Under the pieces are notes generated by a model. It was given only the letters and a program-made list of their open reading frames with translations, was not told where the DNA came from and searched no databases. DNA of 64,000 bases from Pannonibacter sp. SL95 (lineage in GTDB: Bacteria > Pseudomonadota > Alphaproteobacteria > Rhizobiales > Stappiaceae): contig NZ_JAPPRC010000003.1 of the NCBI RefSeq assembly GCF_026672425.1, positions 1,532,501 to 1,596,500 of the forward strand. Direction: 5' to 3'. Positions 1 to 64,000 of this stretch are shown here, piece by piece (position 1 is the stretch's first letter; every line of letters starts with the position of its first letter). Made by a program: the position numbers and the translations under genes.

Positions 1-56
1 AACCGATTTGCTACATGGAGCGCCTCGACGCTGACAGGCGCCGGGGACAAGAAAAT

Positions 57-141
57 GCGGTCGTGGCGGAATTGGTAGACGCGCAGCGTTGAGGTCGCTG
101 TGGGGCAACCCGTGGAAGTTCGAGTCTTCTCGACCGCACCA
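57..141 (+). tRNA. tRNA-Leu (anticodon GAG)
   Basis: An 85-nt class II tRNA. The acceptor stem pairs 57-63 with 131-137, followed by discriminator A138 and an encoded CCA at 139-141. The anticodon stem is 84-88/96-100 with a 7-nt loop whose middle triplet is GAG (91-93), decoding CUC/CUU leucine codons. The long variable arm (GGGG..CCCG) is typical of tRNA-Leu. Confidence 0.97.
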
Positions 142-152
142 TTTTCTTGATG

Positions 153-201
153 AAAGGCTCTTGCCGATACCTCCTTGTGAGGTGCCTGCAAGGGCCTTTT
201 T
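153..201 (+). terminator. Rho-independent terminator of tRNA-Leu
   Basis: A 12-bp stem pairs 153-164 with 188-199 (one G-U wobble), encloses a small inner hairpin, and runs into a T tract at 197-201. It lies just behind the tRNA. It also argues against the next gene starting at the in-frame ATG at 147, which would be upstream of this hairpin. Confidence 0.8.
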
Positions 202-266
202 CATTTGTGCTCAAGGCGTGGCCGGCCGGTGCTGCGCCTGTTGACCAGGCAAAGGGGACTGCTGCC

Positions 267-590
267 ATGCGCGGTCGGATCAGGAGTTGCCTTGCACTTG
301 CTCTTTTGGGCCTTTGCCTTACCGGCTTCACCTCGCCTGAACAGCAGCGCAACATCAGCCGGCCCGAGCAGGAGCTGCAGCAGATGACCTGCAGCCAGCT
401 CTGGTACCTTGGCGAAAAGATCCGCGCCGATGGCGGGGTCTGTCCGCGCGATGACCGGGCCCGGCAGGCGTTCTTCCGCAACCGGACCTGTGTGTCGCAG
501 GACGAGCGGGTGCTGGTGGGTGAGGTCAAGGCCTATCTTGCGGCGCTGCGCGGGATCGCCACTGCCAAGGGATGTCCGGATGTGCCGTGA
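267..590 (+). CDS. Small secreted protein, YARHG-like
   Basis: A 107-residue protein whose first ~25 residues form a basic then hydrophobic signal peptide (RIRSCLALALLGLCLTGF). The mature part has a Cys-x-x-Leu-Trp-Tyr start, then GGVC, a run of Arg residues, FFRNRTC and a last Cys near the C-terminus, so two disulfides are possible. The C..LW..n.I...gGyC....r..F pattern resembles YARHG-type domains, but the match is by eye and weak. I chose the ATG at 267, with a purine-rich AAAGGGG 11 bases upstream, over the ATG at 147, because the tRNA terminator lies between them. No function is assigned. Confidence 0.6.
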   Translation: MRGRIRSCLALALLGLCLTGFTSPEQQRNISRPEQELQQMTCSQLWYLGEKIRADGGVCPRDDRARQAFFRNRTCVSQDERVLVGEVKAYLAALRGIATAKGCPDVP

Positions 591-750
591 GCCCATCGCT
601 TGGCCTGGCGTGCTGTCGGGCGTTCCGCGTCGCGCATGGCAGTGAATCCGCCCCTGATTTCAATAGCCAAAGCAGCAGGTCGCGGGTAGTTGTGGGCTGA
701 ACTGTGCGCGGCTGGCGCAGGACTTCCGAGTGATCCGGCAGGAGGGGCAA

Positions 751-2166
751 ATGGCCGAACCCGAACTTCGCGACGAGGCCGTTGACGCGGCTGCCGAGAT
801 CCCCGTGCATGACGACGCGGGCTGGCTGACGGATGCCTTCATCGCGGCGGTCCATGCGGCGGTCGAGGCGGCGGACCGGGACGAGGTGCGCCGCCTGGCC
901 GGCGACATGCACGAGGCCGACATGGCCGATCTCGTGGATGCGCTGCCGGCCAGCGACCGGGCGGCCTTCGTGCAGCTCATGGGCGACCTGTTCGACTACG
1001 CCGCCCTCACCGAAATGGACGAGGCGGTGCGTGTCCGCCTGCTCGAGGACCTGCCGACCGCGGACATCGCCGAGGGCCTTGGCGAACTTGATTCCGACGA
1101 CGCCGTCTACATTCTGGAGGACCTCGACGAGGAGGACCAGGCTGCCATTCTGGACGAGCTGCCGCTGTCGGAACGCGTGCAGCTGGAACGGGCGCTGGAC
1201 TACCCGGAAGAATCCGCCGGCCGCCGCATGCAGACCGATTTCATCGCCGTCCCGCCGTTCTGGACGGTGGGGCAGGCGATTGATTATCTGCGCGAGGACA
1301 AGGATCTCCCCGATACCTTCTACGAGCTCTATGTGGTGGACCCCGGCTTCCGGCTGGTCGGCTCCGTGGCACTCGACCGGATCCTGCGCACCCAGCGGGC
1401 GGAGAAGATCGCCTCGATCATGGAGGAAGACCCGCATTCGGTGCCGGTGAAGGAAGACCAGGAAGAGGTCGCCCGCCTGTTCGAGCGCTACAACCTTGTC
1501 TCCACCGCCGTTGTCGATGACAGCAACCGTCTCGTCGGTGTCCTGACTGTCGATGACATCGTTGACGTCATCCAGGAAGAGGCCGACGAGGACATGAAGG
1601 CGCTGGCCGGTGTCGGTGATGAAGAAATCTCCGACAGCGTGCTGACCATTGCCCGCTCGCGCATTGTCTGGCTGCTGTTCAACCTGGGCACCGGGCTTCT
1701 GTCCGCCACGGTGATCTCGCAGTTCGAAGGCACCATCGAGGCGATGGTTGCGCTCGCCGTGCTGATGCCGATTGTGGCCTCGCTTGGCGGCAACGCCGGC
1801 ACCCAGACGATGACCATTGCCGTGCGCGCCATCGCGACCGAGGAACTGGACACGCGCAACATCTGGCGAGTTTTGCGCCGCGAGGTGATGGTGAGTTTCC
1901 TCAACGGCTCGCTGCTTGCCTGCCTGATCGGAGCTACGGCCGGGCTCTGGTTCTTCAATCACGGCCTCGGCATCGTGATTGCGTCGGCGATCATCATCAA
2001 TATGTTCTGCGCCGGCCTTGCCGGCCTCATGATCCCCATGACGCTGCACCGCTTCAAGGTGGACCCGGCCATTGCGTCGAGTGTTTTCGTGACCATGGTC
2101 ACCGACGTCATCGGCTTCTTCGCCTTCCTCGGCATCGCCGCGCTCTGGTTCCGATTGCCGATGTGA
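751..2166 (+). CDS. mgtE: Magnesium transporter MgtE
   Basis: A 471-residue Mg2+-selective channel/transporter of the inner membrane. The N-terminal ~130 residues are the acidic MgtE N domain (repeats of DLVDALPASDRAAF type). A CBS pair follows (about 135-255, with DDSNRLVGVLTVDDIVDVI). The last ~190 residues hold five membrane helices including the pore signature GGNAGTQTMTIAVR. In the family the cytosolic domains sense Mg2+ and close the pore. The ATG at 751 has GGAGG 5 bases upstream and is preferred to the GTG at 730. I see no Mg2+ riboswitch in the 160 bp upstream. Confidence 0.95.
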   Translation: MAEPELRDEAVDAAAEIPVHDDAGWLTDAFIAAVHAAVEAADRDEVRRLAGDMHEADMADLVDALPASDRAAFVQLMGDLFDYAALTEMDEAVRVRLLEDLPTADIAEGLGELDSDDAVYILEDLDEEDQAAILDELPLSERVQLERALDYPEESAGRRMQTDFIAVPPFWTVGQAIDYLREDKDLPDTFYELYVVDPGFRLVGSVALDRILRTQRAEKIASIMEEDPHSVPVKEDQEEVARLFERYNLVSTAVVDDSNRLVGVLTVDDIVDVIQEEADEDMKALAGVGDEEISDSVLTIARSRIVWLLFNLGTGLLSATVISQFEGTIEAMVALAVLMPIVASLGGNAGTQTMTIAVRAIATEELDTRNIWRVLRREVMVSFLNGSLLACLIGATAGLWFFNHGLGIVIASAIIINMFCAGLAGLMIPMTLHRFKVDPAIASSVFVTMVTDVIGFFAFLGIAALWFRLPM

Positions 2167-2201
2167 GGGCAAGGGCGGCTGCCTATCGTCCCCGCTGCAT
2201 C

Positions 2202-2379
2202 CCTTCAGCAGCAGACACGCTGTTTTCACTTTCCATCGTCGTCATGCCATGGCTCGACCATGGCATCCATGCCGTTGCCTTACCGTGCGGGCACAGCCTG
2301 ACGATGGCGTCCTTCGCTGACGCTGGTCGTGAGGTGAGGTCACGGCGTGGATGCCATGATCAAGTCATGGCATGACGAA
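2202..2379. repeat. Large palindromic repeat, copy 1
   Basis: A 178-bp element that recurs at 2439-2616 with exactly 237 bp offset. Its outer arms are inverted repeats: the left arm (about 2248-2288, TCGTCATGCCATGG...) is nearly the reverse complement of the right arm (about 2340-2379). The whole element can fold into a long imperfect hairpin. It looks like a dispersed extragenic palindrome. Small open frames inside it are by-products of the repeat. Confidence 0.9.
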
Positions 2380-2438
2380 TACGGTTAGGCTTTTTGTGTG
2401 GTGAGGATTGGGGCCTTGCGGAACGGCCTCGCAGTAGT

Positions 2439-2616
2439 CCTTCAGCAGCAGATGGGCTGCTTTCCCTCTCCATATTCGTCATGCCATGGCTCGACCATGG
2501 CATCCATGCCGTTGCCTTACCGTGCGGGCACATACTGACGATGGCGTCCTTCTCTGACGCTGGTCGTGAGGTGAGGTCACGGCATGGATGCCATGATCAG
2601 GTCATGGCATGACGAA
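2439..2616. repeat. Large palindromic repeat, copy 2
   Basis: Second 178-bp copy of the element at 2202-2379. It has the same start (CCTTCAGCAGCAGA) and end (CATGACGAA), with scattered substitutions, most of them in the left flank. The two copies lie in tandem between mgtE and the MerR gene. The 580-bp gap 2167-2747 holds only these repeats, an AT-rich stretch and the candidate operator. Confidence 0.9.
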
Positions 2617-2702
2617 GGTGATTGATGTGTGCCATGTGGTGAGTCTGGGGAAGAGAAGAATTCGTTCAAATAATTGAAAAATAACAAAAATATCAATGTA
2701 AT

Positions 2703-2722
2703 TGACTTTGACGTAAAAGTCA
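2703..2722. promoter_or_regulatory. Candidate MerR-family operator
   Basis: A 20-bp palindrome, TGACTTTGACGTAAAAGTCA, with only one mismatched pair. It sits 25 bases before the MerR start in an AT-rich stretch. A long dyad in the promoter is what a MerR-type regulator of a leucine/isovalerate (liu-like) cluster would use. Binding is inferred from position and symmetry. Confidence 0.65.
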
Positions 2723-2747
2723 GAAGATGATGCCTGCGGAGGGGATG

Positions 2748-3158
2748 ATGCAGCAGCGGCTTTACACCATCACACAGCTGACCCAGGAGTTCGGGATCAC
2801 CACCCGGACGCTGCGCTTCTATGAGGCGCAAGGGCTGATCACGCCGCAGCGGCGCGGACGGCAGCGGCTGTACCGGCCGGCCGACCGGACCCGTCTGAAG
2901 CTGATCCTGCGCGGGAAGCGGCTTGGCTTTGCCCTCTCCGAAATCCGCGAAATCATCGACATGTACGGCAAGGCCCCGGGCGAGGCCGGTCAATTGCGCC
3001 TCTTGATGGACAAGATCGCGCTGCGCCGGGCCGAACTTCTGGACAAGCTGAAGGACATCGAGATGTCGCTGGCCGATCTGGACGAGGTTGAGGCCGGCTG
3101 CCGGGCGCGCATGGAGGCGCTGGGCGTCGCGCACGAGGCAGGAGAGGGGGGCGCATGA
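2748..3158 (+). CDS. MerR-family regulator (LiuR-like)
   Basis: A 136-residue regulator. Residues 4-75 form a MerR winged helix-turn-helix (YTITQLTQEFGI, TTRTLRFYEAQGLI, RRGRQRLY). A C-terminal dimerisation coiled coil follows (ALRRAELLDKLKDIEMSLADLD). There is no cysteine cluster for metal sensing. The last codons overlap the next start (ATGA), so it is co-transcribed with a thioesterase and an isovaleryl-CoA dehydrogenase. That context matches LiuR-type regulators of leucine/branched acyl-CoA catabolism, which is inference. The ATG at 2748 has GGAGG 5 bases upstream; ATGs at 2727, 2730 and 2745 are possible alternatives. Autoregulation through the 2703-2722 palindrome is likely. Confidence 0.85.
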   Translation: MQQRLYTITQLTQEFGITTRTLRFYEAQGLITPQRRGRQRLYRPADRTRLKLILRGKRLGFALSEIREIIDMYGKAPGEAGQLRLLMDKIALRRAELLDKLKDIEMSLADLDEVEAGCRARMEALGVAHEAGEGGA

Positions 3159-3625
3159 CAACAGCGTTGCAAACCGGTGCCAGTGGCTTTCAACCCCGCG
3201 ATCCCGACTGGGAGGCGCGCGTGCGCGCGAGTTTCGTCCGCCAGCCCTACATGGCCCATCTGGGCGCCACGATCAGCCACCTGGCTCCGGGCGAGATGGA
3301 CCTGACGCTGCCCTTCGCGCCGCATCTGACCCAGCAGCACGGCTTCTTCCACGCCGGATCGACCACATCCATCGCCGACAGCGCCGCCGGCTACGCCGCC
3401 CTGTCGCTGTTTCCCAAGGGCACCGGCGTGCTCTCGACCGAATTCAAGATCAATCTGCTCAATCCGGGGCGGGGCCGGGCGCTGGTGGCGCGGGGCCGCG
3501 TGATCAAGCCGGGCCGGACGCTGACCATCTGCAAGGCGGATGTCTTCGGTTTGCTGGACGAGGGCGAGGTGCATGTCGCCACCGGCCTGTTCTCGATGAT
3601 CTGCATGGAGGGCATGGAGGACTGA
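3155..3625 (+). CDS. PaaI-type hotdog acyl-CoA thioesterase
   Basis: A 156-residue single hotdog-fold protein. The central HGFFHAGSTTSIADSAAGYAA segment is the PaaI/YbgC-type active-site helix (H-G-x-x-H-x-G), followed by STEFKINLLNPGRG and a C-terminal strand ending in ATGLFSMICM. Members hydrolyse acyl-CoA thioesters in the cytoplasm. The start overlaps the MerR stop by 4 bp and the next gene lies ~50 bp downstream, so it probably removes or recycles acyl-CoA intermediates of the same branched-chain pathway. The true substrate cannot be read from sequence. Confidence 0.88.
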   Translation: MTTALQTGASGFQPRDPDWEARVRASFVRQPYMAHLGATISHLAPGEMDLTLPFAPHLTQQHGFFHAGSTTSIADSAAGYAALSLFPKGTGVLSTEFKINLLNPGRGRALVARGRVIKPGRTLTICKADVFGLLDEGEVHVATGLFSMICMEGMED

Positions 3626-3676
3626 GGTCCGGTGCCCAACAATTCAACTCATGTGAAAGTAAACGGGAGGAACGCC

Positions 3677-4849
3677 ATGATCCGCAATGACATTCCGGGG
3701 TTCAATTTCAATCTTGGCGAAACCGCCGACATGCTGCGCGACAGCGTGCGCAGCTTCTCGCAGGACCGCATCGCGCCGCTCGCCAACCGGATCGACCGCG
3801 AGGACTGGTTCCCGCGCGAGCTGTGGCCTAAAATGGGCGCGCTGGGCCTGCATGGCATCACCGTCGAGGAAGAATGGGGCGGTGCTGGCCTTGGCTATCT
3901 CGAACACTGCATCGCCATGGAAGAAGTCAGCCGTGCTTCGGGCTCCATCGGCCTGTCCTACGGCGCGCATTCGAACCTTTGCGTCAACCAGCTGCGCCGC
4001 TGGGGCAATGACGACCAGAAGCAGCGCTATCTTGGCAAGCTGATCTCCGGCGAGCATGTCGGCGCGCTTGCCATGTCCGAGCCGGGTGCCGGTTCCGACG
4101 TGGTGTCGATGAAGCTGCGGGCGGACAAGAAGGGCGACCGCTATGTCCTCAACGGCAGCAAGATGTGGATCACCAACGGTCCTTGCGCCGACACGCTGAT
4201 CGTCTATGCCAAGACCGATCCGGCTGCCGGATCACGCGGCATCACCGCGTTCCTGATCGAGAAGGACTTCAAGGGCTTCTCGGTCGCCCAGAAGCTCGAC
4301 AAGCTCGGCATGCGCGGCTCGGAAACCGGTGAACTGGTGTTCGAGGATTGCGAGGTGCCGGAGGAAAACGTGCTCGCCGAAATCGGCAAGGGCGTGAATG
4401 TGCTCATGTCCGGCCTCGACTACGAGCGCGCTGTGCTGGCCGCCGGCTGCGTCGGCCTGATGCAGGCCGCCATGGACGTGGTCATGCCCTACATCCACGA
4501 GCGCGAGCAGTTCGGCCAGCCGATCGGCACGTTCCAGCTCGTGCAGGGCAAGGTCGCCGACATGTATGTGTCGATGAACGCCACCCGCGCCTATGTCTAT
4601 GCGGTGGCGCAGGCCTGTGACCGCGGTGAGACCACCCGCGAGGATGCCGCCGGTGCGATCCTTTACGCGGCCGAGACGGCAACGAAGGTGGCGCTCGACG
4701 CCATCCAGCTGCTGGGCGGCAACGGCTACATCAACGACTATCCGACCGGCCGGCTGCTGCGCGATGCCAAGCTCTACGAGATCGGCGCCGGCACCAGCGA
4801 AATCCGCCGCATGCTGATCGGCCGCGAGCTGTTCAACAAGACGAAGTAG
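3677..4849 (+). CDS. ivd: Isovaleryl-CoA dehydrogenase
   Basis: A 390-residue FAD-dependent acyl-CoA dehydrogenase of leucine breakdown (isovaleryl-CoA to 3-methylcrotonyl-CoA), passing electrons to ETF. The ACAD signatures [11 protein letters not shown] (132-141) and [12 protein letters not shown] are present. The catalytic glutamate is on the helix [11 protein letters not shown] (E250), and the other position used by most ACADs is a Gly/Ala in [13 protein letters not shown]. That exchange is diagnostic for isovaleryl-CoA dehydrogenases. Start: ATG 3677 with GGGAGG 6 bases upstream, preferred to the GTG at 3632. It follows the MerR and thioesterase genes, but the other liu genes (methylcrotonyl-CoA carboxylase, hydratase, HMG-CoA lyase) are not here. 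Confidence 0.95.
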
Positions 4850-5045
4850 GATCGGCTGGTCGGTAACGCCGCCAGGGGGCACTGGCGGCATGGCCGACAC
4901 TCAGCAAGACGATCGGACGGCATCCGGGATGATGGTTCCGGATGCCCTTTTCTGCGGCGATGCGTCCGGGGGCGGCGGCCCCGGATGGCTGCTATCCAGT
5001 GTCTTGGACGGCATGAGGGGTGCGGGTCCTTTTGCGGAGGCTGCC

Positions 5046-5549
5046 ATGCCAGATCCGATCAGCTATCTCATCGCACCACGTGCTGAGCTCGATTTTTTTG
5101 ATGTGCGGAGCACCGAAACCGGTCGTCCCGTGACGGTGCTGGAAGGCTGGAACCTGATACGCTCCGAGCCATCGCCGTTGCTGGGGCTGGCCATGCGGCT
5201 GCGGGATGTCCTGTCGGCCCCGTTTGGCGTGCAGCCGATTTCCGGCCGGGCCGCCCGCCGCCGCGACAGTGTCAGGGCTGGCGACAAGCTCGACTTCTTT
5301 CTGGTCGAACACGCAGACGATACGGATCTGGTCCTCACGGTGCGCGACAGCCACCTTGATGTCATGACCTGGCTGTCAGCGCGCGGATCGACCTACACGG
5401 TCACCAGTTCGGTCAAGACGCACAATATTGTCGGCCGGATCTACATGCTGCCGGTGGCGCCTGCACACAAGCTGATCGTCGCGTCCGACCTCAAGCGGCT
5501 GCGGCGTCTGACCGCAGCTTCATCGGGTTTTTCCGGACGGCAGATTTAA
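5046..5549 (+). CDS. DUF2867-like protein
   Basis: A 167-residue soluble protein without signal peptide. The layout resembles the DUF2867 family: KLDFFLVEHADDTDLVLTVRDSHLDV, a central TYTVTSSVKTHNIVGRIYM strand pair, and PVAPAHKLIVASDLKRL at the end. That family often occurs with SDR-type reductases, but here the neighbours are ivd and diguanylate cyclases. The ATG at 5046 is chosen because GGAGG lies 5 bases upstream; an in-frame start at 4890 would add a low-complexity Gly/Pro-rich tail. Function unknown. Confidence 0.7.
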   Translation: MPDPISYLIAPRAELDFFDVRSTETGRPVTVLEGWNLIRSEPSPLLGLAMRLRDVLSAPFGVQPISGRAARRRDSVRAGDKLDFFLVEHADDTDLVLTVRDSHLDVMTWLSARGSTYTVTSSVKTHNIVGRIYMLPVAPAHKLIVASDLKRLRRLTAASSGFSGRQI

Positions 5550-5650
5550 CGAGCCTGTAAAGACTCCTGATGCATGATGCGCGCCATCGAATCGGGCTTG
5601 CCGAAAATGTCGGCTGTTCTGGTTCCCCGGCGTTCATCGGGATGTGCTCC

Positions 5651-6862
5651 ATGGTTCTCGACAGCCTGACCATACTTTTTGCGCTGGCTCCGCTCAGCCT
5701 GATGGTCGGTGTTGCCCTCTATCTTGTCTGGCAGCGGGAACGGGCGGAGCAGGGCCTGCTGTTGTGGGCCTACAGCCTGATGCTGCGCGCGCCTGCCTTT
5801 CTGCTGTTATCCGCTCGCGACACAGTCCCGAATTTCCTTTCGATCGCGCTCGCCAATGCTCTGCTGCTGTTCGGTGTCGGCCTCGGCATCAAGGCAACCC
5901 GAGCCCTTGGTCGTCGCTCCACGTCTGCGCTGATCGTTGTGGCGCCGGCGCTCATCTGGGGCGTCATGTGCCTGATCCCGGGAATCTATGAAAACGACCA
6001 GCGCCGGCTTGTGGCCGTGACCCTGTTGCAGGCCCTTTGCAGCGCATGGATCGCCTTCGAATTCACGCGCTGCGTCGTCGGCAACCGCAAGGTCTGTCTC
6101 GCCCTGGCTGGCCTGATCGGGACCATGGCGCTGGTGCAGATCGTGCGGCTCGGCCTGGCGGTCCTGTCGCCCGAACCGGTCGTGCTGGGCACCGGCAACG
6201 TGCCGCTGGCGGCAACGATCTACGTCCAGCTGATTGCGGTGTTTCTTGGCGGTCTGTTTTCAGTCGGCATGTTCCTCGAGGCCCAGCTGAAGGACCTCAG
6301 ACGCCTTGCCGACGAGGACAGCCTGACCGGTGCCCTGAACCGCGAAGCGTTCCAGACCCGCGCAGAGCTGGCACTGGAACGGGCACAGCGCGAGGGCGAG
6401 GAAGCCATTCTGCTCGCCATCGATCTCGATCGGTTCAAGGCCCTCAACGATGAACTCGGCCATGGCGAGGGCGATCGGGTTCTGGCGCTGTTCGGTGCCA
6501 AGCTGCGTGACTTGCTGCCGGAGGGGGCCTTGTTCGGGCGTCAGGGCGGCGATGAGTTTGCGGTTCTCCTGACAGGTGATGCCGTCCGGCGTGTTGCAGG
6601 GCTGGCATCGAGCATCTGCGGCCTTCTGGGACGCCGAAACCGGGAGCCGGATGCCCGGGGCATTGCAACGATCACCGCCAGCGTCGGCCTCGCCCGTGCG
6701 GAGCCAGATGAACCTTTGTCCGCGTTGCTTGGCCGTGCCGATGCGGCCCTGTATGCTGCCAAACGCGACGGGCGCGATCAGGTCAGCATTGCCGCAGCTG
6801 CAGCAGCCCGTGAGCCGGCACGCTCCGCAGACCGCCTGCAGCTGCTTGCCGTCACCTCCTGA
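5651..6862 (+). CDS. Membrane diguanylate cyclase (GGDEF), copy 1
   Basis: About 403 residues. The first ~215 residues contain six or so hydrophobic helices (ILFALAPLSLMVGVALYLVW to LIAVFLGGLFSVGMFLE). The GGDEF domain follows, with DEDSLTGALNREAF, the metal/substrate motif DLDRFKALNDELGHGEGD and an intact GGDEF active-site loop. The allosteric RxxD inhibitory site is absent: the residues in that position read PEGA. It should make c-di-GMP at the membrane without product inhibition. Its nearest relative is the next gene (7050), which shares layout and the LPxGAxFGR-GG(D/E)EF segment. The start could also be ATG 5642; the ribosome-binding site is weak for both. Confidence 0.88.
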   Translation: MVLDSLTILFALAPLSLMVGVALYLVWQRERAEQGLLLWAYSLMLRAPAFLLLSARDTVPNFLSIALANALLLFGVGLGIKATRALGRRSTSALIVVAPALIWGVMCLIPGIYENDQRRLVAVTLLQALCSAWIAFEFTRCVVGNRKVCLALAGLIGTMALVQIVRLGLAVLSPEPVVLGTGNVPLAATIYVQLIAVFLGGLFSVGMFLEAQLKDLRRLADEDSLTGALNREAFQTRAELALERAQREGEEAILLAIDLDRFKALNDELGHGEGDRVLALFGAKLRDLLPEGALFGRQGGDEFAVLLTGDAVRRVAGLASSICGLLGRRNREPDARGIATITASVGLARAEPDEPLSALLGRADAALYAAKRDGRDQVSIAAAAAAREPARSADRLQLLAVTS

Positions 6863-7049
6863 ATCCGACGAGCGCATCGTGCGGACCATTTTGGACCGCC
6901 CGCTGGTCTCGTGCAGGCGCAAGGACATTCCTCAAACCTCGCGGTTCGGCTTAGGCCACCGTTAAAGCCTCCCCGGTACTCTCCCGACCAACTGGCCGGT
7001 GAATTCCACCGGCGGTCCTGTCCAACCGGTTCTGGCTCTTTGAGGTGGC

Positions 7050-8270
7050 ATGTCTCCGGACGCCCGCACACTGTTCGCGATCATAGCCCTTCTGACGTTC
7101 GGCGCCGGCTTCCTGCTGCTCGCGCTGTGGACGAGCATGCGCGAACGGGCAGGGCTGCGCACCTGGGCGGCCAGCCTGTTTGTGCGCGCGCCGGGCTTTG
7201 CGTTGCTCGCCGGTCGCGGCAGCCTGCCGTTCTGGATGTCCATTGACCTCTCCAACGCCTTGATGTGCATCGGCAGCGGGCTCGGGTTCGTTGCCGCACG
7301 CGAGCTGTCGGGTGTCCGGATCGGCCGCAGTGCCGCAGGGCTGATTGTCTTCGCCCCGGCCACGCTGTGGCTCGTCAGTTGCCAGATCCCGCTGATCTAC
7401 GAAGATGTCATCCTGCGCACCATCGTCGTCGCGGTGCCGCTGTGTGCCTATGCCGCAGCGACCAGCTGGGCGTTCATGGGGCTTGAGCGGACCTCGCTTC
7501 GGGTCAGACTTGGCTTTTGCGGGCTCTGGGCTGTCGCCGCTGCCGCGCATGGCATGCGCGCCGTGCTGGTCGTGCTGGATCCGCCGGACCTGCATCTGAC
7601 CCAGCCCAGCCCCTTGTTCACGCTGACCCTGCTGATCCCGATCCTGACCTTTGCGCTGGGCCTCCTGTGGATCGGTGTCCTGTACCGGGAATGGCTGCTG
7701 TCGGAACTCCGGCGGCGCGCCGAACGGGACTGGATGACGTCTGTGCTCAATCGTGCCGGGTTCCTGCGCCGGGCGACGGCCTGTCTGTCGGTCGCGTCTG
7801 CGCCACAGGCCGTGCTGGTGATGGATCTCGATCACTTCAAAGAGGTCAACGATCGCTACGGCCATGCGGTGGGCGATCAGATCCTGATCGCGTTCTGCCG
7901 GCGGGTCGAAGGCCTGTTGCCTGCGGGAGCCGTGTTCGGACGCATGGGTGGGGAGGAATTCGCCATCGCCTTGCGCAGCCGTTCCGGGGAGGCGTTGGAC
8001 CTTGCCGAGCGTCTGCGTGCAGCTGTCGAGGCGTCGCCTCTGCTCGCCGAGGACGGCGGCCGTCGCATGACGGTCAGCATCGGCGTTGCCAGTTCATCAG
8101 GACGGGAGCGCGATCTGGACCGTCTGCTCGCCGCCGCCGATCACGCACTCTATCGGGCCAAGCGGCAGGGGCGAAACCGTGTCAGTCTGGCTGACCAGCC
8201 GGATGATCAGTCCGCTGAAGGTCTGCTCAGCTCCGCAAGTCCCTTATCCGGCAACGGAGTCCCGGCCTGA
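7050..8270 (+). CDS. Membrane diguanylate cyclase (GGDEF), copy 2
   Basis: 406 residues, the tandem paralogue of the preceding gene. An N-terminal hydrophobic module ([20 protein letters not shown], then five more helices to about 215) precedes a GGDEF domain with [19 protein letters not shown] and an intact GGEEF loop. As in copy 1, the RxxD product-inhibition site is missing (PAGA). Both N-terminal modules share the pattern of a short first helix, RERAxLxxW/Y, then LFVRAPxFxLLxxR, so this looks like local duplication and divergence of one sensor. The start has GAGGTGG 4 bases upstream. The ligand of the membrane sensor is unknown. Confidence 0.9.
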
Positions 8271-8449
8271 ATGACGACGGCGGGTCGATTTGTCCTTGTC
8301 GAAGGGCGCCGCGTTGCCCAGTTGATAACCGTTGCCGCATTAAACTGGCTTTCCGTGTTTGCGGCGCGCGAGCGCTTCGCATAAGTATGGGCCAGAAGGA
8401 ACCGCGCCGGCCAGGGCCGGCGAGATGTCACAAGGGAGCTTCCCAGCGC

Positions 8450-9064
8450 ATGAGCCATCTTTACATGTCGGTGCCCGCTCGCCTCGAGGATGACGAGGAC
8501 GAGAAGACCAAGACGCCGCAGTCGATCCCGGTCGACAAGCATCTTTTCGATGCACGTACCGTGCTGATCACCGGGCCGATCACCCAGGAACTGGCGCGTG
8601 ACGTCTGCTCCCGCCTGCTGGCGCTGGCACAGGTCTCGAATGATCCGATCACGGTGATCGTGTCGTCGCCGGGTGGTCACGTCGAATCGGGTGACATGAT
8701 CCATGACACCATTCGTTTCATCCGTCCGGATGTGCGCATTCTCGGCATGGGCTGGGTCGCGAGCGCCGGCGCGCTGATCTATGTGTCGGTTCCGAAGGAA
8801 CTGCGCTTCTGCACGCCGAACACCCGCTTCCTGCTGCATCAACCGTCCGGTGGTGCCGGCGGCATGGCAACCGACATCGAGATCCAGGCCCGCGAGATCC
8901 TCAAGATGCGCGATCGCCTGAACAAGATCTTTGCCGATGCGACCGGTCAGCCGATCGAGCGTATCGAGAAGGACACCGACCGCGACTACTGGATGAGCCC
9001 GGAAGAGGGCATCGAGTACGGCCTCGTCGGCAAGGTCGTCGCCAATGTGGACGAGCTGAAGTAA
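8450..9064 (+). CDS. clpP: ClpP-family serine protease
   Basis: A 204-residue Clp protease proteolytic subunit. The triad is present with E. coli-like spacing: S105 in [11 protein letters not shown]130 in [10 protein letters not shown] and D179 in DTDRDYWMS. The N-terminus is unusual: an acidic/Lys stretch ([11 protein letters not shown]) replaces the usual propeptide, and the GQAASMGA motif of housekeeping ClpP reads GWVASAGA. This indicates a ClpP paralogue rather than the tig-clpP-clpX copy, in keeping with a solitary gene with its own terminator. The ATG at 8450 has AAGGGAG 11 bases upstream; ATG 8465 is an alternative. Confidence 0.92.
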
Positions 9065-9091
9065 GACGCAAGCCGTCTTGCCAGACAGTCA

Positions 9092-9125
9092 AAACCCCGC
9101 AGCCCTTCCGGTCTGCGGGGTTTTT
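9092..9125 (+). terminator. Rho-independent terminator of clpP
   Basis: The stem ACCCCGCAG (9094-9102) pairs with CTGCGGGGT (9113-9121), followed by a T tract to 9125. It ends the clpP transcript. Confidence 0.92.
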
Positions 9126-9146
9126 CATTCAGGCGGCGCGTCTGTG

Positions 9147-9527
9147 TCAGGCGAAGCGGTGCTGATGGGCAGGCGAAACCACAGCTGCCGATAACGCGAC
9201 CGGATGCGGGCCGCGCACGGCGTGGCAGCGCACCTGCTCCAGAACCTGCCGGACGTCGCGGGCAAGCGCTGCTGTTGCCGGCGACCGGGTCAGCGCCTCG
9301 GTCAGCTCGTCTGCCAGCCGGTCAAACCCGGAATGGCCCTGGCAAATTGCCGAGACCGTGTGATGGAGTGCCGGGCCCTCGTAGACCGGGGCGCCACCGA
9401 AGAGGAACACGAGGAACTCGGTGAGATCCTCAAGGGTTGCTTGTGGCGCTGGCTGGTCGCCGGCCTGTGTGGCCAGAACAGCGCGCCGGATTGCGGTGCG
9501 GCCGCCAAGTTCAAGATAAAGCGTCAT
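9147..9527 (-). CDS. Truncated-hemoglobin-like protein, shortened
   Basis: A 126-residue protein. The order of motifs matches group 1 truncated hemoglobins: TLYLELGGRTAIRRAV at the start (helix A), then LEDLTEFLVFLFGGAPVYEGPALHH (E helix, GGP-Y-G loop and F-helix His at 55/56), then GFDRLADELTEAL (G helix) and a C-terminal helix. About 25 residues that normally carry helices B/C and the distal Tyr are missing. It may bind haem in an unusual way or have lost oxygen chemistry. GAGGG lies upstream of the ATG. It is convergent with clpP. Confidence 0.55.
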   Translation of the reverse strand: MTLYLELGGRTAIRRAVLATQAGDQPAPQATLEDLTEFLVFLFGGAPVYEGPALHHTVSAICQGHSGFDRLADELTEALTRSPATAALARDVRQVLEQVRCHAVRGPHPVALSAAVVSPAHQHRFA

Positions 9528-9663
9528 GTTTTGCCCTCGGTACGAGATCCCTGTCCCGCCAAAACCACATTAGGCCGAGGGCGTTGCGGGACTTGTGATG
9601 TGGGTCACGAGTGGACGCAATCCGCCAGGCTGACGCTGATTGTCTGGTGAAAATGCGGATGTC

Positions 9664-10272
9664 TTATCCGCGCGTCCAGGTCTCGCGCGCGGCCAGCCAG
9701 GCCTTGAGGCGCGCTTCCGGATCGGTGGCTGCCAGGACGTCGGTGATGACGCAAACGCTATCCGCGCCTGCTGCAAAGGCGGCAGGGGCGGTCTCCAGCG
9801 TCAGGCCGCCGATGGCAACCAGCGGGCAGGCGACGCGCTGGCGCCAGGTCCGGATGCCCTCCAATCCCTGCGTCGGATAGTCAACGGTCTTGCCACGCGC
9901 CTCGTAGACCGGTCCAAGGGCGATATAGTCCGGCTCAAGGGCGAGGGCCCGGCCCAGCTCCTCGGGCGTGTGGGTGGAAATGCCGATGCGGATCCCGGCG
10001 GCCTTGAGGGCGGCGATGTCGGCCGTGTCCAGGTCTTCCTGCCCGAGATGCACCCAGGCAGCGCCGCAGCGCAGGGCCAGACGCCAGTGGTCATTGACAA
10101 TCAGCGTCGCGCCAGCCTGATTGCACAGGGTGAGTGACTTGCTTATTTGCGCTTCGATGTCACTGTCCGGCAGATCCTTGACCCGGAGCTGGACGAGGCG
10201 CAGTCCGATGGGCAAAAGACGTTCGATCCAGGCGGCCGAGTTTACAATCAGGTAGAAGCGGTCGAGTGTCAC
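9664..10272 (-). CDS. thiE: Thiamine-phosphate synthase
   Basis: A 202-residue TIM barrel that joins HMP-pyrophosphate and thiazole phosphate to give thiamine monophosphate. Signature segments in order: RLVQLRVKD (phosphate loop), LIVNDHWRLAL, WVHLGQEDL, IGISTHTPEE, YIALGPVYEARGKT and LVAIGGLT. I take the GTG at 10272 as start (GGAG 9 bases upstream), because the frame continues far upstream without family similarity. It is divergent from the ElyC-like gene with ~57 bp between them. I see no TPP riboswitch there, and no other thi genes are nearby. Confidence 0.88.
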   Translation of the reverse strand: MTLDRFYLIVNSAAWIERLLPIGLRLVQLRVKDLPDSDIEAQISKSLTLCNQAGATLIVNDHWRLALRCGAAWVHLGQEDLDTADIAALKAAGIRIGISTHTPEELGRALALEPDYIALGPVYEARGKTVDYPTQGLEGIRTWRQRVACPLVAIGGLTLETAPAAFAAGADSVCVITDVLAATDPEARLKAWLAARETWTRG

Positions 10273-10329
10273 GGGCAGGCTCCGGGCGGGGCAAGTGTCA
10301 GTGCCACATAGCAGACTTGGCCAGGAAGC

Positions 10330-11151
10330 ATGTTTTTTAATCTGTCGAAACTGTTCTTCATTGTGGCTCGGCCATCCAATTTTCTCGTCCTGATGCTGCT
10401 GGCCGGGGCGGTGGCGCTGCTGTTTTCCCGCACACGCCGGCTTGGCCGCGCGGTGATGGTTGTTGCAACGCTGTGTCTCGCCATCGCCGGCTTTTCTCCG
10501 CTGGCCAATCTTGTGCTGCTGCCCCTGGAAAACCGCTTCGCTCAGCCGGACCCGCTGCCGGAACGCGTCGATGGAATCATCATTCTGGGCGGTGCGCTCG
10601 ACACCGTCGTCTCCGGGGCGCGGCCCTATCCGGCAATCACCACCGCCGGCGAGCGCCTGACTGTCGTGCCGGAACTGGCGCAGCGTTACCCTGAGGCGCG
10701 AATCGTCCATTCCGGCGGGCAGGGCGTTCTGTTCGGCAACACGACGACGGAAGCCGTGGCGGCCGGTCGGATCTTCGAGGGCTTCGGTCTCGATCCGGCG
10801 CTTGTCCTGCTGGAAGACAAGTCCCGCAACACCTGGGAAAACGCCATGGAAACCCGTGCCCTGCTCAGGCCGAAGGACGGGGAGACCTATCTGCTGGTCA
10901 CCTCCGCCATGCACATGCCCCGGGCTGTCGGCGTGTTCCGGCAAGCAGGCTGGACCGGTCTCGTTCCCTATCCGGTCGACTGGCGCACCCGCGGCAGCCA
11001 GGATCTCTGGCTCGGCTTTGATGCCATATCGGAAGGACTGACAAGGCTCGACCTTGGCGTGCGCGAGTGGATCGGCCTCGGGGCCTACTGGCTCAGCGGC
11101 CGCAGCAGCGCGCTGTTTCCTGGGCCAGTTCAGGCACCTGAGCAGAAGTAA
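10330..11151 (+). CDS. YdcF/ElyC-like envelope protein (DUF218)
   Basis: 273 residues. Two N-terminal membrane helices (FLVLMLLAGAVALLF; MVVATLCLAIAGFSPL) are followed by a DUF218 domain with DGIIILGGALD, RIVHSGGQG, the TTTEAVAAGRIF segment, EDKSRNTWENAMETRALL and LLVTSAMHMPRAVGVFRQAGW. This is the architecture of E. coli ElyC/SanA-type proteins linked to peptidoglycan and envelope integrity. AGGAAG precedes the ATG. Enzymatic activity is unknown for the family. Confidence 0.87.
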   Translation: MFFNLSKLFFIVARPSNFLVLMLLAGAVALLFSRTRRLGRAVMVVATLCLAIAGFSPLANLVLLPLENRFAQPDPLPERVDGIIILGGALDTVVSGARPYPAITTAGERLTVVPELAQRYPEARIVHSGGQGVLFGNTTTEAVAAGRIFEGFGLDPALVLLEDKSRNTWENAMETRALLRPKDGETYLLVTSAMHMPRAVGVFRQAGWTGLVPYPVDWRTRGSQDLWLGFDAISEGLTRLDLGVREWIGLGAYWLSGRSSALFPGPVQAPEQK

Positions 11152-11256
11152 CTGTTCTTTGCCGGTGAACAGACGTTTTCCCGTTCGGGCGTCTTCCTTG
11201 CCGGGGGTTCCGCTCCTATCTTAGCGGACAAGAACACAGCTGAAGGGAACCGGCCC

Positions 11257-12501
11257 ATGTCGCTCGAGGCACCGCTGATCGCAGCGGACGTGATGCAATG
11301 GCTGTCGGCCGACGCAATCGACATCAAGGACAGTCTGATGCTGGTCGGCGAGCTCGGCCGGCGGCTTAACGATGCCAAGGTGCCGGTTGACCGCATCACC
11401 ACCGGAATCACGCTGCTGCATCCCAACGTGCGGGCCGAAAGCGCGATCTGGACGACCGATGGCGAGCGCGCGCTGCGGCGCTATCTCGAGGCGGAAAACC
11501 TTGAGGCGTCCTACAACAACAGCCCGTTGAAGATCGTCTATGTCGAGGGCCGGGCCGTTCGCGTCCGGATCACGCCGCAGCCGGAGGGATGGGAGTACGG
11601 GATCATTCCCGACCTTCGCGCCGATGGATACACGGACTACATCGCGCTGCCGATGCCCTTCAGCGACGGCAGCAAGAAGGCACTGACGCTGGCGACCAAG
11701 GCCCCGGGGGGCTTCTCGTCGGCGCATATCGCTGTCTTTGAGACGATCGTCCGCCCGCTGGGCCTGATCTGTGAGCTGAACACCCTACGGCGTACGGCAG
11801 AGACCGTGCTCAACACCTACGTTGGTGCGCGCGCGGGAAGCAAGGTTCTCAATGGCAGGATCAAGCGCGGCGAGGGCGAGCATATCTCGGCGGTCGTCAC
11901 CTTTGCCGATCTGCGCGGCTTCACCCAGCTCTCGAACCAGCTTCCCGGCGACGAGTTGATCGCACTGCTGAACGACTACTTCGGCGCTATCGCGGAATCG
12001 GTCGAAGCGCATGGCGGTGAGGTGCTGAAGTTCATCGGTGACGAGGTCATGGCCATCTTCCCCTACACCAACGAGGTGGAGGCCCGCGATGCGGCACTGA
12101 GGGCCTTGTTGGCGGCCCGTGATGCGGTTCTGAAAATTGCCGAGATCAATAACAATTGCTGCGAGGAGGCCCCGCTGATCCGTGCAGGCATCGCCCTCCA
12201 CGCTGGCGATGTGTTCTTCGGCAATGTCGGCAGCGCGACCCGCCTCGACTTCACCGTCGTCGGGCCGGTGGTGAACCTGGCCTCCCGCATCGCCGATCTG
12301 GCCAAGCATCTGGACCGCGACGTGCTGGTCTCCGAGGCGATTGCCGATCTGATGGGCTGCCGTGGCAAGCTGCACGGGACCTATTACGTGAAGGGGTTCG
12401 AGGATCCGGTGTCGGTCTTCTCGCCCGATGTCGAGCTGATCGGCACGGCCAAGGCGTGCTCCGAACTGCTGACAGCCTCGAGAGCGTTCGACGCGAACTG
12501 A
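11257..12501 (+). CDS. Class III adenylate cyclase
   Basis: 414 residues without membrane helices. The C-terminal ~210 residues are a class III cyclase domain: metal-binding Asp residues in VTFADLRGFTQLS and KFIGDEVMAIFP, the substrate Lys in VLKFIGD, and LDFTVVGPVVNLASRI carrying the adenine-site Asp and transition-state Asn/Arg. It should therefore be an active cAMP producer. The N-terminal ~180 residues form an unrecognised regulatory region, possibly GAF-like (TLATKAPGGFSSAHIAVFETIVRPL). The 3' end overlaps the oppositely oriented DUF599 gene by 118 bp. Confidence 0.88.
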   Translation: MSLEAPLIAADVMQWLSADAIDIKDSLMLVGELGRRLNDAKVPVDRITTGITLLHPNVRAESAIWTTDGERALRRYLEAENLEASYNNSPLKIVYVEGRAVRVRITPQPEGWEYGIIPDLRADGYTDYIALPMPFSDGSKKALTLATKAPGGFSSAHIAVFETIVRPLGLICELNTLRRTAETVLNTYVGARAGSKVLNGRIKRGEGEHISAVVTFADLRGFTQLSNQLPGDELIALLNDYFGAIAESVEAHGGEVLKFIGDEVMAIFPYTNEVEARDAALRALLAARDAVLKIAEINNNCCEEAPLIRAGIALHAGDVFFGNVGSATRLDFTVVGPVVNLASRIADLAKHLDRDVLVSEAIADLMGCRGKLHGTYYVKGFEDPVSVFSPDVELIGTAKACSELLTASRAFDAN

Positions 12502-13142
12502 CGCCGCAGCAGCACGATCAGCACGGCCAGTGTTGTCAGCCCCAGCGCATAGGGGCCGGCAAACCAGCCCATGAAGCCGATGGAAAAGAAGAAGGCGCGC
12601 TGGCCCCGGTTGAAATGCCGGCCAGCCAGCGCGTTGAGCCGTCCGGCCTTATGCGCCGCCAGGGCGAGGGCCTCACGGTCCGCAGTCGTCGCATCGGGCA
12701 CCGAGCCCATGACGATGCTGGCGTAGTTGAACAGGCGGTAGGCCCAACTGAACTTGAAGAAGGCATAGGCGAAGATCAGCATCAGGCCGAGCACCTTCAC
12801 CTCCCACAGCACCCGGTTGGCTTCCACGGGCACTGACAGGTCGCCGGCGATCTCGACAATGCGGTCGGCGGCATCGAGCAGCGTGAAGGCGCCGCCGATG
12901 GCCAGAAGCGCGGTCGAGGCGAAGAAGGCGGTGCCCTGCTGCAGGCCCGTCAGGATCGCCGTGTCCATGATGCGCACCGGCCGGCTCGCCATCATCTGCA
13001 TCCAGCCATAGCGGTAGGCCTCCATGCGCATGGACAGCGAACGCGATTTCAGCGGCGAGACCTCGACAAGGATGTTGAATCCGATCCAGGCAGCGAGAAA
13101 CCAGCCAATTGCGAGCCAGTCGAGTGGGGCAAGTGCGGTCAT
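12384..13142 (-). CDS. DUF599 membrane protein
   Basis: 252 residues with four hydrophobic helices: WLAIGWFLAAWIGFNILVE, TAFFASTALLAIGGAFTLL, VKVLGLMLIFAYAFFKFSWAYR and IGFMGWFAGPYALGLTTLAVLIVLL. The layout matches the DUF599 family (SPLKSRSLSMRMEAYR; RLFNYASIVMGSVP; AGRHFNRGQRAFFF). The last ~39 residues after LLRRQF are polar, low in complexity and encoded entirely antisense to the adenylate cyclase 3' end. They are probably a by-product of a lost stop codon. Function unknown. Confidence 0.85.
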   Translation of the reverse strand: MTALAPLDWLAIGWFLAAWIGFNILVEVSPLKSRSLSMRMEAYRYGWMQMMASRPVRIMDTAILTGLQQGTAFFASTALLAIGGAFTLLDAADRIVEIAGDLSVPVEANRVLWEVKVLGLMLIFAYAFFKFSWAYRLFNYASIVMGSVPDATTADREALALAAHKAGRLNALAGRHFNRGQRAFFFSIGFMGWFAGPYALGLTTLAVLIVLLRRQFASNALEAVSSSEHALAVPISSTSGEKTDTGSSNPFT

Positions 13143-13397
13143 GAAATGGGCCTACTCGTTTCGCGAAAGTTAAACCGATTCAATAGCGATCCAGACTGTC
13201 CAGACTTATCAACGGGCTGTGCAAAATCGCAAGCTTTTGATCTCGTTGAGGCAATTGCAAGCAATGCATAGCCGGCGCATCAGCTCCCCCTTTTTTGCGC
13301 TTGCGAAGGCGTTAGGAAGACATTAAGTCTGGTGCCGCAAAGCCGCCATATTCGATCCCTTCGGGGGCCGGGGGCGGCACGGACCACAAGGGTTTTC

Positions 13398-13532
13398 ATG
13401 GACGAAAACGTACAGAAGTCCTGCTGGGGCGTCACCGCTTGGACGGTGCTCGTACTCGGGGGCATGCTGGCTCTGGTCATGCTGTTCGCCGACGCTGAAA
13501 CTGCCAAAACGGCCGTCACCGTCGTTCGCTGA
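13398..13532 (+). CDS. 44-residue single-TM peptide
   Basis: A small protein with a short polar N-terminus (MDENVQKSCWG), one helix (VTAWTVLVLGGMLALVMLF) and a short tail. It has AAGG about 6-9 bases upstream, stands alone and is followed 25 bp later by a strong terminator, which supports it being a real transcription unit. No family recognised; a small regulatory or stress membrane peptide is one possibility. Confidence 0.55.
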   Translation: MDENVQKSCWGVTAWTVLVLGGMLALVMLFADAETAKTAVTVVR

Positions 13533-13555
13533 ACCGGGCTCCAGATATCCAGTTC

Positions 13556-13587
13556 AAAAAGGGCGTGGAGCGATCCGCGCCCTTTTT
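13556..13587 (+). terminator. Rho-independent terminator
   Basis: AAAAAGGGCG (13556-13565) pairs with CGCCCTTTTT (13578-13587) around a 12-nt loop. The T-rich right arm serves the 44-residue peptide gene; the A-rich left arm could serve the convergent gene at 13621-14214 as well. Confidence 0.88.
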
Positions 13588-13620
13588 CTTTGGCCTCTCA
13601 CGGCTCGTCGAATGCCGGTC

Positions 13621-14214
13621 TTATCGCCCGCGCGCTGCACGCGGACGGCTGGCGAAATAGCGATGTGCTTCCATCTGGCGCACCACCGTCCGTCCACCCG
13701 GCTTGCTGATCAGAAATCCCGCGAAGCTGCCGCCTCCGGCCTCGAACATCACCAGCGTGGCAGGTCCTATACCGGGCCAGTCGAGGCGGGTTGCGAATGT
13801 CTCGACGGCTTCCAGTGTTGCCTTGCCTGTGAGGGTCAGGATGTCCTCCCGGCGCAGCGTGATGGTGCTGCTGCTGCTCCAGTCCAATGCCGCAAGCCCT
13901 TTCGGCAGACGCTGCAACTGCAGCCGCATGCTCTCGAAACCGAGGATCAGTGTGTCCCGATTGGGCGTCATGTCGACGAACACCTCGACAGATCCCAGGT
14001 CGGTAGGCATCTCGGTCCGCTTGCCGGCAGCATCCGTCGAAAAGCCAGCCGTGTTGACGAACTGATAGGGGCCAAGCGTGATGACGTTCGGGACCGGAGT
14101 CTCGGCGGCAACGGGTGCTGCTGCGAGGAGCAGCAGGAGAAGGCCACAGACCAAGCCGACGAGCGGGCCAACGCGTGGGCTAACGAGCTGGTAGGTGACA
14201 GTGTGTCGGCGCAT
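13621..14214 (-). CDS. Secreted protein of unknown function
   Basis: 197 residues. There is a clear signal peptide: after a basic start, PLVGLVCGLLLLLLAAAPVAA leads to a likely cut after AAE/AA near residue 38. The mature part is a mixed alpha/beta domain with NVITLGPYQFVNTAGF, VEVFVDMTPNRDTLILGFESMRLQL, ITLRREDILTLTGKATLEAVE and a basic C-terminal tail (RPRAARGR). No cysteines, lipobox or catalytic motif are seen. It lies 54 bp downstream of the SDR-like gene on the same strand and could be co-transcribed with it. Confidence 0.7.
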   Translation of the reverse strand: MRRHTVTYQLVSPRVGPLVGLVCGLLLLLLAAAPVAAETPVPNVITLGPYQFVNTAGFSTDAAGKRTEMPTDLGSVEVFVDMTPNRDTLILGFESMRLQLQRLPKGLAALDWSSSSTITLRREDILTLTGKATLEAVETFATRLDWPGIGPATLVMFEAGGGSFAGFLISKPGGRTVVRQMEAHRYFASRPRAARGR

Positions 14215-14268
14215 GAAAGCTGACTCCAGGGCCCTTTGTGACCCTGGTGCCAGCGTAATGCGTTGCCG

Positions 14269-15609
14269 TTACGGTTTCGTTTCCCGGGTCTCGGAGGCCT
14301 CAAGGGCCGGATCGGCGTCCTCGATGAGACCTGCCTCCACATCCTCCAGGACAAACTCGTCGGACGGGTAGGCCATCAGATAGTCCGGATCGGGCTCACG
14401 CAGCAATTCCGGCACGGGTTCCGCATCCGGAGTGGTCCCGTCATCCATGACGCTTGTGCTGTCCGCCAGGGCCTCATCACCATCGGTGACCTCAAACGGG
14501 CCGGCCGTCTCGACATCGGCCTCAACGGAACGGGCGCGCAGCGGCACGGGCGGCAGTTCGTCTTCGGCCCAGTCGAGCTGATCGAGCCGCGCCGCGTCCG
14601 GTCCGGATGTGAGTTCATGCGGATCCGCGTGCGCTGCCTCTGGCTCTGCGGGTTCCTGCAAGTCAGACGACCCGGCTACCGGCTGCGCGATCTTGGCGGT
14701 CTGGACCGCTGCACGCGGTGCCGCCGGAATCGGGCCGACAGCGACCTCCACCAGTGCCTCGAGGGTGGTGTAGACCGGCTTCCAGCCCAGCATCCGCATG
14801 GCGCGGACCGAGGACACCACTTGCGAGCGCCCATAGCCGGCAGCCATGTCGAGGCGCGGGTCGCCGTCCGGGGCAGGCAGCGTCTCGAGGCTAACCGGCG
14901 CGCCGCTCGCCGCTGCCACGCAGGCCGCGATGTCGGATACGGCTGCTCCGGCAACGCCCGCGCCAATCAGGCTGAGGCGGAACTGGGACGAGGCGAGCGC
15001 ACGCAGGTAGAGATCGGCAAGGTCATCAGCATCGACCAGCGGCCAACGGGTGTCGGCGGTCGCCCTTGTTGCGAAGGGCAGGCCGCTCACCGCAGCCTCG
15101 GCCATTTCGGCCAGAGGTCCACGTCCGGGAGCCGAAACGAGCGCCGGATGGATCACCGCCACGCCCATGCGCGGGATGGTCAGCAGCGACCGGGTCAATT
15201 CGCCCAGATGCGAGAAGGCGGGCAGCGGATCGAAGGCCGAGCTTTCGCTCAAGGGCTGCTGCGGGCTGTCCGGATAGACCCAGATGCCGCCCGTGTAGAC
15301 CAGCCTTGGCGGCTCGGCGAGTTCAGGCACGCTGCGGCGCAGCAAGGACACCAGGCGGCGTTCCTCGCCGGCCATGTCCGGACCAAAGCTCGCGCCGGTG
15401 TGAATGATGCCACGGCAGCCGAGCGCGGTCGCGATCCAGGCTTCGGGATTGGCCAGGTCGCCAGGGATCGGCCGTGCGCCTGCGTCCGCCAGCCAGCGGG
15501 CGCTGGCCTCGGACCGCGCGAGGGCGGCAACGCTCTTTCCCTCTGCCAGAAGACGGCGAAGAATCGCGCTGCCAATGGTGCCGGTTCCGCCGGTCAAGAA
15601 AACATCCAT
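14269..15609 (-). CDS. Atypical SDR (NAD-epimerase-like) with acidic tail
   Basis: 446 residues. Residues 1-300 form an extended short-chain dehydrogenase/epimerase fold with the dinucleotide motif TGGTGTIGSAI at the start and GDLANPEAW, RLVYTGGIWVYP and WPLVDADDLADLYLRAL in order. The catalytic Tyr-x-x-x-Lys is not visible: the matching region reads PAFSHLGELTRSL. It may therefore bind NAD(P) without classical chemistry. The last ~145 residues are a Pro/Glu/Asp-rich, probably disordered extension unlike the family. I took the ATG at 15609, right before the Rossmann motif; the frame is open further upstream but without similarity. Confidence 0.75.
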   Translation of the reverse strand: MDVFLTGGTGTIGSAILRRLLAEGKSVAALARSEASARWLADAGARPIPGDLANPEAWIATALGCRGIIHTGASFGPDMAGEERRLVSLLRRSVPELAEPPRLVYTGGIWVYPDSPQQPLSESSAFDPLPAFSHLGELTRSLLTIPRMGVAVIHPALVSAPGRGPLAEMAEAAVSGLPFATRATADTRWPLVDADDLADLYLRALASSQFRLSLIGAGVAGAAVSDIAACVAAASGAPVSLETLPAPDGDPRLDMAAGYGRSQVVSSVRAMRMLGWKPVYTTLEALVEVAVGPIPAAPRAAVQTAKIAQPVAGSSDLQEPAEPEAAHADPHELTSGPDAARLDQLDWAEDELPPVPLRARSVEADVETAGPFEVTDGDEALADSTSVMDDGTTPDAEPVPELLREPDPDYLMAYPSDEFVLEDVEAGLIEDADPALEASETRETKP

Positions 15610-15732
15610 GAGATCAATCAAGCTGCGTCGCCTTTGAAAGGCAAGGGGGAGGGGCGGCGGGCCTGTGCATAAGCCCGAAGCTGGCCGGGCAAGGGCTTTG
15701 CCCGGCGTAAACCACTTGTTAGGGAAATGGGC

Positions 15733-16170
15733 ATGGCATTGCACATCGTCAAACTCTGTGTCGGAGCGGACAGCGTCGAGGACCTTCAGGCCTGGATCGA
15801 TTTCCGCATGGATCAACTCGCCGCCGCTGGCCTGCCGCGCGAGCAGACCCACACCACCCGCATGGTCCCGACCCGCCGCGAGGAGATTCTCGGTGGCGGT
15901 TCGCTCTATTGGGTGATCAAGGGTTACATCCAGGTGCGGCAACATCTTGTCGACATCCGTCCGTTCAAGGATGCCGATGGCGTCAACCGCTGCGACCTTG
16001 TGCTTGAGCCTCGGCTGATCCTGACCCAGATGCAGCCGCGCCGCCCGTTCCAGGGCTGGCGTTATCTCAAGGCAGAGGAAGCCCCGGCGGACATGCGGGG
16101 CAGTTCCGGCGGCGAGCCAGAACTGCCGGAAGAGATGCGGCGCGAGCTGGCCGAACTCGGCCTGCTCTGA
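15733..16170 (+). CDS. DUF1489 family protein
   Basis: A 145-residue cytosolic protein with the DUF1489 signature segments: HIVKLCVGADSVEDL, HTTRMVPTRREEIL-GGGSLYWVIKG-IQVRQ, and LVLEPRLILTQMQPRRPFQGWRYL. The family is common in Alphaproteobacteria and uncharacterised. AGGGA sits 7 bases before the ATG at 15733, which is preferred over the ATG at 15727. Confidence 0.88.
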   Translation: MALHIVKLCVGADSVEDLQAWIDFRMDQLAAAGLPREQTHTTRMVPTRREEILGGGSLYWVIKGYIQVRQHLVDIRPFKDADGVNRCDLVLEPRLILTQMQPRRPFQGWRYLKAEEAPADMRGSSGGEPELPEEMRRELAELGLL

Positions 16171-16317
16171 CGTCTGACGCCTTCTTCTCCCGGCCTTGTC
16201 GGGTTCTGGCAGGGATGGGGCTTGCCATCGACCCCGGCGGCTCCAACCTTAGGCAGGAGGAATCGCCCGCTGCAACGCGGGCTGGGGCTGCCAGGACAGC
16301 TCTCTTGGGGGAGGCGG

Positions 16318-17073
16318 ATGGACGGGAAAGACAAGCCGATCGCCGGGCAAGCTAAGCTGCAGCCGGGACGGGCAACCGGGCCGGTCGCCGCGTCGACGTC
16401 CGCCGACATTGCCAGCTTCCTGACACAGGCGAGCCAGATCGCCCCACCAGTTCAGACCACGCCGGCCACGGCACGCCTGATGTTCGCCCTTGATGCCACC
16501 TTGAGCCGCCAGCCGGCCTGGGACCAGGCGATGGCCCTGCAAGGCGACATGTTCGACGAGGCCGCCCGCACCGGCGGGCTCGAGGTGAAGCTCGTCTATT
16601 TCCGTGGCTTCGATGAATGCCGGGCCTCGCCCTGGGTTGCCGACGCGCTGGTGCTGGGGCGGATGATGGCGAAGGTCAGCTGCCAGGGCGGCCACACCCA
16701 GATCCGCAAGGTCCTGTCCCTGGCGCGCGATACGGCCGGGGCCGGAGGGCTGAAGGCACTCGTCTATGTCGGCGACTGTGTCGAGGAGGATATCGATCTC
16801 CTGTGCAGCCGGGCCGGCGAGCTGGCGTTGCTCGGCGTTCCCGTCTTCCTGTTTCAGGAAGGGCGCGACGCGACTGCCGCAACTGCCTTTGCCGAGATCG
16901 CCCGGCTGACCGGCGGGGTCCATCTTCGCTTCGATGCCAGTGCGGCGTCGGAGCTGCGGGCCTTGCTGCGGGCCGTGGCTGCCTATGCCAGTGCGGGCCT
17001 TGCCGGGCTTCGGGCGCTGGACGCGCGCGGCGAGGGCGGCGCGCGTCTGCTGCTGCAACGAATGGATACGTGA
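16318..17073 (+). CDS. VWA-like protein
   Basis: 251 residues with no signal peptide. A von Willebrand factor A-like fold is suggested by RLMFALDATLSRQPAWDQA (a strand with Asp in place of the DxSxS MIDAS), LEVKLVYFRGFDECRAS, GGHTQIRKVLSLARD and LKALVYVGDCVEEDID. The metal site looks incomplete. It ends in TGATG overlapping the start of a J-domain membrane protein, so the two are translationally coupled and probably act together, perhaps as an envelope-associated chaperone module. GGGGGAGG lies just upstream of the ATG. Confidence 0.75.
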   Translation: MDGKDKPIAGQAKLQPGRATGPVAASTSADIASFLTQASQIAPPVQTTPATARLMFALDATLSRQPAWDQAMALQGDMFDEAARTGGLEVKLVYFRGFDECRASPWVADALVLGRMMAKVSCQGGHTQIRKVLSLARDTAGAGGLKALVYVGDCVEEDIDLLCSRAGELALLGVPVFLFQEGRDATAATAFAEIARLTGGVHLRFDASAASELRALLRAVAAYASAGLAGLRALDARGEGGARLLLQRMDT

Positions 17074-17795
17074 TGGTCTATCTGATTGCCGGTGTCGGGC
17101 TGTTTCTCGCCTATCTCTACTTCGGCAAGCGCTTCGTCGCGGCCAATCCGGCGAACCTAGCGAAGAACCTGAAAACCACCGGTGGCGTGGCCCTCATCCT
17201 GCTTGCAGTGGTGCTGGGTGTCACGGGACGGCTGGGGCTGGCCGTACCGGCGGCCCTGTTCGGGGCAACTTTGCTCGGCCTCAGGGGCGGCACGGGCAGC
17301 TGGGGCGGCTGGGGATCGTTGCCAGGGCGCAGGTCCCGCACGGCCGGGCAGCGCTCGCAGGTGCGCACCGCCTTGATCGAAATGGTTCTGGAGCATGACA
17401 GCGGCCGCATGACCGGAACGGTCCTGGCCGGATCCTACAGCGGGCGCGATCTCGACAGCCTGTCACCGCAGGAATTGAAAGGTCTGTGGCGGGAGGCCGC
17501 CACAGACCCGGACAGCAGGGCCTTAGCCGAAGCTTACCTCGATCGCCGGCTTGCCGGCTGGCGTGTAGACTTCGAGGCGGATGGTGCAGACCGGCATGGC
17601 GGAGCGGCGAGCGCGGGCTCCATGACAGATCAGGAGGCCCACCAGATCCTGGGGCTTGCGCCCGGCGCCAGCGAAGCGGAAATCCGAGCCGCGCACCGAC
17701 GGCTTATGAAGCGGCTCCACCCCGACCAAGGTGGGAGCACCTTCCTGGCGGCGAAACTCAACGAGGCTAAAGACAAGCTTCTCGGAGGACATTGA
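17073..17795 (+). CDS. Membrane-anchored J-domain protein (DjlA/Tim14-like)
   Basis: 240 residues. Two N-terminal membrane segments (MVYLIAGVGLFLAYLYF; TGGVALILLAVVLGVTG..LAVPAALFGATLLGL) are followed by a basic/Gly-rich linker, a cytosolic helical region, and a C-terminal J domain (about 180-240, TDQEAHQILGLAPGASEAEIRAAHRRLMKRLHPDQGGS) with the HPD motif needed to stimulate Hsp70/DnaK ATPase. The NEAKDKLLG ending is as in Tim14/Pam18-type proteins. It overlaps the VWA-like gene by 1 bp (TGATG). Confidence 0.85.
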   Translation: MVYLIAGVGLFLAYLYFGKRFVAANPANLAKNLKTTGGVALILLAVVLGVTGRLGLAVPAALFGATLLGLRGGTGSWGGWGSLPGRRSRTAGQRSQVRTALIEMVLEHDSGRMTGTVLAGSYSGRDLDSLSPQELKGLWREAATDPDSRALAEAYLDRRLAGWRVDFEADGADRHGGAASAGSMTDQEAHQILGLAPGASEAEIRAAHRRLMKRLHPDQGGSTFLAAKLNEAKDKLLGGH

Positions 17796-17811
17796 ACCAC
17801 CCCTAACGCGG

Positions 17812-19413
17812 TTACTGATAGACGGCGTAGCAGTTGAACTTTGCCTTTTTCAGCGTCTTGCACGCGGAAAGGGCAGCGTTCTTGTCGTCGAACCCGACAA
17901 ACCGGGCCCGGAACAGGGTCTGGCCATTGCTGCTGACCGGCTCGGTGTGCGGGTCATGCTTGCGCAGCACGGACCCGGTCGCATCCTTGGCCTTCTTCAG
18001 CAGCCCGATGGCCGCGGTTTCGGATTCAGCCGCCCCGATCTGGACCTGCCAGCCGGGCGCAGCTTCAGCCGCATTGTTGGTGGCGACGGTCACCGTGGTG
18101 TCGTCGGACCTGGTCACGGCACGTGCCGCCGGCTGGGCCGGTTGAACGGAGGCCGTCTCGGTTTCAGGGGCCGGAACCGTTTCGACAGGCGACACGGCGA
18201 CAGCGTCAAAGGCAGCAGCAAAGCGCGGGTTCGGGATCGAACCGGTGGTGACGGGCGCCGATGCTGCCTCCTGCGCCGGGGCGGGAACCGGAATGGCGAC
18301 GGTCTTGACCTGCTGCACGGCCGGGGCCTTGGCGGCCGGAACTTCTGCGATCGGGGCCGGCGGAACCGGCGCGCTGCGGGGGGCTTCCTTCGGAGCGGAA
18401 ACCTTGGCTTCCGCAACCACGACCGGTGCGGCAGCGACCTCGGGTTTGGAATTCGGCACCGGAGCCTTCAGCGGTGCGCTGACCTTCAGCGGCGCGGCCG
18501 GCTTGTTCTCCGCCATTGCTGCGATTGCCAGCGGTCCGGACTTGGACACGATCTGCGGCGCAGTACGGCGGCCGGTGCTGGCGTTCTTCATGTACTGGTT
18601 GATCAGCTTGACCATCTGCGCATCGCGCGAGCGGCCCGTTGCCCCACCCATCACAACGGCAACGATATGCCGGCCGTCGCGTTCGACGGAGGTGACAAGG
18701 TTGAAGCCCGAGGCGCGGATGTAGCCGGTCTTGATGCCGTTGACGCCCGGAACCGCGCCCAGCAGGCGATTGTGGTTGCCATGTGTGCGGCCACGGTAGT
18801 TGAAGGCGCGGGTCTTGAAGAAATCGAAATAGGCCGGGAACCGCTCGTTCAGCGCGCGGCCGAGCAGGGCCATGTCACGCGCCGTCGTGCGCTGGCCCGG
18901 GTTGGGCAGGCCATGCGGGTTCTTGAAGGTCGACTTGGACATGCCGATCTGGCGTGCGGTCCGGGTCATGCGGTCGGCAAAGCGGCCTTCGGTGCCGCCA
19001 ACATTCTCGGCAACCACCAGCGCAACGTCATTGGCAGACTTGGTGACAAGGGCCAGGATTGCGTCGCGTACCGAGATGGTCGAGCCAGGCTTCAGGCCCA
19101 GCTTTGAGGGCGGCTGTGCCGCAGCACGCGCCGACACGCGCAGCGGCGTGTCCAGCTTCAGGCGGCCTGCTTCCAGATCCTCGAACACCACATAAAGTGT
19201 CATCATCTTGGTCAGGCTGGCCGGATAGCGCAGCTCATCGGCGGCTGCCGAATAGAGCACTTCGCCTGTCTTGGCGTCGACGACGATGCCGGAATATTTC
19301 GGCCCTTCCTGTGCAGCGGCTGCTCCCGCCACCACACAGGCGGACAGAGCCGCAACCTGAGCAATCTTTCGTGCAAATCGACCAATAGAGAATGCTGCCA
19401 GATACCTACGCAT
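17812..19413 (-). CDS. D-alanyl-D-alanine carboxypeptidase (PBP5 family) with SPOR domain
   Basis: 533 residues. A Sec signal peptide (to about A34) precedes a class S11 penicillin-binding fold with S66-L-T-K69 (nucleophile Ser and Lys), S126-A-N128 and K228-T-G230. It trims the terminal D-Ala of peptidoglycan stem peptides in the periplasm. A long Ala/Pro/Lys-rich linker (about 315-450) leads to a C-terminal SPOR domain (WQVQIGAAESETAAIGLLKKA ... FNCYAV) that targets septal denuded glycan. The usual amphipathic membrane anchor is replaced by linker and SPOR. I chose the ATG at 19413; the frame is open to 19500. Confidence 0.92.
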   Translation of the reverse strand: MRRYLAAFSIGRFARKIAQVAALSACVVAGAAAAQEGPKYSGIVVDAKTGEVLYSAAADELRYPASLTKMMTLYVVFEDLEAGRLKLDTPLRVSARAAAQPPSKLGLKPGSTISVRDAILALVTKSANDVALVVAENVGGTEGRFADRMTRTARQIGMSKSTFKNPHGLPNPGQRTTARDMALLGRALNERFPAYFDFFKTRAFNYRGRTHGNHNRLLGAVPGVNGIKTGYIRASGFNLVTSVERDGRHIVAVVMGGATGRSRDAQMVKLINQYMKNASTGRRTAPQIVSKSGPLAIAAMAENKPAAPLKVSAPLKAPVPNSKPEVAAAPVVVAEAKVSAPKEAPRSAPVPPAPIAEVPAAKAPAVQQVKTVAIPVPAPAQEAASAPVTTGSIPNPRFAAAFDAVAVSPVETVPAPETETASVQPAQPAARAVTRSDDTTVTVATNNAAEAAPGWQVQIGAAESETAAIGLLKKAKDATGSVLRKHDPHTEPVSSNGQTLFRARFVGFDDKNAALSACKTLKKAKFNCYAVYQ

Positions 19414-19615
19414 ACCGTCCGAACTCTCGCCGTCCCCGTTCTGGGGGCAAACCCACAGACACGAAGCTTGTTGGCGGCGCCGTCCCCCGACGGCGCGCAC
19501 CTGCTTCGTGCGCCCTACTTTTGTCAGTGTGCGGCGAACGCGGTTACGAATGAGTAAAACGCCGGTTCATTTTAAACTCTCGTGAACCTTAGTCAGATGT
19601 GCCTACGTGGTGACC

Positions 19616-19742
19616 CTATCGGTTATATTGCAGTGCAAAAAATTCATTGACTTTTTTGTGCGGTGCGTGATTATTGTGCAGCTCGGCCGCTCCGAGGCCT
19701 AACTGTGCTCCCTCTGCGGAGCCGCAACATCGAGGGCAGGAC
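19616..19742 (+). promoter_or_regulatory. Phasin promoter region with TGC palindrome
   Basis: An AT-rich stretch ahead of the phasin gene. It holds an 11-bp palindrome TTGCAGTGCAA (19628-19638) and, 10 bases on, TTGACTTTTTT, a possible -35. PHA regulators of the PhaR type bind TGC-rich sites near phasin promoters, so this is a plausible operator; binding is inferred. Confidence 0.45.
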
Positions 19743-20075
19743 ATGATCAACAATCTCGAAGACATGCAGAAATTCGGCAAGGAACACATGGACCAGGCCC
19801 TGCAGACCGCGGGCGGCCTGACCAAGAGCCTGCAGGCGATCGCTGCCGAGGTTGCTGACTACCAGAAGAAGTCCTTCGAGGAAGGCACCGCGGCCGTCGA
19901 GAAGATCGTCTCCGCCAAGTCGCTCGACAAGGCGTTCGAGGCTCAGACCGAGTACTTCAAGACCGCCTACGAGGGCGCAGTCAGCCAGTTCACCAAGATC
20001 GGCGAGATGTACACCGACCTGGCCAAGGACATGTACAAGCCGTACGAAGGCGTGTTCGGCAAGGCCGTCAAGTAA
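19743..20075 (+). CDS. Phasin family protein
   Basis: A 110-residue, almost entirely helical, amphipathic protein without cysteines. It has the phasin pattern: FEEGTAAVEKIVSAKSLDKAFEAQTEYFKTAYEGAVSQ and FTKIGEMYTDLAKDMYKPYE. Phasins coat polyhydroxyalkanoate granules and control their size. No PHA synthase lies in the window. The ATG at 19743 follows GGGCAGGAC. The gene is monocistronic, between a TGC-palindrome promoter and a strong terminator, fitting a highly expressed granule protein. Confidence 0.9.
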   Translation: MINNLEDMQKFGKEHMDQALQTAGGLTKSLQAIAAEVADYQKKSFEEGTAAVEKIVSAKSLDKAFEAQTEYFKTAYEGAVSQFTKIGEMYTDLAKDMYKPYEGVFGKAVK

Positions 20076-20119
20076 GTTATCCGGCATCGCGCCAGCGCGC
20101 GTCAGCCGACTGTTTCAGG

Positions 20120-20156
20120 CACCCGGGAACCAACAGGTTCCCGGGTGTTTTGTTTT
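20120..20156 (+). terminator. Rho-independent terminator of the phasin gene
   Basis: A perfect 12-bp stem (20120-20131 with 20136-20147, CACCCGGGAACC/GGTTCCCGGGTG) with an AACA loop, followed by TTTTGTTTT. Confidence 0.95.
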
Positions 20157-20613
20157 GCGCTGCAGCATCATGGGGCGCCGCAGCCGGCGGCCGGGAAGGG
20201 GGCGTGGCCGGGGGCTCGTCGACAGCTTCACTCAGGGTTGATCTTCCATATTGCAAGAACGGTCCTACATGTTCTCCAGCGACATCGTGTCTCCTGCCTC
20301 GAAATGAGGCGGGCTCGGTGAAACAGACCATTGCGCCTTCCATCGGGGCGGGTAAGGATTAACGGTGTTGGCGGATGCAAGCTGCGGTTCAGCGTCGGCG
20401 TGCAGAACGTCGGCAAAGACACGTGGCAGTGAAGAGCTTGGTTACACTCGCCGGGCTAGACTGACACAGATTTCACGTCCCGCTCCCGCGTTTGGAGCCG
20501 GACAGGGCACACCGCTTCCGGTGATGGCGCCGGCCAAACGGGGACAATTCGCGTTCCGGATTGGCAGGGCGGCCTCAGCGGAAGCGCTGGACAAGAGGCA
20601 GACGGGTTCAGGC
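20157..20613. other. Intergenic region upstream of clpS
   Basis: About 450 bp between the phasin terminator and clpS. I see no gene or repeat. An ATG at 20524, in frame with clpS, would add 30 basic residues; I regard it as leader sequence rather than the start. Confidence 0.5.
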
Positions 20614-20943
20614 ATGGCAAGCGGATCGCGCCAGGACGATGACGGAGAGGGCGGGACGGTTGTCGTCACGAAGACGAGAACGGTCACAAAACGGCCCAAT
20701 CTCTATCGGGTGCTGTTGCTCAACGACGATTACACGCCGATGGAGTTCGTCATCCATGTGGTTGAACGCTTCTTCCAGAAGAACCGGGAAGAGGCGACCA
20801 GGATCATGCTGCACGTCCATCACCATGGCGTCGGCGAATGCGGTGTCTTCACATATGAGGTGGCCGAAACGAAAGTGACCCAGGTGATGGATTTCGCCCG
20901 CAAACATCAACATCCGCTGCAATGCGTGATGGAGAAGAAATAA
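20614..20943 (+). CDS. clpS: ATP-dependent Clp protease adaptor ClpS
   Basis: A 109-residue N-recognin adaptor that delivers N-degron substrates to ClpAP. The core motifs are present: [24 protein letters not shown] (N-end-rule pocket with [10 protein letters not shown]), [30 protein letters not shown] and the C-terminal HPLQCVME. The N-terminal ~27 residues are a flexible acidic/Thr-rich arm typical of alphaproteobacterial ClpS1. It is followed 12 bp later by clpA, giving the standard adaptor-unfoldase operon. Confidence 0.95.
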
Positions 20944-20955
20944 GGGGACAAGCAC

Positions 20956-23385
20956 GTGCCGTCATTCTCCCGAAGCCTTGAAAAGGCCCTGCATCAGGCG
21001 CTCGCCTTTGCCAACGAGCGACAGCAGGAATACGCGACGCTGGAGCATCTGTTGCTCGCCCTGATCGATGATCAGGACGCGGCCGCCGTGATGCGCGCCT
21101 GCAATGTCGACCTTGACGTTCTCAAGCGCAATCTCGTCGACTACATCGAGACCGAACTCGAGAACCTTGTCACCGATGGCGACGAGGATTCCAAACCCAC
21201 GGCCGGATTCCAGCGGGTGATCCAGCGCGCGGTGATTCATGTGCAGTCTTCCGGCCGGGAAGAAGTGACCGGCGCGAACGTGCTCGTGGCGATCTTCGCC
21301 GAGCGCGAAAGCCATGCGGCCTATTTCCTGCAGGAGCAGGACATGACCCGCTACGACGCTGTGAACTACATCTCGCACGGCATTGCCAAGCGCCCCGGTC
21401 TGTCGGAGCCCCGGCCCGTGCAGGGGGTCGAGGACGAAGCCGCCATGCCTGAGGACGTCGAGACCAAGCCGAAAAAGAAGACCGATGCGCTGGAAGCCTA
21501 TTGCGTCAATCTCAACGAGAAGGCCAAGGTCGGCAAGATCGACCCGCTGATCGGACGCGACAGCGAGATTTCCCGCACCATCCAGATCCTGTGCCGCCGC
21601 TCCAAGAACAACCCGCTGTTCGTGGGTGATCCGGGCGTGGGCAAGACGGCAATCGCCGAGGGCCTTGCCCTGCGCATCATCCGCAAGGACGTGCCGGAAG
21701 TGCTGCAGGATGCGACCATCTTCGCGCTGGACATGGGGACGCTGCTCGCCGGCACCCGTTACCGCGGTGATTTCGAAGAGCGGCTGAAGCAGGTCGTCAA
21801 GGAAATCGAGGAGTATCCCGGCGCGGTGATGTTCATCGACGAGATCCACACGGTGATCGGCGCAGGCGCGACCTCGGGCGGGGCGATGGATGCCTCGAAC
21901 CTGCTGAAGCCGGCGCTGGCCTCAGGCGCGATCCGCTGTATCGGCTCGACCACCTACAAGGAATACCGCCAGTTCTTCGAAAAGGACCGCGCGCTGGTGC
22001 GCCGGTTCCAGAAGATCGACGTCAACGAGCCGTCGGTGCCCGATGCCATCGAGATCCTCAAGGGCCTGAAGCCCTATTTCGAGGACTTCCACAAGGTCAA
22101 GTACACCAACGACGCCATCAAGACGGCGGTGGAGCTGTCGGCCAAGTACATCAACGACCGCAAGCTGCCGGACAAGGCCATCGACGTTCTGGACGAGACC
22201 GGCGCGTCGCAGATGCTGCTGCCGGAAGGCCGCCGCCGCAAGACCATCGGCGTCAAGGAAATCGAGACCACGATTGCCACGATGGCCCGCATCCCGCCGA
22301 AGTCCGTGTCCAAGGACGACGCCGAGGTGCTGTCGAAGCTGTCGGAGGATCTGAAGCGGGTCGTCTACGGCCAGGACAAGGCCATCGAGACGCTGGCGAG
22401 CGCCATCAAGCTGGCCCGTGCCGGCCTGCGCGAGCCGAACAAGCCGATCGGCAGCTACCTGTTCTCCGGGCCGACCGGCGTCGGCAAGACCGAAGTCGCC
22501 CGTCAGCTGGCGTCGTCGCTGGGTGTCGAGCTGCTGCGCTTCGACATGTCCGAGTATATGGAGCGTCACACGGTCAGCCGCCTGATCGGCGCGCCTCCGG
22601 GCTATGTCGGCTTTGACCAGGGCGGCCTGCTCACCGATGGCATCGACCAGCATCCGCATTGCGTGCTGCTTCTCGACGAGATCGAGAAGGCACATCCGGA
22701 TCTCTACAACATCCTGTTGCAGGTGATGGACCACGGCAAGCTGACTGACCACAACGGCAAGCAGGTCGACTTCCGCAATGTCATCCTGATCATGACCACC
22801 AACGCGGGCGCGGCCGACATGGCCAAGGCTCCGGTTGGCTTCAATCAGGCCAAGCGCGAAGGCGATGACCGCGAAGCGATCAACCGCCTGTTCACGCCGG
22901 AGTTCCGCAACCGCCTCGACGCGATCATCCCCTTCGACAATCTGCCGATCGAGGTAATCCACCAGGTGGTCGAGAAGTTCGTGATGCAGCTGGAGGCCCA
23001 GCTGGCCGACCGCGGCGTGACCTTCGAACTGACCCCGGATGCCATCGCCTGGCTCGCCGACAAGGGCTACGACACCCAGATGGGTGCGCGTCCCCTCGGC
23101 CGTGTCATCCAGGAGCACATCAAGCGGCCGCTGGCCGACGAGGTGCTGTTCGGCAAGCTGAAGAAGGGCGGCACGGTCAAGGTCTCGGTCAGCGAGGACA
23201 AGGCCGGCCTGCTGCTGGAGACGGTCGAGGACAAGCCGGAGCGCCCGGAAGCGCCGAAGGCTGCTGCCAAGCCGAAGCGCAAGCGCAAGCCTGCGGCCAA
23301 GAAGCTCGAGCCTGTGGTCGAAGCCAAGGCTCCGCCGGCCCGCCCGAAAAAGAGCCTCGTCCCGAAAGTCCCGCTCGCGGACTGA
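20956..23385 (+). CDS. clpA: Clp protease ATP-binding subunit ClpA
   Basis: An 809-residue AAA+ unfoldase that pairs with ClpP and ClpS. The N domain is at about 1-150. The first AAA module has Walker [10 protein letters not shown] and Walker [16 protein letters not shown]. The second has [22 protein letters not shown], then [24 protein letters not shown]. The C-terminus extends ~50 residues with a Lys/Ala/Pro-rich tail ([16 protein letters not shown]) not found in E. coli. Start is GTG 20956 with AAGGGGA upstream. Confidence 0.97.
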
Positions 23386-23407
23386 GGTGATTGCGGCAGA
23401 CATCAGA

Positions 23408-23436
23408 AGCCCGGCCGGAAACGGCCGGGTTTTTTG
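23408..23436 (+). terminator. Rho-independent terminator of clpSA
   Basis: CCCGGCCG (23410-23417) pairs with CGGCCGGG (23422-23429), loop GAAA, followed by seven T residues. Confidence 0.93.
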
Positions 23437-23460
23437 TTGCGTAAAGCGTACCGGTCGAAC

Positions 23461-23495
23461 ACCGCGCCGTCCCGGCCTTGAGCCGGGACCTCCGT
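23461..23495. repeat. Short palindromic repeat (GTCCCGGC family)
   Basis: GTCCCGGC (23469-23476), CTTGA, GCCGGGAC (23482-23489): a perfect 8-bp hairpin. The same unit occurs twice in inverted order at 26921-27029. It lies in the 347-bp gap between clpA and azlC, which otherwise contains only the clpA terminator. Confidence 0.8.
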
Positions 23496-23732
23496 CCAAT
23501 CCTGTCTGCGCCATCAGTGATCCGGCTGCCCTGCCAGCTTGACAGGTCCCGGCACAGGAAAACTCTTGTTCGCCCTTTTCTCCCCCAAACGCATACCTGC
23601 TGTTCCCTCCTGAAGGGTGGCAGGGGCAGGGGGGCGATGCTAGGCTTGAATTTCGCTTCCGGATTCCACCGGCCAGCTGCCCTATCTGCTGCGTCGGTCG
23701 AGAAGCCTCATGCCCTTCAGTCGCACGGCCCC

Positions 23733-24506
23733 ATGACCTCGCAAGCCTCTCTGCCCGAGCCGTTCACGCCCCCCACACCCGAAGCGGGCTCCCGCATTTG
23801 GGCGCTGCGCGGCGCGCGGGCGGCTGTGTCGATCCCGGGGTTCATCCTTGTTGCTGCCTTCATCGGCTATGCCGGCCTTGCGCGGGAGAGCGGCCTCACC
23901 CTGACCGAGACCCTCCTGATGTCCGCGCTGGTCTGGGCTTTGCCCTCCATCGTGGTCCTGACCGGGGCCATGGCCAGCGGCGTCGGGCTGGTCCCTGCGT
24001 CCATTGCGGTGGCGCTGGCCTCGGTGCGTCTCATGCCCATGACAATGGCGCTGGTGCCCATCTTGCGGGTTGAGGGCCGCACGAAGCGCTGGCATCTGCT
24101 GTTTGCCTCGCATTTCGTGGCGATCACTGCCTGGGTCTTTGCCATGCGCAACCTGCCGGACCTGCCGCGTCCGGCGCGTCTGCCGTTCTTCCTCGGCTTT
24201 GCCTGTACCCTGACCAGTTCCGTCTCGATCATCACCGGCATTTCCTATGTTCTGGTGGAGGAGACACCGCCGATGGTCGCCGGCGGCCTGTTCCTGCTGA
24301 CCCCGGTCTATTTCCTCTGTTCGCTCTGGACGGCCGCCCGCCTGTCGGTCGACAAGGCCGCGATGATCGTCGGACTTGGCCTCGGGCCCGTCTTTGCCCT
24401 GGTCGCGCCGGAGATGGATCTGCTTCTCACCGGCATCGTCGGCGGCTGCCTTGCCTATGGCGGCACGAAGCTCGCCCGGCATCTGGGCTGGGGGCGTGAA
24501 CCATGA
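23733..24506 (+). CDS. azlC: AzlC family branched-chain amino acid exporter subunit
   Basis: A 257-residue inner-membrane protein with seven to eight helices. AzlC features: a first helix SIPGFILVAAFIGYAGLARESGLT, the conserved ALPSIVVLTGAMASGVGL, ASVRLMPMTMALVPILR, and HFVAITAWVFAM. With AzlD it forms an exporter for branched-chain amino acids or similar small solutes. The stop overlaps the azlD start (ATGA). I took the ATG at 23733, close to the first helix. Confidence 0.88.
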   Translation: MTSQASLPEPFTPPTPEAGSRIWALRGARAAVSIPGFILVAAFIGYAGLARESGLTLTETLLMSALVWALPSIVVLTGAMASGVGLVPASIAVALASVRLMPMTMALVPILRVEGRTKRWHLLFASHFVAITAWVFAMRNLPDLPRPARLPFFLGFACTLTSSVSIITGISYVLVEETPPMVAGGLFLLTPVYFLCSLWTAARLSVDKAAMIVGLGLGPVFALVAPEMDLLLTGIVGGCLAYGGTKLARHLGWGREP

Positions 24507-24853
24507 GCGCCGACGTGATCGCCGATTTCTGGCCCTATGTGATGATCGTTGTTGCTGGCTGGCTGGCGACCGACATCTGGCGCTGGCTGGGTGTCCTTGC
24601 CGCTGGCCGCATGCGCGAGGACAGCGAGCTCTTGGTCTTTGTCCGCGCCATCGCCACGGCGCTGGTGGCGGGTGTGATTTCCAAGCTGATCCTGTTCCCG
24701 AGTGGCGCGCTGGAGGCAACGCCGATGGGCTTGCGCATTGCGGCCGCGGCAACGGGATTTGTCGCGTTCCTCATCCTGCGGCAGCAGGTTATCCTCGGTG
24801 TGATTGCAGCGGAATTCGTGCTCATCGGCGGCTGGCTCCTCATCGGAGCCTGA
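24503..24853 (+). CDS. azlD: AzlD family protein
   Basis: A 116-residue membrane protein with four helices (YVMIVVAGWLATDIWRWLGVLAAG; AIATALVAGVISKLILFP; MGLRIAAAATGFVAFLIL; VILGVIAAEFVLIGGWLLI). It is the small partner of AzlC, with a start nested in the azlC stop. Confidence 0.87.
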   Translation: MSADVIADFWPYVMIVVAGWLATDIWRWLGVLAAGRMREDSELLVFVRAIATALVAGVISKLILFPSGALEATPMGLRIAAAATGFVAFLILRQQVILGVIAAEFVLIGGWLLIGA

Positions 24854-24891
24854 GCCACCGGTCTTTGGGGCAGTGGGCGCCCGGGCTACCG

Positions 24892-25329
24892 TCAGGCCAG
24901 AGCGGCGCGGATCTTCTGGGCGTTGACGGCGAGCACGGCGTTGTCCGCCATGCCGCTGGCATGCGGGGCGAGCGCCACGCCCTTGAAGCGCGGGATCACG
25001 TGGAAGTGGGTGTGGAACACCACCTGGCCGCCGGCCGACTCAGAGAATTGCTGGATTGTCGTGCCATCAGCGTCGAAGGCCTTGATCACGGCATGGGCCA
25101 TCTTCTTGACGGTCGCCATGGCCGCAAACAGGTCTTCCTCGGCGATGTCCAGAATGTTGCGCGAGGGCGCCTTCGGGATCACCAGCACATGGCCGTCACC
25201 GCGCGGCATGATGTCCATGATGACGAGCGTCTTGGCATCTTCATAGACGGTATGGCTCGGCAGTTCGCCGCGCAGGATCTTGGCGAAGATGTTGCCGGCA
25301 TCATAGGCGGTGTTGGCGGGTGCGGACAT
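24892..25329 (-). CDS. HIT family nucleotide-binding hydrolase
   Basis: A 145-residue HIT (histidine triad) protein: AGNIFAKILRGELPSHTVYED at the start, GHVLVIPKAPSRNILD in the middle, and the catalytic HTHFHVIPRF motif (His-x-His-x-His). Family members hydrolyse purine phosphoramidates and related AMP conjugates in the cytosol. Start ATG 25329 has GGAG upstream; the preceding TTG at 25332 is less likely. It is convergent with azlD. Confidence 0.92.
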   Translation of the reverse strand: MSAPANTAYDAGNIFAKILRGELPSHTVYEDAKTLVIMDIMPRGDGHVLVIPKAPSRNILDIAEEDLFAAMATVKKMAHAVIKAFDADGTTIQQFSESAGGQVVFHTHFHVIPRFKGVALAPHASGMADNAVLAVNAQKIRAALA

Positions 25330-25487
25330 CAAGTGCTCCGGTGACAGGGGAGAAGGTGTTGCGGTTCAGCCTAGCGTCACGTCCGGCCGGACTGCAACAG
25401 GAAGCTGATAGCGACGTTTGATTGCGGCACAAAGACGAGTCATTCGAATCGGTTGCGGCGTTCTGTTCGCCAGGTAAATGAATTGCT

Positions 25488-26789
25488 TCATGTTTTTCTG
25501 AAAGGGGCGAGGTCTGCGAGCATCTCGGCCTCCGTCGCCACCGCTGCCCGCTCCCGCTCCAGATAGTCGGCAACGGCGTGCCGGAGGCCCGGATGAGCGA
25601 TCCAGTGGGCCGACCGGGTCAGCGTCGGCAGGTAGCCGCGCGCCAGCTTGTGTTCGCCCTGCGCCCCGGCTTCGACAACCTTCAGGCCTTTCGCGATGGC
25701 AAAGTCGATGGCCTGATAGTAGCAGACCTCGAAATGCAGGCAGGGGTGATGCTCGATGCAGCCCCAGTTGCGGCCATAGAGTGTGTCAGAGCCGATGAAG
25801 TTGATTGCTCCGGCAATGTAGCGCCCGTCGCGCTTGGCCATCACCAGCAGGATGCGCCCGGCCATCCGCTCGCCGATGAGCGAAAAGAACGTCCGGTTGA
25901 GATAGGGCCGGCCCCACTTGCGCGAGCCTGTGTCCATGTAGAAGGCGAAGAACGCGTCCCAATGCGCTTCCGTGATGTCGCTGCCGGTCAGCCACTCGAT
26001 GGAGATGCCGTTTTCCAGCGCCTCGCGCCGCTCCTTGCGGATCGTCTTGCGCTTGCGGGAGGCGAGATCCTCCAGAAAGGCCTCGAAGCTGGCATAATCC
26101 CGGTTGAGCCAATGGAACTGCTGATCCGTGCGCTGCAGGTAGCCCTCGGTTCCCAGCAAGTCCCATTCCGGTTCGGTCAGGAACGTGGCATGGACGGAGG
26201 AGGCCTCCGACAGCTTGCACACCTCCACCAGGCCTTCGGCCAGTGCCGCCGTCAGGCTGTCGCGGTCATGCAGCGGCGAAGTCAGAAAGCGTCGTCCGGT
26301 TGCCGGGGTGAAGGGCACGGAGACCTGCAGCTTCGGATAGTAGCTGCCGCCGGCCCGGTGAAACGCATCTGCCCAGCCGTGGTCAAAGACATACTCGCCC
26401 TGCGAATGGGTCTTGAGATAGGCCGGCACGGCGCCGATCGCCGTCCCGTCCGTGTCCTCCAGCACCAGATGACGCGGGATCCAGCCTGTGCGCCCGCCGA
26501 CACAGCCGGACGCCTCCAGGGCCTCCAGAAAGCCGTGCGCGAGAAAGGGATTGTAGGGTTCAGCGTCCGCGCCATCGAGCCGCGCGCGCGGGCTCAGACT
26601 GCCATCGCCATTGAGGGCATAAGACGGGTTGGCGAGCCCGTCCCAGACCTCGGCCCCGATCTCCGACAAGCTGTTCAGGATGCGCAGCCGCGCCTCGGTC
26701 ACCATCGGGCCGGTGCTCTTCGCGCCGCTGCCCTCGATGTCGGAAACTGCAGCATTGCAGCCGTCAGCCGGGGGCGGTGTGGCGCTCAT
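25488..26789 (-). CDS. DUF482/GNAT-type acyltransferase
   Basis: A 433-residue cytosolic protein of the peptidoglycan biosynthesis/recognition-like (DUF482) family with a double GNAT fold. Typical segments: YNPFLAHGFLEALEASGCVG-RTGW-PRHLV, the Tyr-rich HGWADAFHRAGGSYYPKLQVSVPFTPATG, RKRKTIRKERREAL, FYMDTGSRKWGRPYLNRTFF and HFEVCYYQAIDFAI followed by EAGAQGEHKLARGY. The substrate is unknown. The ribosome-binding site of ATG 26789 is weak; MVTEARLR (28 codons on) is an alternative. Confidence 0.82.
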   Translation of the reverse strand: MSATPPPADGCNAAVSDIEGSGAKSTGPMVTEARLRILNSLSEIGAEVWDGLANPSYALNGDGSLSPRARLDGADAEPYNPFLAHGFLEALEASGCVGGRTGWIPRHLVLEDTDGTAIGAVPAYLKTHSQGEYVFDHGWADAFHRAGGSYYPKLQVSVPFTPATGRRFLTSPLHDRDSLTAALAEGLVEVCKLSEASSVHATFLTEPEWDLLGTEGYLQRTDQQFHWLNRDYASFEAFLEDLASRKRKTIRKERREALENGISIEWLTGSDITEAHWDAFFAFYMDTGSRKWGRPYLNRTFFSLIGERMAGRILLVMAKRDGRYIAGAINFIGSDTLYGRNWGCIEHHPCLHFEVCYYQAIDFAIAKGLKVVEAGAQGEHKLARGYLPTLTRSAHWIAHPGLRHAVADYLERERAAVATEAEMLADLAPFRKT

Positions 26790-26920
26790 GAGGATTGGAC
26801 CCTTTGATTGGCCGGGCGGGAGAGCCACGGCTCAGCGGCAGGATGTCAGTTCCTGTCAGAAGGTAGATCACTGACCTGTGGCTGCAAGGGGGCTTTGATC
26901 GTCCAGGCCGTGCCATTTTC

Positions 26921-27029
26921 CGCGCCGTCCCGGCCTTGAGCCAGGACCTGTCAGGCCCGTCCGCGCTTTCGACCGCTCGAGCCGCAACCCCGCAAGAACA
27001 GGTCCCGGCTCAAGGCCGGGACAGCGCGG
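26921..27029. repeat. Composite palindrome of two inverted GTCCCGGC units
   Basis: The ~30-bp unit at 26921-26950 (ending in CCAGGACCTG) reappears as a reverse complement at 26999-27029, around 48 bp of spacer. Each unit is itself a hairpin of the type seen at 23461-23495. The 307-bp gap 26790-27096 contains only this element. Confidence 0.85.
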
Positions 27030-27096
27030 AGAGGGTGTTGGATGCTCTGGACCCGCACCCAGGACAGCGCGGCAACTGTGTCGTCGGCTCCTCGCC

Positions 27097-27858
27097 TCAG
27101 ACCTGATCCGCCTCGAAGCCTTCGAAGATGATCTGGTCGGCATGGGCGAGCGCGCGGGCCTTGTCGGCCGGGTTGCGCAGCGTCCAGGTCATGATCGGCA
27201 GGCCGAAGACCTTGCGCAGCAGGCTCGGGCCAGCCATCGGCAGGTCCTTGTAGTGGTAGGAAATGAAGTGCGGCCGGGTGCGCGGGAAATGCAGCAGGTG
27301 GCGCATGATGAAGCGGTCCATGCGCGTCAGCTTGCGGTATTCGCCCTCGTTCGGTGTGCGATCGGCAACGATGCCGCGCGGGATCTCGGGCGCATAGGCG
27401 CGCATCACCGACAGCATGTCCGGATCGAAGGACTTCAGCACCAGCGGGCCCCTGTAGCCGCGCACGATGTCGCAGATCCGGTGCACGAAGGCCGCCTGGG
27501 CGTCGGCGCGGTGCAGCGACTTGACCTCGACCACCAGCGTGACACGGCCGGCGACCTGCTCCAGCAGCTCCTCGAACAGCCACAGCCGGTCGGAACCGGA
27601 CTTCATGCGGATGCCCACCAGCTCGTCGGCCTTGCGGGCGATCACGGGGCCGCTGGCATCGGCCAGCCGGTCCAGGTCGTCATCATGGAAGACAATGGCG
27701 CGGCCGTCGGCGGTTTCCTGCAGGTCCACCTCGATGGCGTAGTTGCGGGAGAGGGCCTCGGCGATGGCGGTCGGGCTGTTTTCCATGATGCCGGCCGAAG
27801 CCGTATGGAAGCCGCGATGGGCGATCGGGCGGGAAACGATCCAGGAATAGTCGGTCAT
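27097..27858 (-). CDS. ugpQ: Glycerophosphodiester phosphodiesterase
   Basis: A 253-residue GDPD TIM barrel. Catalytic and metal motifs: PIAHRGFH (His-Arg), ENSPTAIAEAL (Glu-Asn), IEVDLQETADGRAIVFHDDDLDRL (Glu-x-Asp and His), and VVEVKSLH (Glu-x-Lys). It hydrolyses glycerophosphodiesters to glycerol-3-phosphate and an alcohol. There is no signal peptide, so it acts in the cytosol. It lies 77 bp behind ridA and is probably co-transcribed. I chose the ATG at 27858. Confidence 0.92.
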   Translation of the reverse strand: MTDYSWIVSRPIAHRGFHTASAGIMENSPTAIAEALSRNYAIEVDLQETADGRAIVFHDDDLDRLADASGPVIARKADELVGIRMKSGSDRLWLFEELLEQVAGRVTLVVEVKSLHRADAQAAFVHRICDIVRGYRGPLVLKSFDPDMLSVMRAYAPEIPRGIVADRTPNEGEYRKLTRMDRFIMRHLLHFPRTRPHFISYHYKDLPMAGPSLLRKVFGLPIMTWTLRNPADKARALAHADQIIFEGFEADQV

Positions 27859-27935
27859 GACGGGGATCCGATGGGGCGGCGGGGCAGGGACAAGCGGGGG
27901 ACAGCGGCGAGGATCGCCGCTGTCCGGGTGGTCGA

Positions 27936-28400
27936 TCAGGCGACTTCGATGACCGCTTCGATTTCCACGGCCACGCCGAAGGGCAGCGAGGCAACGGAGA
28001 CGGCCGAGCGGGCATGACGGCCCTTGTCGCCGAACACGTCGACGAGGAAGTCGGAGCAGCCGTTGATCACCTTCGGCTGGTCGGTGAAGTCCGGCGTGGA
28101 GTTGACCATGCCGACCAGCTTGACGATGCGCACGACCTTTTCGAGGTCGCCGATGGCAGCCTTGGTCTGGGCGATGATGTTGATGCCGCACAGGCGGGCG
28201 CAAGCGCGGCCTTCGTCGATGCCGAACTCCTGGCCGACCTTGCCGACGAACTCGATGCCGTTCGGGCCGATCGGGATCTGGCCGGAGACGAACAGCAGGT
28301 TGCCGGTGCGCACGACCGGTACATAGTTGGCCTGCGGGGCGGCCGGGGTCGGCAGGGAAACGCCAAGGGCGGCGAGGCGCGCTTCAATCGATTCAGACAT
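27936..28400 (-). CDS. ridA: RidA family enamine/imine deaminase
   Basis: A 154-residue protein of the YjgF/YER057c/UK114 group. The hallmark segments are VVRTGNLLFVSGQIPI, GINIIAQTKAAIGDLEKVVRIVKL and the C-terminal GRHARSAVSVASLPFGVAVEIEAVIEV, with the substrate Arg in RSAV. RidA hydrolyses reactive 2-aminoacrylate and related imines. It is the long (~150 residue) subtype. It starts at ATG 28400, divergent from eipB. Confidence 0.93.
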   Translation of the reverse strand: MSESIEARLAALGVSLPTPAAPQANYVPVVRTGNLLFVSGQIPIGPNGIEFVGKVGQEFGIDEGRACARLCGINIIAQTKAAIGDLEKVVRIVKLVGMVNSTPDFTDQPKVINGCSDFLVDVFGDKGRHARSAVSVASLPFGVAVEIEAVIEVA

Positions 28401-28670
28401 GAGATCATCCTGTTCAAAGGCTGGAGCCCGAAGGGCAACCGGGGGGCGGAAACCGTGGTCTTGATGCCCGGAATCCGGAAGCCGGGCAAGGCCAAAACCG
28501 TCGCCGTCCGGTCTGCCGCGCGGGCAGTTCGAGGCATGTGCGGCCGCTTTCACCGTGTGTTGCTTCGCCGGCTGGGGTTAATCCGATCGGACTTGCCACG
28601 TCCGCCGGGGAATGTGCTAGGGAAGTAGGGTAGTTGGCCGCGTATCCGGCCCGATCCTGGGAGCCAGTCC

Positions 28671-29528
28671 ATGTCCGCATTTGCAGCGTCCTTCCGTGCG
28701 CTGTCCGTCGCCGCAGCCCTGGGGGCAGGGGTGTTGTTTCCGGGGGCGTCCAGCGTGCTTGCCGCCGGCGTTCCGCTGGTGCCGCATCGGGCCATCTACG
28801 ACATGAAGCTGGGCGACGCGGCTGACGGAACCGGCATTGCCGCTCTCAGCGGGCGCATGGTCTACGAATTCTCCGGCAATTCCTGTGACGGCTACAGCGT
28901 CACCTTCCGGTTTGTCAGCCGCTTCGAGGATGAGGGCGGCACCTCGCAGGTGACGGATCTGCGCACGTCTTCCTTTGAGGAGCCGCAGTCCGGCCGCTAC
29001 CAGTTCCTGTCCCAGACCTTCATTGACCAGGATCTCAGCGAGGAGACCCGCGGAACGGCGCAGGGGTCCAAGGACAAGCTGAAGATCGGCCTCGTCAAGC
29101 CGGAGGAAAAGAAGGTCGACATCAACGGCGACGTCTATTTCCCGATTTCGCATCTGAAGGCCATGATCGAGGCCGCCTCGAAGGGCGATGCCTTCTTCGA
29201 GGCCGAGGTGTTCGATGGCGCCGAGACCGGCGACAAGGTCTATGCCACGTCGGCCGTCATCGGTGCCTTGCAGCAGGGCGCGGACGTTGCCGGCGAGGAC
29301 AATGCCGAGGCCGTTGGCCGCATCGGTGCGCCAAGCCGCTGGCCGGTGACCATTGCCTATTTCGATCCGACCCTCGACCAGGGCGGCGAGGCAACTCCGG
29401 TCTATCAGATCAGTTTCCTGCTCTACGAAAACGGCGTCACCCGCCGCCTCGTGCTCGACTACGGCGACTTCAAGATCGAAGGCCAGCTGAAGGATCTCGT
29501 CGTCTACCCGATGACCGACTGCCAGTAA
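28671..29528 (+). CDS. eipB: EipB-like cell envelope protein (DUF1849)
   Basis: 285 residues with a signal peptide (to about A32). The mature protein is a DUF1849 beta-spiral: VPHRAIYDMKL, GRMVYEFSGNSCDGYSV, FLSQTFIDQDL, FPISHLKAMIEAA and the terminal LKDLVVYPMTDCQ. Only two cysteines follow the signal peptide (C72 and C284), as in Brucella EipB, where the equivalent pair forms a disulfide. EipB maintains envelope integrity in Brucella; the role here is by homology. Confidence 0.9.
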   Translation: MSAFAASFRALSVAAALGAGVLFPGASSVLAAGVPLVPHRAIYDMKLGDAADGTGIAALSGRMVYEFSGNSCDGYSVTFRFVSRFEDEGGTSQVTDLRTSSFEEPQSGRYQFLSQTFIDQDLSEETRGTAQGSKDKLKIGLVKPEEKKVDINGDVYFPISHLKAMIEAASKGDAFFEAEVFDGAETGDKVYATSAVIGALQQGADVAGEDNAEAVGRIGAPSRWPVTIAYFDPTLDQGGEATPVYQISFLLYENGVTRRLVLDYGDFKIEGQLKDLVVYPMTDCQ

Positions 29529-29620
29529 GGACGAGGATCGAGGCTCTCTCTAGCGCGTTCGCTCCCCGCCTTGGCAGCTCCGGTCCGCAAGCTTTAGCTA
29601 CGACAGAAACACCCCTCAGC

Positions 29621-29729
29621 CGTCATCCCCGCCTTGTGCGGGGATCCATTCGGCCTTGACGGACCCGAAGCACCTTCGTTTGCCGGGGCGCTGGCTTGTG
29701 TGGATCCCCGCACAGGCGCGGGGATGACC
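29621..29729. repeat. Composite palindrome (CGTCATCCCCGC family)
   Basis: The left arm 29621-29648 (CGTCATCCCCGCC...GGGGATCCA) is matched by the reverse complement at 29701-29729 with few differences. Each arm can itself form a hairpin. A third, single copy is at 32996-33026. It is extragenic, between eipB and dinB. Confidence 0.85.
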
Positions 29730-29768
29730 ACGGCGGGAGACGGCACCGATTGCAGGCAGACTGGTGCC

Positions 29769-31088
29769 TCAGGTCCGTCCCCGCGTCTTTGCCGCGTGCA
29801 CCAGCCCGGTCTCGACGGCGGCCTTGCCGAATTTCTCTCGCACCTTGTCCATCGCCCGCTCGGCCTTCGCGCGCCGCTCCGCATCCTCGTCGACCAGGTC
29901 CGCCGGATCGGCTGTCGCCCCGGAGCTTAAGTCACTGACACCGATGCCGATGAGCCGGAAGGCCTCGCCGGTGGCCACATCCGCCAGCAGTTCATCGCCG
30001 AGGCGGAAGATGCGGTCGGCCAGATGGGTCGGATCGGCCAGCTGGCGCGACCGCGTGATCAGGCGGAACCGCGACGTCTTCAGTTTCAGCGTCACCGTCC
30101 GACCGGCAAGATCGGATGCCTTCAGCCGCCGCGCCACGGTTTCGGACAGGTCGCGCAGCACCGGCCGCAGGTCTCCAAGGGAAATAAGGTCCGTGTTGAA
30201 GGTTGTCTCCGCGCTGACGCTCTTCGCCGGACGGCTGGGCGTGACAGAACGGTCGTCCTCGCCCTGGCAGAGCTTGGCCAGCCGGATACCCATGGTGCCA
30301 TAGCGCCGGATCAGGTCAGATGGGTCCATCTGCTGCAACTGGCCGATCGTCGTCAGCCCGTCGGCGGCAAGCCTGGCCTGGAACACCTTGCCGACGCCCC
30401 AGATGACGCTGACAGACCTGTCCTTCAGGAAGTCCCTCGCTTCGGCCTTGCCGATCACGGCAAATCCGCGCGGCTTGTCCAGTTCGGACGCGATCTTGGC
30501 GAGGAACTTGTTGGGGGCAAGGCCAACCGACACCGTGACACCGATGTCACGCTCCACCTCGCGGGCAAACCGGGCCATGACCTCGGCCGGGCTTGCGTGG
30601 TGCAGCCGTTCGGTTCCCGAGAGGTCAAGGAAGGCCTCGTCAATCGACAGCGGCTCGACCAGTGGGGTCAACGCCAGCATGCGCTCGCGGATCTGGCGGC
30701 CAACGGCGGAATATTTCGCCAGATCCGGCTTGATCACCACCGCCTGCGGGCAGGCCTCCAGCGCCTTGAACATCGGCATGGCCGAGCGCACCCCGTGGAT
30801 GCGGGCAATGTAGCAGCAGGTGGACACCACCCCGCGCGTGCCACCGCCGACGATCACCGGCAGATCGGCCAGCGCCGGGTTGTCCCGCTTTTCGACCGAC
30901 GCAAAGAACGCATCGCAGTCGACATGGGCAATGGCGAGCTGGTCCAGCTCCGCATGACGGACAAGCCGCGGGCTGCCGCAGTGGGGGCAGCGGCCGCGCG
31001 GGGTGGGAGAGCGATGGCCGCAGTCGCGGCAGAGGCCGCGCAAGGGGCTGGCGGCAGCGCTTGCCGTCGTCGGTCCGGCATCGGTCAT
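29769..31088 (-). CDS. dinB: DNA polymerase IV with N-terminal zinc ribbon
   Basis: A 439-residue Y-family translesion polymerase. Catalytic motifs: [19 protein letters not shown] (first Asp), RSAMPMFKA, and [13 protein letters not shown] (Asp-Glu). Little-finger segments follow ([14 protein letters not shown]). The N-terminal ~45 residues hold a four-cysteine zinc ribbon ([19 protein letters not shown]) absent from E. coli Pol IV but seen in alphaproteobacterial homologues. It is last in a DUF3572-HAD-dinB run. Confidence 0.94.
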
Positions 31089-31126
31089 GGTCGTCTCCGG
31101 CTGCCGTCAGGGGTTTGCCGGTCCTC

Positions 31127-31801
31127 TCAGCTCCGCTCGAGGATAGAGAGGATGTGCCGGGTTGTCTCCTGCCAGTCTCCTGTCAGCAGGCCTGCCATCG
31201 GCAGGGGATCCACAGCGGCGCGGAAGCGGGCATCGGCAATGAAATGCACCAGCCGGGTCTCCGGCAGGCACAGATGGACAGACTTGAGGTTCTGCGGGCT
31301 GTCATCGATGAAGACCACCGGCCGGCCGCGCCCGGCGGACAGTGCCGCTGCGGCGCCACCCTTGGGGCCGGAATTTGTCACCACCGGATAGGGCATGCCG
31401 TGGCTGGCGAGCAGGCGTTCGCGCGCGGGCTTGTTGGCGCTGCCGGGCAGGTTGGTGAGGAAAACCACCTCGCAGTCGGCCGAGAGACGCTCCAGCGCCG
31501 CCGCGGCCCCGTCCACCGGGGTCTGCCGGTCGCTCACCTCGGCGAAGAACTCGAGCAGCAGGCGGCGCACCTCGTCCTGTCCGATCGGCGTGTCGCTGTC
31601 CTTGCGGGCGATGTTGCCGGTCAGCTGGTAGGCGTAGCGCAGGAAGCCCATGTCCCGTTCGGCCAGGAAGGTTTCCAGATGCGCGATCATGTGAAAGACG
31701 ACCTCGTCGACGTCACAAATGACCAGTGGACGTCCGCTGGACGCGGGCAGGGCGCGGATCTGGTCCAGCACCTCGCGGGCAGGGGCATGCAGCTCAGACA
31801 T
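31127..31801 (-). CDS. HAD-superfamily hydrolase
   Basis: 224 residues with the four HAD motifs: [12 protein letters not shown] (motif I, Asp-x-Asp), [13 protein letters not shown] (motif II), the Lys in [12 protein letters not shown] (motif III), and [12 protein letters not shown] (motif IV, Asp-Asp). The insertion between motifs I and II is helical (C1 cap). The substrate is unknown. Its start codon overlaps the stop of the DUF3572 gene by 8 bp, and dinB follows 38 bp later. Confidence 0.83.
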
Positions 31802-32093
31802 GATCCGCCTCATCCCCCACGAGCGCAAACCGGGCGGCGGCGATCATCGTCGGGCGCAATCCGGAATTCTCACAATAAGCCAGCAGCAGCGGCTCATCTC
31901 CCATCATGAATTCCAGAACTCCGGCCAGAAAACCGGGCTCGGCGGCCGCGCTTCGAATCGATTCCGGACCAATACCCGAGACGGCGAGAAAGCGGCCAAT
32001 GAGTTCCGGCTCCCGTATCAGGTGCAGCAACACGTCGGTCGCGATTTCCTCTGCCTTTTCAAAGGTCATCGTCTTGATTTGTCGACTTGTCAT
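31794..32093 (-). CDS. DUF3572 family protein
   Basis: A 99-residue helical protein of the alphaproteobacterial DUF3572 family ([63 protein letters not shown]). It commonly lies divergent from divK, as here, and its function is not known. I took the ATG at 32093 (AAGG 10 bases upstream) over ATG 32069, which has no ribosome-binding site. Confidence 0.87.
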
Positions 32094-32234
32094 TGCATTT
32101 TTGCCTTTCTGAAACGATTCCGCGCTACCATCTACCTAACTCAAGCGAGGGTCTTGTGCATGCCTGTCCTCAAGGCGTGCCGGCAGGGAGGCCCTTCCCA
32201 GAACTCCGGTCCCAATCCGGCAAAGGCAGCATTC

Positions 32235-32606
32235 ATGGCAAAGACCGTTCTGATCGTGGAAGACAACGAGCTGAACATGAAGCTGTTTCATGACCTTCTG
32301 GAGGCGCATGGGTACAATACCCTGCAGACCCGGACGGGCATCGAGGCGCTGAATCTCGCCCGTACCCACCGGCCCGACCTGATCCTGATGGACATCCAGC
32401 TTCCGGAGGTTTCCGGGCTCGAGGTCACCAAGTGGATCAAGGAAGACGACGACCTCAGCATGATTCCGGTCATCGCCGTCACCGCCTTTGCCATGAAGGG
32501 GGATGAGGAACGGATCCGCCAGGGCGGCTGCGAGGCTTATATCTCCAAGCCGATCTCGGTCGCCAAGTTCCTCGAAACCGTCCGCTCCTACCTCGGCGAC
32601 GCCTGA
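32235..32606 (+). CDS. divK: Single-domain response regulator DivK
   Basis: A 123-residue receiver-only protein: acidic pocket in [10 protein letters not shown], phosphoacceptor D53 in [14 protein letters not shown]83 and K105 (YISKPIS). It is the polar cell-cycle regulator that links DivJ/PleC kinases to the CtrA pathway. In many Alphaproteobacteria pleD follows directly; here the gene is followed by repeats and then rpmG. Confidence 0.93.
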
Positions 32607-32616
32607 GCTGCCAGAA

Positions 32617-32633
32617 ACTGGCCAAAGGCCAGT
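32617..32633. terminator. Possible weak terminator hairpin after divK
   Basis: ACTGGCC-AAA-GGCCAGT, a 7-bp stem just behind divK. There is no T tract, so it may only stabilise the mRNA end. Confidence 0.35.
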
Positions 32634-32995
32634 CAAGCCGCGTCCTGTCCCATCCCCGTTAAGGTTACAGATTTACTAAGTCGCGCGACAGTTGTGGTGC
32701 GGCTGTGCTCTTGTGTTGATTCCCGGCTGCGCTTGGCTAACGTGGCGGGGTGAATTGACGGTCCAGATGATTGCCGAGAGTTCCGAAGTCATTCGTTGCC
32801 TCAGTCATTTGCGTTTGTCACTAAACCCTACGGAGTGCCTGGGTCCGCCGCATCTCCTGGGTCCGTGGGGAAAAGGCCGGTGGGATGCTGTCCGATGAGT
32901 GGCCTCCTCGTAGTCAGCGTCCCGCCGGCCGCCTTCTTTGATTGCCTCGTGTGACGCGGCTATTCCCGGTTGGCACAGGTGCCAATTCACCCGCT

Positions 32996-33026
32996 GACGT
33001 CATCCCCGCCGCCGTGCGGGGATCCA
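32996..33026. repeat. Palindromic unit (CGTCATCCCCGC family)
   Basis: GACGTCATCCCCGCC...GCGGGGATCCA: a single copy of the unit that forms both arms of the element at 29621-29729. Confidence 0.8.
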
Positions 33027-33043
33027 AACCGTCCAAAGCCCTG

Positions 33044-33165
33044 CACCCTTCGTCGCTCCTGCGCAGGCAGGAGCCCAGTAGCCACATGACTGCATTGGTT
33101 TCTGCAGTGCCGGACGTCAAGCGCCCCGATTACTAGGCTCCTGCCTTCGCAGGAGCGACGAGAGG
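33044..33165. repeat. 122-bp palindromic repeat, copy 1
   Basis: It begins CACCCTTCGTCGCTCCTGCG and ends in the inverted counterpart (CGCAGGAGCGACGAGAGG), so both ends can pair over ~28 bases. A nearly identical copy lies 183 bp downstream. Confidence 0.92.
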
Positions 33166-33226
33166 GTGCGTTGTGCCCGCCTTCGCTTTTTGCCTCGTCT
33201 GACGCCTTCACCCCCACAAAAACTCT

Positions 33227-33348
33227 CACCCTTCGTCGCTCCTGCGCAGGCAGGAGCCCAGTAACCACATGACTGCGTTGGTTTCTGCAGTGCCGGACGT
33301 CAAACGCCCCGATTACTAGGCTCCTGCCTTCGCAGGAGCGACGAGAGG
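33227..33348. repeat. 122-bp palindromic repeat, copy 2
   Basis: It differs from copy 1 by only three or four substitutions, which points to recent duplication or gene conversion. Confidence 0.92.
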
Positions 33349-33455
33349 AGGCGGTGTGCCCGCCGCCTTCGGTGTTGGCCGCATGTGCAGCGATTGTTGT
33401 CGGGTCGGCACGGGGGATGGGATGGGCGAGGAGGCGGATCGCATCCAGTTTCACA

Positions 33456-33487
33456 AAAACAAAAAAGGCGCCCCGTGGGCGCCTTTG
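33456..33487 (-). terminator. Rho-independent terminator of rpmG
   Basis: On the minus strand the stem AAAGGCGCCC/GGGCGCCTTT (33477-33486 with 33464-33473) is followed by a T-rich tract (the A run 33456-33466 on the plus strand). Confidence 0.9.
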
Positions 33488-33511
33488 ATGTCTGGAACCA
33501 GCGATCAAGAC

Positions 33512-33679
33512 TTACTTGATCTTGGTTTCCTTGAATTCGACGTGCTTCTTCGCGATCGGGTCGTACTTACGCTGAGACATCTTCTCAGTCATGGTACGGG
33601 AGTTCTTCTTGGTCACATAGAAGAAACCGGTGTCAGCGGTGGAAAGCAGCTTGATCTTGATGGTGGTCGCCTTGGCCAT
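33512..33679 (-). CDS. rpmG: 50S ribosomal protein L33
   Basis: A 55-residue basic protein: [19 protein letters not shown] then [20 protein letters not shown] and [16 protein letters not shown]. This is the cysteine-free (zinc-independent) L33 form. It is a single gene with a strong terminator 25 bp behind its stop codon. Confidence 0.96.
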
Positions 33680-33842
33680 GGCCTTCGATCCTGTTCTTGT
33701 TTGTCCGGCAAACGTTCGATGCTGCCAGAATCTGGCGCCCGTTGAGTTCGCTTAGAGAGTACGAAATCAGGGCGCAAACTACTCATAAGCCGGCCAAAGT
33801 CAAGCTCTGGCGCGAGACTGCGGCAAAAATCCCCGGCAGAGG

Positions 33843-34586
33843 TTAAAGGAGATCGCGCTGGAACCCCTGGCCACGCTGGAAATAGAAAGGCACCGGTGTC
33901 GCCGGAGACAGCTCCGGGTCCTCGGCAAGCCGGGTCCCCAGATCACCGAGAATGGTCTGTGTGATCACCGGCAGGTCAAGCCCGCGCGTTTCCTCGAGCG
34001 TCAGCCAGGCCACGTCCTCCAGTTCGCCGGAAGGGCCGGCCGCTTCGGGCAGCCGGTCGGCGATGGCATCGGAAAACACGGCGAGAAACCGGGTGTCGAA
34101 GCGACGCGGGCGGCCGGGCGGGGTGATGGCCCGCGCAATCATGCGGAAGGGTGACAGATCCAGCTCGATGCCACGCTCGGCAAAGGCCATCAGATCGCCC
34201 GGAGCACGCCAGGACTGGCCGGTGCGCCGTCCGATGAAGATGCCCGCCTCCTCATAGGTTTCGCGCACGGCGGCGACCGTGAAGGCCTTCAGCCGGGTCA
34301 GGGACAGCTTGCCCTTGGGCCGGGCCGCCAGCTTTGCCGCGACCTCCGGATGATAGTCCGCAACGACAGGCACACGGGAATCGGTCGGATCGACGCGGCC
34401 GCCGGGAAACACGAACATGCCGGGCATGAACACATGGCCCATGTGGCGCCGGCCCATCAGCACGCGCACCTTCGCCCCGCTGCGATCCAGAATCAGCAGC
34501 GTCGCCGCATCACGGGGACGGATTGTCGGGTGCAGCTTGTTTGCCTTCGCCTCTTTCAGGAGGTCGTCGACGCCGGGTGCTGTCAT
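33843..34586 (-). CDS. NUDIX hydrolase
   Basis: 247 residues. The Nudix box is interrupted by an insertion of ~35 residues: FPGGRVDPTDSRVP starts it and AAVRETYEEAGIFIG completes the REUxEExGU part. That split is typical of the NUDT7/NUDT19-like group, which acts on CoA and acyl-CoA derivatives. The substrate here is inferred only. It overlaps DUF983 by 4 bp and is the last gene of the topA-rnr-DUF983-nudix operon. Confidence 0.88.
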   Translation of the reverse strand: MTAPGVDDLLKEAKANKLHPTIRPRDAATLLILDRSGAKVRVLMGRRHMGHVFMPGMFVFPGGRVDPTDSRVPVVADYHPEVAAKLAARPKGKLSLTRLKAFTVAAVRETYEEAGIFIGRRTGQSWRAPGDLMAFAERGIELDLSPFRMIARAITPPGRPRRFDTRFLAVFSDAIADRLPEAAGPSGELEDVAWLTLEETRGLDLPVITQTILGDLGTRLAEDPELSPATPVPFYFQRGQGFQRDLL

Positions 34587-35065
34587 CTGGGGCTCGCGGC
34601 TGCCTCGGCACCCGGCATCTGGACCGGAAGGTCGTCGTCCGCGTCCGGGTCGAAGCCGTGCATGTACAGCGCCCATTGCAGCCCGACGAGCGCGCCCTTG
34701 ACCGGGCGAAGGAAGCCGAGCGACAGGATCACCGTCAGGGTCAGCCACAGGCTCATGTGGATCCAGATTTCCGGACGGTACATGAACTCGACGGCCAGCA
34801 TGGCCGGGATGATGATGTGGCCGACGATGGTGATGGTGAAATAGGGCGGGGCGTCATCGGCGCGGTGGTGGTGCAGTTCCGTGCCACAGGCGCTGCAGGC
34901 CGGGCTGACCGTCAGGAAGCCGTTGAACAGCTTGCCCTTGCCGCAGGCCGGGCAGCGGCACATCATGCCGCGCAGCATGGCTTCGGCGACGTTGCGCTGC
35001 GGCTTGGCGCGCGGCGCGTCGGCGGGCACTGCAATGCCATCGGCCTGGATGTAGTTCACGCTCAT
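34583..35065 (-). CDS. DUF983 membrane protein
   Basis: 160 residues. Two Cys pairs form a likely zinc ribbon (CRCPACGKGKLFNGFLTVSPACSACG, about 36-61). Two membrane helices follow (YFTITIVGHIIIPAMLAVEF; IHMSLWLTLTVILSLGFL). The family is uncharacterised and is often placed downstream of rnr in Rhizobiales. Its start and stop both overlap neighbours by 4 bp. Confidence 0.9.
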   Translation of the reverse strand: MSVNYIQADGIAVPADAPRAKPQRNVAEAMLRGMMCRCPACGKGKLFNGFLTVSPACSACGTELHHHRADDAPPYFTITIVGHIIIPAMLAVEFMYRPEIWIHMSLWLTLTVILSLGFLRPVKGALVGLQWALYMHGFDPDADDDLPVQMPGAEAAASPR

Positions 35066-37374
35066 GATCTCGGGGTCCTCTTGCGCGGCGGCCGGGCAGC
35101 CTGCACGCTCTTGCGGTTGCGGCCGATGGCGGCGCGCGGTGCGCGTCCGGGCCTCCTGCCGTCCTTGTGTCCCTCGCTCAGCAAGGCGAACCGCAAGGCA
35201 CCGGCGAAGGGGGCTGCTTCGACCAATTCAACTTCCACCCTATCACCAAGCTGGTGCCGTTCGCCCGTCCTGTCTCCGATCAGGGCGTGCGACCCTTCGT
35301 CATACCGGTAATAGTCGAGACCGATGGTCGAGGCGGGGATGAACCCGTCTGCCCCCGTGTCATCCAGGCGTATGAAAAGCCCCGACTTCACCACGCCGGA
35401 GATGCGGCCATGGAAGCGGGAGCCGACGCGCTCGCTCATCCACAGGGCGATCAGCCGGTCGATCGTCTCGCGTTCGGCCAGCATCGCGCGGCGCTCGGCG
35501 GCAGACACTTCCGCGCCAATGGCCTCGAGGCGGCCCTCGATTTCCTCCGGCAGGCCGTCGCTGCCCAGCCCCAGCGCCCGGATTAGGCCCCGATGCACGA
35601 TCAGGTCGGCATAGCGGCGGATCGGCGAGGTGAAATGCGCATAGCGGCGCAGGTTCAGGCCGAAATGGCCGATGTTCATCGGCGAGTATTCGGCCTGCGC
35701 CTGCGAGCGCAGGATCACCTCATTGACCAGATGCGCCTGCGGCGTGTCCTTCACCCGGGCGAGGATGCCATTGAAGGTCGCCGGTCTCAGGCCCCCCGCG
35801 GACGGCAGCTTCATGCTGAGCGTGGAGAGGAACTCCTTCAGCGACTGCAGCTTCTCCGGGCTCGACGCATCATGGATGCGGTAGAGCAGGGGGATCTTCT
35901 TCTTCTCCAGCGTTTCGGCGGCAGCCACGTTCGCCTGGATCATGCATTCCTCGATGAGCTTGTGCGCATCAAGGCGGTCCGGAACATAGACGTGATCGAC
36001 AGTGCCATCCGGCTTCAGCTTGATCTTGCGTTCCGGCAGGTCGAGATCCAGTGGCTCACGGGCATCGCGGCCAAGGCAGAGGCAGGCATAGGCCGCCCAC
36101 AGCGGCTTCAGGATCGGCTCCAGCAGCGGTCCGGTCTTGTCGTCCGGCCGTCCGTCGATGGCCGCCTGCGCCTGTTGGTAGGACAGCTTGGCGGCCGAGC
36201 GCATCAGCACCCGATGGAAGGAATGCGCGATCTTGCGGCCGGTCTTGTCGAACACCATGCGCAGGCCGAGCGCCGGACGGTCGACATTCTCCTTCAGCGA
36301 GCACAGCTCGTTGGAGATGCGTTCCGGCAGCATCGGGATCACCCGGTCCGGGAAATAGACCGAGTTGCCGCGCAGATGCGCCTCGCGGTCGAGCGCGGTG
36401 CCCGGCCGGACGTAATGGGCAACATCGGCAATGCCGACGAACACCACATGCCCGCCTTCGTTGGCCGGGTCCTGGTCCGGTTCGGCATAGACCGCGTCGT
36501 CGTGATCCTTGGCGTCGGCCGGATCGATGGTGATCAGCGGGATCTTGCGCCAGTCTTCGCGCTTGCCAAGGGTGACCGGCTCGGCCCGTTCGGCCTCCAC
36601 CTCGACCACCGCCGGGAAGACATGCGGGATGTTATGGCTGTGCAGGGCGATTTCCGACACGGCCATTTCGGAGTTCATCGAGCCGAAGCGGCGCAGGATC
36701 TTGGCGCGCGGCGAGCCATAACGGCCCGTGCGGGTGATCTCGACGCTGACGAGATCGCCCTCGGCGGCGTCCTTCAGATCCGACGGATCGATGTCGAGTT
36801 CGCGTTGCTTGCGGTCGATGGGCTCAAGATACGGCGGCTGATGGGCTGCACGCTGGCGCAGGATTCCGAGGATCGCGCCTTGCTGCTTTTCCAGCACCTT
36901 CAGCACCCGGGCGGCATAGCGCGCCTCCGGACCCGGATCGAGATCGGCGAGGCGCACGAGCGCGCGGTCGCCGATGCCCGGCTGGGTGCCACGCGGGGCG
37001 TCCTTGCGGGTGACGACCAGCACCTGCGGCGGCGGACCTGCCTCCTCGTCCCAGTTGACCGGCTCACCCAGCAGTTCGCCGTCGCGGTCGCGGGCGTTCA
37101 GATAGACGACCAGGATCGGCGGCAGGTCGCCCGGGCGGATCAGCTTCTTCTCGCGCCGCTCGACCAGGCCTTCCTCGGCCAGGCCCTTGAGGAGGCGTTT
37201 CAGCTCGATGCGGCCGGCGCCGACTATGCCAAAGTGGCGGGCAACCTCGCGCTTGCCGGCCTTGCCGGGGTTCTCAGCGACAAAGGCGAGGATATCCTCG
37301 CGCGAGGGAAAGGCGCCGGGGGTCTTCTGCGTCTTGGCCGCGACCTTGCGCGGCTTGGGGCGTTTTGTGCTCAA
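35062..37374 (-). CDS. rnr: Ribonuclease R
   Basis: A 770-residue 3'-5' exoribonuclease of the RNB family. Order: an N-terminal winged helix (about 25-85, REVARHFGIVGAGRIELKRLL), cold-shock OB folds, and the RNB catalytic domain with LITIDPADAKDHDDAVYAE (metal Asp cluster) and GNSVYFPDRVIPMLPERISNELCSL. An S1 domain (FHGRISGVVKSGLFIRLDDTGADGFIP) and a basic tail follow. The start is TTG 37374, embedded in the topA stop (TTGA), with AAGGA 4 bases upstream; no ATG lies near the N-terminus. Confidence 0.94.
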   Translation of the reverse strand: MSTKRPKPRKVAAKTQKTPGAFPSREDILAFVAENPGKAGKREVARHFGIVGAGRIELKRLLKGLAEEGLVERREKKLIRPGDLPPILVVYLNARDRDGELLGEPVNWDEEAGPPPQVLVVTRKDAPRGTQPGIGDRALVRLADLDPGPEARYAARVLKVLEKQQGAILGILRQRAAHQPPYLEPIDRKQRELDIDPSDLKDAAEGDLVSVEITRTGRYGSPRAKILRRFGSMNSEMAVSEIALHSHNIPHVFPAVVEVEAERAEPVTLGKREDWRKIPLITIDPADAKDHDDAVYAEPDQDPANEGGHVVFVGIADVAHYVRPGTALDREAHLRGNSVYFPDRVIPMLPERISNELCSLKENVDRPALGLRMVFDKTGRKIAHSFHRVLMRSAAKLSYQQAQAAIDGRPDDKTGPLLEPILKPLWAAYACLCLGRDAREPLDLDLPERKIKLKPDGTVDHVYVPDRLDAHKLIEECMIQANVAAAETLEKKKIPLLYRIHDASSPEKLQSLKEFLSTLSMKLPSAGGLRPATFNGILARVKDTPQAHLVNEVILRSQAQAEYSPMNIGHFGLNLRRYAHFTSPIRRYADLIVHRGLIRALGLGSDGLPEEIEGRLEAIGAEVSAAERRAMLAERETIDRLIALWMSERVGSRFHGRISGVVKSGLFIRLDDTGADGFIPASTIGLDYYRYDEGSHALIGDRTGERHQLGDRVEVELVEAAPFAGALRFALLSEGHKDGRRPGRAPRAAIGRNRKSVQAARPPRKRTPRS

Positions 37375-40133
37375 GTGTCCTTCTTGGTGCCAGCGGCACC
37401 TGCTTTGGCTTTCGGCGTGGTCGCCGTCTTCTTTGCGGTCGTCGTCTTCTTGGCGGCCGCCTTCTTCGGCGCTGCTTCCGCCGCTTCGCCGTCTGCGGCG
37501 TCGGCCTTCGCCTTCGTCGCCTTCTTGGTGGCTGCCGCCTTCGGAGCTGCGGTCTTCTTGGCTGCGGCCTTCTTTGCCGGCGCCTTCTTTGCAGTCGCGC
37601 CGCCCTTGGCCTTGATCAGCTCCAGCGCCTGTTCCACGGTCACGGCCATCGGGTCGCTACCCTTCGGCAGGGTGGCATTCACCTTGCCCCAGTTGACATA
37701 GGCACCGTAGCGGCCGTCGCGGATCGTAATCGGCCCGCCATCGGGATGATCACCCAGTTCCTTCAGCGCGGCCGGCGCGGAGCGCCCGCGTGCGCCCTTG
37801 GAGCGTTTTTCCGCCAGAAGATCGACCGCGCGGTTGATCCCGACCGAGAACACCTCATCAGCCGAGGCAAGGTTGGCATAGGTTCCTTCATGGACAATGA
37901 AGGGACCGAAGCGGCCAATGCCGGCCGAGATCATCTTGCCGTCTTCCGGATGCAGGCCGATCTCGCGCGGCAGCTTCAACAGCTGCAAGGCCTTGTCCAG
38001 CGTCAGGTCCGAGGCTGACCAGCCCTTGGGCAGGGAGGAGCGTTTCGGCTTGGTCTCGCCCTTCACTTCCTCGCCCAGCTGCACATAGGGGCCGAACCGG
38101 CCGGAGCGCAGGGAAACGTCCAGTCCGCTGTCCGGATCGGTGCCGAGCACCTTCGGGCCATCGGATGCCGCTTCCCCGTCCTCGCCGTCCTGGCCCCGGG
38201 CGAGCTGGCGCGTGTAGCTGCATTCGGGATAGTTCGAGCAGCCGATGAAGGCACCGAAGCGGCTGACCTTCAGCGACAGCTGGCCGGTCGAACAGGTCGG
38301 GCAGGCGCGCGGATCCTTGCCGTCTTCCCGGACCGGGAAGATATGCGAGGCCAGCAGCTCGTTCAGGGCGTCGATGACCTGCGACACGCGCAGATCCTTG
38401 GTCTCACCCACGGCGGCGGAGAAATCACGCCAGAACGCGGCCAGAACATCGCGCCAGGACAGTTCACCGGCCGAGATGCGGTCAAGCTGCTCTTCAAGGC
38501 TCGCGGTGAAGTCGAACTCCACATAGCGCGAGAAGAAGCTTTCCAGGAACGCCGTGACGATGCGGCCCTTGTCCTGCGGCACCAGCTGCTTCTTGTCGAG
38601 TTCCACATACTCGCGGTCGCGCAGGGTCTGCAGCGTCGAGGCGTAAGTGGAGGGGCGGCCGATGCCCAGCTCTTCCATCTTCTTGACGAGGCTGGCTTCG
38701 GTGTAGCGCGGCGGCGGCATGGTGAAATGCTGCTCCGCCTCGATCGGGCTCGGCTTGCCTTCAACGGCCCCAAGGCTCAGCGGTGCGCCATCCTCGACGG
38801 CGGGCAGGCGGTTTGCCGCCTCGTCGTCATCGTCGTCGCGGCCTTCCTGATAGAGAGCGAGGAAGCCGTCGAACCGGACAACCGAGCCGGTGGCGCGCAG
38901 CGCGGCGGACTTGCCCGCACCGGAAGCCGCGATGTCGATGGTCGTGCGCTCCAGCACGGCTGATTCCATCTGGCTCGCCATGGTGCGCTTCCAGATCAGC
39001 TCATAGAGCCGGGCCTGGTCGGGATCGAGGAACCGGGCCACGTCGCGCGGGCGGCGGAACAGGTCGGTCGGGCGCACGGCTTCGTGCGCTTCCTGGGCGT
39101 TCTTGGCCTTGGAGGAATAGAAGCGCGGCTTCTCGGGCACATAATTGTCGCCGAAGTCGCTGGCGATCACCTTGCGGGCGGCGGAAATCGCCTCGCCGGC
39201 GATCTGCACGCCGTCGGTTCGCATATAGGTGATGAGACCTGTGGTCTCGCCGCCAAGGGTGATGCCTTCATAGAGCTTCTGCGCCACCTGCATGGTGCGG
39301 GCGGCGGCAAAGCCGAGCTTGCGCGAGGCTTCCTGCTGCAGCGTCGAGGTGGTGAAGGGCGGCTGCGGGTTGCGCTTGGCCGGCTTGGAGACGACGCTCT
39401 CCACCCGGTAGCTGGCGCTTTCCAGCATGCGCTTGATCGTCAGCGCCTGGTCTTCGGTCTTGATGTCAAGGCGGGTCAGCTTCTTGCCGTCAAAGCCCAC
39501 GACCGAAGCCTGCAGCGCTTCGCCCTTTGGCGTCTTCAGGTTGGCAAGGATCGACCAGTACTCTTCCTTGACGAAGGTCTCGATCTCCATCTCGCGGTCG
39601 CAGATGAGGCGCAGCGCCACCGACTGCACGCGGCCGGCCGAGCGGGCACCGGGCAGCTTGCGCCACAGCACCGGCGACAGGGTGAAGCCGACGAGATAGT
39701 CGAGCGCACGGCGGGCGAGATAGGCATCGACCAGCGGCGTGTCGATCGGACGCGGGTTCTTCATCGCCTCCAGGATCGACTGCTTGGTGATCGCGTTGAA
39801 CACAACGCGCTCGACCGGCATGTCCTTGAGGACCTTCTTCTTCTGCAGCACTTCCAGAACGTGCCACGAAATCGCCTCGCCTTCGCGATCCGGGTCAGTT
39901 GCGAGAATCAGTCTGTCGGCGCCTTTGACGGCGGCGGCGATCTCGTTCAGGCGCTTCTGCGACTTGGCGTCGACCTCCCAGGTCATCGCGAAGTCCTCGT
40001 CGGGCAGCACCGAGCCATCCTTGGCCGGCAGGTCGCGCACGTGGCCGTAGGAGGCGAGGACGTGATAGTCGGAGCCCAGATACTTGTTGATCGTCTTGGC
40101 CTTGGCCGGCGATTCCACGATAACGATATTCAT
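37371..40133 (-). CDS. topA: DNA topoisomerase I
   Basis: A 920-residue type IA topoisomerase that relaxes negative supercoils. The TOPRIM domain starts at MNIVIVESPAKAKTINKYLG and continues to LILATDPDREGEAISWHV (Asp-x-Asp). The active-site Tyr is in TTGLITYMRTDG. Near residue 590 is one four-cysteine zinc finger (CPTCSTGQL ... GCSNYPEC). Topo C repeats (FGPYVQLGEEVKG; YGAYVNWGK) follow, then a ~100-residue Lys/Ala-rich tail that may grip DNA. It heads the topA-rnr-DUF983-nudix chain. Confidence 0.95.
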   Translation of the reverse strand: MNIVIVESPAKAKTINKYLGSDYHVLASYGHVRDLPAKDGSVLPDEDFAMTWEVDAKSQKRLNEIAAAVKGADRLILATDPDREGEAISWHVLEVLQKKKVLKDMPVERVVFNAITKQSILEAMKNPRPIDTPLVDAYLARRALDYLVGFTLSPVLWRKLPGARSAGRVQSVALRLICDREMEIETFVKEEYWSILANLKTPKGEALQASVVGFDGKKLTRLDIKTEDQALTIKRMLESASYRVESVVSKPAKRNPQPPFTTSTLQQEASRKLGFAAARTMQVAQKLYEGITLGGETTGLITYMRTDGVQIAGEAISAARKVIASDFGDNYVPEKPRFYSSKAKNAQEAHEAVRPTDLFRRPRDVARFLDPDQARLYELIWKRTMASQMESAVLERTTIDIAASGAGKSAALRATGSVVRFDGFLALYQEGRDDDDDEAANRLPAVEDGAPLSLGAVEGKPSPIEAEQHFTMPPPRYTEASLVKKMEELGIGRPSTYASTLQTLRDREYVELDKKQLVPQDKGRIVTAFLESFFSRYVEFDFTASLEEQLDRISAGELSWRDVLAAFWRDFSAAVGETKDLRVSQVIDALNELLASHIFPVREDGKDPRACPTCSTGQLSLKVSRFGAFIGCSNYPECSYTRQLARGQDGEDGEAASDGPKVLGTDPDSGLDVSLRSGRFGPYVQLGEEVKGETKPKRSSLPKGWSASDLTLDKALQLLKLPREIGLHPEDGKMISAGIGRFGPFIVHEGTYANLASADEVFSVGINRAVDLLAEKRSKGARGRSAPAALKELGDHPDGGPITIRDGRYGAYVNWGKVNATLPKGSDPMAVTVEQALELIKAKGGATAKKAPAKKAAAKKTAAPKAAATKKATKAKADAADGEAAEAAPKKAAAKKTTTAKKTATTPKAKAGAAGTKKDT

Positions 40134-40365
40134 TGCGACCCAAACGTTCGAGCACGGTCGCGCCAGAGCTGCGGGCCTTAAGGCATTGCGCAGCGGCACG
40201 AACAAAATTTTGCGGCACGATCCGGGATCGCAGGCCGAGTGTCAAATGGACTGTTGCGTCCGGACGGTCAAGTCGTATGACCTCCCTCCTTTTTCGATCC
40301 TTTCGGGAGAACGCGGCTGGCGCAAGCCCTGCGAGATCGGAAGTTCCTGCGGATTGGACGCTTGT

Positions 40366-41502
40366 TCACATCAGAAGTGACACCCGCTGCCCGGGCGAGC
40401 GCTCCAGCCGGCCGGCCAGTTCCAGCTCGAGCAGCAGCACCAGAACGGTCCGCGCCGGCAAGCCCGTGTCGCGGATCAGCTCGTCGATCCCGACCGGCGT
40501 CGGCCCAAGCGCTTCCATCAGCCGGGCCCGGTCGGTCGGCCGCGCGCCCTCCGCAACCGGTCCGTCGCCATGTCCCGGCTCGTCCAGATCGAGATCGGGT
40601 ACAAAGTCCGGCGCAATGCGCCCCGACAGGCTCTCCAGCACATCAGCGGTCGAGGTGATCAGCGTCGCGCCCTGGCGGATCAGATGATTGCAGCCCTCGC
40701 AGCGCGGATCGAGCGGCGATCCAGGCACGGCGAGGATGTCGCGGTTCTGCTCCAGCGCGAAGCGGGCGGTGTGCAGCGAGCCCGAGCCCTTGGCTGCCTC
40801 CACCACGATCACGGCAATCGACAGGCCGGAAATGACCCGGTTGCGCCGGGGAAAGTCGCGCCCGCGCGGGCTCCAGCCGAAGGGCATCTCGCTGATTGCC
40901 GACCCGCCAGCGGCCAGCAGGCGCTGCAGCAGGTCAGCGTTCTCCGGCGGATAGAGCACGTTCACCCCGCCGGCGAACACGGCCACCGTCCCGCCCTGCA
41001 GCGAGGCCTCATGGGCGGCGGCATCGATGCCCCGGGCAAGGCCGGAGACGATGACATAGCCTTCGTTCGACAGGTCCCGGGCAAGCTGTGCGGCAAACTT
41101 GCGCCCCGCCAGCGAGGCATTGCGCGCCCCGACGATGGCCAGTGCCTTGGGCTGGGCAAGCGTGGCACCGGAGCCGCGCAGGGACAGGAGGGGAGGCGGG
41201 CCGTCGATATGGCGCAGATGCGGCGGATAGTCGGCCTCGCCAAGCGCCACCAGCCTTGCCCCTGCACGGGCATGGGCCTCAAGTTCCGCCTCGGCCTCCT
41301 CGCGGCTGCAGATGCGGATCGCGGCCTTGCCGCCCCGGCGGGAGAGGTCCGGCAGCCCTTCAAGGGCTTTTTCGGCCGAGCCGAAATGATTGATCAGGCT
41401 GCGGAACGTGGCCGGGCCGACGTTTTCACTGCGGATGAGACGGAGCCAGGCGAGACGCTGAATATCACTGAGGTGACGGGCGCGGCCGGGCTCTGGCGTC
41501 AT
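40366..41502 (-). CDS. dprA: DNA processing protein DprA
   Basis: 378 residues. The N-terminal helical (SAM-like) region is followed by the Rossmann-type DprA/Smf core with [59 protein letters not shown], and [20 protein letters not shown]. It ends in a C-terminal winged helix. DprA loads RecA onto incoming single-stranded DNA during natural transformation and is widespread in non-competent species. The start overlaps the plsY stop (ATGA). Confidence 0.94.
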
Positions 41503-42149
41503 GACGCGGGATCAGCTCCCTCTGCCGCCGGCTTGCTCTTGGAGCCGATCTTCGATTCCTGACCCTTGAGCAGGCGGCCGATGTTCTCATGGTGCTTGGC
41601 CCACAGCATCAGCGTCAGCACGCCGAAAAGTTCGGCCAGCTGCCACTGGTCCAGAAGCACCAGCAGCACGGGGCTCGCCAGGCTTGCCGTCAGGGCGGAG
41701 AGCGAGGAATAGCGGCTGAGATAGGCAACCGCGATCCAGATCAGGGCGAAGGCGACGCCAGCCGGCCAGGACAGGCCGAGCAGGATGCCCAGATAGGTGG
41801 CCACACCCTTGCCGCCCTTGAACTTCAGCCAGACCGGGAACAGATGGCCCAGAAACGCACCGAACCCGGCGACCATGGCCATTTCCTGCCCGTAGAAATG
41901 CGAGACAAGCAGCACCGCGACCGTGCCCTTCAGCGCATCACCCAGCAGCGTTGCCGCCGCCAGCGACTTCTTGCCGGTGCGCAGCACATTGGTCGTGCCG
42001 ATGTTGCCCGAGCCGATCTTGCGGATATCGCCAAGACCCGCCATGCGCGTGATGATCAGACCAAAGGGGATCGACCCCAGCAGGTAACCAAGGCCAAGCG
42101 CAGCGGCGTAGTAGGGCCAGGCATAGGCCCAGCTGATCGGATCCGGCAC
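41499..42149 (-). CDS. plsY: Glycerol-3-phosphate acyltransferase PlsY
   Basis: A 216-residue inner-membrane enzyme that transfers acyl groups from acyl-phosphate to glycerol-3-phosphate, the first step of phospholipid synthesis. The three PlsY motifs are present: [25 protein letters not shown], and [13 protein letters not shown]. Five hydrophobic helices. Start is GTG with GGAGAG upstream. Confidence 0.95.
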
Positions 42150-42172
42150 GGGTGAGGCTCTCCGTTAGTGGC

Positions 42173-43474
42173 TCAAGCGTAGTCGTAGACCTTGCGGCCT
42201 GCAACGATTGTGGTGAGGACGCGGCCGGAGAAACGGGCGTCCTCGAAGGGCGAGTTCTTCGAACGCGAGCGGATCGCCTTCTTTTCCAGCACCCACGGAC
42301 GGTCGACGTCGAACACGATCACATCCGCCGGGGCTCCGGCCGTCAGCCGTCCGGCCTCAAGCCCGAGCCGGTTGGCAGGGTTCAGCGTCATGGCCCGAAG
42401 CAGCGGCAGCAGCTCGATGTCGCCGGCATGATACAGACGCAAGGCCGCGGCGAGCAGCGTCTCCAGCCCGATGGCCCCGTCCTCGGCTTCCGCCCAGGGG
42501 TGGCGCTTCGTCTCCACGTCCTGCGGATCGTGGTTGGAGCAGATGACGTCGATGGTGCCGTCGGCGACGGCGGCGACCATTGCCATGCGGTCGTTCTCGT
42601 CACGCAGCGGCGGCGACATCTTGAAGAAGGTCCGGTAGGGCCCGATGTCGTTCTCGTTTTGCGTCAGATGGTTGATCGACACACCTGCGGTGACGTCCAG
42701 CCCCCGGTCCTTGCCGATGCGCACGACGCCGGCCCCGTCCGATGTTGAGACGAGATTGGCGTGGTAGCGGCCCTTCGACATGGCCACGAGGCGCAGGTCG
42801 CGCTCCAGCATGATGATCTCGGCCTCGCGCGGCACACCCGACAGCCCCTTCCACGAGGCGTTGAGACCCGCGTTCATCGAGCCTCCCGCCAGATCCGGGT
42901 CCTCTGTGTGGTGCACGACGAGGGCCCCGAAATCCTTCGCATAAGTCAGGATGCGGCGCATGATCTGGGCGTTGCGCACCGACTTGTGGCCGTTGGTGAA
43001 GGCCACGGCGCCAGCTTCCTTGAGCAGGCCGATCTCGGTCATGTCCTGGCCGGCAAGCCCCTTGGTCAAGGCTGCCATCGGCCGGACATTGACAATGGCC
43101 GTGTCGCGGGCGCGGCGCAGGATGAAGTCCACCAGCGCCGGATCGTCGATCACCGGATCGGTCTCGGGCATGGTGACGATGGTGGTGACGCCGCCGGCCG
43201 CCGCCGCCTGGCTGGCGCTGGCAAAGGTCTCGCGGTGTTCGTGGCCGGGTTCGCCAACGGACACGCACATGTCGATGAGGCCGGGAGCCACGACCGCGCC
43301 ATCGCAGTCGCGCACCTCGGCGCCATAGGGCGTGCCCTGGTTCAGTGCTTCGGGACCGGCAGCGAGGATCGTGCCATCGGCAATGATGACCGCGCCCGGC
43401 GCATCGATGCCACGGGCCGGGTCGATCACCCGTGCGTTGGTCAGGACCAGGGGTTTCGGCGTGTCAGCGGCCAC
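42173..43474 (-). CDS. pyrC': Non-catalytic dihydroorotase-like subunit PyrC'
   Basis: 433 residues with the amidohydrolase/dihydroorotase fold (VVAPGLIDM, GGVTTIVTMPETDPVIDD, LLKEAGAVAFTNG, MTLNPANRLGLEAG, APADVIVFDVDRPW). The metal ligands of the HxH motif are replaced (D68-M-C70-V-S72) and the catalytic Asp of the SDHAPH motif is Asn (S-N314-H-D-P). Such a protein cannot be a working dihydroorotase. As in pseudomonad PyrBC', it most likely supports assembly of aspartate carbamoyltransferase. It starts at GTG 43474, 11 bp behind pyrB. Confidence 0.9.
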   Translation of the reverse strand: MAADTPKPLVLTNARVIDPARGIDAPGAVIIADGTILAAGPEALNQGTPYGAEVRDCDGAVVAPGLIDMCVSVGEPGHEHRETFASASQAAAAGGVTTIVTMPETDPVIDDPALVDFILRRARDTAIVNVRPMAALTKGLAGQDMTEIGLLKEAGAVAFTNGHKSVRNAQIMRRILTYAKDFGALVVHHTEDPDLAGGSMNAGLNASWKGLSGVPREAEIIMLERDLRLVAMSKGRYHANLVSTSDGAGVVRIGKDRGLDVTAGVSINHLTQNENDIGPYRTFFKMSPPLRDENDRMAMVAAVADGTIDVICSNHDPQDVETKRHPWAEAEDGAIGLETLLAAALRLYHAGDIELLPLLRAMTLNPANRLGLEAGRLTAGAPADVIVFDVDRPWVLEKKAIRSRSKNSPFEDARFSGRVLTTIVAGRKVYDYA

Positions 43475-43485
43475 GGCTCTTTATC

Positions 43486-44445
43486 CTAATGGTTCGGCAG
43501 ATGCGCGGCGAGGGCCTCGAGCACGGCCATGCGCACGGCCACGCCCATTTCCACCTGTTCGCGGATCAGGCTCTGCGGACCGTCAGCCACTGCCGGATCG
43601 ATCTCGACGCCCCGGTTCATCGGACCTGGATGCATCACCAGCGCGTCGTCCTTGGCATAGGCCAGCTTCTCGGCATCAAGGCCGTAGAAGCGGTAGTACT
43701 CGCGCACCGAAGGAATGAAGGCACCGTTCATGCGCTCGCGCTGCAGCCGCAGCATCATCACGATGTCCGCGCCCTTGAGGCCTTCCTTCATGTCGCGGAA
43801 CACTTCCACGCCCATGCGGTCGATGCCGCTCGGCAGCAGGGTGGAGGGGGCGACAACGCGCACCCTTGCACCCAGCGCGTTGAGCAGGATGATGTTCGAG
43901 CGCGCCACGCGGGAATGCAGGATATCGCCGCAGATGGCGATGGTGAGCCTTGCGATCTTGCCCTTGTGGCGGCGGATCGTCAGGGCATCCAGAAGGGCCT
44001 GCGTCGGGTGCTCGTGCTGGCCGTCGCCCGCATTGATCACCGAACAGTCGACCTTGCGGGCGAGCAGATGCACCGCGCAGCCGGCCGCATGGTGACGCAC
44101 GACGAGGATGTCGGGATGCATGGCGTTCAGCGTCGCCGCCGTGTCGATCAGGGTCTCGCCCTTCTTCACGGAAGAGGCGGCGACCTGCATGTTCATCACG
44201 TCAGCGCCAAGGCGCTTTCCGGCGATCTCGAAGGACGACTGGGTCCGGGTCGAGGCCTCGAAGAACAGGTTGATCTGTGTTCTGCCCCGCAGCACGGGAC
44301 GGATCTTCTCGACCTGGCGGGAGACCTCGACGGCCTGGTCCGCACGGTCCAGGAGCCCCAGGATTTCGTGGGGTTGAAGGCCTTCGATGCCCAACAGATG
44401 TCGATGGGGAAAGAGGCCGGCTCGATGGGGATCATTTGCGCTCAT
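43486..44445 (-). CDS. pyrB: Aspartate carbamoyltransferase catalytic subunit
   Basis: A 319-residue enzyme of pyrimidine synthesis: aspartate plus carbamoyl phosphate gives N-carbamoyl-aspartate. The carbamoyl phosphate loop [13 protein letters not shown], the [18 protein letters not shown] segment, [12 protein letters not shown] and [12 protein letters not shown] are present. ATG 44445 is chosen; an upstream extension to 44484 lacks similarity. The 11-bp spacing to pyrC' suggests a dodecameric PyrB-PyrC' complex. Confidence 0.96.
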
Positions 44446-44516
44446 CGAGGCAATGGCTATAGGCGGAGTCGAGGACTGCCGCAAGCTTGCAGCCCCGCTT
44501 TTCTGGGGGCGATCCC

Positions 44517-45443
44517 TCAGACAAGCACGGCGAGGCAGAAGGGGATCGTCAGGATCGCAGCGACGGTCTGCACGGTGAGGATTTCCGCCATCAGCCGGTG
44601 GTCACCGCCCATCTGCGCGGCCAGGAGATAGGACGCGCTGGCAGAGGGCACAGCCGTCGCGATGACCCCGGCCAGCAGGGCATCGCCGGTAACGCCGATG
44701 AGATGGCACAGCCCGGCGACCAGCGCCGGCATGACGAGAAGCCGGGCAAAGGTGCCGATCAGCAGCGCAGCCCCTGGCCGGCGCAGGGCCGACAGGTCGA
44801 GGCTCGCACCGACGCAGAGGATGCCGATGGGCAGCGAGGCGAGGCCAATCTGGTGCACGCTGTCCATCACCGGCGCGGGCAGGGGATTGCCCAGAATGTT
44901 CAGCACAAGTCCCGCCGTCGTCGAGACGATGAACGGATTGCGGACGAGATCGAGCCCGATCCGCTTCAGCGTCGGGGCAGAGCCTCCGGCGTAGCGCGAC
45001 AGGATCAGCACCGACAGCACGTTGAGCATCGGGATCATGGCGATCATCGCCACCGCCAGCAACGCCAGTCCGGTCGCGCCGATCATCTCCCCAATCAGCG
45101 CCAGCGCGATAAAGGAGTTCCAGCGCGCGACGCCCTGGTAGATCGAGGTAAAGGCCGGGCCTGACACCTTGAACCGGGCAGCCAGCAACGGCCGCACCGC
45201 CAGAAGCGCAACTGTAACGATCAGGATCGCGCCGATCAGCGCGGCGCCCAGCCCCAGCGCCGGGATCTCGCTGAAATCGGCCCGGGCAACGGTCTCGACA
45301 ATGATCGCCGGGAACAGGATGAAATAGGCCAGGCGCTCGATCCCGCGCCATTGCTCACCCGTGACAAGGTTGATGCGGGCAAGGCCCAGCCCCAGCGCCG
45401 TGATCAGGATCACCGGCAGAAGCGCGTCGAGGATCATCTGCAT
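44517..45443 (-). CDS. AEC family transporter
   Basis: A 308-residue inner-membrane protein with about ten helices in two halves, of the auxin efflux carrier family ([41 protein letters not shown] at the start; [20 protein letters not shown] in the middle; [31 protein letters not shown] near the end). The bacterial members carry organic acids and similar anions. Substrate unknown. It lies between ruvX and pyrB on the same strand. Confidence 0.87.
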
Positions 45444-45455
45444 GGTGGTCTGCGC

Positions 45456-45989
45456 TCAGTCTTCTGTGCCGTCGTCGTAGATGGGAAAGCGGGGTCCGGA
45501 GCCCGTGCTGCTCAGCTGGAGATAGCCGAGCCGGTCGAGAAAGCCCTGCAGGATATAGGCCGCCGCCATCTTGTCGACGAGCTCGGCCCGCCGCGCCCGG
45601 CTGCGATCGGCCTCGATCAGCGTTCGCGTCACGGCCGCCGTTGACAGGCGCTCATCCCACAGGGTCATCGGCAGGTCGGTCTTCTCGGCCAGATTCCGGG
45701 TAAAGGACCGGGTCGACTGCACGCGCGGGCCCTCGGTGCCATCCATGTTCAGCGGCAGGCCGATGACCATGCCGCCGATCTTGTGGGTCTGGCAGATATC
45801 CAGAAGCTTCGCCGCGTCGAGGGTGAACTTCTCCCGCCGGATCGTCTCCAGCGGCGTTGCAATGCCACGGCCAAGGTCGGACAGCGCCAGACCGATGGTC
45901 TTGGTGCCGAGGTCGAGCCCGATGAGCCGGCTGCCGGGGGCGACAACGGCGACAAAGTCCTCAAGCGATAGGGTCGGATCAGATGCCAT
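45456..45989 (-). CDS. ruvX: RuvX/YqgF family RNase H-fold nuclease
   Basis: 177 residues: [18 protein letters not shown] (first metal Asp), [33 protein letters not shown] (Glu-Arg) and [14 protein letters not shown] (last Asp). YqgF is involved in 16S rRNA 5' maturation and has been proposed as a Holliday junction resolvase. Confidence 0.94.
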
Positions 45990-46123
45990 GCTTCCCGTGT
46001 ATCAGGGGCGTGACAGCCACGCCAGACAGCTTGTGGCCTGATGGCTTGTTGCCTGCGTCCGGCCTTCTATACTCCCCCCCCGGAAAACCGGGCCGGCCGG
46101 CCCGCGACAGGGAGCTTGATGCG

Positions 46124-46831
46124 ATGAAACTGACCTGGTTTGGCCATTCCGCCTTCCGTATCGACCTGAAGGACGCCGTCGTCCTGATCGATCCGTTCTT
46201 CACCGGCAACCCGGCCTTTCCGGCGGGCTCGAGCGTCGAGGCGGCAAGCGAGGGCGTTACGCATATTCTCCTCACCCATGGCCACGACGATCACATCGGC
46301 GACACGATCGCGATTGCGACCGCCAGCGGAGCGCAAGTGACGGCAAACTATGAAATCTGCATGTGGCTCATGAGCAAGGGCGTTGCCAACATCAACCCGA
46401 TGAACGCGGGCGGCATGGTCGACACCGGTCCCTTCAAGGTGGCCCTGACCCCTGCGGTGCATTCCTCCGCCACCAGCCATGCCGGGGAGGGGCTCACCTA
46501 CATGGGCAATCCGCATGGCATCGTGCTGGCTGCGCCGGGGGAAAAGGTGCTGCTGCACATGGGCGACACCGACATCTTCGGTGACATGGCCCTGATCCAC
46601 GAGCTCTACCAGCCGAAGATCGGTCTCGTTCCCATCGGGGATCGCTTCACCATGGGGGCCCGCGCCGCCGCCCTGGCCTGCACCCGATTCTTCGATTTCG
46701 ACACCATCATCCCCTGCCACTACGGTTCGTTCCCGATCATCGACGCCACCGCCGACGCGTTCGTCTCGGCCATGGGCGCGAAGGCCGGAACGGTCCAGGT
46801 GCCGGTGCCGGGCACGGCTGTGGTGGTGTGA
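46124..46831 (+). CDS. UPF0173 metal-dependent hydrolase (MBL fold)
   Basis: A 235-residue metallo-beta-lactamase-fold protein: [13 protein letters not shown] at the start, [13 protein letters not shown] (HxHxDH), a metal Asp in [13 protein letters not shown] and the [12 protein letters not shown] His. The family is the YtkL-like group of unknown substrate. ATG 46124 lies behind GGGAG. Confidence 0.93.
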
Positions 46832-46874
46832 CGGGGGAGGGAAGCACTCTCTATAGCTGAAGCAAACTCTCCTG

Positions 46875-46920
46875 CGGAGGTCACCCCGGCCGAGCATCGC
46901 GAGAGCCGGGGTGACCTCCG
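46875..46920. repeat. Perfect 16-bp inverted repeat
   Basis: CGGAGGTCACCCCGGC (46875-46890) is exactly repeated in inverted order at 46905-46920 around 14 bp. It lies between two convergent genes and might act as a bidirectional terminator or be another extragenic palindrome; there is no T tract. Confidence 0.8.
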
Positions 46921-46969
46921 TGGGAGGCATGCTGGCTCTACATCCCACCCTCTATCGCCTTGATCTCCC

Positions 46970-47875
46970 TCACATCCCGTTCCACAGCCACGCGGCCCCG
47001 CGTACGCCGGACGAATCGCCGTGTGCGGCTTTGGCGATCGGCACCGAATAGGTGTCGGAGAAGATGAAGGGCCGCATTGCGTCCGGCAGGTCGCGGTAGA
47101 GTTCGTCTACATTGGACATGCCACCGCCCAGCACGAACACGTCCGGGTCAAGAATGTTGGCGACCATGGCCATGGCCCGGGCAAGGCGGGCAACGTAGCG
47201 CCGGTAGGCAGCCTCGGCCTCGGTGTCGCCGGCGCGCATGGCGGCGATGATGCCGCGTCCGTCCAGGTCACGGCCACTGGCGCGGGCAAAATCCCATTCC
47301 AGCCCCTTGCCGGAAATCCAGCGGTCGAGCGTGCCGCGGTGGCCGGTCCAGCAGTCGGGGCCGGGGAATTCCTCCGCCGTCATCCACGGCACCGGGATGT
47401 TGCCCCATTCCCCGCCGATGCCGTTGGCGCCGCGATGCGCCTTGCCGTCGATGGCGATGCCCGAGCCGCTTCCCGTGCCGATGATGACGGCATGGACCAC
47501 ATGCGCGCCGGCTCCGGCGCCGTCGGTTGCCTCCGACACGGCCAGGCAATTGGCATCGTTCTCCACCCGCACAGGCCGGGCGAGGCGGGCCTCCAGATCC
47601 TTGTCCAGCGGCTTGCCGTTCAGCCAGGTGGAATTGGCGTTCTTGACGAGGCCGGTCCCCGGCGAGATCGAACCGGGGATGCCGAAGCCGACCGTTCCCG
47701 TCTGTCCCGTTGCCGCCTCCGCCCGCGCAACCAGTCCGGCTACGGCTTCGATGCAGCCGTGATAGTCGCCGCGCGGTGTCGCCACCCGCTCGCGGTAGAG
47801 TTCACGGCCGGCCTCGTCCAGCGCGATGATCTCCAGCTTGGTTCCGCCCCAGTCGACGCCCAGGCGCATGGTCAT
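46970..47875 (-). CDS. ROK family sugar kinase
   Basis: 301 residues. The phosphate-binding [13 protein letters not shown] is at the start, followed by VGFGIPGSI, the catalytic Asp in [26 protein letters not shown] and [10 protein letters not shown]. The ROK zinc motif is eroded: the region reads [18 protein letters not shown], with one cysteine left out of the CxCG..GC set. The layout resembles fructokinase Mak/NagK. Substrate unassigned. GGAGG is 8 bases before ATG 47875. Confidence 0.88.
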
Positions 47876-48452
47876 GTCACAGTCCTCCACTCGGGCCATT
47901 TGACGAGGTCCCCGTCGCGGTTGTGCCGCAGGGCGCGTCGGCGGGCAAGGCGCGGCTGCGGGTCCTTGTCGGGTCGATCGCGCTGCGCAGTGCGCCTGAT
48001 GCATGTTTTTTCATCGTTCGCCGTCGATGTCGCATTTTCGGGCTCAGGTGTCGCGACTGCTCACGCGGGTCTTGGCGGCGGATGCGAGACTTTGCGTCAG
48101 GCTGGCGCCCGGGATGGTCGCCCTTGAGGTCTTCGACCCTGTGACATAGCCGCAAGAAAGCGGGTGCGGACGCCAGGTCCGCTGCGATGGCCGGAAACTG
48201 CCGTTGCGTCTTGATTTGAAAATATTTTCCCAAGTCTAGGCATTCCTGCAAAAAATACGTGCGAAATGGACTAAAAAATATCCATTCAATCCGCATTTTC
48301 TGCTTTTTCATTCCCGAAAATTTTGCTTTCCTTAGGGGGAAGAGCCTCCGTGCGATGCCTGCGTGCGGGGGCCAGAGGGAAATGTGCGTTCCGGTAATAG
48401 ACCCCCGAGGTCACCACAATAAAAGCCGGACGAACTGCATGTCGGGGAACAG
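47876..48452. other. 577-bp divergent intergenic region
   Basis: Between the ROK gene and the ABC operon. The part near 48210-48330 is distinctly AT-rich and holds an inverted repeat (48265-48286). No gene, repeat or RNA recognised. It should contain the promoters of both divergent units. Confidence 0.6.
48265..48286. promoter_or_regulatory. Inverted repeat upstream of the ABC operon
   Basis: AATGGA-N10-TCCATT in the AT-rich part of the promoter region. A possible operator for the creatine/polyamine-type transport genes; assignment rests on symmetry and position only. Confidence 0.4.
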
Positions 48453-49547
48453 ATGGCAAATAACCGGGGCGCGTCGGTCCGCTACGAGAATGTCCAGAAA
48501 AGCTATGACGGAGAATCGCTGGTCGTAAAAAACCTCAATCTCGACATCCCGCCCGGTGAATTCCTCACCATGCTGGGGCCGTCGGGATCGGGCAAGACCA
48601 CCTGCCTGATGATGCTGGCCGGGTTCGAGCCGGCCACCCACGGCGAGATCTTTCTCAACGGCCGGCCGATCAACAAGGTGCCGCCGCACAAGCGCGGCAT
48701 CGGCATGGTGTTCCAGAACTACGCCCTGTTTCCGCACATGACCGTGGCCGAAAACCTCGCCTTTCCGCTGCAGGTGCGTGGCATGAGCAAGGCTGATCAG
48801 GCGGTGAAGGTGAAGCGGGCGCTGGAAATGGTCGAGCTGGGCAAGCTCGGCAATCGTCGCCCGGCGCAGCTGTCCGGTGGTCAGCAGCAGCGCGTGGCGG
48901 TGGCCCGTGCCCTGGTGTTCGATCCGGAGCTGGTGCTGATGGACGAACCGCTCGGCGCACTCGACAAGCAGCTGCGCGAGCAGATGCAGTACGAGATCAA
49001 GCACATCCACGAAAATCTCGGCGTCACGGTGGTCTATGTCACCCATGACCAGACCGAAGCGCTGACCATGTCTGACCGGGTGGCCGTGTTTAACGACGGC
49101 ATCATCCAGCAGCTGTCGACGCCGGACCTCCTTTATGAGGAGCCGCAGAATTCCTTCGTCGCCCAGTTCATCGGCGAGAACAACAAGCTGAACGGCAAGG
49201 TCGTCTCGGTCGAGAACGGGGCCTGCGAGGTGCTTGTTGCCGATGGCACGCGGCTGAAGGCGGACAAGGTCAATGTGTCCGGCGCCGGGGATGCGACCAC
49301 CCTGTCGCTCCGGCCCGAGCGCGTGGAACTCGCGCCCGAGCGGCAGATGGACAACATGCTGCAGGGACGCATCGAGGAGCTGATCTATCTCGGCGACCAC
49401 ATCCGTGTGCGCATGACCGTCTGTGGCAACAGCGAGTTCATCGTCAAGGTTCGCAACCGCTCCGACCGCAGGCGGCTGGAGACCGGCTCGATGGTGCCGA
49501 TCGGTTGGGAAATGAGGGATTGCAAGGCACTGGATGCCGTTGCGTAA
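48453..49547 (+). CDS. potA: Polyamine-type ABC transporter ATPase
   Basis: 364 residues. Walker A GPSGSGKTT, Q-loop FQNYALFPHMTV, signature LSGGQQQRVAVARAL, Walker B LVLMDEPLGALD and switch VYVTHDQTEAL are present, and a C-terminal TOBE domain follows (about 275-360). It powers import by the downstream binding protein and permeases. By sequence it is in the PotA/spermidine-putrescine group, but the operon leads to creatinase, so the cargo may be creatine. Confidence 0.93.
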   Translation: MANNRGASVRYENVQKSYDGESLVVKNLNLDIPPGEFLTMLGPSGSGKTTCLMMLAGFEPATHGEIFLNGRPINKVPPHKRGIGMVFQNYALFPHMTVAENLAFPLQVRGMSKADQAVKVKRALEMVELGKLGNRRPAQLSGGQQQRVAVARALVFDPELVLMDEPLGALDKQLREQMQYEIKHIHENLGVTVVYVTHDQTEALTMSDRVAVFNDGIIQQLSTPDLLYEEPQNSFVAQFIGENNKLNGKVVSVENGACEVLVADGTRLKADKVNVSGAGDATTLSLRPERVELAPERQMDNMLQGRIEELIYLGDHIRVRMTVCGNSEFIVKVRNRSDRRRLETGSMVPIGWEMRDCKALDAVA

Positions 49548-49628
49548 TGGAATGCGTGACCGGGGGCAGAAGATCTCCGGCACGACGACTTGACCGGTCC
49601 CGGTCCAACGCTCGAAAGGGGAGCAGAT

Positions 49629-50729
49629 ATGAAACTGGCAACCACACTCCTGGCCACGGCAGCGCTGTCGCTGACGTCCATCTCGGTACAGGCCGCTGAC
49701 CTGACCATCGTGTCCTGGGGCGGCGCCTACTCGGCCTCGCAGAACAACGCCTACCACAAGCCCTTCATGGCGATGAAGTCGGGCGTCAACATCATCAATG
49801 ACGAGTCCTCCAACGAGGCCGTCGCCAAGCTGCGCGCCATGAACGAGGCCGGCAACGTCACCTGGGATGTGGTCGACGTGGAAGGTCCGGACAGCCAGCG
49901 TCTGTGCGACGAAGGCCTGGCCATGGAAATCGACTTCGATGAATGGCTGGCGGCCGCGCCGGACGGGGCAACGGCGACCAAGGACTTTGGTCCCTCGCTG
50001 ATCAACAAGTGCTTCATCCCGCAGATCGTCTTCTCCACCACCTTCGGCTACCGCACCGACGTGAAGGACTGGAACGGCGCGGTCCCGACCAGCCTCTGCG
50101 ACATCTTCGACACCAAGAAGTTCCCCGGCAAGCGCAGCCTGGAAAAGCGCCCGAAGAAGAACATCGAATGGGCGCTCCTGTGCGACGGCGTTGCCAAGGA
50201 TGACCTCTACACGGTGATGTCGAAGCCGGAAGGCATCCAGAAGGCGCTGGCCAAGCTCGACACCATCAAGAAGGACGTGATCTGGTGGACCGCCGGCGCG
50301 GAAACCCCGCAGCGTCTGGCTGACGGTGAAGCCGTCATCGGCTCGACCTACAACGGCCGCCTGTTCTCGGTGATCGAGGAGCAGAAGCAGCCGGTCGCCA
50401 TGCTGTGGGACTGGCAGGTGTTCGACTTCGACGGCTGGATCATTCCGGCAGCCGTAAAGGAAGACAAGCTGCCCTTGATCAAGGAATACATCAAGTTCGC
50501 CACCGACACCCAGCGCCTCGCTGACCAGGCCAAGTACATTTCCTATGGCCCGGCCCGCGCCTCGTCGCAGCCGCTCGTCGGCAAGCACGCGGACCTCGGC
50601 ATCGAGATGGCGCCGCACATGCCGACCAACCCGGCCAACCAGAAGAACTATCTGGTCAACAACATCGAGTGGTGGGCTGACAACCAGGATGAGGTCGAAG
50701 AGGCCTTCCAGGTCTGGCTTGCAAAGTAA
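49629..50729 (+). CDS. ABC transporter substrate-binding protein (PotD-like)
   Basis: 366 residues with a signal peptide (MKLATTLLATAALSLTSISVQA). The mature part is a PotD/putrescine-binding type fold: LTIVSWGGAYSASQNNAYHKPF, then NEAVAKLRAMNEAGNVTWDVVDVEG, TTFGYRTDVKDWNGAVPT, and AVIGSTYNGRLFSVIEEQKQPVAMLWDWQVFDFDGW. Four cysteines in the mature protein could form two disulfides. The ligand cannot be told from sequence; the operon suggests a cationic guanidino compound. Confidence 0.88.
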   Translation: MKLATTLLATAALSLTSISVQAADLTIVSWGGAYSASQNNAYHKPFMAMKSGVNIINDESSNEAVAKLRAMNEAGNVTWDVVDVEGPDSQRLCDEGLAMEIDFDEWLAAAPDGATATKDFGPSLINKCFIPQIVFSTTFGYRTDVKDWNGAVPTSLCDIFDTKKFPGKRSLEKRPKKNIEWALLCDGVAKDDLYTVMSKPEGIQKALAKLDTIKKDVIWWTAGAETPQRLADGEAVIGSTYNGRLFSVIEEQKQPVAMLWDWQVFDFDGWIIPAAVKEDKLPLIKEYIKFATDTQRLADQAKYISYGPARASSQPLVGKHADLGIEMAPHMPTNPANQKNYLVNNIEWWADNQDEVEEAFQVWLAK

Positions 50730-50792
50730 GCCATGAGAGACGGACCGGGCGTGTCTGCGCCCGGTCCCCGTTTCCTTCGCGCCGGAACAAAC

Positions 50793-52050
50793 ATGACCCA
50801 GCTTGATGCGCCCGTGCTGACCCAGGATGGTCGGCCGCTCAAGGCGAGCCTTTCACGCGCCCTCAGACGGGAAAAACTGCGTGCCTTCATCCTGATCCTG
50901 CCGCTGCTGGCGTTTGTGCTCCTGACGTTCGCTGCGCCGATCGTCGACATGCTGCTGCGCTCGGTGGACAATTCGATCGTGCCGCAGACGCTGCCACGCA
51001 CGGTCTTGGCGCTGTCCGACTGGGACCCGAAGGCGGAAGAACTGCCGGGCGAGGCGGCCTATGCGGCAATCGTTGAAGGACCTGCGCGAGGCGGTTGCCA
51101 ACAAGACCCATACCCGGCTTGGCACGCGCCTCAATTATGAGCAATCCGGCTTTTCCAGCCTGATGCGCAAGTCCGGCCGTGCCGTCGAGAAGATCGAGAG
51201 TCCGGACGTGAAGGGACAGCTGATCGCGGCTGACAGCGCCTGGGGCGATCCTGTCATCTGGCAAACCCTGAAACTCTATTCCGGCACAACGACAAAGGGC
51301 TATTTCCTGTCCGCCGTCGATGCGCGCCAGTCAATCGATGGCGTTGAAATGCTCCCCGAGGGCGAGCGCGTCTATCTGATGCTGTTCGGCCGCACGCTGA
51401 TGATGAGCCTGGCGATCACGCTGCTTTGCGCGCTGATCGGCTATCCGGTTGCCTTCCTCTTGGCGCAGCTTCCGATGCGCACGTCGAACATGCTGATGAT
51501 CCTGGTGCTGCTGCCGTTCTGGACCAGCCTCCTGGTGCGCACCTCGGCCTGGAAGGTCCTTTTGCAGCAACAGGGCGTCATCAATGACCTGCTGGTCTGG
51601 ATCGGACTGCTTGGTGACGACACGCGCCTCGTGATGATGAACAATGCCACCGGCACGATCATCGCCATGACGCATATCCTGCTGCCCTTCATGATCCTGC
51701 CGCTCTATTCGGTGATGAAGACGATCTCGCCCTCCTACATGCGGGCCGCGCGCTCGCTCGGCGCCAATGACTGGACGGCCTTCTGGCGCGTCTATTTCCC
51801 CCAGTCCGTGCCTGGCATCGGGGCAGGGGCGGTGCTCGTCTTCATCCTGGCCATCGGCTACTACATCACGCCGGAGCTGGTCGGCGGCACGTCCGGCATC
51901 TTCATTTCCAACCGCATCGCCTATCACATCTCCAGTTCGCTCAACTGGGGTCTGGCGGCGGCGCTGGGCGCGCTGCTGCTGGTGGCCGTGCTCATCCTCT
52001 TCTATGTCTACGACAAGGTCGTCGGCATCGATAACGTCAAGCTTGGATAG
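50793..52050 (+). pseudogene. ABC permease gene (PotB-like) with one-base frameshift
   Basis: A single permease gene split between two frames. The first ~95 codons (MTQLDAPV..., with TM1 FILILPLLAFVLLTFAAPIVDML) run from 50793 to near 51075; the rest, from EDLREAVANKT on, continues in the next frame to 52050. Removing one base in the AAGG run at 51076-51079 restores a 418-residue protein with a ~100-residue periplasmic loop after TM1 and five further helices, including the EAA-type ARSLGANDWTAFWRVYFPQSVPGI. The remainder has no other lesion. It is either a sequencing error, a recent mutation or programmed slippage. Confidence 0.85.
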
Positions 52051-52060
52051 GAGCGCGCCG

Positions 52061-52915
52061 ATGTCTTCCTTGCCCTCCTACGCCTCGCCGCTGCAACGCA
52101 CCTGGCACTACACGTTCCGGGTTATCTGCGGGCTCATCTTCTTTTTCCTGGTGTTCCCGATCCTGGTGATCATCCCGTTGTCCTTCAACGCCCAGGACTT
52201 CTTCACCTTCACGCCTGAAATGCTGGCGCTGGATTCGGCCGGCTATTCGACCAAGCATTATGTGGACTTCTTCACCAATCCGGACTGGCAGAAGGCGCTG
52301 CAGAACTCCTTCATGATCGCGCCGACGGCGACCCTGCTGGCCACGGTTCTTGGCACGCTTGCGGCCATCGGCCTGTCGCAGCCGCATGTGCCGTTCCGTT
52401 CGGTGATCATGGCCATCCTGATCTCGCCGATGATCGTGCCGCTGATCATCGCGGCAGCGGGCATGTATTTCTTCTACTCCCGCATCGGCCTGCAGGGCAC
52501 CTACTGGGGTGTCGTCATGGCCCATGCGGTGCTCGGCACGCCTTTCGTCATCATCACCGTGACGGCAACGCTGGTCGGCTTCGACAACAGTCTGGTGCGG
52601 GCGGCGGCCAGCATGGGCGCTGGGCCGATCACCACCTTCTTCAAGGTGCAGATGCCGCTGATCCTGCCGGGGGTCGTCTCCGGCGCGCTGTTTGCCTTCA
52701 TCACCTCCTTCGACGAGGTGGTTGTGGTCCTGTTCCTGGGCTCTGCCAGCCAGAAGACGCTGCCCTGGCAGATGTTCATCGGCCTGCGCGAGCAGATATC
52801 CCCGACGATCCTGGCGGTCGCCTCGATCATGGTGGTACTCTCTGTGGTGCTCTTGACCGTGCTGGAGCTGTTGCGCCGGCGTTCGGAACGCCTGCGCGGC
52901 GTAACGCCGGCCTGA
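52061..52915 (+). CDS. ABC transporter permease (PotC-like)
   Basis: A 284-residue inner-membrane protein with six helices (first VICGLIFFFLVFPILVIIPL). The EAA loop reads ASMGAGPITTFFKVQMPLILPGVVSG. It pairs with the preceding permease. AGGAG is 9 bases upstream of the ATG, 10 bp after the potB-like stop. A terminator follows at 53094. Confidence 0.92.
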   Translation: MSSLPSYASPLQRTWHYTFRVICGLIFFFLVFPILVIIPLSFNAQDFFTFTPEMLALDSAGYSTKHYVDFFTNPDWQKALQNSFMIAPTATLLATVLGTLAAIGLSQPHVPFRSVIMAILISPMIVPLIIAAAGMYFFYSRIGLQGTYWGVVMAHAVLGTPFVIITVTATLVGFDNSLVRAAASMGAGPITTFFKVQMPLILPGVVSGALFAFITSFDEVVVVLFLGSASQKTLPWQMFIGLREQISPTILAVASIMVVLSVVLLTVLELLRRRSERLRGVTPA

Positions 52916-53093
52916 GACGAACTTGTCCGGCTCGCAGCAGTCAGTGCAGCGGGCCGGTGGACTGACATAGCGAAACGGACATGTTCCCAAGTGGACCCGG
53001 GGCGGTACGCCAGTTCCGGGCCGGGACTGCGGGCGATCGGCCTGCCACCGGACATGACTTTTCGCACCGAGATCGGGCCTGGCGGGCCGGCTT

Positions 53094-53129
53094 CCTTGAC
53101 TGGAAGCCGGCCCGTTTTTCGTTATGGCC
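53094..53129 (+). terminator. Rho-independent terminator between permease and creatinase
   Basis: A 12-bp stem GGGCCGGCTTCC (53094-53105) / GGAAGCCGGCCC (53112-53123), loop TTGACT, followed by GTTTTT. It separates the transporter genes from creatinase, either as a full stop or as an attenuator. Confidence 0.92.
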
Positions 53130-53171
53130 GGCTGGTAATAGGCCCACCAGCGCACTGTGAGGAGAAGTATC

Positions 53172-54398
53172 ATGCATCACGATGACATGCCGCGACTGCA
53201 AGTGCTTGAAAATGGTGAGAAGAGCTGGTCGCCCTTTTCTGAAGGCGAGCTTCAGGGCCGGCAGGACCGTCTGCGGCGGCGGATGGAAGAGCTGAAGCTC
53301 GATGCCTGCGTGTTCACCAGCTACCACAACATCTGCTACTTCTCCGGCTTCCTCTACTGCTCCTTCGGCCGCCGCTACGGCTTTGTCGTCGATGAGCACC
53401 GCGCGACGGTGATCGCTGCCGGCATCGACGGAGGCCAGCCCTGGCGGCGCGTGCTGGGGGATGCGCTCACCTACACCGACTGGAACAAGGACAATTACTT
53501 CCACGCCCTGCAGGCGGCGCTGTTCTCCTCAGGCCGCAAGCCGGCGCGCATCGGCATCGAGTTCGACCACGTGTCCCTCGACCTGATGGCCAAGCTTCAG
53601 GCCGCCCTGCCGGGGGTGGAACTGGTCGATGTCAGCGATGCGGTCATGCGCATGCGCACCATCAAGAGCCTTGAGGAACAGGCGCTGATCCGTGAAGGCA
53701 CGCGCATCTGTGACATCGGCGGCGCGGCGGTGGCTGGGGCCGTACGGGCAGGGGTTCCCGAGCACGAGGTGGCGCTTGCCGGCACGCAGGCCATGGTCCG
53801 GGCGATCGCCGCATCCTTCCCCTTCGTCGAGCTGATGGACACCTGGGTCTGGTTCCAGTCCGGCATCAACACGGATGGCGCCCACAATCCGGTGACCAAC
53901 CGCGTGGTTCAGGCCGGCGACATTCTCAGCCTCAACTGCTTCCCGATGATCTTCGGCTACTACACGGCACTGGAGCGGACGCTCTTCTGCAATCACGTCT
54001 CCGACGCGCATCTGCGGCTGTGGGAGATCAATTGCGAGGTTCATCGCGCCGGACTGGAGCTGATCCGGCCGGGCGCGCGCTGCTGCGACATTGCCGCCAC
54101 CCTCAACGACATCTACCGCCGCTACGACCTGCTGCAATACCGCAGCTTCGGCTACGGCCATTCCTTCGGCGTGCTCAGCCACTATTACGGCCGCGAGGCG
54201 GCGGTTGAGCTGCGCGAGGACGTGGAAACGGTGCTGGAGCCCGGCATGGTCGTGTCGATGGAACCGATGATCATGATCCCGGAAGGCTTGTCCGGGGCAG
54301 GCGGCTACCGCGAACACGACATCCTGATTCTCACCGAGACCGGAGCCGAGAACATCACCGGCTTCCCCTTCGGTCCCGAACACAACATCGTCGGCTAG
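53172..54398 (+). CDS. Creatinase (creatine amidinohydrolase)
   Basis: A 408-residue M24 'pita-bread' protein that hydrolyses creatine to sarcosine and urea. It matches known creatinases segment by segment: FTSYHNICYFSGFLYCSFGR-YG, DGGQPWRRV, YTDWNKDNYF, IKSLEEQALIREG-RI-DIGGAAV, MDTWVWFQSGINTDGAHNP, TALERTLF and YREHDILI. The catalytic His (H238, His232 in Pseudomonas) and the guanidinium-binding Glu residues are kept, and M24 metal ligands are absent, as in creatinase. GGAG precedes the ATG. The upstream ABC importer is the likely source of substrate. No sarcosine oxidase or urease is in the window. Confidence 0.94.
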   Translation: MHHDDMPRLQVLENGEKSWSPFSEGELQGRQDRLRRRMEELKLDACVFTSYHNICYFSGFLYCSFGRRYGFVVDEHRATVIAAGIDGGQPWRRVLGDALTYTDWNKDNYFHALQAALFSSGRKPARIGIEFDHVSLDLMAKLQAALPGVELVDVSDAVMRMRTIKSLEEQALIREGTRICDIGGAAVAGAVRAGVPEHEVALAGTQAMVRAIAASFPFVELMDTWVWFQSGINTDGAHNPVTNRVVQAGDILSLNCFPMIFGYYTALERTLFCNHVSDAHLRLWEINCEVHRAGLELIRPGARCCDIAATLNDIYRRYDLLQYRSFGYGHSFGVLSHYYGREAAVELREDVETVLEPGMVVSMEPMIMIPEGLSGAGGYREHDILILTETGAENITGFPFGPEHNIVG

Positions 54399-54613
54399 GC
54401 CGGACTTGCCAGCCCTGACAGGGTCTGCGCGGGCGGGGACCAAGTCGTCCCCGCAGGTCCCGTCCTGGCGGTCCTGCCATGCCTGTGGTCCGGCTGGGAC
54501 ATGCGCAGTTCCCGGTATGGTCGAGACCGATGCCGCCCAATACTCTCCCTGCGTGCAGACAGGGCGGCTGTCTCATGGGGATTTCGTTGCGGCATGTCGC
54601 CTTGCGCTTGTTA

Positions 54614-54635
54614 ATTGTATATTTTCGAATACAAT
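54614..54635. promoter_or_regulatory. AT-rich palindrome, candidate operator
   Basis: ATTGTAT-N8-ATACAAT, a 7-bp dyad in a local AT-rich island in the 400-bp gap after creatinase (54399-54798). ArsR-family sulfide sensors (BigR/SqrR type) bind sites of this size ahead of sulfide-oxidation genes; that link is inference. Confidence 0.5.
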
Positions 54636-54733
54636 GAACTATGAACATATGATGGCTCCATGTTCGCTGTGCGCGGCGGACTGCTCCTTTTGGAGGGAAG
54701 GCAGGAGCCAGGTTCAGACTGAGGAGGATCGAC

Positions 54734-54802
54734 ATGACAGACAGAGCAGGCCGACGGGACGGGACCGTTGCCATCCGCCAGCAAGGGAGGGCCGTCGCAT
54801 GA
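54734..54802 (+). CDS. Possible 22-codon leader peptide
   Basis: MTDRAGRRDGTVAIRQQGRAVA, preceded by an excellent ribosome-binding site (GAGGAGGATCGAC) and ending in ATGA that overlaps the start of the flavoprotein gene. This would couple translation of the flavoprotein to the leader. No family; short and Arg-rich, so it could instead be a chance frame. Confidence 0.4.
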   Translation: MTDRAGRRDGTVAIRQQGRAVA

Positions 54803-56130
54803 CCCGCCAAACCGACAAGCTCTCCCTCGATCGGCGCAACTTCCTGAAGGTGTTCATGGCCGCCGGTGGTGCCGGCGCGCTGGGATCACTGGCAAGCCCG
54901 GCCCGCGCCTCAGCGGTTCAGACCAAGGCCCGGATCGTGATCCTTGGCGCTGGCGCGGCAGGTACAGCTCTCGCCAATCGCCTGGTCGACCGGCTGAGCG
55001 GTGCCAGCATCACCATCGTCGATGGCCGCAAGCAGCACCTCTACCAGCCGGGCTTCACGCTCATTGCCGCCGGTCTGAAGCCTGCGTCCTATTCCGTCAC
55101 CGCCACCACCGACTGGCTGCCCTCTGGCGTCACGCTGGTCGAGGAGGCGGCGGCCAACATCGATCCTGTGTCCCGCAAGGTGACGACGGCCTCCGGCAAG
55201 GACCTCGAGTATGATTTCCTCATCCTCGCCACCGGTCTGACGCTCGACTATGGCCAGATCGAAGGCATGTCGATGGATCTCATCGGCAAGAACGGCATCG
55301 GCTCGGTCTATGCCGGACCGGACTATGCCGCCATGACCTATGCCGAAATGAGCCGCTTTACCGACAAGGGCGGTGTCGGCCTGTTCTCTCGTCCGGCAAC
55401 CGAGATGAAATGTGCCGGTGCGCCACTCAAATATGCGTTCCTGACCGACGACATTGCCCGGCGCAAGGGCAACCGTGGCAAGCTCGAGATGGTCTATGCC
55501 GCCCACAACAAGGCGCTGTTCTCGGTGCCGATCGTGCATGAAAAGGTGCGCATGCTGTTCGAGGACCGGGGCATCGAGGTGCGCCGCGAGCATGTCATGA
55601 CAGCCATCGACCCGGGCAGGAAGGTCGCCACCTTCACGACCCCCGACGGGCCAAAGGAGATCGGCTACGACTTCACCAACATCATTCCGCCGATGCGGGC
55701 GCCGGATGTGGTGCTGAACAGCCCCTTGCCCTGGCAGGACGGTCCCTGGGTCAAGCAGGGCTGGGCCGAGGTCAACAAGCACAGCCTGCGCCATGTCCGT
55801 TTCCCTGAGGTGTTTGCGGTCGGTGACATCGCCGGTGTGCCGAAAGGCAAGACGGCGGCCAGCGTCAAATGGCAGGTGCCGGTGGTCGAGGATCATCTCG
55901 TCGCCGCCATCGTCGGCAAGGAAGGCACCACCAGCTATGATGGCTACACCTCCTGTCCGCTGATAACCCGCATCGGCCGGGCCATGCTGGTCGAGTTCGA
56001 CTACAAGGACAATCTGGTTCCCTCCTTCCCGGGCGTGATCGCTCCCCTGGAGGAACTCTGGGTATCCTGGCTGATGAAGGAAGTCGCCCTGAAGGCGACC
56101 TACAATGCCATGTTGCGCGGCCGGGCCTGA
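54799..56130 (+). CDS. Tat-exported sulfide:quinone oxidoreductase-type flavoprotein
   Basis: 443 residues. A twin-arginine signal (DRRNFLKVFMAAGGAGALGS) is followed by FAD-binding ILGAGAAGTALANRL, LILATGLTLDYG and VFAVGDIAGVPKGKTAASV. Two conserved cysteines match those at the SQR/flavocytochrome c active site: C205 in EMKCAGAPLK and C386 in YTSCPLIT. The C-terminal ~50 residues resemble the membrane-facing helices of SQR. It probably oxidises sulfide or a related thiol in the periplasm and passes electrons to quinone or to the neighbouring cytochrome c. AGGGAGG precedes the ATG. Confidence 0.86.
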   Translation: MTRQTDKLSLDRRNFLKVFMAAGGAGALGSLASPARASAVQTKARIVILGAGAAGTALANRLVDRLSGASITIVDGRKQHLYQPGFTLIAAGLKPASYSVTATTDWLPSGVTLVEEAAANIDPVSRKVTTASGKDLEYDFLILATGLTLDYGQIEGMSMDLIGKNGIGSVYAGPDYAAMTYAEMSRFTDKGGVGLFSRPATEMKCAGAPLKYAFLTDDIARRKGNRGKLEMVYAAHNKALFSVPIVHEKVRMLFEDRGIEVRREHVMTAIDPGRKVATFTTPDGPKEIGYDFTNIIPPMRAPDVVLNSPLPWQDGPWVKQGWAEVNKHSLRHVRFPEVFAVGDIAGVPKGKTAASVKWQVPVVEDHLVAAIVGKEGTTSYDGYTSCPLITRIGRAMLVEFDYKDNLVPSFPGVIAPLEELWVSWLMKEVALKATYNAMLRGRA

Positions 56131-56145
56131 AGCGGAGAGCCAATC

Positions 56146-56505
56146 ATGAAAGAACTGACCTTTGGCATGCTCCTCGCCGTTTTCGAGGAAATGTTCGGCG
56201 CCACCCTGTTCTGGACCCTGGTCGCAGGGGCGGTGCTCATCACCCTGTCATTCCTCTACGTGCTGCTGCGCGACCGCAAGGTCGTCGCCAGCCAGCTGGT
56301 CCGGGCGGAACTGCTGGCACCGATCGGCGCGGTTGCCGCGATCCTGTTCGTGCAATTCGTCACCAACTCCGGCTTTTCCGACATCGGCGGACCGGTCGAT
56401 GTGATTGCGCTGATCCTGATCGGCGTCGCGGGGGCCGTTGGCCTCACCGTGCTTGCCTATGTGGTTCAGGGGCTGTTCGGCAATCGTGCCGGCAAGGCAA
56501 CCTGA
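56146..56505 (+). CDS. Small membrane protein (DUF5368-like)
   Basis: 119 residues with three helices (ATLFWTLVAGAVLITLSFLYVLL; LLAPIGAVAAILFVQFV; DVIALILIGVAGAVGLTVLAYVV). It begins 15 bp behind the flavoprotein and probably anchors or partners it. I associate it with DUF5368 from memory of similar operons; the function is not known. Confidence 0.75.
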   Translation: MKELTFGMLLAVFEEMFGATLFWTLVAGAVLITLSFLYVLLRDRKVVASQLVRAELLAPIGAVAAILFVQFVTNSGFSDIGGPVDVIALILIGVAGAVGLTVLAYVVQGLFGNRAGKAT

Positions 56506-56638
56506 CCCGCCGCCTTCGACGTCTGATGTCACGCTCCGCGACGTGCCCTTGACCCGGATCAAGGGCACGGTCCGCCGTCTGTGTCATGCATTTCGTTCCA
56601 GGTTGCGTTTTTCAAGGCACCACAGGGAGATGCAGGCA

Positions 56639-57031
56639 ATGGCTCACAATCAGACTCAGCAGCAGCGTCCGTCTCCAGCGGTCTCAGGCCGCAGCCTGGT
56701 CCTTGCGCTTCTGGCTGGTCTGCTGCTGTGGTCGGGTGTCGTGGGACCGTCCACCTCTGCGGCGGCCGCAGACGAGGCGGCGCGTCGCGGGGAGGCGGTG
56801 ATCGAGACCTGGTGCCGGGATTGCCATCCCCGCCCTGATCAGGATCCTGCCGCCTTTGACGCCCCGCCTTACGAGGTCATCGTCCAGCTGCCCGACCATG
56901 ACGAGGCCTATTTCCGCCGCTTCCTCACCGAAGACCATTTTCCGATGCCGACCTTTCGCCTGTTCGACGACGAAAAGGCCGATGTCGTTGCCTATCTGAT
57001 GTCGTTGAAGGCCCGTCAACCGCGCCCTTGA
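56639..57031 (+). CDS. Monohaem c-type cytochrome
   Basis: 130 residues. A signal peptide (SLVLALLAGLLLWSGVV) is followed by one CxxCH haem site (C59-R-D-C62-H63) and a likely axial Met in FPMPTFRLFDDEKADVVAYLMSL, a class I cytochrome c arrangement. It probably accepts electrons from the SQR-type flavoprotein two genes upstream. The 133-bp gap before it may hold its own promoter. The ATG at 56639 has AGGGAG 9 bases upstream; ATG 56630 is the alternative. Confidence 0.87.
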   Translation: MAHNQTQQQRPSPAVSGRSLVLALLAGLLLWSGVVGPSTSAAAADEAARRGEAVIETWCRDCHPRPDQDPAAFDAPPYEVIVQLPDHDEAYFRRFLTEDHFPMPTFRLFDDEKADVVAYLMSLKARQPRP

Positions 57032-57038
57032 AACACCA

Positions 57039-57069
57039 AAGGCACCCGCAATGAAATGACGGGTGCCTT
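57039..57069 (-). terminator. Terminator hairpin between convergent genes
   Basis: AAGGCACCC (57039-57047) pairs with GGGTGCCTT (57061-57069). On the minus strand the stem is followed by TTTGGTGTTT, so it mainly serves the 57127-58629 gene; on the plus strand there is no T tract. Confidence 0.6.
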
Positions 57070-57126
57070 CGAGGCTCCGGCGCGATTACGCGCCTGGTTA
57101 CAGTTCTGTCTCGGTCCAGTCGCGGT

Positions 57127-58629
57127 TCAGGCGATGAACACGCCGGCGGCATCAAAGGCCGCACGGGTGCCGATGAACGAGATCGTGATGTTGTCGGCGA
57201 CCTGGGTGTTGACGAAAGCGATCTGGTCGCCGTCATTCACCACCACGTCCGTGTCGACGACAAACAGGAAGTTCGTGCCGTAGCTGTAGACATTCACTTG
57301 ATCGAAGGCCGTCACGATGCTGCGGACAAGCTTGCTTGCATCGGCGCTCGGCAGGGAGTTGAGCAGCAGGCTGCTGTTGTCCTGCAGCGCGAAGCCGGCA
57401 TTGCCGCTGGCAGCGGTCACGCCGTCAAATGTTGTAACGCTGTTGCCGCTGTCGGTGCTGGCAACAATCGGCAGGACCTGCGAGGCATTGGCCCCGATGG
57501 TGACTGCAACCATCGACTTGCTGTCGAAGGGCAGGCCAGCGGGAACGGTGCTTTCGAAAGCCTGCGCTGCAGCCACGAGGACGATGGACGAGGCGGCAAT
57601 GCCATCTGCCACGTCGGTGACCGCCGTGCCATTCGACGTCGTCGAGCCGGATGACTTGGCCGTCTCGGTCCCAAGCGTCGGCCGTTCGGCGGTACCGCTG
57701 GTCGAAGCCTCGGCAGGCCGGCCACGCGCTGCGTCGTCCTGCGACGACTGCGTCACCGTGACATGCTCACCGGTCGATGCGTCCTGAACCTTGGCCGGTT
57801 CGATGCGCGGATCATGGTGGGCAACCTGCAGATCGGCCAGATGGCGCGGTGCGTCGTCGCTGGCAGCAACCTTGCCGTCCTGCGCGTCATCACCGTGAAC
57901 AATCTTGCTGTCCACGTCATTGATCACGCGCTCCGAGGCGTCGGCCAGAGTGATCTTGTCGGAGACCTTGTCGGACGCATCGGCGCGGGCTTCGGTATGT
58001 GCCTCTTCGCCGGCCAGCTGCTTGTCGAAGTCTTCGCGGACAACGCCAACCGTGACAACGATCGCGCCAACCATGGCAGCCATCAGAACCGGATTGTCGA
58101 CGCTTTCCTGCAGCCGCGTCAGAACGGCGCGGATCTTGGCCAGCTGGCTGTGGCTGACGTCATCGAAGCCCGACGCATCGTCGTCAGCCTCATGGGCCTG
58201 GGCAGCCTTGCTCTTGACGACCAGGAACACGGCCACCAGCGAGAACAGCAACTGCGCCGCCGGATGGCTGACGACATTGCCCGGACGCTCGCGATTCTGC
58301 TGCAGCTTGCCGCTGATCGCCGCCTCGAACTGGTCGACCGCCTGACGGAAGTTCCGTGCCTTCACCTTCACGTTCAGCGGCTCGCTGACCATGATGTATT
58401 CGCCGGAGAGCCGGGCCAGATGCAGGAAGACGTCGTCGCCCGTCGGGTCGAAGAACACCGCCCACGGCTCGTTGCGATCCGTTACGCCCCGGTCCAGATC
58501 CACGCCGAGCCCGTTCTGCTGCAGCAGGTGCAGCACGCGGTAGATTTCGGCGAGCTCCTGCTGGCGCCAGTCACCCGTGTTCGACGGGGCAGGCTGCGCG
58601 GAGCGGGGCGAGAAGAACAGAAGCGACAT
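57127..58629 (-). CDS. Two-TM protein of unknown function with repetitive acidic region
   Basis: 500 residues, family not recognised. Residues 20-110 form a compact soluble domain (QQELAEIYRVLHLLQQNG; NEPWAVFFDPTGDDVFLHLARLSGEYIMVS; ARNFRQAVDQFEAAI). Two membrane helices follow (LLFSLVAVFLVVKS near 130 and VLMAAMVGAIVVTVGVV near 185). Then comes a ~130-residue Asp/Ala/Thr/Ser-rich stretch, probably disordered, and a C-terminal beta-rich domain ending ISFIGTRAAFDAAGVFIA. It is preceded 91 bp upstream by an XRE regulator on the same strand. A regulated envelope or surface protein is possible. Confidence 0.7.
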   Translation of the reverse strand: MSLLFFSPRSAQPAPSNTGDWRQQELAEIYRVLHLLQQNGLGVDLDRGVTDRNEPWAVFFDPTGDDVFLHLARLSGEYIMVSEPLNVKVKARNFRQAVDQFEAAISGKLQQNRERPGNVVSHPAAQLLFSLVAVFLVVKSKAAQAHEADDDASGFDDVSHSQLAKIRAVLTRLQESVDNPVLMAAMVGAIVVTVGVVREDFDKQLAGEEAHTEARADASDKVSDKITLADASERVINDVDSKIVHGDDAQDGKVAASDDAPRHLADLQVAHHDPRIEPAKVQDASTGEHVTVTQSSQDDAARGRPAEASTSGTAERPTLGTETAKSSGSTTSNGTAVTDVADGIAASSIVLVAAAQAFESTVPAGLPFDSKSMVAVTIGANASQVLPIVASTDSGNSVTTFDGVTAASGNAGFALQDNSSLLLNSLPSADASKLVRSIVTAFDQVNVYSYGTNFLFVVDTDVVVNDGDQIAFVNTQVADNITISFIGTRAAFDAAGVFIA

Positions 58630-58720
58630 GCGTCGGCGGTCCGTTTGCAGGTTCGATCAAGCCAGACTATGGCCGATCCGAAAGGGATTGCGAAGCGCGG
58701 AGTGCAGTTGCCCGGAAAAA

Positions 58721-59047
58721 TCAGGCGGACTGTTGCTCGATGTCTTCAAACAGCAGTTCGAACACCACCGGCTCATAGTAGCGCAGGATATGGTAAACGA
58801 ATTCCTTGCGCTTCATGCCGAGGGCATCGGCCCACTTGGCAAAACGGCCGGCGGGGATGCGGCCACGGCCGTTCTCGATCTGCGACACGAAGGAATAGTA
58901 GTCCACGCCGACCAGTTCGGCGAGTTCGGTCTGCGACAGGCCGCGGGCCTCACGCATCGACTTCAGCCATTCGCCAGCCGCCTTGCGCAGCTGAACGGCA
59001 TTATGCTCCTGATCGACAAGAGCCTGGGAACCAACGGTCTTGACCAT
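58721..59047 (-). CDS. XRE-family HTH regulator
   Basis: 108 residues. A Cro/C1-type helix-turn-helix at about 22-80 (LKSMREARGLSQTELAELVGVDYYSFVSQIENGRGRIPAGRFAKWADALGM) is followed by a C-terminal segment KEFVYHILRYYEPVVFELLF. No peptidase or ligand domain. It is the first gene of a likely two-gene unit with the 500-residue membrane protein and may autoregulate it. Confidence 0.88.
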   Translation of the reverse strand: MVKTVGSQALVDQEHNAVQLRKAAGEWLKSMREARGLSQTELAELVGVDYYSFVSQIENGRGRIPAGRFAKWADALGMKRKEFVYHILRYYEPVVFELLFEDIEQQSA

Positions 59048-59312
59048 AACTGGATCCGTTCCTGTTTGCTCTGGCCCTCGCCGTTCGCAACCGGCTGCCC
59101 TGGAGGAGGGCAGTCACGGGGAACTGGCGGCGCCCGAAGCGGGTTGAGACGCGAGGGAAATGTTCCCTCGCAGCTAAATAGTAATTACTCAACATACGGG
59201 CGAATCGACGTCAGCGCAATGGCAAGGACGGCCGTTGTCGTCAAATTGCCGCAATCAGGGACATGCGGATCTGATCACCTTGCCGTGAGGGCAGGGCGCT
59301 CGCCGGGTTTCG

Positions 59313-60194
59313 TCAGCCGGCCAGCCGGGTGTTGACGGCAAAGATCTCGCCATCGGCCACTGTCATGCCCTCGATGGTCGGGATCGACCGGTTGAACACG
59401 AACTGGCACGGGTTGGCGAAGCGGATGTCCCAGCCCCACTTGTGCAGCAGCTCCAGCAGCTGGCCGTCGATGAGGCGCGAATGGGTGCCGATGAACAGGT
59501 ACTTCACCTTCTCGTTCATCAGGTCGCCCGCGCGGGACAGGATCTCGTATTCGGCGCCCTGCACATCGACATGCATGTAGTCGATGGTCCGCTCGCCCTT
59601 CAGCAGGCTTTCCAGCGAATAGGCGCGGATTTCCGTCGTCTCGTAGGCCATGCCACGATAGTCGGTGCTGTGGCTCGTCTCGCTGACGCGGCCACCGAAA
59701 TCGACGGCGACGATGTTCTTGGGGAAATTCAGCGTCGTGTCGGTGTGCCAGACCGCGCCCTCATAGGTCGCGATGCTCACCCCGTCCTGACCGGCGAGGC
59801 CGTTGTAGGCCAGATGCGCCTGCATCAGCTTGTATTTCTCGCTGTCGGCCTCGACGGCGATCAGGCGGATGTCCTTGATGCCGAGACGCTTGCCGACGAC
59901 GCCGGCTGCCGACACCCAGGGGCCCCAGCCCGCGCCGAACTCGGCGACGGTCAGGCTCGGCTGTGCCTTGCAGGCATCGATGGCGGTCAGCAGCGCCTGG
60001 TATTCGGCAGCGCCGGCAAACACGCTGTCGCCGGGGATCGGCAACTCGTCATAGACCTTGCCGGACAGGGCCGGGCCCTGCGGCAGGATGCTGGCCGCGG
60101 TCGAAACGCCAAGGAAGTTGACGAAGCGGCCATCCACAGCACGAAGGGCCTCTGCGGGAGCGCGATAGGTGCGGAAAAGCTCTTCAAGCGACAT
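59313..60194 (-). CDS. FkbM-family methyltransferase
   Basis: 293 residues. A Rossmann-like SAM-binding core (LTVAEFGAGWGPWVSAAGVVGKRLG; IRLIAVEADSEKY; YEGAVWH) and the FkbM signature TIDYMHVDVQGAEYEILSRAG are present. FkbM enzymes O-methylate sugars or polyketides, often surface polysaccharides. No glycosyltransferases are nearby, so the target is unknown. It begins at ATG 60194. Confidence 0.87.
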   Translation of the reverse strand: MSLEELFRTYRAPAEALRAVDGRFVNFLGVSTAASILPQGPALSGKVYDELPIPGDSVFAGAAEYQALLTAIDACKAQPSLTVAEFGAGWGPWVSAAGVVGKRLGIKDIRLIAVEADSEKYKLMQAHLAYNGLAGQDGVSIATYEGAVWHTDTTLNFPKNIVAVDFGGRVSETSHSTDYRGMAYETTEIRAYSLESLLKGERTIDYMHVDVQGAEYEILSRAGDLMNEKVKYLFIGTHSRLIDGQLLELLHKWGWDIRFANPCQFVFNRSIPTIEGMTVADGEIFAVNTRLAG

Positions 60195-60309
60195 GCGGTG
60201 CGTCCGATCCGTCGTGGTGGTCTGATCGTCCCTGCGGGACAGCGGCAACCTCTTAGACCGGAATGCCGGATGGTTCAACTCGGCCCCACCCACGCGGGCG
60301 CAGCGCCAG

Positions 60310-60954
60310 TCACAGCCCGGGCAGTCCGTCTTCCGCCACTTGGCCTTGGGCCGGGCCAACCGGTGCACGCGGCGCGATCAGGCCAAGGATGAGTTCAGCG
60401 ACGCGGCGCAGCTGGTCCATGTCCGGCGCAGGCTCCGGCGTCGCGACGGCCAGTCGCAGGAAGCCAAGCGCCAGCGCGATGCGGGCGTCCATCTCGGCTT
60501 CAAAGGGCGTGGCGATCAGGATCTGGCGCAGGGTCAGCCGCAGTCTTGCCTCGTGCTCAAGGGCCACAGTGCGCAAGGCTGTATGATCGCCGCTGGCGGT
60601 CAGGGCGATGCTGTAGGCCCGGCCCAGCGGTGTGCTTGCCAGAGGGGCAAGGCTTGTGGCGAGGCACCGGGTCAGGTCCTCGGCCGTGGCGCCATGGCTG
60701 CTGCCCCGCAGCACCGAGGCGCCGGGAAGGACGGCCAGGGCTGCGTCCAGCGCGCCGGCCAGCACCGCGGACTTTGCGCCCCAGCGCCGCGCGAGGGCCT
60801 GCTGGCTGGTGCCGGCGGCCCGGGCAATCCGCGCCAGCGAGGCCCTGTCCGGGCCATGGCTCCCCAGCTCCTCTAATGTTGCGGTCACGATGCGGGTGGT
60901 CAGTGCGGTCTGGCGGGGCCGTCCCCGGGCGGGTTCTGTCTCGATTACGGTCAT
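60310..60954 (-). CDS. TetR/AcrR-family regulator
   Basis: 214 residues. The N-terminal helix-turn-helix (TRIVTATLEELGSHGPDRASLARIARAAGTSQQALARRWGAKSAVLAGAL) is followed by a helical ligand/dimer domain (LIATPFEAEMDARIALALGFLRLAV). It is divergent from gatC with ~150 bp between; there is no obvious target gene apart from itself. ATG 60954 is chosen although the frame is open far upstream, because that upstream part is antisense to gatCA. Confidence 0.85.
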   Translation of the reverse strand: MTVIETEPARGRPRQTALTTRIVTATLEELGSHGPDRASLARIARAAGTSQQALARRWGAKSAVLAGALDAALAVLPGASVLRGSSHGATAEDLTRCLATSLAPLASTPLGRAYSIALTASGDHTALRTVALEHEARLRLTLRQILIATPFEAEMDARIALALGFLRLAVATPEPAPDMDQLRRVAELILGLIAPRAPVGPAQGQVAEDGLPGL

Positions 60955-61101
60955 GCCTGATACCGTAAATGTGGTTATGCCGCCGCGCAACCCTGTGCGG
61001 CCGCTTGTGTTTTGCTGAGAAGGCCGCCAATAACAGCGCCAAGGCATTGTCGCGATGCCATGGATCCCGGCTGGAAACGGCTCAAATTTCAGGAACTTGT
61101 C

Positions 61102-61389
61102 ATGTCCGTAGACATTCAGACAGTGAAGCGGGTTGCGCGTCTGGCGCGCATCAAGGTCGACGAGGCGAGTGCGGCCCGCATGACCGGCGAACTCAACGCC
61201 ATCCTCGGCTTCGTCGAGCAGCTGGACGAGGTCAACATCGACGGCATCGAGCCGCTGACCTCTGTCGTCGCCCAGACCATGAAGAAGCGCGCGGATGGCG
61301 TCACCGATGGCGGCTATCCGGAAAAGGTCGTCGCCAACGCGCCGGTCACCGAGGACAACTTCTTCGTTGTCCCGAAAGTTGTCGAATAA
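61102..61389 (+). CDS. gatC: Asp/Glu-tRNA amidotransferase subunit C
   Basis: A 95-residue Gat[46 protein letters not shown], and the C-terminal [10 protein letters not shown]. It bridges GatA and GatB in the enzyme that turns mischarged Glu-tRNA(Gln)/Asp-tRNA(Asn) into Gln-/Asn-tRNA. ATG 61102 is chosen; gatA follows 18 bp later. gatB is not in the window. Confidence 0.95.
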
Positions 61390-61407
61390 GCGGGCGAGGA
61401 CCGAACC

Positions 61408-62880
61408 ATGACCGATCTGACCAACCTGACCCTGGCCGACGCCCGCGACGGCCTCAAGGCCAAGTCCTTTTCCTCGGCCGAGCTGACCGAGGCTTTCCTC
61501 GGCGCCATCGAGGCCGCCAATCCGAAGATCAACGCCTATGTTGCAGTGACCGGCGACCAGGCCCGCGACATGGCCAAGGCCTCCGACGCGCGCCTTGCCA
61601 AGGGCGAGGGCGGCGCACTCGAAGGTCTGCCGCTGGGCATCAAGGACCTCTTCGCCACCAAGGGCGTGCACACCCAGGCCTGCAGCCACATCCTCGACGG
61701 CTTCAAGCCCGAGTACGAATCGACCGTCACGTCCAACCTGTGGGCCGATGGCGCGGTAATGCTCGGCAAGCTGAACATGGACGAGTTCGCCATGGGTTCG
61801 TCGAACGAGACGTCCTACTATGGCAACGTGGTCAACCCGTGGCGCAAGACCGGGTCTGACCAGGCGCTGGTTCCCGGCGGCTCCTCGGGCGGCTCGGCTG
61901 CCGCTGTTGCCGCCAGCCTCTGCCTTGGGGCCACTGCTACCGACACCGGTGGTTCGATCCGCCAGCCGGCCGCGCTCACCGGCACCGTCGGCATCAAGCC
62001 GACCTACGGCCGCTGCTCGCGCTGGGGCGTCGTTGCCTTCGCCTCGTCGCTCGACCAGGCCGGCCCGATCGCCAAGACCGTGCGCGACTGCGCCATCCTC
62101 CTGAAGTCCATGGCCTCCGTCGACCCGAAGGACACGACCTCGGTTGACCTGCCGGTGCCGGACTACGAAGCCGCGCTCGGCAAGTCCGTAAAGGGCCTGC
62201 GCATCGGCATTCCGGCCGAATACCGCGTTGATGGCATGCCGGCCGAGATCGAGGCGCTGTGGCAGCAGGGCATTGCCTGGCTGAAGGACGCCGGCGCCGA
62301 GATCGTCAACATCTCGCTGCCGCACACCAAATACGCGCTGCCGGCCTATTACATCGTTGCCCCGGCCGAGGCGTCCTCGAACCTTGCCCGTTACGACGGC
62401 GTTCGCTACGGCCTGCGCGTGCCGGGCAATGACATCGTCGACATGTACGAGAACACCCGCGCTGCCGGCTTCGGCTCGGAAGTGCAGCGCCGCATTCTCA
62501 TCGGCACCTACGTGCTGTCGGCAGGGTATTACGACGCCTACTACCTCAAGGCGCAGAAGGTCCGCACCCTGATCAAGCGCGACTTCGACCTTGCCTTCGA
62601 AGCGGGCGTCGATGCGATCCTGACGCCGGCAACCCCGGACGCGGCCTTTGCGCCGGGCGAGATCACCGATCCGGTCGCCATGTACCTCAACGACATCTTC
62701 ACGGTGACGGTGAACATGGCCGGCCTGCCGGGCCTGTCGGTTCCCGCTGGCCTGTCGGCCTCCGGTCTTCCGCTCGGCCTGCAGCTGATCGGCCGTCCCT
62801 TTGACGAGGAGACGCTGTTCCAGGTCGCCGAGGTGATCGAGAAGGCGGCTGGCCGTTTTACCGCCAGCCGCTGGTGGTAA
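61408..62880 (+). CDS. gatA: Asp/Glu-tRNA amidotransferase subunit A
   Basis: A 490-residue amidase-signature enzyme that releases ammonia from glutamine for the transamidation. The catalytic Ser-cisSer-Lys triad is in [14 protein letters not shown] (Lys), [12 protein letters not shown] (cis-Ser) and [12 protein letters not shown] (nucleophilic Ser). Confidence 0.96.
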
Positions 62881-62904
62881 CAGCAAGGATCGAAGGCCCC
62901 GGCC

Positions 62905-64000
62905 ATGACTGATGTGCAGACGCTTGTCATCGGTGCCGGGGTCGTGGGTCTTGCAAGCGCGCGGGCTCTGGCGCTTGCCGGCGATGAGGTCATGGTGCTG
63001 GAGCGCCACGGCCTCATCGGCTCGGAAACCAGCGCCCGCAATTCCGAGGTCATCCACGCGGGGATCTATTACCCGAAGGACAGTCTCAAGGCGCGGCTCT
63101 GCGTTGCGGGCCGCGACCTGCTCTACGCCTATGCCGCCGAGCGCGGTGTTGCTCATCGCCGGATCGGCAAGCTGATCGTTGCCGCCAATGCCGCGCAAGA
63201 CGAGCGGCTGACGGCCATCGCCGCCGCTGCCGCAGCCAATGGCGTCCCGGATCTCACGCGCCTCACTCGGGCCGAGGCCCTTGCGCTGGAGCCGGAACTT
63301 GACTGCTGCTCAGCGCTCCTGTCGCCATCGACTGGGATCATTGACAGCCACGCACTGATGCTCGCGCTCCAGGGCGATCTGGAGGCTGCCGGTGGTCAGG
63401 TCGTGCTCAACACCGCTGTTGCCGCCATCGAAGCTGTGCCCGGTGGCTATGCCGTCGAGATCGCCGGGGAGGGGGGCTATCGGTTGACCTGTCAGCGGCT
63501 TGTCCTGTCGGCGGGTCTGGGCACGCGTCAGCTTCTGCCGGGCTTGGCCGGCTACCCAAAACTCCGCTTCGGTCTTGCCAAGGGCAACTATTTCCGCCTG
63601 TCAGGCCGGGCGCCGTTTTCGCATCTGATCTATCCCGTTCCCGAGCCCGGTGGCCTCGGCATCCACCTGACACTCGATCTTGGCGGCCAGGCCAGATTTG
63701 GCCCGGATGTGGAATGGGTCGAGACCGAGGACTATCGCGTCAACCCCGCCCGCCGGGACTTGTTCGAGGCGTCGATCCGGCAGTACTGGCCCGGTCTTCC
63801 GCCCGGCGCGCTGGAGCCGGACTACGCCGGCATCCGTCCCAAGCTGGGCGGTCCTGGCGATCCGGCCGAGGACTTCCGGATCGATGGTCCCGCGGTCCAT
63901 GGGGCCGCCGGACTGGTGGTACTTGCCGGCATCGAATCGCCCGGCCTCACCTCGGCCTTGGCGATTGCCGGCGAAGTTGCCGCAAGGATTAACGAAGTTT
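62905..64000 (+). CDS. L-2-hydroxyglutarate oxidase-like FAD enzyme (3' end outside)
   Basis: The first ~365 residues of a DAO-type flavoprotein cut by the window end. FAD-binding [19 protein letters not shown], then [87 protein letters not shown] and [19 protein letters not shown] follow the L2HGDH/LhgO pattern. It would oxidise L-2-hydroxyglutarate, a wasteful side product of the TCA cycle. Other DAO-family substrates are possible. Confidence 0.8.

Follow-up and report, generated by a model that had tools for sequence, protein, structure and literature searches.

A GABA-type ABC importer encoded beside creatinase in Pannonibacter sp. SL95 as a candidate creatine uptake system

In the 64,000 bp stretch of Pannonibacter sp. 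SL95 DNA analysed here (the window), four transporter genes are adjoined by a creatinase gene, and we propose, at a probability of about 0.65, that the four encode a GABA-type zwitterion ABC importer that takes up creatine as a physiological substrate and probably also GABA or similar omega-amino acids. The proposed scheme is as follows: The transporter genes would specify an ABC importer that depends on a substrate-binding protein (SBP) and belongs, within the PotD-like family, to the GABA-type branch; the SBP would grip short zwitterions, R244 holding the carboxylate and D268 the amino or guanidino end, and would thereby bring in creatine, probably alongside GABA or similar short omega-amino acids. 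The adjacent creatinase would split the imported creatine into sarcosine and urea, from which a urease and a sarcosine oxidase with genes at other sites in the genome would yield ammonia and glycine (a urease alpha subunit, UreC, and two SoxA-like pieces are present there). Creatine binding and transport, co-regulation of these genes and use of creatine as a nitrogen source are what we infer from the comparisons below.

Animals, and perhaps phytoplankton, release creatine, which is a nitrogen source for marine bacteria; to our knowledge few bacterial creatine uptake systems are known. This transporter clade is a specific, testable candidate for the missing uptake route. An earlier note on the same DNA knew of no characterised PotABCD-type creatine importer, and none was found in the accessible parts of the open-licence literature, where the only bacterial creatine carrier proposal found is the MFS protein CreT (PMC8864220).

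Layout of the locus

The ATPase, binding protein, two permeases and enzyme that the earlier note placed on one strand are all present and all on the + strand; the part of that description that did not stand is permease 1, which does not occupy a single frame. The PotA-like ATPase gene (48453-49547) scores 376.1 bits against TIGR01187 (cut-off 355.6), and the SBP gene runs from an ATG at 49629 to 50729 in the ORF list. A hairpin with an 11-pair stem (50742-50767, + strand), seen in the pattern scan only, lies in the gap between SBP and permease 1; that scan found 8 terminator-like sites in the region, where 4.5 are expected. The PotB-like permease 1 (50787-52050) is a single protein of 418-437 aa in five relatives, and in tblastn of these against the window the N-terminal portion, over 84-96 aligned residues, reads in frame 3 as far as 51071-51077; the remainder follows in frame 1 from 51076-51079 to 52047. 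The reading frame therefore switches at about 51071-51079, between pieces of approximately 50787-51071 and 51076-52050, and the ORF at 51061-52050, which matches the PotB family NF007044 at 2.5e-50 (under the model cut-off), is only the C-terminal part of the protein. The frame change may be an assembly error or a real mutation; as it leaves permease 1 not intact in the window, it weighs against the proposed importer. The PotC-like permease 2 (52061-52915, 284 aa) is 85-87% identical to its counterparts in five relatives over 251-257 residues; alignment with these 283-284 aa proteins puts its start at 52061 rather than at 51767, where the longer ORF begins, and it matches NF007047 at 1.5e-44, also under the model cut-off. 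Many genomes carry this gene set, so the arrangement is not due to chance.

The enzyme's ORF opens at a GTG at 53157, its likely start is the ATG at 53172, and it ends at 54398; the spacing from permease 2 is about 256 bp. Over nearly its whole length it matches the solved creatinases 7yto (1.3e-196) and 1chm (2.6e-177), which bears out the reported near-full match to Pseudomonas creatinase: it is 67% identical to the P. putida protein (1CHM) and like it at all 13 compared active-site or neighbouring columns, which are invariant in 61 of 61 aligned rows, the window included. Kept among these are the columns of His232, Glu262 and Glu358, which we take to be catalytic, and of Arg64/Phe62 (roles and numbering presumed from the known creatinase). 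Judged by its sequence, the enzyme is a creatinase (creatine amidinohydrolase, EC 3.5.3.3) of the M24 fold. Roseobacter creatinases are about 55% identical to it, and the presence of two copies in Roseovarius sp. 217 raised the idea that they are a different enzyme; since none of the 13 compared columns varies among the 61 rows, they are kept as creatinases here.

A terminator-like hairpin (53076-53126, + strand; GGCCTGGCGGGCCGG core plus T tail) stands between permease 2 and creatinase, and was counted against the explanation that joins importer and creatinase. It is conserved in 7 operons, and 3 of its 15 pairs show compensatory changes; its exact core occurs once in the genome. A riboswitch-like element in the gap ahead of creatinase was considered and finds no support: RNAalifold on seven sequences backs a terminator hairpin only, and no Rfam family matches the hairpin or the gap at the gathering threshold.

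The binding protein and its pocket

If family names are followed, the transporter would import spermidine or putrescine: the ATPase lies above the cut-off of the PotA subfamily model, and the permeases match the PotB and PotC models, below cut-off. The SBP argues otherwise. Its best sequence match (phmmer, 2.9e-64) and its best fold match (Foldseek with an AF2 model of mean pLDDT 90.3, 1.7e-30) are both 8jv1, "SAR11 PotD in complex with GABA". In the fold search, polyamine-bound PotD and PotF rank below GABA and opine binders. It is 21% and 18% identical to E. coli PotD and PotF, as against 38% to the SBP of another locus (L136) that resembles 8JV1. Within its SWGG...NGR...D signature, zwitterions are predicted to be bound by R244 and D268, which align with R205 and D228 of the GABA binder Pf622, whose site arginine presumably contacts the GABA carboxylate. 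The SBPs of the clade in the class sample have Arg at the first position in 51 of 51 cases and Asp at the second in 47 of 51 (Glu in 3, Asn in 1), and both residues are kept in the SBPs of all 80 named loci; PotD has Ser and PotF has Asp where these have Arg. In two creatinase-adjacent SBPs another residue takes the place of the Asp: Asn in G159 and Glu in G339. According to the available part of the Pf622 report, R205 and D228 are both among the GABA-site residues, and D228 contacts the amino group (PMC12999171). With its Arg/Asp pair and a fold closest to GABA and opine binders, the SBP falls in the GABA-type PotD-like group, and its pocket signature is, by residue comparison, that of a zwitterion binder and not of a polyamine binder. 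Gene order also differs from that of the R. pomeroyi polyamine system (SPO3469 mutant), which by its locus numbers is SBP-ATPase-permeases, as against ATPase-SBP-permeases here. Pocket residues and fold rank thus disfavour a polyamine importer, which we regard as the least probable of the readings considered.

Does the pocket distinguish creatine from GABA? Across the 80 named loci, no residue at the compared pocket positions separates creatinase-linked SBPs from those linked to aminotransferase or succinate-semialdehyde-dehydrogenase (SSADH) genes, and since these residues are alike in both gene contexts, neighbours alone cannot prove creatine specificity. The system could import GABA or omega-amino acids without transporting creatine, with creatinase a neighbour through shared regulation or lifestyle. 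The nearest fold match, a GABA complex, and the likeness of the pockets fit such an importer, as do the SSADH-like and omega-aminotransferase genes that lie immediately upstream, in the same orientation, in named loci such as L184 and L159, and the MFS genes that adjoin some creatinases. We consider it unlikely, at something like one chance in five, in view of the gene associations that follow.

Association with creatinase across genomes

In a class sample of 385 genomes, creatinase is present in 24 of the 29 genomes with a close SBP versus 45 of 385 overall (Fisher p 4e-21); counted by family, the two co-occur in 13 of 15 families (p 5e-11, with an approximate family total). Of the 45 creatinase genomes, 14 have the enzyme gene next to this transporter, where about 0.15 cases would be expected (a rough estimate, 0.13-0.16), and the adjacencies fall in 9 families, so the neighbourhood association on which the earlier note had made its prediction depend is strong. 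Neighbourhoods were mapped for the 45 creatinase genomes and for 48 of the 100 SBP genomes. The co-occurrence test took in 74 SBP rows, which past G051 (E weaker than about 3.5e-66) include only G339 and one of G331; the rows left out leave the genome sets at >=40% identity unchanged and move the adjacency expectation from 0.13 to about 0.16. Within one family, creatinase is found in 113 of the 138 genomes that carry a close SBP and in 54 of the 108 that do not (p 1.3e-7), at an SBP limit of E<=1e-140 that was chosen once a gap in the E-values was visible; at E<=1e-100 the counts are 147/187 versus 20/59, the latter being genomes without any SBP match. Creatinase is missing from 25 of the 138, and weaker SBPs in this family show no creatinase link (34/49 versus 133/197).

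The order ATPase-SBP-permease 1-permease 2-creatinase occurs likewise in named Stappiaceae, Rhizobiaceae and Shimia loci. In the stretches retrieved for the 80 named loci, creatinase is found in 15, an aminotransferase (AT3) in 22 and the ectoine hydrolase DoeA in 18; of 8 named genomes without an adjacent creatinase, 3 are without any (two Reinekea and one Pelagibacteraceae). An MFS gene adjoins creatinase in five genomes and could encode a CreT-like alternative carrier.

The DoeA neighbours raise a further reading, import of another, ectoine-like substrate of an M24 hydrolase with creatinase secondary. An M24/EutA-like/ammonia-lyase-like block lies directly upstream in two loci (L171 and L205), and DoeA is linked to the SBP overall as well as among genomes that lack creatinase (p 0.03 at 55% and 9e-5 at 50%). 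Among creatinase-positive genomes the DoeA link is significant at SBP identities of >=50% (p 0.03) but not at >=60% (p 0.75), >=55% (p 0.20) or >=45% (p 0.09), whereas the creatinase link persists within DoeA-positive and within DoeA-negative genomes, and the Pannonibacter genome has no DoeA at E<=1e-80. Conditioning on creatinase and DoeA status thus weakens ectoine as the main driver, and we rate this reading highly improbable, barely above polyamine import.

The same conditioning, the spread of the adjacency over 9 families and the neighbours of the window transporter, which is adjoined by creatinase and by no GABA-catabolic gene, also count against import of GABA without creatine. Because creatinase adjoins the transporter in many relatives and the binding site is of the amino-acid type, creatine is probably imported; because the clade also lies beside GABA-type catabolic genes, it probably shares the importer with other short omega-amino or guanidino acids. 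The proposal that the importer carries creatine or another guanidino compound and not spermidine is therefore supported as a prediction, by the association of clade and creatinase and the zwitterion-type pocket. More tentatively, and at somewhat under even odds, this widespread alphaproteobacterial "PotABCD" may be a porter of zwitterionic guanidino/omega-amino acids that is the main entry for creatine (and GABA) in roseobacters, Stappiaceae and relatives and has been captured repeatedly into operons of M24-fold hydrolases (creatinase, ectoine hydrolase and a third). These comparisons suggest that the substrate is misnamed in some "spermidine/putrescine" annotations of marine alphaproteobacteria. 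In the available part of a South Pacific study, for example, Ca. Indicimonas has the potential to degrade creatine, and its "polyamine" ABC transporters, which may or may not be of this clade, are highly expressed (PMC11366302).

Comparison with known systems

The nearest solved relative by sequence and fold, SAR11 PotD (8JV1; 37% identity), has the NGR arginine in common with the window SBP and Glu in place of D268; in a 1.2 Mb genome with a similar SBP, EutA/DoeA adjoin the SBP and creatinase lies elsewhere. The GABA binders Atu4243 of Agrobacterium and Pf622 of Pseudomonas (about 32-33% identity by fold alignment) have the SWGG motif and the Arg/Asp zwitterion pair as in the window SBP, while Trp202 and Thr13 of Pf622 are replaced by Tyr241 and Tyr34. 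E. coli PotABCD and PotFGHI have the same four-part architecture and ATPase subfamily, but their SBPs are the distant ones noted above, with Ser or Asp in place of the pocket Arg. CreT of C. glutamicum resembles the window system in its proposed substrate, creatine, and is an unrelated MFS carrier, not an assembly of ABC components. As far as the available text of the CreT paper goes, P. putida creatinase has an MFS gene upstream where the window enzyme has an ABC importer beside it, and the creatine-using R. denitrificans OCh114 is without CreT, so that another route may exist (PMC8864220).

Gene group and creatinase

The ATPase (48453-49547), the binding protein (SBP; 49629-50729), permease 2 (52061-52915) and the creatinase (53172-54398) are open reading frames on the forward strand as the earlier note described, but permease 1 is not one continuous frame: its first part lies in frame 3 to 51071-51077 and the remainder in frame 1 from 51076-51079, and it is one intact 418-437 aa protein in five relatives. 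Since sarcosine oxidase alpha in the same genome is also matched in two consecutive pieces whose coordinates are in different frames (765 and 688 bits; the pieces jointly cover it, and neither alone reaches the cut-off of 1164), an assembly error is worth checking as the source of the permease 1 frame change. The flanking genes, a minus-strand fructokinase-like gene upstream and a sulfide:quinone-reductase-like gene downstream, look unrelated to the group.

Identification of the enzyme as a creatinase holds. Phmmer values run from 1e-196 to 1e-173 for solved creatinases and are no better than 6e-22 for other M24 proteins, and the enzyme is 67% identical to that of Pseudomonas putida. An alignment of 61 rows (45 creatinases from a 385-genome sample of the Alphaproteobacteria, 15 from loci among the best 80 of 582 relatives in a contig scan, and P. 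putida creatinase 1CHM) shows no variation in thirteen columns at or neighbouring the active site; His232, Glu262 and Glu358 have catalytic roles in creatinase. In a tree the enzyme clusters with creatinases of Stappiaceae and of Rhizobium sp. L1K21, and the four other matches to the creatinase query in its own genome reach only 25-30% identity.

The gap between permease 2 and creatinase (window 52990-53126) contains a near-invariant terminator-like hairpin (a GGCCTGGCGGGCCGG core plus a T tail) that is shared by seven sequences, the other six being fetched loci L155, L156, L157, L159, L161 and L173. Compensatory changes affect 3 of its 15 stem pairs, and six of the seven sequences also carry, upstream, a CGCCAGT element that is complementary to CTGGCG. 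The window's own genome has a single exact copy of the core, Rfam at its gathering threshold gives no family for it, and the hairpin was not seen in the gaps of L160, L171 and L205. Elsewhere, at 32823-32935, the window has an EcpR1 sRNA (RF02500, 83.7 bits), a family known from the Rhizobiales, which hints at the order of the host.

Linkage of creatinase and transporter

The neighbourhood survey of creatinase genes proposed earlier was run on the class sample, in which creatinase (E<=1e-80) is present in 45 of 385 genomes and a related SBP (E<=1e-40) in 100. The two genes lie within 4 kb of one another in 13 of the 45, and in one further genome creatinase adjoins both permeases at a contig end, giving 14/45 in nine families against a chance expectation of 0.13-0.16 (a rough estimate from genome size). 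The strand is the same in 12 of the 13 SBP-creatinase pairs (opposite in G213). Six adjacent SBPs (G339, G034, G261, G159, G340 and G213) are only 35-49% identical to that of the window, and in G159 and G339 Asn or Glu replaces the pocket Asp. Genomes with an SBP of at least 55% identity have creatinase in 24 of 29 cases (Fisher p 4e-21; by family 13/15, the family total of 169 being approximate); the exceptions are G048 and G173 (81 and 84% complete), G077, G168 and G281.

Ectoine hydrolase (DoeA), found in 51 of the 385 genomes, was used as a control. The creatinase-SBP association is significant within DoeA-positive genomes (counts at SBP>=55% of 19, 2, 12 and 18; p 3.6e-4) and also within DoeA-negative ones (p 3e-6). 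Among creatinase-positive genomes, the DoeA-SBP association reaches significance at one of four SBP identity thresholds, 50% (p 0.03), the p values at 60, 55 and 45% being 0.75, 0.20 and 0.09; among creatinase-negative genomes it does so at three, 55, 50 and 45% (p 0.03, 9e-5 and 1e-4), and not at 60% (p 0.22). DoeA thus has a link to the SBP that is separate from creatinase. A second control drew on a single family, that of G022, whose creatinase lies nearest the Shimia haliotis copy in the tree; it used 246 genomes with a completeness of 90% or more, almost every one from a different genus. Of the 138 with an SBP at E<=1e-140, 113 have creatinase, against 54 of the 108 without (p 1.3e-7), and a weaker SBP only (1e-100 to 1e-140) has no association (34/49 vs 133/197; p 0.87). 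SBP and creatinase lie on one strand and no more than 3 kb apart in at least 12 of these 246 genomes (places read by eye).

A scan of genome contigs gave the named loci, the best 80 of 582 relatives. In 15 of them the fetched stretch includes creatinase, in each case on the same strand. Nine of the 15 have the window's order ATPase-SBP-permease 1-permease 2-creatinase (among them Hongsoonwoonella zoysiae, Rhizobium sp. L1K21, Labrenzia alba, Roseibium aquae, Hoeflea halophila, Stappia stellulata and Shimia haliotis) and six have creatinase upstream. Of 17 hand-picked named genomes 14 have creatinase; in the eight without an adjacent copy it is elsewhere in five and absent from three (two Reinekea and one Pelagibacteraceae). 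One contig titled Enemella evansiae (Actinomycetota; L148), with an alphaproteobacterial-type transporter and two SBP genes, is probably contamination.

Binding pocket and predicted substrate range

The SBP matches no NCBIfam family and at E<=1e-5 is the sole match to itself in its genome. By sequence, the PDB entries closest to it are 8jv1 (2.9e-64), 4eq7 and 6dgv, a GABA sensor. Foldseek with an AlphaFold2 model (40 rows, mean pLDDT 90.3) put 8jv1 at the top ("Structure of the SAR11 PotD in complex with GABA"), followed by Atu4243-GABA; GABA sensors and agropine or mannopine binders make up most of what comes next, and a spermidine-bound PotD appears for the first time at rank 35. From work on Atu4243, the pocket Arg is presumably the carboxylate contact. 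For the Pf622 sensor, the available text of PMC12999171 gives a GABA site of W9, T13, F100, Y102, W202, R205, D228 and Y264, in which the amino group is contacted by D228. R205 and D228 align to R244 and D268 of the window SBP. The Arg is present in 51/51 class-sample SBPs, the Asp in 47 (Glu in 3, Asn in 1), and both are kept in all of the best 80 of 582 relatives, whereas Escherichia coli PotD has Ser and PotF has Asp at the Arg position. The fold ranking and the Arg/Asp pair therefore predict a binder of zwitterions, a class that includes creatine as well as GABA.

Several observations argue against creatine as the sole substrate. Class III aminotransferase (AT3) and succinate-semialdehyde dehydrogenase (SSADH)-like neighbours, which resemble two steps of GABA breakdown, are found in 22 and 9 of the same best 80 loci, respectively (21 and 8 on the same strand). 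R. aquae (L159) has SSADH-AT3-ATPase-SBP-permease 1-permease 2-creatinase on one strand, the SSADH score being under the curated cut-off, and the pocket positions examined do not differ between neighbour contexts. The class-sample stretches have AT3 in 13 genomes and an ALA-synthase-like gene in 11; the latter (TIGR01821, above cut-off in L065) and AT3 lie near the transporter in L065, L066, L090, L095, L096, L103, L141 and others. Two or three of a diaminopropionate-ammonia-lyase-like, an M24 (PepQ-like) hydrolase and an EutA-like gene lie beside or near it at L205:5793-8691, L171:5706-8664 and in L068, L069, L072, L142 and L143, which suggests a third M24 substrate.

The simplest account is a single importer for a spectrum of short zwitterions including creatine and GABA. 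Taken as a prediction from genomes, the earlier proposal of creatine or another guanidino compound rather than spermidine has good support, and it ought to be broadened: the system is better described as a predicted importer of zwitterions of the GABA type, creatine being one of its substrates. Calling it a polyamine importer is very probably a mistake.

Creatine pathway and proposed carriers

Besides the two pieces of sarcosine oxidase alpha, the window's genome encodes urease alpha (973 bits against a cut-off of 680). Creatininase is beside creatinase in genomes G185, G279 and G287; by locus, the adjoining creatininases (PF02633, tested on L107) are those of L107, L108 and L112, three genomes. 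A LysR-type regulator (tested on L103) is near creatinase in L103, L107, L108, L118 and L123, and a SoxG-family gene is beside creatinase in G194. A 371-372 aa protein matching arginine deiminase (in L128 PF02274, 26.4 bits, cut-off 22.8, C-terminal part only) adjoins creatinase in L128, L129 and L132; two of these three genomes are 1.2-1.3 Mb.

Creatine transport in Corynebacterium glutamicum is tied, in the available text of PMC8864220, to the MFS protein CreT; in other genomes, its homologues are said there usually to adjoin creatinase or creatininase. The same text gives creatine-using Roseobacter denitrificans OCh114 as having no CreT, and its authors therefore expect another route. Five class-sample genomes (G117, G222, G380, G289 and G107) have an MFS gene beside creatinase with no ABC genes adjoining and an SBP of 52-69% identity elsewhere, so an MFS carrier and the ABC system may coexist in them. 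For Ca. Indicimonas, a South Pacific study reports a potential to degrade creatine together with high expression of ABC transporters labelled "polyamine"; the extract names no creatine carrier (PMC11366302). The Ruegeria pomeroyi importer SPO3466-3469 is presented in an extract of PMC10130141 as a polyamine importer by an SPO3469 mutant test; as partially listed in PMC9038784 (SBP SPO3469, ATPase SPO3468), its gene order differs from that of the window clade.
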